A DNA stretch of 20,633 bases from positions 1 to 20,633 of IMG/VR virus record IMGVR_UViG_3300011114_000537, one strand, 5' to 3'. A model generated the notes under the pieces. It saw only the letters and a list, made by a program, of their open reading frames with translations, was not told where the DNA came from and ran no database searches. Position numbers and translations under genes: made by a program. Within the stretch, counting starts at the first letter, position 1, and each line of letters begins with the position of its first letter. This stretch comes from a virus. Below are positions 1 to 20,633 of this stretch, piece by piece.

Positions 1-3000
1 AAAGGTACCGCGATAGGTATAGCGGCGGAAGTACCAACTGAGCTTATACAAACCGCACTGGGGCGGTGGAACGCTAGGCAGTCTTTGACGGACGAGGCTG
101 CCCAAAAGGAATACGCGGAGACCGCGTTCCAAGCGTCCCTTATTTCCCCGGTTGGCGCGGTTGGTCGCCTAGTAGAACGGGGTGCTGCACGCGGGCAGGT
201 CGCTGAGAAAAAAGAAGCGGAAGAGGCAGCCACGGCTGCTGCGGCACGTGCTGAGTCTGAGCGGGTCAAGGCTGAGAAGGCGCAGGCAGCGCGGGACAAG
301 GCGCTTACTGATGCCGTGGAGTACCTTGGTAAGGTCCAGACTAGCGAAGTAAAGCCCAATTTGTTCAAGGCTAGGGCGCTTGTTCGTGGTATGGGTTACG
401 AGATACCTAGCGGCGCGAAGACCGAAGAAGTCATGGGGCTTCTCAACAGTATCGTGAGTGGTGAGCAGATTAAGCCGACCGCGCCTGTCACTCCGACCGC
501 TCCCACCGCTCCTACTACCCCTGCTGCGGCTCCGTCCGCAACGGGCGTTGACATAGATATGCTAACTTCTGGGCAATTTGAAACGCCTAGCCCGGCCCTA
601 CCGGAGGCACCAAGTGGAGCTATTACACCCTCTGTTGGCGAAGCTGTCGGTGTCGCAGCTGGAAGAGGCGCTGGCGTGCCTCCATCTGGAGTTGGAGCCG
701 CAGAGCCAAGCGTTGCTAGACCTCAAGGCGCAGGAGTGGGTCCTGCTGTCGGTGCTGTTGAAACACCTGATGTTGGAGAAGGGGCAGTCCAGCCTGCACT
801 GACAGAAGTTCCAGCTATCGAGGCAGTTAAGCCCGCTGAAGCTCTTGATATGGAGCCTACTACTCCTGTTGAATCTGATTTGCGGGAGGGGGATGCAGTA
901 CGCGTTGGAGGTATACCCGGCACAGTAATTGGCCTTGAAGGTGCGTATGTAAAGTTCAGACCCGTAACTGCTAAGTCAGAAAAAGCATTTCAACGTGTAC
1001 CTGCTTCTATGGTCACGTTCGAGTCTAGACCGACTGACGACCTCGTATCTGCGTCTAAAAAAGTTGAAGAACAATTTGGCGAAGAAGCCGGTAAGTTACT
1101 AGTAGATAAAGAATCGATGTTCCAGTTGCTGGGCGGCAACATGTATGGATCTAACATCGCAGATGTAGCCGTAAAAGAAATGTTGCAAAACTCTTTTGAC
1201 GCAGTCAAAGAAAGCGTAAAGAAAGGGCAGTACGATAGCGGCAACATTGACATATCGCTCGACCCAGAAGATAGAACAATGACCATCGAAGATAACGGTG
1301 TTGGTATGACGCCTGATATCGTTCGCAAAGCGTTTTTTACTATCGGCGGATCAGCTAAAGACCTCGACCCAACTGAAATTAGCGGTGGTTTTGGTTTGGC
1401 GAAGATGGGCGTCCTTATGGGCGCTAAACATATAAATTTAGAGACTGTTAGAGACGGTATTAAAACTACAGTCAGCACTTCTAGAGACGACATCTCTAAA
1501 GACAATTTCAAGATTGTCAAAACAAGTGCGCCAGAAAACGTACATGGAACTAAAGTTACGTTGACTATTCCAGAAACCTACGTAGACAAAAAAGGTGAAC
1601 CTCAGCCTATTTGGTTTCCACGCACAGCAACCGGCTTATCTATTCTTAATAAAGCGTTGGTCGGTCCAGCGAAAGTGACATTCAAGAACGCTAGACGGGA
1701 CGATAAATCATCTGAACTATCTCTGGGTACTGGATTTGACCTTGAAAAAACCCCTAAACTCACCACGGCTGAAACCGATTGGGGGTATATAGATGTTTAT
1801 ATGGGTGTGGAGCGTAATAAAAGCCCTGACCATCAAATATTGTCTAGCGGTGTTTGGCAATTCAATCATAATTTCTCATTGAATCTAAATGAATTAATTC
1901 CTTATGATTTAGTGGTCAATATAAGGTCTAAGGTACCTGCTAAAGATGTCGACTACCCTTTTACTAACTCGCGAGAAGCTTTTAAGCCTCGGGTAAAAGA
2001 AGATATTGAGGCGCTACAGGCTTTTATTCGGCAGGTCGCTAGAGGCGAAGAAGCTAAGGGCTTACAACAGTCATTCAAAGATATAGTGCAAATGCCTCGC
2101 GTCGAGGCTGGCGAGGATCTCAAAGAAGCTAGTAACAAGCTACGTAAAGTATTTGATAAACGCCGAGAAGAAACAGCCGGACTTAGGACGGTTGTTCCAG
2201 ACATGCCGAAAACCATTTTTATCGATAATGGCGGCGTAACCGACAAAATTGGTAGAACAATTATTGAGCCGGTTAAAACTAGCGATGTAACTAAAAAAGC
2301 TACATTTGAGGCAAATAAAGCCACGCCTACGGCTGATGAATTTAAGATTGTCCTAGAACAAGACCCTAAGCTACCGCTATTCCACAACAATACTAATGTG
2401 GATTACATAGAAATTGGGGATAAATACGGTGATCCTCGTAAGTTCTTCGCTGAACTGGGGACCATTGTAATCGAAATGAAAGAGGCGCTAGGCAATAGTG
2501 GTATGTTTGGGTGGCCCCGTTCTTACGATGTACTCAAACCAGAAAATATGTTTTTTGCTGGTATATCTATCGATAAAGAATATGGTGGGGTGCATCTAAA
2601 ATCTATCCCATACAAAGCTATCTACTTAAACCCGTTCTATGAATGGGGTGCTGAATCTCTATTTGGTATACGTTCAAATATTTATGAAACTATAACGCAT
2701 GAGTTGGCGCATACTGGGGATATGGATCATGGTGTTGCACACAACGCCGAAATGGTTAAAGTCCGTCAATATCTTGCTGACGAAGGTCTTGAAGACTATT
2801 TCCGAGACGCAATATTAAAGACTCTTGTAAATCATGAGTCTGCTTTTACAGCCATGAAGGAGGCGTATGGACGCTCAACGACAAAAAATAATGCAAAGTC
2901 TCTTGAAGAGTACAATAAAAACACCTCCTCAGCATCGGCTAGAGGAAGTAAGACAGGCGCTAAAGGTACACCACGGGCTGTACCGGCAGGAGGGGGACAA

Positions 3001-6000
3001 GGAGGGAGAGGCGCTATACCTCCCGCTGGTGCAAGCGGCGCAGCAGGCCCGGTCGGTCGAGGAGCTGGTAAACCTGCTCCAGTAGGCCCAGTAGACAATA
3101 AGGGCCGGTCCCCAGAGCAGGCGATAAATAACCGGCAGAATACCTATAAGCAGAGGTTTAGTAAGCCGCGCCTGATTGATAGGATTCTTAAGTATCTGTG
3201 GGGTAAAGACGCTGGCGGTCTGGCGCTGGACAGCTACGAGGCCCTAGTCAAGAAGTTCCAGAACGACTTGCGCCCGGCTTTCGCCTTGGAAAGGGAGCTC
3301 CGGCGTGCCGATAGCCTAGTTACGTTCGGCCCGGACATGAACGACGCGGCCTCTAAGATCGCCGCTGCGCCGGATAAAGCTGCGTGGCTAGTCTCTAACA
3401 TGCTTAAGAGGCCAATGGACAACGCCTATAAGCTTATTACGAGCTATGCCAAGTCCAGAAACCTGACAACTGACCAAGCCATAGAAGAGCTAGACCGCTT
3501 CCGTATCGTACTGCACGAGCCAGAACGCCGGATGATTATGTTTATGCGCTATGCGCCGCTTAGTACGAAGCGCCGTGCATTCAAAGACTCCAGCGGTAAG
3601 ACCATTCAGATCAGCCCAGCAGAGATCCGTGATTCTATTTTGAAGAGCCTCGTCACGCCCGGCAACGACCTAGTAGCCAACGGGCAGGCAGAGAAGCTGC
3701 ACGGAGTCCTCAAAGCTCTAGTGATGGACAAGAACAATCTTGATCCGCTCGGCGATAGCCCGATTAAGCGTGAGGGCAAGCCACTCAGCCTCGACATCAA
3801 TGATGACCAGTATAGCGTGCTTGCTGGCTATAGCCCCGCTTTTATCAAGGAGTGGGGCAATACTTTCGACGCGCTTGGCAAACAGAAGCCCGCTGCCGAA
3901 GCGGCTATCAAGGCCATAGAAGACGTACAGGATGTTACCAAAGAGCTTAACCGTATGGCTAAGTACTGGACCAAGCCAGTGGATAACATCGTCGCTTTCT
4001 ACAACTTCAAGCATTACACCCCATTCAAAGGCGTTCCGGGTGTAAAAACCAGAACTGAAGCGGAAATGACCGACCCGAATGATGTCCGTATCAGTGGCGA
4101 ATTTGCTGACGCAGACCAAGCGATGGAGGGTCGTGAATCGGAAGCCGACAACTCTGTTCTTCAATCCTTCTCGGATGCCATGTATGCAGCGTCAAGAGCA
4201 GGTCGTGCGGGCGTGACTGAGGCGGTCAAGAATTTGATCGAGCAAGGCCACATTGCCGGTCGGAAAATTGCTGAGATCACCCACGAACAGCGCTGGCTAG
4301 ATAAAGACTTTAATCTCAAGAAATACAAAGGCAAGAACAAGCTATTTCATTACACTGACAATGGCACCATCGAGGTCTACCAGATAGCCAGTAAGGACTT
4401 GGCGTTCCTAGAGGCCATCCGCCGTCCGTACCAAGTAGATAACTGGGCAACCAAGGCGGCTAATAGCATTACGGGCTGGATGGGGCAGATGCATACACGG
4501 TTTAATCCGGCGTTCGCCCCGCTTAACTTCCCCCGCGATATCTTCACTAACACTCTGGCTATCTCTGCTGACGTTGGTGGCAAAGAGGCTCTTAGCTACC
4601 TATCAGATGCGTTGTTCCGCAACGTGATGAAGGGTGGCCTGTTCAAGTCTGGCAAAGTATCCAAGCTGATCAGCGAAAATAAGATCTCGGAGCTTCGTGC
4701 GTTAGCTAAGAAAGACCCGTTCTACGCCGATGTCCTTGAGCTCATGGAGGAGGGTGGCCGCACCGCCTACCAGCAGGCGTTCAATATTCAAGCTCAGGCA
4801 GAAGAACTGGAAAAGATGCTTGGGCCAAACGGCGTTGCTAAGATGGGCAAGGCTAGTATGGACGCCATCGCTAAGTGGGCTGACGTTTACAACGACGCGT
4901 TCGAGTTTACTAACCGGGTGTCGGCCTACGGAATAATGAAGAACAACGCGCTTGCCAATCTTAAGCGCAAGTTCAAGGAGCGGAATAACCGAGAGCCGAA
5001 CGAGAAAGAACTCGCGGCCATGACCAAAGCAGCGCGCTCTGAAGGTGCGGCGTTTGCTAAGAATCTCGCTAACTTCCGACTCATAGGCAGCGCAGGAAGA
5101 CAGGCGGGCGCTCTATTTATGTTCTTCCGTGCCAGTGCTACCGGCGCTGTAAGAGCGATTGATTCTGTTTTGCCTGCACTCGTTGACGAAAAGACCGCGT
5201 TGTCTAGGGCCCCGGCGAGTATTCGTGATGACCCACAAAAAGTTAAGGTCTATCTAAAGAACTACCGCGAGAACAAGAATCGGGCTCAGTGGACCATGTT
5301 CACAGCTGCGGCGGCTGGCGCATTCTTGTACTCGCTAGCACTGGCGGGCGCGGATGACGATGAGGCTGGGCGCAACAGGGTCGCTACTGATGATATGGCC
5401 CGGTGGACGCGGTACGCTCGGCTGCCCATCCTTGGCAAGGACACGGTCCTCCAGATCCCGTGGGGCTTCGGTATCTCATCGTTCGGAGCCTTGGGTGCTC
5501 AGGTTGCAGCGCTCGCTCACGGTAACCAGACTCCTAAAAACATGGCGGCTAACACGATTAACATCGCATTTGATTCGTTTATCCCGCTACCAAAGTCGAA
5601 CATCAACATATTCGATAACTTCACAGGGTTTTTGGTGGACTCCGCCACCCCGACCATGTTGAGACCGTGGGTTGAGTTCGCCATGAACACTGACAGTCTT
5701 GGTAACGAGATCTACAACTCCCGGCAGATCCGATACAGCGATGCCTTCACGGGTGGTACGAACATACCAGACCTTTATAAGGACATTGCGAGGGGGGTAC
5801 TAGACAGTACGGGGGTAGATATTAGCCCGAGTAGTATTAACTTCTGGGCTGTCAACTATGCCGATGCACTGAGTCGCGTGGCTACTTCGACCTACGACTT
5901 AAGGTTGTTTGCCTCCGGGCAGCGTGAGCTCCGCAGCGTTGACGATCTGGGTAAGCTCCTCCTGCCGTTCGATAGCTTTATTGGGACCAGATCGAACTAC

Positions 6001-6321
6001 GACGGTAGGCAGTTCGAGGCAGCGGTCGAGAAGATCACCGATAAACAGAAGCGGATTAAGGCCCTCGAAGACCGCCCCGAAGCGTTGGCTAAATACATTG
6101 ACATGCACCCTACTGACCTAGAGCTCGTTGACTTCTACAACAACGCGGTTAACGGAGAGTTGAAGTACCTGCGCGAGAACGCCAACGACATTCGCCTTTC
6201 GAGGGAACTCACTTCACAGCAGAAACGCGACATGCTTAAAGAGAACACCCGTATGCAGAATATCGCCAAGCGTAATTTGATCGACGCATTCAAGCTATAC
6301 GGGGTCTCTCCAGAAAACTAG
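1..6321 (+). CDS. Giant phage large polyvalent protein (GHKL ATPase, zincin, LPD38-like), 5' partial
   Basis: The frame is open from base 1, so the start lies upstream and at least 2106 residues are encoded; a TTG at 85 is only an internal codon. Numbered from that TTG: alanine- and charge-rich coiled coil (about 40-75), Pro/Thr/Ala linker (about 130-152), GHKL/HSP90-like ATPase with N-box E365..QNSFDA, G1 DNGVGM (403-408) and G2 GGFGLAKMG (434-442), zincin motif HELAH (872-876) with further His residues after it, a Gly/Pro linker (about 968-1002), a long helical region, an LPD38-like block starting near FNPAFAPLNFPRD (1473), and one hydrophobic segment (about 1736-1756). Such giant proteins are known from phages as multi-domain proteins, often thought to be packaged and injected with DNA; that role is inferred here. 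Bases about 840-2935, carrying the ATPase and protease, are much more AT-rich than the flanks. The stop TAG overlaps the stop of the converging gene. Confidence 0.85.
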   Translation, partial: KGTAIGIAAEVPTELIQTALGRWNARQSLTDEAAQKEYAETAFQASLISPVGAVGRLVERGAARGQVAEKKEAEEAATAAAARAESERVKAEKAQAARDKALTDAVEYLGKVQTSEVKPNLFKARALVRGMGYEIPSGAKTEEVMGLLNSIVSGEQIKPTAPVTPTAPTAPTTPAAAPSATGVDIDMLTSGQFETPSPALPEAPSGAITPSVGEAVGVAAGRGAGVPPSGVGAAEPSVARPQGAGVGPAVGAVETPDVGEGAVQPALTEVPAIEAVKPAEALDMEPTTPVESDLREGDAVRVGGIPGTVIGLEGAYVKFRPVTAKSEKAFQRVPASMVTFESRPTDDLVSASKKVEEQFGEEAGKLLVDKESMFQLLGGNMYGSNIADVAVKEMLQNSFDAVKESVKKGQYDSGNIDISLDPEDRTMTIEDNGVGMTPDIVRKAFFTIGGSAKDLDPTEISGGFGLAKMGVLMGAKHINLETVRDGIKTTVSTSRDDISKDNFKIVKTSAPENVHGTKVTLTIPETYVDKKGEPQPIWFPRTATGLSILNKALVGPAKVTFKNARRDDKSSELSLGTGFDLEKTPKLTTAETDWGYIDVYMGVERNKSPDHQILSSGVWQFNHNFSLNLNELIPYDLVVNIRSKVPAKDVDYPFTNSREAFKPRVKEDIEALQAFIRQVARGEEAKGLQQSFKDIVQMPRVEAGEDLKEASNKLRKVFDKRREETAGLRTVVPDMPKTIFIDNGGVTDKIGRTIIEPVKTSDVTKKATFEANKATPTADEFKIVLEQDPKLPLFHNNTNVDYIEIGDKYGDPRKFFAELGTIVIEMKEALGNSGMFGWPRSYDVLKPENMFFAGISIDKEYGGVHLKSIPYKAIYLNPFYEWGAESLFGIRSNIYETITHELAHTGDMDHGVAHNAEMVKVRQYLADEGLEDYFRDAILKTLVNHESAFTAMKEAYGRSTTKNNAKSLEEYNKNTSSASARGSKTGAKGTPRAVPAGGGQGGRGAIPPAGASGAAGPVGRGAGKPAPVGPVDNKGRSPEQAINNRQNTYKQRFSKPRLIDRILKYLWGKDAGGLALDSYEALVKKFQNDLRPAFALERELRRADSLVTFGPDMNDAASKIAAAPDKAAWLVSNMLKRPMDNAYKLITSYAKSRNLTTDQAIEELDRFRIVLHEPERRMIMFMRYAPLSTKRRAFKDSSGKTIQISPAEIRDSILKSLVTPGNDLVANGQAEKLHGVLKALVMDKNNLDPLGDSPIKREGKPLSLDINDDQYSVLAGYSPAFIKEWGNTFDALGKQKPAAEAAIKAIEDVQDVTKELNRMAKYWTKPVDNIVAFYNFKHYTPFKGVPGVKTRTEAEMTDPNDVRISGEFADADQAMEGRESEADNSVLQSFSDAMYAASRAGRAGVTEAVKNLIEQGHIAGRKIAEITHEQRWLDKDFNLKKYKGKNKLFHYTDNGTIEVYQIASKDLAFLEAIRRPYQVDNWATKAANSITGWMGQMHTRFNPAFAPLNFPRDIFTNTLAISADVGGKEALSYLSDALFRNVMKGGLFKSGKVSKLISENKISELRALAKKDPFYADVLELMEEGGRTAYQQAFNIQAQAEELEKMLGPNGVAKMGKASMDAIAKWADVYNDAFEFTNRVSAYGIMKNNALANLKRKFKERNNREPNEKELAAMTKAARSEGAAFAKNLANFRLIGSAGRQAGALFMFFRASATGAVRAIDSVLPALVDEKTALSRAPASIRDDPQKVKVYLKNYRENKNRAQWTMFTAAAAGAFLYSLALAGADDDEAGRNRVATDDMARWTRYARLPILGKDTVLQIPWGFGISSFGALGAQVAALAHGNQTPKNMAANTINIAFDSFIPLPKSNINIFDNFTGFLVDSATPTMLRPWVEFAMNTDSLGNEIYNSRQIRYSDAFTGGTNIPDLYKDIARGVLDSTGVDISPSSINFWAVNYADALSRVATSTYDLRLFASGQRELRSVDDLGKLLLPFDSFIGTRSNYDGRQFEAAVEKITDKQKRIKALEDRPEALAKYIDMHPTDLELVDFYNNAVNGELKYLRENANDIRLSRELTSQQKRDMLKENTRMQNIAKRNLIDAFKLYGVSPEN

Positions 6322-6524
6322 CGGATACGCCAGACGCGCACGCCGAGGTGTCCGTCCTTGGACGAGGTGAATGCCCTGATCTTCACCTTGGCTACCTTGG
6401 CACGCGTGTCTACTATGTAAAGCATCTCTATAGGATTTACGGTAGGCACGAAAAAGCTATCCCCTATCTGCATAAAATCGAACGGGAATAGCCATTCCGG
6501 CTCCTCAATCCTTGTTGAGTTCAT
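6318..6524 (-). CDS. Small conserved phage protein, unknown function (68 aa)
   Basis: The product has 68 residues. I chose the ATG at 6522-6524 because GGAG lies 10 bases upstream; a longer reading to 6590 would overlap the primase-helicase gene by 86 bases and adds an unlikely N-terminus. With this start the overlap is 20 bases. The sequence has a central block PFDFMQIGDSFFVP and ends GVRVWRIR, a pattern I associate with small phage proteins of unknown function; I cannot name the family with certainty. No membrane segment or cysteine motif is visible. It is the last gene of the leftward operon, and its TAG stop shares the CTAG palindrome with the stop of the giant gene. Confidence 0.75.
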   Translation of the reverse strand: MNSTRIEEPEWLFPFDFMQIGDSFFVPTVNPIEMLYIVDTRAKVAKVKIRAFTSSKDGHLGVRVWRIR

Positions 6525-9330
6525 GTACCAGATTCTCCGCATTCTCTGTCTTGAATGCGTAGACCCATATAGGATGGAAAGTAGCACCACCCTTCCACCC
6601 AGCGCCGAGGCGCTTTTTCTCCACGCCCAGTAATACTTTGTCCGTCTTCATGACCAGCTCGAATTGCCGGGCGCTAATGTTCAGTTCAGCCAAGTACTTT
6701 TTGAATTCTGTTCGGGATACGTAATACATTCCAGTATCCACTTCAATACGCCCGATCAGCTGTCTAGGCTCGTAGGTGTTAACCATTTTGCCCTCGTCCA
6801 TATACAAGAACGACGACTGGTTCTTGTTGCTGAACTCTCCCAGCAGGTTCTTGAAATCGCTGCGATTGATATGAGACGTACTGTCTCGGATCTCCAGTAG
6901 CTTGGATACTACACTCGTGTATATACGGTCTAGATCAGCCTGAATAATTCCAGCGTTGTTAGCGATCTCACCTGCGGTGAACGCGGCTTTGACCACGTTC
7001 TCGTAGAATCGGTTACCCGAGTCGCTACCAAAATCCTTGCGCATACGGTCTTGCCAAGAGGCCATAATTTCTTTTACACGATCTTCGCCGATGCTGAAGA
7101 ATTGCTTGATGAACTCCGGGCCTGCGTGACCGTAGTTGTATCGGAACTCATCAAATATTTCACGTCCGAGATTGGGGTTATCAGCAAGCGGCTTCGGGCG
7201 GTCAACTACAAACTCAATAAGCCTCGCAACCTCGCCGTCAGGGCTGGCCTTAATTTTTTGTAGCTTCTCATACATCGGATGGTTAGAGGTAACCATAGCA
7301 ATGAGAGACGCGGTCATCTCTAGGTCCCGCTCAGCATTAACTGAGCTCTGCATACGCATCTTCGCCTTACCCTGTGAGATACGGTGAATCAACCTAGACA
7401 GCTGCTCGGGATCGATGTTACTTGTTTCGTCAATACCGAAGAAAATATTCTTCAAGTTAAGTAGGCGACCGATAAACGCATTATCTGTCGCGTTGCCTTC
7501 AACCACACTAAGCTCTTTAGGGTCCCCCCACACGGACAGCCCTGCATACATAGCGCCGGTCTTGGCGTTACCACTCTCTACGCTAGTAAACGATATCATC
7601 GCTCCGCTAGTCGAGGTCATACGCATCAGGGGCGACCCTAGCCCACACAGTAGGGCGAACATATGCAACTCGAACCCCGGAGCATTCAGGGCGTTGGCCG
7701 ACTTCTTCCACAAGCCGTAATCCCCCTGCCGCACTAAAAGCTTTGATATGTTACGCACCAAAGAACTCGCCGCTGCATTACGCTCCTCGCCTTTACTAGT
7801 TATCTCCCTCGTGCCGATTACGAATGCGTCGTTGTTTTCTGTCCAGCCCATTTGCATATGCATAATTTCCGCCTTGTCCATATTCTGTAAGTACCTATTC
7901 CATTTAATAAAATAGTCCGCTAAATAATTCACGTGATTGATTGAGAAAGACACGCTATGCGTGCTAAGGATCTCTTTAAACTTATCTGTAGCGTATACAT
8001 GCTTCATAGGAAGCAAGAACTCCCGCGTAGGGTCGTTCTTCATAGCATGGCGGACCATCAGGCTCTCGCCATCTGTAGAACTGTAGAGTCGTTTGAACGG
8101 TGCTAGGTCGTTGTGGCTGATGCACACAGGTTCATCCTGCCACTTGCCCCCATCCTTATCTACTTTGGCTGGGGGGACGTAGAATACTCCTCCTGACACG
8201 TCTCCCCGGACGTACGGGTAGAGGTATTTGGGCAGGATTGGAACTTCTTGGGGATTCTGCGCGACCCAAACTGCGTTCTCCGGGGTGTATTCCTCGGTCT
8301 TCGGTTCTTTGAGTCGCCGTCCGACCGCGAGGGGGTTTGTGACTTTACCCCTGAGTGGGCACCCGTTGCAGACCCCCGGATTGAGCGCGTCGAACTTATC
8401 ACACGAGAACGGTTTATCAACTGACTGATTAGCCTTGCGAATAGTTGCTTCATAGTTGTACTCAGGGTGGTCCTCGGACATTAAATGGATAGCCGTTTCC
8501 CAATCAGTGCAGTGCCTAGCAATCGACAGGCCCGCATACCAAAGAGGCTCTTCAAGAGTCTTGGAGTTAACCAAAATATTCTTGATCTGCGCGCATCCAA
8601 CGCCTTCCAGACTCTTTTCGGCGATGTCTTGGAATGAGGTCTCATAGTTGTCCAGCTTGGCGATTTGTTTAGTATCTTCATCGAGACCTTTCGGGATAGA
8701 CGCTAGGATAGAGTCTAGCGGGGTCTCTTCAGCGCCAAGGTAGGCTTTGAATTCCTCAAAGCTGTACTCGTTAAACTCTGTGTCAAGAAAGCGCCCCGGA
8801 GTAGGGGGGTCAGTCTTGTAGTTATTAGACTCTGGGCAACGCAGAATCCTCGCCGCATCAGCTGTAACTGCCGGGTCAATCTTCAAATGGTCTTGGCACA
8901 ACTGCTTGAATTTGACGGCGTAGGTACGCCACTCGCTGGTTGGAACGGCCTTGTCGAAAAGCCAATAAGCATGAATACCAGTTCCCGAGTCCACGCGAAC
9001 AGGGGGCGGCAAGTCTTTCAGGCGAACGAAGTCCTCAAGGTCCGCAAGCGCGGCGTCCTTGCTCGGATACTTCTTCGGATTGTCTGTGCCTACGTCAAGA
9101 TCGACGAAGAACGACTTGCAGTAGATTGCATACTCAGCTTTTCGACTATGTCCACCAAACGTGTTTAACGCAACGAATACATTCTGGTCAGCTTCAATCT
9201 TTTCAATCAACGCATACAGATCGCCAAGCGTCTCCGTAAACCGGTTCGTTATTTTCCCGTTCTTATCAATCCCAGCTACACAGTAAACGCCCTGCGACGG
9301 TAATGCTTTCTCGTAGAATTCTTTTCTCAT
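6505..9330 (-). CDS. Primase-polymerase (AEP/PrimPol) fused to DUF927-like helicase
   Basis: The 941-aa product likely primes and unwinds phage DNA. The N-terminal third is an archaeo-eukaryotic-type primase: FFVDLDVG with metal-binding D77 and D79, SGTGIHAYW (115-123) with H120, and R161-ILR. A middle segment has C310, C321 and C324, possibly metal-binding. Residues about 550-715 resemble the DUF927 ATPase: a P-loop-like SVESGNAKT (583-591), a Walker B-like FFGIDET (630-636), TSN (681-683) as possible sensor 1, and R703 as a possible finger. Both P-loop glycines appear replaced (V584, A589), though K590 and T591 remain, so ATPase activity is uncertain. ATG at 9328-9330 is preceded by AGGCGG. 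A strong terminator-like hairpin ends about 11 bases before this start, so expression probably depends on read-through or on a promoter I cannot see. Confidence 0.88.
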   Translation of the reverse strand: MRKEFYEKALPSQGVYCVAGIDKNGKITNRFTETLGDLYALIEKIEADQNVFVALNTFGGHSRKAEYAIYCKSFFVDLDVGTDNPKKYPSKDAALADLEDFVRLKDLPPPVRVDSGTGIHAYWLFDKAVPTSEWRTYAVKFKQLCQDHLKIDPAVTADAARILRCPESNNYKTDPPTPGRFLDTEFNEYSFEEFKAYLGAEETPLDSILASIPKGLDEDTKQIAKLDNYETSFQDIAEKSLEGVGCAQIKNILVNSKTLEEPLWYAGLSIARHCTDWETAIHLMSEDHPEYNYEATIRKANQSVDKPFSCDKFDALNPGVCNGCPLRGKVTNPLAVGRRLKEPKTEEYTPENAVWVAQNPQEVPILPKYLYPYVRGDVSGGVFYVPPAKVDKDGGKWQDEPVCISHNDLAPFKRLYSSTDGESLMVRHAMKNDPTREFLLPMKHVYATDKFKEILSTHSVSFSINHVNYLADYFIKWNRYLQNMDKAEIMHMQMGWTENNDAFVIGTREITSKGEERNAAASSLVRNISKLLVRQGDYGLWKKSANALNAPGFELHMFALLCGLGSPLMRMTSTSGAMISFTSVESGNAKTGAMYAGLSVWGDPKELSVVEGNATDNAFIGRLLNLKNIFFGIDETSNIDPEQLSRLIHRISQGKAKMRMQSSVNAERDLEMTASLIAMVTSNHPMYEKLQKIKASPDGEVARLIEFVVDRPKPLADNPNLGREIFDEFRYNYGHAGPEFIKQFFSIGEDRVKEIMASWQDRMRKDFGSDSGNRFYENVVKAAFTAGEIANNAGIIQADLDRIYTSVVSKLLEIRDSTSHINRSDFKNLLGEFSNKNQSSFLYMDEGKMVNTYEPRQLIGRIEVDTGMYYVSRTEFKKYLAELNISARQFELVMKTDKVLLGVEKKRLGAGWKGGATFHPIWVYAFKTENAENLVHELNKD

Positions 9331-9340
9331 AACCGCCTAC

Positions 9341-9373
9341 AGATAAAAATGGCGGGGTTAGAAGTCCCCCGCC
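9341..9373 (-). terminator. Intrinsic terminator or attenuator before the primase-helicase gene
   Basis: Read on the minus strand, GGCGGGG (9373-9367) and CCCCGCC (9357-9351) form a perfect 7-bp GC-rich stem with a 9-base loop, followed by ATTTTTATCT (9350-9341). This is a classic rho-independent layout. It lies after the HTH gene and just before the primase-helicase start at 9330, which leaves no space for a separate promoter between them. It may therefore act as a partial terminator that lowers primase-helicase expression. Confidence 0.75.
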
Positions 9374-9398
9374 TAGTGGTCGATAACTGACTACTGAA

Positions 9399-9710
9399 TC
9401 AAACCAGCCCCCCACTTAGTTCTCTGAGATAGAGCTTGGCATCGATATTAGTTTTAGCAGGCAGCAACGGGCCCCGCATATCTTCTTCGACTAGATCGAT
9501 GAACGTCTCTACCCTAACCCGGCGTTCCTCTCGAATACCTTGGCCGCGAAACCATGAGTAGATAGTATTCCTTGAAGTCTCAAGGACCTTAGCTACATAA
9601 GCCGCAGGCAGGTTAGCCTCGACGCATAAGCGCCCAAGCTTCACACCTAGACGGTTCGGGTCCGCCTTCTGCAACTGCAAGAGGAATTTGTGGTCGTACG
9701 AACGGGGCAT
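9399..9710 (-). CDS. HTH DNA-binding protein (103 aa)
   Basis: A 103-residue protein with a clear helix-turn-helix at about 33-57 (NLPAAYVAKVLETS, then RNTIYSWFRG). The turn and the recognition helix ending in SWFRG resemble short phage regulators of Cro/XRE or transposase-HTH type. A second helix (about 66-78, ETFIDLVEEDM) may mediate dimerisation. The ATG at 9708-9710 is preceded by AAGGAT, part of an 11-base tandem repeat that duplicates the ribosome binding site. It lies between the Cys4 probable ssDNA-binding protein and the terminator before the primase-helicase gene. It may regulate replication genes, but the target is unknown. Confidence 0.8.
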   Translation of the reverse strand: MPRSYDHKFLLQLQKADPNRLGVKLGRLCVEANLPAAYVAKVLETSRNTIYSWFRGQGIREERRVRVETFIDLVEEDMRGPLLPAKTNIDAKLYLRELSGGLV

Positions 9711-9713
9711 AAC

Positions 9714-9735
9714 TTATCCTTACTTTATCCTTACT
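9714..9735. repeat. 11-bp perfect tandem repeat duplicating a ribosome binding site
   Basis: The unit TTATCCTTACT occurs twice back to back (9714-9724 and 9725-9735). On the minus strand each unit reads AGTAAGGATAA, so it contains AAGGA. The upstream copy also carries the TAA stop of the preceding gene; the downstream copy is the ribosome binding site of the HTH gene. Confidence 0.9.
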
Positions 9736-10597
9736 TCTTAGACCACTTCTTAACAACCTCGGCCATATCTCCAGCCGGAGCAGCCTCGGTCTTCTTGACT
9801 GACTCACGCACGACAGGGCTGGGCACAGCTGCCTCGGGCACTTCAACTACTTCTTCGACCTCTGCCTTAGACAGACCGGTACCTTCGGGCTGATACATAG
9901 TCAGCTTGACGGCAGCTTCCGCCGCTGGAGTCTTAGCCTGCTGCTTGATGATCTCCAACGTCTCGGGTGAGACAGGTGCGACAGGCGAGAACATAACCTT
10001 CGGAACAGGCGACTTAGTGTCGAACTGCATCTTCGTAACGACCTTACCTGCGGAGATATTGTTGTTAGCCAGCATCTGCACGTAGGGGCGGAACGGCCAC
10101 TTGCCCCCGTCTTCCTTGCCGAACGAAGAGATGGAAGACAGGTTCAGCTGCATAACGTCGCCGCCCGGATCCTGTGGCAGCACGACAGCAGTCCGCCACG
10201 ACAGCTTACATGCGGAGCCACGCCCGCCCTGACCACTGCCCTTTACGGAGAACTGACAGGTGTCACAAGACTTAGCCTGCGGGTTCTTCACTGCTTCGTC
10301 TGGTACCTTGGAGTCTGAGGACCAGCAAAGTGCAGAAGACTTCTCGCCTTCCGTATACGTGCCGGGGTAATAGGTACGGCTCGGAGTGTGGGCCATCTTT
10401 ACGAAGATGATGTTCATGTGCCGTTCTTCATTGACAGCAATCTCCTTACTGCCGACTTTCTTACGGAACACGCCACCCTTCAGAGAGATACTCTTTGTAC
10501 CGCCAGATCCACCGCCTGCGACTGCGCGGGTATCTTCATCAACACCGCCCAGAAGAGCCACCTCATTACGGAGGCTAAGAATGATATCGTTACTCAT
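9731..10597 (-). CDS. Probable phage ssDNA-binding or replication protein with Cys4 motif (288 aa)
   Basis: I take ATG at 10595-10597 as the start, preceded by GAGG five bases away and lying only 7 bases after the stop of the previous gene; an upstream ATG at 10681 would overlap that gene by 77 bases. The 288-aa protein has a Gly-rich segment (28-33), then C91, C111, C114 and C130, spaced as a plausible zinc-binding site, followed by a beta-rich stretch (about 135-205) and a Pro/Ala/Glu-rich, probably disordered tail. Phage proteins with this Cys pattern often lie next to recombination and replication genes, and I infer ssDNA binding from that context. The C-terminus ends in Lys residues rather than the acidic tip typical of bacterial SSB. 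Confidence 0.7.
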   Translation of the reverse strand: MSNDIILSLRNEVALLGGVDEDTRAVAGGGSGGTKSISLKGGVFRKKVGSKEIAVNEERHMNIIFVKMAHTPSRTYYPGTYTEGEKSSALCWSSDSKVPDEAVKNPQAKSCDTCQFSVKGSGQGGRGSACKLSWRTAVVLPQDPGGDVMQLNLSSISSFGKEDGGKWPFRPYVQMLANNNISAGKVVTKMQFDTKSPVPKVMFSPVAPVSPETLEIIKQQAKTPAAEAAVKLTMYQPEGTGLSKAEVEEVVEVPEAAVPSPVVRESVKKTEAAPAGDMAEVVKKWSKK

Positions 10598-10604
10598 AGA
10601 AACC

Positions 10605-11006
10605 TCACTTACTCGCTTTACGAATTGAAACCCCGTATTCCCGCATGATATTGATGCCGGGGGGGAGTCCGTCATCAGCATGGTTGGTCAAGAATTCTTT
10701 GAAGTTGCCCTGACTAATCCGCCGCTCAAGTAGTTGAGGTGCAGAGTTATCCAGCACGAACTTATAGAAGTTATCCCAATCTTGGCAGAAGAAGCGCTCA
10801 TTCAACTTGCGCATCACCGTGCCGTGTTTCGTATTGATACTGTTCACATTGATTTCGTTACAGACATCCAGCAGGGCGGCCTCTATCTTCGCCATGTCTG
10901 CCTTCAGCGCTGAGTCCTTCAGCTCGTACTCACGCAGCACGGCTTCTCGTTCAGCACGTATTGAGAGGAATACCTCGACCAACTCTTCTGCATTAACCGA
11001 ACTCAT
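10605..11006 (-). CDS. Possible Gam-like nuclease-modulating protein (133 aa)
   Basis: The 133-residue product begins with a long acidic and basic helix (about 8-50, likely coiled coil), then NTKHGTVMRKL (58-68), a helical block around DWDNFYKFV (76-84) and LLERR (92-96), and a closing LPPGINIMREYGVSIRK (114-130). This order, a coiled coil followed by a strand with G-V-x-R and a final V-x-I, resembles the layout of Mu Gam, which binds DNA ends and blocks host exonucleases. Sequence identity to Mu Gam is not obvious, so the link is a hypothesis. The start ATG overlaps the SNF2 gene stop as ATGA, with GGAG five bases upstream, which indicates coupled translation with the helicase. Confidence 0.75.
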   Translation of the reverse strand: MSSVNAEELVEVFLSIRAEREAVLREYELKDSALKADMAKIEAALLDVCNEINVNSINTKHGTVMRKLNERFFCQDWDNFYKFVLDNSAPQLLERRISQGNFKEFLTNHADDGLPPGINIMREYGVSIRKASK

Positions 11007-12607
11007 ACAGTCTCCATTTCATCTGTTCCACCTATTTCTTGCTTGTACAAATCCACCAGCTTCTGGTGGCTATCGACCTTGCCTTGTAGCATCGCGTACA
11101 TCCGCCGCTCTACGTCAGAGCCCTGTAGGTGTACTACGGTCATCTTATTCTGCTGGCCTACGCGATCAATGCGCCCAATGCACTGTAGATATGTCTCAAC
11201 TGACATAACGGGCGACCAGAATACGATAGTGTCTGCGGCTGTCAGCGTGATACCGTGGGCTGCGGACTGAGGCTGAATCACTAGTACCCGTGGGTTTTCT
11301 TGAGTCTGGAACTGCGTAATAATTTCAGACCTCTCACGGAGCGATACGGAGCCTTGTATGACGGCGCTGCTTATTCCCTCCTGCCCCAAGAACTTCAGAA
11401 CTACATCGATGGTGTGTATGTAGGGGACGAATACTACAACTTTATTTGATGTTTCGTCAAGTACGTCCTTAAGCTCGTTGAGTCTGGGCTTGATATCGAA
11501 CTCTATGACTTCATGCTTATCAGTGTAGGCGGCCCCGCCGCTGATCTGGAGCAGCTTGTTAAGCGCCGCTGCTGCGTTTATGGCGGAGATCTTCTCCCCG
11601 GAGGCTTCGATCAGCAGCTGGGACTTGAGCTCCTTATAGTACTTCGTAGCCTGCGGGGTGAGCGGTACCTCACGAGTTTGGTAGGTCAGGGCTGGTAGGT
11701 CGAGGCATTCCCGCTTCGTAAACCTGATCGCTGGTTGGAGCGCTGCATGAACGTCCTGCTGCGCAGTCGTCTTGGGTGCCCACCTAAACCGACTCAGCTG
11801 AACCATGACCCTGTCGCGCCAAGACCCAGTGAACTTGGGAACCCTCTGGGGGGAGACCAACTTAGCCAACCCAAACGCATCAACCGGGGATTGGGACGCG
11901 GGGGTACCGGTCATCATCCACAGTCTAGTACCCGGAGTAATTAACTTAGCCAGCGTCTTCCAACGCCTCGTGGAAGCGGTCTTGTACGCGTTGGCCTCGT
12001 CCACAATGATCAGATCAAACCGGGCGGCGAGTAGCTCATTGAAAATAACGTGGGTGCCGTCGTAATTGATGATCGTGAAGTCGAACCCTTCATCTAAAAT
12101 CTTCTTACGCTTCGTGCTGGTGCCGTGGGCTACCCCGCAAGTACGATGCATCGCGGTCTTGAAGATGTCTGCCTGCCACGCGGACTGCATGATAGACAGC
12201 GGGCATATCACGAGAACCTTCTTGATGCACCCGATATTCATCAGGTAATCAGCTGCCCATATCGCCGCAGAGGTCTTTCCCGTACCGGCTTCGTTGAAAC
12301 AAAATGCACGGTGTCTGATCGACAGGAATGACGCAGTATCTTTCTGGTGCTTGAACGGCGTATACAGCCCCGGCCAGTTGTAGTCGCGAAGCATCGGGGA
12401 GGGGACATCAGGAATCTTCGGGTCTGGCTGCCCAGCATCGAATATCTGAGCGAGCCGCTCAGTTTCTTCATGCCCCCAGTAAACGGCCATCTGCCGTCTG
12501 GTCCCATACTCGGCCAACATCTCGCACTTCTCTATCGACTGAAATGCGCTGTCCGCAATACTATAAGGAACCGTGACTTTGAGGACCGTGTTTTCTACTA
12601 TTTCCAT
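11003..12607 (-). CDS. SNF2-family DNA helicase/ATPase (534 aa)
   Basis: A full SF2/SNF2-type motor. Residue positions: motif I NEAGTGKT (105-112) with K111, motif II DEAN (203-206), motif III MTGTPA (232-237), a second RecA lobe from about 370, and motif VI QCIGRIDRVGQ (475-485) with R479 and R482 as likely arginine fingers. Motif II normally ends in H; here it is N. Such short SNF2 proteins occur in phages, where they may remodel or unwind DNA during replication or recombination. The start ATG at 12605-12607 has no clear Shine-Dalgarno within 15 bases, unlike its neighbours, so translation may depend on coupling to the HNH-like gene that ends 13 bases upstream. Confidence 0.9.
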   Translation of the reverse strand: MEIVENTVLKVTVPYSIADSAFQSIEKCEMLAEYGTRRQMAVYWGHEETERLAQIFDAGQPDPKIPDVPSPMLRDYNWPGLYTPFKHQKDTASFLSIRHRAFCFNEAGTGKTSAAIWAADYLMNIGCIKKVLVICPLSIMQSAWQADIFKTAMHRTCGVAHGTSTKRKKILDEGFDFTIINYDGTHVIFNELLAARFDLIIVDEANAYKTASTRRWKTLAKLITPGTRLWMMTGTPASQSPVDAFGLAKLVSPQRVPKFTGSWRDRVMVQLSRFRWAPKTTAQQDVHAALQPAIRFTKRECLDLPALTYQTREVPLTPQATKYYKELKSQLLIEASGEKISAINAAAALNKLLQISGGAAYTDKHEVIEFDIKPRLNELKDVLDETSNKVVVFVPYIHTIDVVLKFLGQEGISSAVIQGSVSLRERSEIITQFQTQENPRVLVIQPQSAAHGITLTAADTIVFWSPVMSVETYLQCIGRIDRVGQQNKMTVVHLQGSDVERRMYAMLQGKVDSHQKLVDLYKQEIGGTDEMETV

Positions 12608-12620
12608 GTGCGTTAGTCGT

Positions 12621-12875
12621 TTATTTCATCTTGCCGTTGGACTTGCGAGCAAACGAACGGTTCTTGCTAGGCGGCTCAAGCCTAGTCCCGTCTTTATTTG
12701 TACCGCCCTTCGATAGCGCCTTAACGTGGGCTACGTCCTTACCCTTACGACTTACGCCTTTCTTGTCGTAAGCGTTACGCGCACGCTGGCGCTCCATGCG
12801 GGTCTCGTGCTCCCCGCGTTTCAACTGCATCTGGTATTCATGCTTGTATGGTCTAGGCGACTTCGTATATGGCAT
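12621..12875 (-). CDS. Small basic HNH-like protein (84 aa)
   Basis: A very basic 84-residue protein. Its second half shows DVAHVKALSKGGTN (47-60) and then N72, resembling the betabeta-alpha core of small phage HNH-type proteins (D..H, GG.N, N). There are no cysteines, so the usual zinc knuckles are missing and activity is uncertain. The first half is rich in Lys/Arg. Start ATG is 2 bases after the stop of the Cas4-like nuclease gene, with AAGGA 9 bases upstream. Alternatively it is only a DNA-binding basic protein. Confidence 0.7.
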   Translation of the reverse strand: MPYTKSPRPYKHEYQMQLKRGEHETRMERQRARNAYDKKGVSRKGKDVAHVKALSKGGTNKDGTRLEPPSKNRSFARKSNGKMK

Positions 12876-12877
12876 AG

Positions 12878-13534
12878 CTATATATCCTTATAAAATTTGC
12901 AGGATGACACTGGGCACCAACCGCACAGCCCAGTCGGGTTAGGCGGCCACAACGCGTTGTCATACGCGAGCTCCAGCCTAGATACGTCGTTATGAAACGG
13001 CCCCCAAAGCTTGTCCAAGTTAGCTCGGGAGTATTCCTCTGGCACGAAAGAGTTGCGCAGAACAAATAGCAGCCCCGCTTTGATGCGCTCTACCTGCGGG
13101 AAATGTACGTAAGTCATCAATGCCATCAGTCGAAGCTGCTTAGGGTCGGGGTACCTATTGTTACCCGTCTTGTAGTCCACTATATACGCCATGTCGTTAT
13201 CAACTATCAGAAGGTCTACGATTCCTCGTACCCATCTGTTGGGCGCGTCGAAATCACATACAAGCTTATCAGCAGTGAGCGCCATCTTGTGCTCGGGATA
13301 CTTATGGCCGGGTATGGTAAGTAACTCATCAAGGGTGGGGCGCAAGAAGTCGTAGTTCTTAGCAAGGGGTTTGCCGTCACGTACGTAGTCTTCCAGTGCC
13401 TTGTGCACCTCTGATCCATACAGCATATTGTCTGTGACTTTCTTCTCATAGTCTTTCGCTACTTTTGTGTGGTAGTACTGCTTCGGACAATTTAGAAAGT
13501 CTTTGAGACTACTGTATGACCATTGAACCATCAT
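12878..13534 (-). CDS. Cas4/RecB-like PD-(D/E)XK exonuclease with Fe-S cysteines (218 aa)
   Basis: A compact RecB-family nuclease. Visible: H44, D107 (VRGIVDLL), D120-YK122 (DYKTG) and the following QLRLMALM helix (Q133). One N-terminal cysteine (C16) pairs with a C-terminal set C204, C207 and C212, which is the arrangement used by Cas4 and AddB to hold a 4Fe-4S cluster. Phage Cas4-like proteins are single-strand exonucleases of replication and recombination; a role in CRISPR is not implied, as no cas gene or repeat array is present. Two ATGs are possible, 13534 and 13531. AAGGA is 3 bases before the first and 6 before the second, so the second is the better-spaced start. The first overlaps the upstream stop as ATGA. 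Confidence 0.9.
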   Translation of the reverse strand: MMVQWSYSSLKDFLNCPKQYYHTKVAKDYEKKVTDNMLYGSEVHKALEDYVRDGKPLAKNYDFLRPTLDELLTIPGHKYPEHKMALTADKLVCDFDAPNRWVRGIVDLLIVDNDMAYIVDYKTGNNRYPDPKQLRLMALMTYVHFPQVERIKAGLLFVLRNSFVPEEYSRANLDKLWGPFHNDVSRLELAYDNALWPPNPTGLCGWCPVSSCKFYKDI

Positions 13535-13734
13535 TCATCCTTGCTTATGTGGCCGCCGAGGCTCGCCACCTTCTTACGTAGTTTAACAATCTGATCCCAG
13601 TAGGCGCGGTTCATACCTGCAAGTGTGTCAGCGTAGATCTTCATCGCACCGTACTGCGACTCCCAGCGCCCAGACTCCTCACTCAAACACCGCACTTCGT
13701 CACGCAACCTGCGTATTAACTCAGCATCCTCCAT
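13531..13734 (-). CDS. Coiled-coil microprotein, unknown function (67 aa)
   Basis: A 67-residue charged helical protein lying between the polymerase and the Cas4-like nuclease. I chose ATG at 13732-13734 because GGGGA lies 6 bases upstream; a TTG at 13746 would add four residues. The gene overlaps the end of the polymerase by 14 bases. Regular Leu/Val spacing, as in ELIRRLRDEVRCL and WDQIVKLRKKV, suggests a coiled coil. No family is recognised; it may be a small partner of the polymerase or nuclease, inferred from location only. Confidence 0.6.
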   Translation of the reverse strand: MEDAELIRRLRDEVRCLSEESGRWESQYGAMKIYADTLAGMNRAYWDQIVKLRKKVASLGGHISKDE

Positions 13735-15586
13735 ACGAATCCCCAAACTTAGCTTCGCAAGCCACGGGTAGCCCCGTCGCCCAGTCAGGTGGAGTAGACA
13801 TTACTTCGGTTATTAGCGCAAGTGCCTGATCCTGCTCCGCTTTAGGTACGACGATTACTGCTGCGTCATGCACGGTCAGTACCGGTCGGTAGGTCGGCTT
13901 GATCTTAAGCATCTGTTCTGCAACGACTATTCGAGCCAGTGCCTGCACTACGTTCTCTACGACCGCCCCGCCCCAGATAGATATCTGCCCCCTGCGCGAG
14001 TCATATACAGCGCTGCCGTTCACAGTACGCAGGTTGGGGTACCGGATATACAGCCCGTTCGGTAACCTGATACCGCTCTTACTAACTACCAGACACCGGT
14101 TCACGCCCAGATAGAACGGCTTCTTGTCATCACCGTCCTTCTCCTTGGGCCACGACTTCATACAAGTAAGTGCATAATCAGCTGCGCCCCACAGATCCAC
14201 GATCTTGTCGTTAGTCTGTCGGTACAAGTCAACAAATCCCTTACAGGTCTCCTCATCCAGATCCGCCCCCGGCGGCTGGGTCTTGAGCGTATGCCGCAGC
14301 TTGGCTGCACCCGTGCCATAACCCAATCCAAGGATGCAGGTTTTACCTACGAAGCGTTCGATAGGATTGGCCTTGCTGATGGGCTTCTTGTAGATCTTGG
14401 TGGCGAACGTGGAGTACACATCCTCACCCTTGGCGAACTGCTCGACCACCTCGTCCTGCCCAGCGAGCCATGCCAACACACGCGCCTCGATCTGAGATGA
14501 GTCGCAGTTAATGACCACGTGGTCATCTGGTGCAACCACGGAATTCTTGAGTGTTTTCTTTTTCTTGTCCCGGCTCGGCAGGTTCTGGAAATTCACAGCA
14601 TCCGCACCGGCCCAGCGCCCCGTATGCGCGCCGTAGTATTTGAGAGGTATCGGCAGCATACCCTTGTTCCTAGCGCCAATACCAATAAACCGCTCAATGC
14701 GCGACTCTTCGATGGTTGACTTAGTACCCAACCGGACAGCGCATAGCTGCTGTATGAACGGATCTTCATGCTCGGTCAGGGCAATGAACCCCTCGTCGTT
14801 CTTGGCAAGCGCGTAAGTCTCCTTGCCAGTGGTGGGACTAATCTTCGTCGGCGGCTCTACGCCATGCTCTTTCAGTAGCGTAGCGAACTGCGGATTACTA
14901 GCCAGCTTCCTGCGCACAGCCTCCTCAGTATCACAGCCCGACTTCTCCATCAGGCCACGCAGAAGCTCAGACTTCTCGCTCTTGATCTCCTCAAGCCGCC
15001 CAACCAGCAGCGCGTCGTCAACTCGAAGTGTAGGCTGCGTATACATGCGCAGTGTCATATCGATCAGGTCTAGCTCAGTGCTGGGAAACGTGACGCTCAA
15101 CATGTCGAACAACCGACGCGTGAGTTCAACGTCGTTCTTGCAGTAGCTTCCGTATCGGTCAAGTTCATCAGCGGAGAAATCCGCCAGCTTCTTGCCAAGC
15201 GCGTTGACTACCTCGTCGCCCTTCTCACCGATCTTGTACCGCTCGGCCAGCGCCTTCAGGCTACCCCCGGCATCGACACCGTGGATCGCCCGTGCCATGC
15301 ACAGCGTATCGAAGTAATAGCCGGGTACGATCCCGTATCGCCAAGCGAGGATAGCGCCATCAAACATAGTGTTGTGGCACAGCAGCGCGTGCTTCGACCA
15401 GTCCAACTTATTCAATGCTGCCTTGACCTCGGCTCCGGCGTACCACTCCGGCTCACCGTCGTCGATCTTGATGCCTACGCCTATGACCTCGAAGCCCGGG
15501 TCGTTGATGTACTCCTCCGTAGTCAGCTTGGACAGGCTGAAGCCCTTGCTGTAGAAGGTCTCGAAATCCAGCGTAATGACGCTCAT
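13721..15586 (-). CDS. Family A DNA polymerase with 3'-5' exonuclease (621 aa)
   Basis: Replicative phage polymerase. The exonuclease domain has D7 and E9 (LDFET), D76 in HNTMFD (71-76), and Y148...D152 (YxxxD). The polymerase domain has motif A CDSSQIEARVLAWLAG (361-376) with D362, motif B R411...K415...LGLGYG with L419 at the E. coli Pol I F762 position and Y423 at the Y766 position, and motif C TVHDA (571-575) with D574 but Ala where Glu is usual. The first helix of motif A normally reads DYSQIE; here it is DSSQIE. There is no 5'-3' exonuclease domain, as usual in phages. Start ATG overlaps the upstream stop as ATGA and has GGAGA close by. Confidence 0.95.
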   Translation of the reverse strand: MSVITLDFETFYSKGFSLSKLTTEEYINDPGFEVIGVGIKIDDGEPEWYAGAEVKAALNKLDWSKHALLCHNTMFDGAILAWRYGIVPGYYFDTLCMARAIHGVDAGGSLKALAERYKIGEKGDEVVNALGKKLADFSADELDRYGSYCKNDVELTRRLFDMLSVTFPSTELDLIDMTLRMYTQPTLRVDDALLVGRLEEIKSEKSELLRGLMEKSGCDTEEAVRRKLASNPQFATLLKEHGVEPPTKISPTTGKETYALAKNDEGFIALTEHEDPFIQQLCAVRLGTKSTIEESRIERFIGIGARNKGMLPIPLKYYGAHTGRWAGADAVNFQNLPSRDKKKKTLKNSVVAPDDHVVINCDSSQIEARVLAWLAGQDEVVEQFAKGEDVYSTFATKIYKKPISKANPIERFVGKTCILGLGYGTGAAKLRHTLKTQPPGADLDEETCKGFVDLYRQTNDKIVDLWGAADYALTCMKSWPKEKDGDDKKPFYLGVNRCLVVSKSGIRLPNGLYIRYPNLRTVNGSAVYDSRRGQISIWGGAVVENVVQALARIVVAEQMLKIKPTYRPVLTVHDAAVIVVPKAEQDQALALITEVMSTPPDWATGLPVACEAKFGDSYGGC

Positions 15587-16035
15587 AGTTCTCCGTCCAT
15601 ATCCGTACCCACGTCATCATCGCTATCACTATCTTCTCTGGCTTCTTTCATAGCGCGAGTTTTCTTCTTACCTATACTTGGGCGCAGGCTAGCGCGGCCT
15701 TCTCTTGTCAGCGTCCGAGCAAATATGCGCTCGGCATCCAGATCTAACATACTGCATATCCAGTTAAACGATTGCGGCCCCGTGTCTTGAGACGCTAGCC
15801 ATGTGCGGGCGGAGTCCCGTATTTCCTCGGCGTCCGCGATCTCAGCCGCATTCCCGGCCCGATCCTTACGCCGCTTGGGGATACGTATGTCTACATCGGC
15901 CACAGCCTGTATGATCACAGCACACCACAGCCGGCTACTAGTCCGAAAGTTCCAGCTCTGTCTGTCTGTCGGCCCACGAGTGGGCCTCGTATACTGGTCT
16001 AATAAAGGCTCAATGCTAGGATTATCGCTTTTCAA
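15583..16035 (-). CDS. Small conserved phage protein, possible DNA-binding, unknown function (150 aa)
   Basis: A 150-residue product. The central part, around RLWCAVIIQAVADV and then WLASQD and FNWICSMLDLDAERI, resembles a helical protein family common in phages near polymerase and DUF3310 genes; I do not know its function. The C-terminus is strongly acidic (EDSDSDDDVGTDMDGEL), and the N-terminus is likely disordered. The first in-frame start is TTG (16033-16035), overlapping the DUF3310 gene by 14 bases, with GAGG about 9 bases upstream, so the start is uncertain. It ends in ATGA overlap with the polymerase. A 16-base near-palindrome lies in its N-terminal coding part. Confidence 0.65.
   Translation of the reverse strand: MKSDNPSIEPLLDQYTRPTRGPTDRQSWNFRTSSRLWCAVIIQAVADVDIRIPKRRKDRAGNAAEIADAEEIRDSARTWLASQDTGPQSFNWICSMLDLDAERIFARTLTREGRASLRPSIGKKKTRAMKEAREDSDSDDDVGTDMDGEL
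15971..15986. repeat. Near-perfect inverted repeat inside a coding gene
   Basis: GGCCCAC (15971-15977) and GTGGGCC (15980-15986) are perfect reverse complements separated by GA. As RNA it would give at most about 6 bp with a tight loop. There is no T-tract after it in either direction. It may be an operator-like site or chance. Confidence 0.6.
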
Positions 16036-16267
16036 GCCGGGCGACCTCGCGATTCAAATACCACTGCGCCTTCTTGAGGTCTTCTAGCGGATTATGAGAC
16101 TTCAGCCCCGCACGGCTAATGTACTTGACTACGTTACCCAGATGGAAGCCAAGCTCCTTGGCCTCTATGAAATCTATAGTCTCCACGCCCTTCAAGTAGT
16201 GCGGGGGGTGATTAATCAAGTCCGGCTTTTCCTTCCGGCCCGTGCTCGATTTCTTCGCCGTCCTCAT
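16022..16267 (-). CDS. DUF3310 (SaV-like) protein (81 aa)
   Basis: The 81-residue product fits DUF3310, a family common in phages and sometimes annotated as nucleotide kinase without firm biochemical proof. Diagnostic stretches are NHPPHY (19-24) and GNVVKYISRAG (44-54), then LEDLKKAQWYL (61-71). The start overlaps the VRR-NUC stop as ATGA and has GGAG 8 bases upstream. Its place beside the polymerase is typical of phage replication clusters. Confidence 0.9.
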   Translation of the reverse strand: MRTAKKSSTGRKEKPDLINHPPHYLKGVETIDFIEAKELGFHLGNVVKYISRAGLKSHNPLEDLKKAQWYLNREVARLEKR

Positions 16268-16590
16268 TCCGGTTGCTCCACCTTCTTGTCCGTGAACCCA
16301 TGCTTACTCACGAAGTGCAGCCAACTGTGCAACTCGTCGTAGTTAGTCTCGTCTACCACGATGGCCTCGCCACCCGCGTTACGAATACTCTCCAAGTGAT
16401 GCGTCTGTAACGCTGTGGGTTTATTGCCGTTGGCCTTACACTCGATTCCAACGAACCGCCCTTTAAGACAAAGCAAAAAGTCTGGAATGCCAGCATGCCC
16501 CAACCCACTTGGCACAGGCATAACGTAGTATGCACCGTGAGCACTGAGAATGTCCTTCACCTTCTTTTTAACTTTAGCCTCTGGAGTCAT
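16264..16590 (-). CDS. VRR-NUC domain nuclease (108 aa)
   Basis: A stand-alone VRR-NUC (PD-(D/E)XK fold) nuclease of usual phage length. Residues: E4 in the first helix, G34-I-P-D37, G48-I-E50-C-K52 (the E-x-K core), and Q62 in the following helix. Related domains occur in FAN1 and in phage proteins thought to cut branched DNA. Here a role in resolving replication or recombination intermediates is inferred. ATG at 16588-16590 is preceded by GAGGA about 4 bases away. It is the first gene after the 124-base gap, so probably the first of the operon. Confidence 0.9.
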   Translation of the reverse strand: MTPEAKVKKKVKDILSAHGAYYVMPVPSGLGHAGIPDFLLCLKGRFVGIECKANGNKPTALQTHHLESIRNAGGEAIVVDETNYDELHSWLHFVSKHGFTDKKVEQPE

Positions 16591-16610
16591 ATCTTCCTCT
16601 TAATCTATGC

Positions 16611-16629
16611 TCGTGGCGCGGAGCCACGA
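16611..16629. repeat. Hairpin-forming inverted repeat upstream of the VRR-NUC gene
   Basis: TCGTGGC (16611-16617) and GCCACGA (16623-16629) are perfect 7-bp arms with loop GCGGA. It would fold in the 5' leader of the VRR-NUC transcript, about 20 bases before the ATG. No U-run follows in either direction, so it is not a standard terminator; it may stabilise or process the RNA. Confidence 0.7.
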
Positions 16630-16632
16630 ACT

Positions 16633-16649
16633 AATACACTACTTGTATT
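16633..16649. promoter_or_regulatory. Candidate operator-like inverted repeat
   Basis: AATACA (16633-16638) and TGTATT (16644-16649) are perfect inverted arms with a 5-base spacer CTACT. It overlaps the proposed -10 region of the promoter-like signal next to it. Symmetric arms on this spacing suit a dimeric repressor, but no repressor is tied to it; the HTH protein in this operon is one candidate. Confidence 0.35.
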
Positions 16650-16668
16650 GGGTACAGTTAATAGTCAA
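16642..16668 (-). promoter_or_regulatory. Weak sigma70-like promoter candidate, replication operon
   Basis: On the minus strand TTGACT (16668-16663) matches a -35 box in five of six bases, and TACAAG (16647-16642) matches a -10 box in four of six. The spacing is 15 bases, shorter than the ideal 17. It sits in the only real gap of the minus-strand array, upstream of the VRR-NUC gene, so a promoter is expected here, but these boxes may not be the ones used. Confidence 0.3.
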
Positions 16669-16684
16669 GAAATGTGAACTAGTA

Positions 16685-16697
16685 CGGCTCGAAGCCG
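16685..16697. repeat. Short inverted repeat after the glycosylase gene
   Basis: CGGCT (16685-16689) and AGCCG (16693-16697) are 5-bp arms around CGA. It lies 18 bases past the stop of the glycosylase gene on the minus strand. No U-tract follows, so it is at best a weak terminator element or RNA 3' end. Confidence 0.4.
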
Positions 16698-16714
16698 ATC
16701 ACCCGAGCCCGGCT

Positions 16715-17140
16715 TTACACAGGCCACACGTACTCAAGCCCCGCCCCTTCAGTCCAGCCGAACTTGCCGTAGTACTCAGGATCCTTACGCAGCAGGTTGC
16801 TGCGGTGACTAGCATGGACATCATCTTCGCCCAACCATGCTGGCGGGGTTTCATTGCGTCCGTCCGATACATACTGGTCATGCGCTGCGGTGAAGAACGG
16901 CAGCAGCGAGTCCTTGTAGCCCCGCTTGATCCACTCTTCGCACATCGCCTTGGCGTACTGGCACAGCTCGACCTCATGTCCACGCCACATCTTGGTAGCA
17001 GGATGGTTGCGCCAGCCGCCGCTGTTTTTGTTCATCGCCATCAGGATCTGCTTGCACTCGACGCGCTGCTTGCCCAGCCTGCGGTAGTCCAGTATGCGCG
17101 CAGTCTCGGTGTAGTCAGGTGAAGGTAAGAATGTCTGCAC
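16715..17140 (-). CDS. Pyrimidine-dimer DNA glycosylase-like protein, MSMEG_6728 family (141 aa)
   Basis: Resembles MSMEG_6728-type proteins annotated as pyrimidine dimer glycosylase (endonuclease V-like), which excise UV-damaged bases. Key stretches: MQTFLPSPDY at the N-terminus, RRLGKQRVE (20-28), GGWRNHPATKMWRGHE (41-56), and ASHRSNLLRKDPEYY (110-124). I chose the GTG at 17138-17140 as start: AGGAG lies 7 bases upstream, it is one base after the previous stop, and the family starts MQTFLP. A TTG at 17167 would add nine unlikely residues. The first 45 bases of its coding region form one half of a permuted repeat shared with the neighbouring gene. Confidence 0.85.
   Translation of the reverse strand: MQTFLPSPDYTETARILDYRRLGKQRVECKQILMAMNKNSGGWRNHPATKMWRGHEVELCQYAKAMCEEWIKRGYKDSLLPFFTAAHDQYVSDGRNETPPAWLGEDDVHASHRSNLLRKDPEYYGKFGWTEGAGLEYVWPV
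17093..17137. repeat. Permuted repeat, copy 1 (order A-B)
   Basis: Segment A (17093-17114, 22 bases) is followed directly by segment B (17115-17137, 23 bases). Both recur at 17219-17263 in the swapped order. B is identical in both copies; A differs at one base (C or T). Copy 1 encodes the start of the glycosylase. Confidence 0.9.
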
Positions 17141-17141
17141 G

Positions 17142-17417
17142 TTACGGCTCCTCTCCAGTTGCAGCAATCAACGCCTGTCGTGCCGCATCTACGGCTACCA
17201 TCTCATGCGACGCGCTACTCAGGTGAAGGTAAGAATGTCTGTATGCGCGCAGTTTCGGTGTAGGCAGCAGCGTCCGGTAACACAGGTAAAGCGCATTGAA
17301 CATCTCAGGCGCAGCCATAGCCAGCCGCACCTCATCCTCCACCTTCTGCTTGCGCTCTGCGCTGTCGGACACGCCGACAGGCAACTGCCCCTCAACAATC
17401 TGTATATGCCTGAACAT
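17142..17417 (-). CDS. Small phage protein, unknown function (91 aa)
   Basis: The ATG at 17415-17417 is preceded by AAGGA 7 bases away and lies 3 bases after the upstream stop; a GTG at 17420 is one codon upstream. The 91-aa product has an AMAAPEMFNAL helix and a closing DAARQALIAATGEEP, a pattern common in small phage proteins of no known function. Its middle (about residues 49-66) is translated from the B-A repeat in a different frame from the glycosylase, so part of it looks like a late acquisition. Confidence 0.7.
   Translation of the reverse strand: MFRHIQIVEGQLPVGVSDSAERKQKVEDEVRLAMAAPEMFNALYLCYRTLLPTPKLRAYRHSYLHLSSASHEMVAVDAARQALIAATGEEP
17219..17263. repeat. Permuted repeat, copy 2 (order B-A)
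   Basis: Segment B (17219-17241) is followed by segment A (17242-17263). The orientation is the same as copy 1, but the two blocks are exchanged, and 81 bases separate the copies. Copy 2 encodes residues around LLPTPKLRAYRHSYLHLS of the neighbouring protein, in a different reading frame from copy 1. Confidence 0.9.
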
Positions 17418-17420
17418 CAC

Positions 17421-17630
17421 TCAGTCCTTTAGTGTATTGACGTTGGAATAGAACTCGTAAATTATCTTGCTCGTCTTGTCGTGCAGGAAAGTCTCGCCGT
17501 GCTCCACGCGCCGGAACCCGCCAGCCTCCACGGCGTTACGGATGATCCGACGCACTTCATTCAGCGGCAGCTTGACCGGCTTGTCCGCAATGTAGTCAAA
17601 GCCTTCAATCAATCTATTACTGGTTCTCAT
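17421..17630 (-). CDS. Small hypothetical protein (69 aa)
   Basis: A 69-residue protein with no family I recognise. It begins with ATG at 17628-17630 preceded by GAGGGGGAAGC, and overlaps the upstream gene by 14 bases. PLNEVRRIIRNAVEAGGFRR (residues 22-41) is likely helical. No membrane segment or cysteine is seen. It is packed in the small-gene array. Confidence 0.65.
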   Translation of the reverse strand: MRTSNRLIEGFDYIADKPVKLPLNEVRRIIRNAVEAGGFRRVEHGETFLHDKTSKIIYEFYSNVNTLKD

Positions 17631-17811
17631 GCTTCCCCCTCAACTCAGCAAGCTCTTCCCGCAGTCGCTTGATCTCATCATGACACGCCATCAGCACCGC
17701 GCCTACCGTCAGAAACTTTAGCTCCGTAGTGGTAGATGCGTTGTTTATCTCGTCCGGCAGCAACGCCAACAGGTCGAGTATGTCGTGTTCGATGCTCATC
17801 TTGCGTCTCAC
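17617..17811 (-). CDS. Small helical hypothetical protein (64 aa)
   Basis: A 64-aa helical protein with a likely coiled coil at its end (HDEIKRLREELAELRGK). GTG at 17809-17811 shares a base with the upstream TAG stop (TAGTG) and is preceded by AAGGG about 7 bases away; an ATG at 17797-17799 would give 60 residues. No family recognised. Confidence 0.65.
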   Translation of the reverse strand: MRRKMSIEHDILDLLALLPDEINNASTTTELKFLTVGAVLMACHDEIKRLREELAELRGKHENQ

Positions 17812-18017
17812 TATGCTGCCCTTACGAAATTACCCTTGCACACTTTAACCAGATTCCCACGAAGCTCGATGCACGGCTGGCACATCCAGCGCCGTGGGGT
17901 ATGCCCGTTGCGTGTCCCGGTTGTAAGTCGCACCATCTGGTTGGCAATGCGACCCATGCAGTAGCCACACACTCCGGTAAGCGCCTTTGTCGTCTGCGGC
18001 TTACGTTTGCGTGGCAT
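17811..18017 (-). CDS. Small Cys4 zinc-finger-like protein (68 aa)
   Basis: A 68-residue basic protein with two Cys pairs, C17-x2-C20 and C46-x2-C49, a plausible zinc ribbon, and a Lys/Arg-rich N-terminus (MPRKRKP). This suggests nucleic acid binding. The ATG at 18015-18017 is preceded by GGAG 6 bases away, one base after the stop of the upstream 59-aa gene. Confidence 0.75.
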   Translation of the reverse strand: MPRKRKPQTTKALTGVCGYCMGRIANQMVRLTTGTRNGHTPRRWMCQPCIELRGNLVKVCKGNFVRAA

Positions 18018-18018
18018 A

Positions 18019-18198
18019 CTACTCTCCGTCTCCGTTAAGCATTTCCTGAACCAACTCGATCTTCACCATCTCAAGTGCGCCAAGCGCCTCCACAAAGTTC
18101 ACGGGCGGCTGACCCGGCTTCGAGTAGAGTACATCTTTCAGTCGCTGCACCAGCACGGCCAGATCGCTGCGACGCATTGCAGTTACGTTGTCAGTCAT
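18019..18198 (-). CDS. Microprotein, unknown function (59 aa)
   Basis: Read by hand from ATG at 18196-18198 to TAG at 18019-18021. It starts MTDNVTAMRRSDL and ends MLNGDGE. AAGGA lies just upstream. The start overlaps the stop of the 34-aa membrane protein as ATGA, and it ends one base before the next ATG. Predicted helical, no domain recognised. The flanking couplings and ribosome binding site make it a likely real gene. Confidence 0.7.
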   Translation of the reverse strand: MTDNVTAMRRSDLAVLVQRLKDVLYSKPGQPPVNFVEALGALEMVKIELVQEMLNGDGE

Positions 18199-18299
18199 GT
18201 GTCCTTCTCCCGCTCGCGTTTGCGATGCAATTTAGAACCTAAATTCAACAGACAGAGCACTAGAACCGCCGACGCGACTATGCCCAGTATCTCGATCAT
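18195..18299 (-). CDS. Single-span membrane microprotein (34 aa)
   Basis: Read by hand from ATG at 18297-18299 to TGA at 18195-18197. The protein is an N-terminal hydrophobic span (MIEILGIVASAVLVLCLL) followed by a charged tail (SKLHRKREREKDT). GGAGG lies 5 bases upstream, a strong site. Both ends are ATGA overlaps with its neighbours. The topology is compatible with a small inner-membrane protein such as an antiholin or holin accessory, but nothing proves it. Confidence 0.7.
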   Translation of the reverse strand: MIEILGIVASAVLVLCLLNLGSKLHRKREREKDT

Positions 18300-18487
18300 G
18301 ACTGCCTCCACATCCGAGAAATGTAGCGGAACTGCTTATCCACCTTGTCCGTACTACACGATTTACACGGTGGGGGCAGCCCACGCATACGCCGTCGCAG
18401 GTGCGCCCTGAACGCCCAGTTCAGCAGCGAGAGCACCACAACCCACGCAGCAAACATGACAAGAAACTCAGTCAAGTATTCGTTCAT
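18296..18487 (-). CDS. Small membrane protein with CxxC (63 aa)
   Basis: A 63-aa protein with one transmembrane segment (about residues 6-27), then a basic RAHLRRRMR stretch and a C41-x2-C44 pair near a Pro-rich hinge. By the positive-inside rule the basic part should be cytoplasmic. Start overlaps the upstream stop as ATGA; AAGGGG lies 7-8 bases upstream. It is followed by the 34-aa membrane protein, so the two membrane microproteins are adjacent and coupled. Confidence 0.7.
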   Translation of the reverse strand: MNEYLTEFLVMFAAWVVVLSLLNWAFRAHLRRRMRGLPPPCKSCSTDKVDKQFRYISRMWRQS

Positions 18488-18672
18488 TGCTGTACCCCTT
18501 TGCCAAACTGATTCTCAAACTGCCGCAGCTCGTGCATCGCATCCTGCACCTGCCGACGCAACACGAACATGCGCGGGTGCTGCTTCTTGCGCGCTTTCTG
18601 AAACGCCTCCACCGACCGCATGAGCCAGTCATGCAGTTGCAAGCGCATCTCGATCTGTTCTTCGTGCGTCAT
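18484..18672 (-). CDS. Small helical hypothetical protein (62 aa)
   Basis: I chose the ATG at 18670-18672: it overlaps the upstream stop as ATGA, and GGGGA lies 7 bases upstream. An earlier in-frame start at 18726 would overlap that gene by 58 bases. The 62-aa product is strongly helical and basic (EAFQKARKKQHPRMFVLRR), possibly DNA- or RNA-binding. No family recognised. Confidence 0.65.
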   Translation of the reverse strand: MTHEEQIEMRLQLHDWLMRSVEAFQKARKKQHPRMFVLRRQVQDAMHELRQFENQFGKGVQQ

Positions 18673-18875
18673 ACGTTGATCCCCAGCCCGACCTTGCGGA
18701 ACAATTCCATGACGCGCTCGTCGCAACCATCTACGTTATGAAGGTCGTACAACTCTGCGATAAGCGTCCGCGCTTGGTGCACGGTCTTCATCTCACCTGA
18801 AGTAAGCATATAGTCTCTCTCCAGTTTGCGAAGTCGCTCCAAGATATTCGTACCCGTGTGAACTTTGCCGTCCAT
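18669..18875 (-). CDS. Small protein with shared N-terminal module (68 aa)
   Basis: The N-terminus is the GKVHTGTNILERLRKLERDY module, followed by a different tail (TSGEMKTVHQARTLIAELYD...). The same module begins the gene upstream at 18888-19277. ATG at 18873-18875 has AAGGAG 8 bases upstream; an ATG two codons earlier (18881) is only 2 bases from the same site and is less likely. Function unknown. Confidence 0.65.
   Translation of the reverse strand: MDGKVHTGTNILERLRKLERDYMLTSGEMKTVHQARTLIAELYDLHNVDGCDERVMELFRKVGLGINV
18805..18869. repeat. 65-bp direct repeat, copy 1
   Basis: This stretch matches 19204-19268 at 64 of 65 positions (one A/G change). It encodes the shared N-terminal module of two different small genes in the same frame and orientation. 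Confidence 0.92.
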
Positions 18876-18887
18876 TGTCATAACTCC

Positions 18888-19277
18888 TTAGAACATGCTC
18901 AGGATCTGATCCACGTGAGCCTTGGTGTTGTGACGTAACGTGTCATCCTTACGCAGATCCTTGGCAGTAATACCGACCAGAGCCCTCTCGACTTCCTGCC
19001 GTGCTGCTTCCAGCTTTGTGTCATTGGTCACGTTCAGCCGGGTCAGCATGCCGCATAGCTCAACCGCGTTCTCGACAAGTGAGTCGCGGAATATCTGCTT
19101 CTCAGCGCCAGCCAGCTTCTCACTCATATGCTTCAGGCAGTCATGCAGCCTACCCCATGCGTCCTGCATAGCGGCGTTGATGCGCTCATCCGATATTTTC
19201 TTCAGCATATAGTCTCTCTCCAGTTTGCGAAGTCGCTCCAAGATGTTCGTACCCGTGTGAACTTTGCCACTCATCAT
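18888..19277 (-). CDS. Helical protein with shared N-terminal module (129 aa)
   Basis: Starts at the ATG overlapping the upstream stop as ATGA (19274-19277), with AAGG 8 bases upstream; a longer in-frame reading to 19514 would run over the zinc-motif gene. Residues 4-25 are the repeated module (KVHTGTNILERLRKLERDYM). The rest is helical (SDERINAAMQDAWGR; then AGAEKQIFRDSLVENAVEL). No family recognised. Confidence 0.65.
   Translation of the reverse strand: MMSGKVHTGTNILERLRKLERDYMLKKISDERINAAMQDAWGRLHDCLKHMSEKLAGAEKQIFRDSLVENAVELCGMLTRLNVTNDTKLEAARQEVERALVGITAKDLRKDDTLRHNTKAHVDQILSMF
19204..19268. repeat. 65-bp direct repeat, copy 2
   Basis: The second copy of the module, at the start of the 129-aa gene. 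Sequence outside the repeat is unrelated by eye on both sides, so the repeat ends sharply. Confidence 0.92.
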
Positions 19278-19507
19278 GACTGTATCACCTTCAGTGCTTC
19301 TGCCTTGATCCGATCCCAAACCTCGCCGACCGGGTAAAACTCGTCGATCTCGCCGGGGTGGGCACGATAAAAAGAGACCAAGCACGGCTCGCACTCCTCG
19401 GCACCAGCAACCGGCGGCAGCTCCTCGCAGGTGATGCAGCGCGCAGTCTCCTCGTGATCGCAGCCCGGTACGTCCCAGCTGCCCAGCACCATGCTGTTTT
19501 CGATCAT
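19274..19507 (-). CDS. Cys-rich zinc-binding-like small protein (77 aa)
   Basis: A 77-residue acidic protein with C16, H18, C24-x2-C27 and C39-x2-C42, which fits a small zinc site with more ligands than needed. TAGGAG lies 6 bases before the ATG at 19505-19507. Such small Cys-pair proteins are common in phage early regions and often act on host proteins, but no target is known here. Confidence 0.7.
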   Translation of the reverse strand: MIENSMVLGSWDVPGCDHEETARCITCEELPPVAGAEECEPCLVSFYRAHPGEIDEFYPVGEVWDRIKAEALKVIQS

Positions 19508-19516
19508 GTTGCACTC

Positions 19517-19714
19517 CTAAAATGGATCGGCCTGCCGAGTAGGGCTCGGCGGCGAGGGTGGGAGAGGTAGCTCCAACTGCTCATACGGCCACGGCTTCGA
19601 TAGCTCGTCACCATATAGCCGCGCTGCCTCCGCCGCGATCTCGTACAGCTCCTGCTCGATGGCGGCAGTGTCCTGAGCTACCCACCAATCCGCTGGTATG
19701 TCCCGCTCGTTCAT
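19517..19714 (-). CDS. Small acidic protein with Pro-rich tail (65 aa)
   Basis: ATG at 19712-19714 is preceded by AGGAGG 7 bases away, better than the GTG at 19750. The 65-aa product is acidic and helical (TAAIEQELYEIAAEAARLY), ending in a Pro-rich tail (LELPLPPSPPSP). No family recognised. Confidence 0.65.
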   Translation of the reverse strand: MNERDIPADWWVAQDTAAIEQELYEIAAEAARLYGDELSKPWPYEQLELPLPPSPPSPTRQADPF

Positions 19715-19725
19715 GTCATGTCCTC

Positions 19726-19854
19726 CTAAGGTCTCACCATGTAGATCCACGCTGCGATGTACACGCTGGAAAATGTCATGGCGATCAGCGCCACGATGCC
19801 CAAGCCTATCAACACGGCCTCTACTACCTGCCTGATCCCAATCGTTCGCTTCAT
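19726..19854 (-). CDS. Single-span membrane microprotein (42 aa)
   Basis: Read by hand from ATG at 19852-19854 to TAG at 19726-19728. It starts MKRTIGIRQVVEAVLIG, has one long hydrophobic stretch, and ends WIYMVRP. AGGAGGT lies 6 bases upstream. The start overlaps the DUF2591-like stop as ATGA. Function unknown. Confidence 0.7.
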   Translation of the reverse strand: MKRTIGIRQVVEAVLIGLGIVALIAMTFSSVYIAAWIYMVRP

Positions 19855-20273
19855 ACTGTTACCTCCTGATCTGCTTCGTCACTTAACGTCACTTGGTCAC
19901 CTAGCATTTTCGCGACATAACAACGCATGGCGGCGACGAGGGGTGTTGGGCCATAGATACAGAACCCGTAGTCTGGATGCGTTGCCTCCCAGTGGCCGGA
20001 CTCCCAGCCGACATTAAACAGCCCACGAGTGCCAGAGCGAGTGTCGCCTAGGCGCATCAAGTTGATGCCCTCCGCCTCTATTATTGGGCCGCCCTGCTCC
20101 CACAACGCGGTCGGCGAGAACCGCACCCAGTCACGCGCGTGCCGGTCGTAGGCTTCGTAGAACCTACCTCGTCGGTTGTACCGTACTTTCCGCCCGACGC
20201 AACGCGCTACCAAGAAGTCGAGCTCAATTTCGTCCAACTCTCGCACCCCTCGCACCTCGCGCACCCCGCTCAT
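19851..20273 (-). CDS. NinX/DUF2591-like protein (140 aa)
   Basis: The 140-aa product shows the sequence features of DUF2591 (phage NinX-type): an early ELDEIELDFLVARCVG, then FSPTALWEQGGPIIEAEGI (52-70) and the closing YGPTPLVAAMRCYVA (107-121). The ATG at 20271-20273 overlaps the ArdC-like stop as ATGA, with GGAGG about 4 bases upstream; a longer reading to 20450 runs inside ArdC. The family lies in phage ninR-type regions, and its role is unknown. Confidence 0.8.
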   Translation of the reverse strand: MSGVREVRGVRELDEIELDFLVARCVGRKVRYNRRGRFYEAYDRHARDWVRFSPTALWEQGGPIIEAEGINLMRLGDTRSGTRGLFNVGWESGHWEATHPDYGFCIYGPTPLVAAMRCYVAKMLGDQVTLSDEADQEVTV

Positions 20274-20633
20274 GCGGCCTCCTGCACGGCCTGCTCGGCC
20301 TGCTTGGACATGATGTAGTCTGCGGCCTTCTGCGCGTCGCTGGCTGCCCGGACAATGGCCTTCGAGTCGGCCTTCAGCACCTTTAGCCATGAGGCGAGGT
20401 ATTGCGCATGATCGATCCGGGGGGTGTTGGTGATGCCCAGTCGCGCGCACAGGAACGCTGCCCCCAGTTCCGCTACAAGTTCTTCCCCCGCGTAGGCTTC
20501 ATCGCCGAAGCGGCTCGAACGGGTGAAGTCACGGTCTAGTCGGGTCTTGTGTCCGGTCCAGTGGGTCAGTTCATGCAGCAGGGTGCTGTAGTAAGACTCA
20601 GTAGCGGTGCTGGTCTCAGTACCAGTGAACGCG
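20270..20633 (-). CDS. ArdC-like antirestriction zincin protease, 5' partial
   Basis: The C-terminal 120 residues are visible; the start lies beyond the right edge. It contains HELTHWTGH (zinc site H-E-x2-H and a third His, window residues 20-28) and EELVAELGAAFLC, typical of the C-terminal zincin domain of ArdC-type proteins. The N-terminal ssDNA-binding domain is not in the window. ArdC proteins are known to protect incoming plasmid or phage DNA from restriction. The C-terminus overlaps the next gene as ATGA. Confidence 0.85.
   Translation of the reverse strand, partial: AFTGTETSTATESYYSTLLHELTHWTGHKTRLDRDFTRSSRFGDEAYAGEELVAELGAAFLCARLGITNTPRIDHAQYLASWLKVLKADSKAIVRAASDAQKAADYIMSKQAEQAVQEAA

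Follow-up and report, generated by a model that had tools for sequence, protein, structure and literature searches.

A giant phage polyvalent protein carries an Hsp90-like ATPase and zincin-like module at a cassette-exchange site

We asked what an AT-rich island inside a giant phage gene encodes, whether it behaves as an exchangeable cassette or as an ancestral part of the protein, and what its product might do. The window, which is the whole stretch of DNA analysed, is a 20,633-base virus fragment from IMG/VR (IMGVR_UViG_3300011114_000537). It begins inside the giant open reading frame (1-6321, + strand, 5'-open), of which at least 2106 residues are visible; the N-terminus of the protein and its own upstream genes lie beyond the 5' end of the record. 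Downstream, the minus strand encodes a primase/helicase, an SNF2 helicase, a DNA polymerase and further phage genes. Pfam places HATPase_c_3 at residues 389-515 (E = 8.7e-15) and LPD38 at residues 1801-1978 (E = 1.7e-17) of the giant protein. By size and domain content the protein is of the polyvalent type, with 2106 residues visible, the LPD38 match, and full-length relatives of 2074-3998 residues that carry the same module.

A sequence-only reading had described the island as AT-rich, with a sharp right edge near 2935 and a shift of arginine codons from CGN to AGA. Sliding GC and codon-usage analysis confirms the island itself. GC measured over 300 bases is 0.38-0.46 across about 900-2850 and 0.50-0.61 on both flanks, and scan and least-squares breakpoints agree on a segment at 553-3093 (z = -15.9, against a minimum of -4.2 in 200 simulations). 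Within the exchangeable part (808-3084), GC is 0.440 and GC3 0.362, compared with 0.531 and 0.619 expected if its amino acids were encoded as in the remainder of the window. Because this shift is almost wholly synonymous, the low GC does not come from protein composition. On the left, the compositional edge at 553 falls within a Pro/Ala linker, and the homology junction lies at about 807. The right edge is indeed sharp but is placed at about 3093 by codon usage: GC rises near 2935 because bases 2926-3084 encode Gly/Pro/Ala (GC 0.63 but GC3 0.28), and the foreign codon usage reaches about 3093. Arginine codons shift in the direction proposed without reaching significance (AGR in 12/34 in the cassette versus 53/250 elsewhere, p = 0.11).

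The low-GC segment encodes one module, in which an SH3/KOW-like barrel, a GHKL ATPase of the Hsp90/rIIA type with an Hsp90-like middle domain, and a zincin-like domain follow one another (Table 1). The GHKL motifs recognised earlier are upheld by the Pfam match and comprise an N box (E393-D400), G1 (D431-M436), G2 (G462-K468) and T517. E393, N397, D431, G462/G463/G465 and K468 are invariant in the 36 distinct sequences of the family described below, as are R658 and E659 of the middle domain (36/36). A profile search against the PDB finds HtpG at 9.9e-10, and NCBIfam HSP90 (8e-14) matches 36/36 members. The family alignment served to build an AlphaFold2 model (mean pLDDT 75), which Foldseek matches to HtpG/Hsp90 structures of the PDB at 1.9e-13, mostly through the N and middle domains, and alignment with an ordinary HtpG (L059) puts its SLNISRE on the YPFTNSRE of the module. 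Full-length HtpG scores fall far under the equivalog cut-offs (50.9 bits versus 455, and 39.7 versus 371), and no Hsp90 C-terminal dimerisation domain is recognised in the module, where the middle domain is followed by the zincin-like domain. In profile alignments the N domain resembles rIIA and HtpG to an equal degree, PHROG RIIA matches at 1e-6, and many rIIA proteins are among the viral fold matches; the likeness is confined to the N domain, with no full-length rIIA homology found. The top viral fold match, A0A516L4L2, aligns with the whole module (3e-40), so a viral homologue is already present in UniProt. The barrel ahead of the ATPase is kept in the family alignments and five-stranded in the model, with weak KOW2_Spt5 matches in 6/36 members. 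Among known defence families, only weak REase_II matches were obtained, through the GHKL domain.

Table 1. Features of the giant ORF and its cassette (positions in the window; domain edges are approximate).
Feature	Position	Strand	Basis
N-terminal part of the giant protein as visible, ending in a Pro/Ala/Gly linker	1..807	+	ORF open at 5'
Segment with shifted synonymous codon usage (AT-rich island)	553..3093	+	Change-point scan
Exchangeable cassette	808..3084	+	Homology breakpoints from L060 versus L066
Small SH3/KOW-like beta-barrel ahead of the ATPase, residues 295-344	883..1032	+	Alignments, model
GHKL/Bergerat ATPase domain, Hsp90/rIIA-like, residues 355-527	1063..1581	+	Pfam, profile, NCBIfam, motifs
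Hsp90-like middle domain, catalytic-loop motif YPFTNSRE	1582..2070	+	Alignment with HtpG of L059, Foldseek
Zincin-like domain, residues 786-970, HELAH 900-904, putative third ligand H910	2356..2910	+	HExxH conservation, AF2
Low-complexity Gly/Pro/Ala linker, right junction	2911..3081	+	Translation
C-terminal scaffold of the polyvalent protein; LPD38 match 5401-5934	3082..6318	+	Pfam; relatives L060, L010

The zincin motif noticed in the letters is also genuine as a motif: HELAHTGDMDH occupies residues 900-910, and HExxH is kept in 36/36 sequences (35 alignment rows, and L055, which has HELVH). The position ten after the first histidine of HExxH, a candidate third ligand, is His in most of the 36 and Glu in three; an Asp three positions past HExxH is found in only about one third of members. 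Within the module this domain is the best conserved, with 57-67 % identity to the window for most members of the main family. Modelled alone, it reaches an AF2 pLDDT of 86 and pTM of 0.84, with HExxH in a helix (model residues 116-132). Foldseek gives weak matches, Wss1, SPRTN and minigluzincins among them, with a best E of 0.42 and a probability no higher than 0.60. Wss1 has a histidine ten residues past the first His of HExxH, the same spacing as in the module; Wss1/SPRTN zincins are the best, albeit non-significant, fold neighbours, and the window differs from them in having no DNA-repair context. The domain has no significant match in Pfam, and MPTase-PolyVal (PF18818) is hit in 1/35 members at E 0.085, none significantly. 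The low-complexity linker shows no evident conserved cleavage site.

Neither the island nor the scaffold, used as a single-sequence query, gave matches in IMG/VR. The family was opened with the pattern HELAHTGD, which led to one IMG/VR contig whose module is 50 % identical over window residues 292-1025; the alignment of the two then found 47 IMG/VR loci, representing 36 sequences distinct at 95 %, window included. The relatives that bear the module are all metagenomic contigs, their modules are about 27-68 % identical to that of the window, and nearly all lie inside ORFs in the size range given above, the exceptions being truncated or possibly frameshifted. The C-terminal flanks fall into seven blastp groups in which LPD38 and LPD39 types dominate, and the N-terminal flanks vary too, with GNAT and ART domains in some members. 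A tree of the module shows nine changes of scaffold type versus six that would suffice, and some carriers show none of the replication genes of the window (in several, the downstream sequence is too short to judge). The scaffold alignment of twelve rows is too divergent for a scan. By these comparisons, the module is a widespread phage family and is more conserved than its scaffolds. The earlier idea of an effector cassette inserted into a conserved LPD38 scaffold holds in part: the cassette is discrete, but it is not a unique insertion, since the module is widespread and the scaffolds vary. A bacterial origin was considered and rejected, a genome scan having given a phage-like contig in a MAG (L057), a short fragment with internal stops (L058) and the HtpG of L059.

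Several family members have features of their own. In L044 (2978-3118), the module and the LPD39-type scaffold are in different frames, which is either a frameshift or a natural split. In L027, L030, L036 and their relatives, the LPD39-type scaffold has an HExxH domain (HEIVHAATE) directly after the module, so that these giants contain two HExxH domains. In L052 and L056, the module is nearly N-terminal in another giant protein, where a second HExxH domain (HEFSH) follows it, and L056 has a very AT-rich sequence.

Because the 47 loci were found through the module, how often it fills the slot can be judged only from searches for scaffold relatives that were independent of it. The contigs closest to the window, L060 and L067 (scaffold 74 %, primase 82 % and SNF2 86 % identical), are without the module; its position is taken by an unrelated cassette, which in L060 consists of MORN repeats and another HExxH domain. 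The sequence-only reading had taken homologous domains of normal composition in all close relatives as the sign of an ancestral origin, a pattern that these two contigs do not show. The GHKL-zincin module of L066 is a divergent one, with 28 % identity to that of the window. L060 and L066 share about 96 % DNA identity, both upstream of the giant gene and in the first 505 scaffold bases, yet they carry unrelated cassettes whose breakpoints map to about 807 and 3085 in the window; the comparison rests on assemblies, with 166 residues of the L066 scaffold visible. The block at 603-807 forms a left anchor common to the window, L060 (blastn 75.6 %) and L066 (77 %). Among LPD39-type scaffolds, too, some have the module and others lack it. 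Because near-identical L060 and L066 differ there and L060, a scaffold relative, lacks the module, the slot is, on the strength of these alignments, a real exchangeable cassette site in a giant polyvalent protein. Slot exchange is shown directly by this pair, whose different payloads lie between mapped junctions while the DNA outside the variable parts is about 96 % identical. The N-terminal parts of the giant proteins also differ between L060 (5795-7225) and L066 (6194-7543) despite the identity upstream, which points to a second variable region.

How the window came by its own copy is a separate matter. The scaffold of L010 is 61 % identical to that of the window, and its module is about 69 % identical, compared with a backbone identity of 61-75 %. 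Because module identity matches backbone identity, the common ancestor of the window and L010 probably had the module, and a recent one-off insertion into the lineage of the window is weakened. No flanking direct repeats of at least 12 bases were found as an insertion scar. Among relatives, GC3 of the module mostly tracks that of the host phage (r = 0.89) and is below that of the scaffold in 34/36 (mean -0.07). No family member deviates more in composition than the window (residual z = -3.2), so the module copy of the window may derive from an AT-richer phage.

What might such a cassette do? We tentatively favour, as plausible though short of probable, a reading in which an exchangeable ATPase-zincin cassette resides in a virion-carried giant protein and ATP switches on the zincin, which frees the payload and/or cuts a host protein. 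It builds on module anatomy, conservation of catalytic residues, repeated slot exchange and the zincin-like domain beside the scaffold, all read from sequence and models, to which we add by inference that the protein of this phage is in the virion, that ATP gates the zincin, that the zincin cleaves, and what it cuts. The giant protein is probably carried in the virion, where its LPD38 part would anchor it in the particle or the ejection machinery and deliver it. Since the virion presumably has no free ATP, arrival in the cytoplasm, where ATP is abundant, could be the trigger that closes the ATPase clamp and activates the zincin; control of the zincin by ATP is suggested by its constant coupling to an Hsp90-type ATPase. 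The activated zincin would then cut beside itself, freeing the payload from the scaffold, and/or cut a host or defence protein. That LPD38 giants can reside in virions is known from gp69 of phage JC1 (PMC9144972), and in L049 and L016 an upstream gene matches a DNA ejection protein family. The unrelated slot cassettes of L060, L063 and L064 likewise terminate with an HExxH domain directly ahead of the LPD38 part; against the reading, L065 has an LPD38-type scaffold with no HExxH. The virion RNA polymerase of coliphage N4, ejected as one chain, is alike in layout, with a payload, an HExxH domain and a large helical C-terminal domain (PMC12633501), and differs in that its payload is an RNA polymerase and it has no ATPase clamp. 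The tendency of slot cassettes to end in HExxH before LPD38, an order comparable to that of the N4 polymerase, favours a role in processing or release, and such a role has been proposed for polyvalent zincins in the polyvalent-protein survey (PMC5512222). The survey also notes that the N4 polymerase has a zincin yet is packaged unprocessed, which counts against processing (PMC5512222). A narrower version is unlikely in our estimate: an ATP-gated, virion-delivered metallopeptidase, housed in the exchangeable payload slot of giant ejection proteins, whose Hsp90-type clamp would read host ATP as a cytoplasm signal and only then switch on the fused zincin.

The module could instead be a trans-acting anti-host enzyme that would capture or remodel a host or defence protein through its ATPase and degrade it through its zincin, slot exchange being the trace of an arms race. 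We consider this possible but doubtful: near-identical phages hold different domains in the slot, the GNAT and ART domains in the N-terminal regions of some giants are as expected of effector payloads, and such roles are proposed for polyvalent proteins in the survey (PMC5512222), but the other HExxH domains at the same place beside the scaffold fit a processing role equally or better. The closeness of the N domain to rIIA, with the PHROG and fold matches given above, would also suit a chaperone that refolds the ejected giant or an rIIA-like anti-exclusion factor, with the zincin structural or inactive. We regard this as improbable, since the window, truncated at its 5' side, shows no rIIB partner gene, no Hsp90 dimerisation domain is recognised, and a dead zincin domain is unlikely when it is the most conserved part of the module and its HExxH is invariant. 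It is more improbable still that the island is an ordinary ancestral domain, with low GC from amino-acid composition or local mutation bias and no cassette exchange. The lower GC3 of the module in 34/36 relatives and the backbone-like identity of the L010 module fit such a history; against it, the composition of the window remains strongly deviant after correction for amino acids, the relative with the closest scaffold has no module, and phages 96 % identical differ exactly at the slot. L060 and L066 thus contradict an ancestral domain, unless those contigs are chimeric assemblies.

The favoured ATPase-zincin cassette is best placed among known systems by what it shares and what it lacks. Polyvalent proteins were earlier proposed from domain comparisons, and LPD38 polyvalent proteins (Iyer et al. 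2017, PMC5512222) resemble the protein of the window as giant multidomain phage proteins with LPD38, an HExxH zincin-like domain and a variable payload. The main text of that survey does not mention GHKL, Hsp90 or rIIA, whereas the module has a GHKL domain, and the zincin of the window differs in having no significant Pfam match. The DarB-like giant of the cultured Burkholderia phage JC1 (gp69, 4515 aa) has a C-terminal LPD38, and mass spectrometry shows it to be virion-associated; the domains listed for it are methylase/helicase-like and lytic transglycosylase-like, with no GHKL-zincin module reported (PMC9144972). Hsp90/HtpG/TRAP1 share the N-terminal ATPase fold and motifs and a middle domain with the SRE catalytic-loop motif, but have a C-terminal dimerisation domain where the module, itself part of a giant protein, has the zincin-like domain. 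T4 rIIA-like proteins are phage proteins with a GHKL N-terminal domain and a variable C-terminus; the module, in contrast, is not a stand-alone gene, ends in a zincin, and is about 25-31 % identical to them over the N domain only. In the literature searched, GHKL and zincin together were not found except in a jumbo-phage survey that treats the two apart. A fusion of an Hsp90-like ATPase and a zincin-like domain, conserved in dozens of phages, offers a concrete, testable protein for the switching or processing of ejected phage proteins in the host.

Two minor features lie elsewhere in the window. An ArdC-type anti-restriction protein fragment (20270-20632, - strand) has its own HExxH motif (HELTH) and runs off the right end (PHROG 7245, 6.4e-45). 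An exact duplication of about 41 bases (18805-18845 and 19204-19244) joins two adjacent minus-strand ORFs with a common start, GKVHTGTNILERLRKLERDYML.
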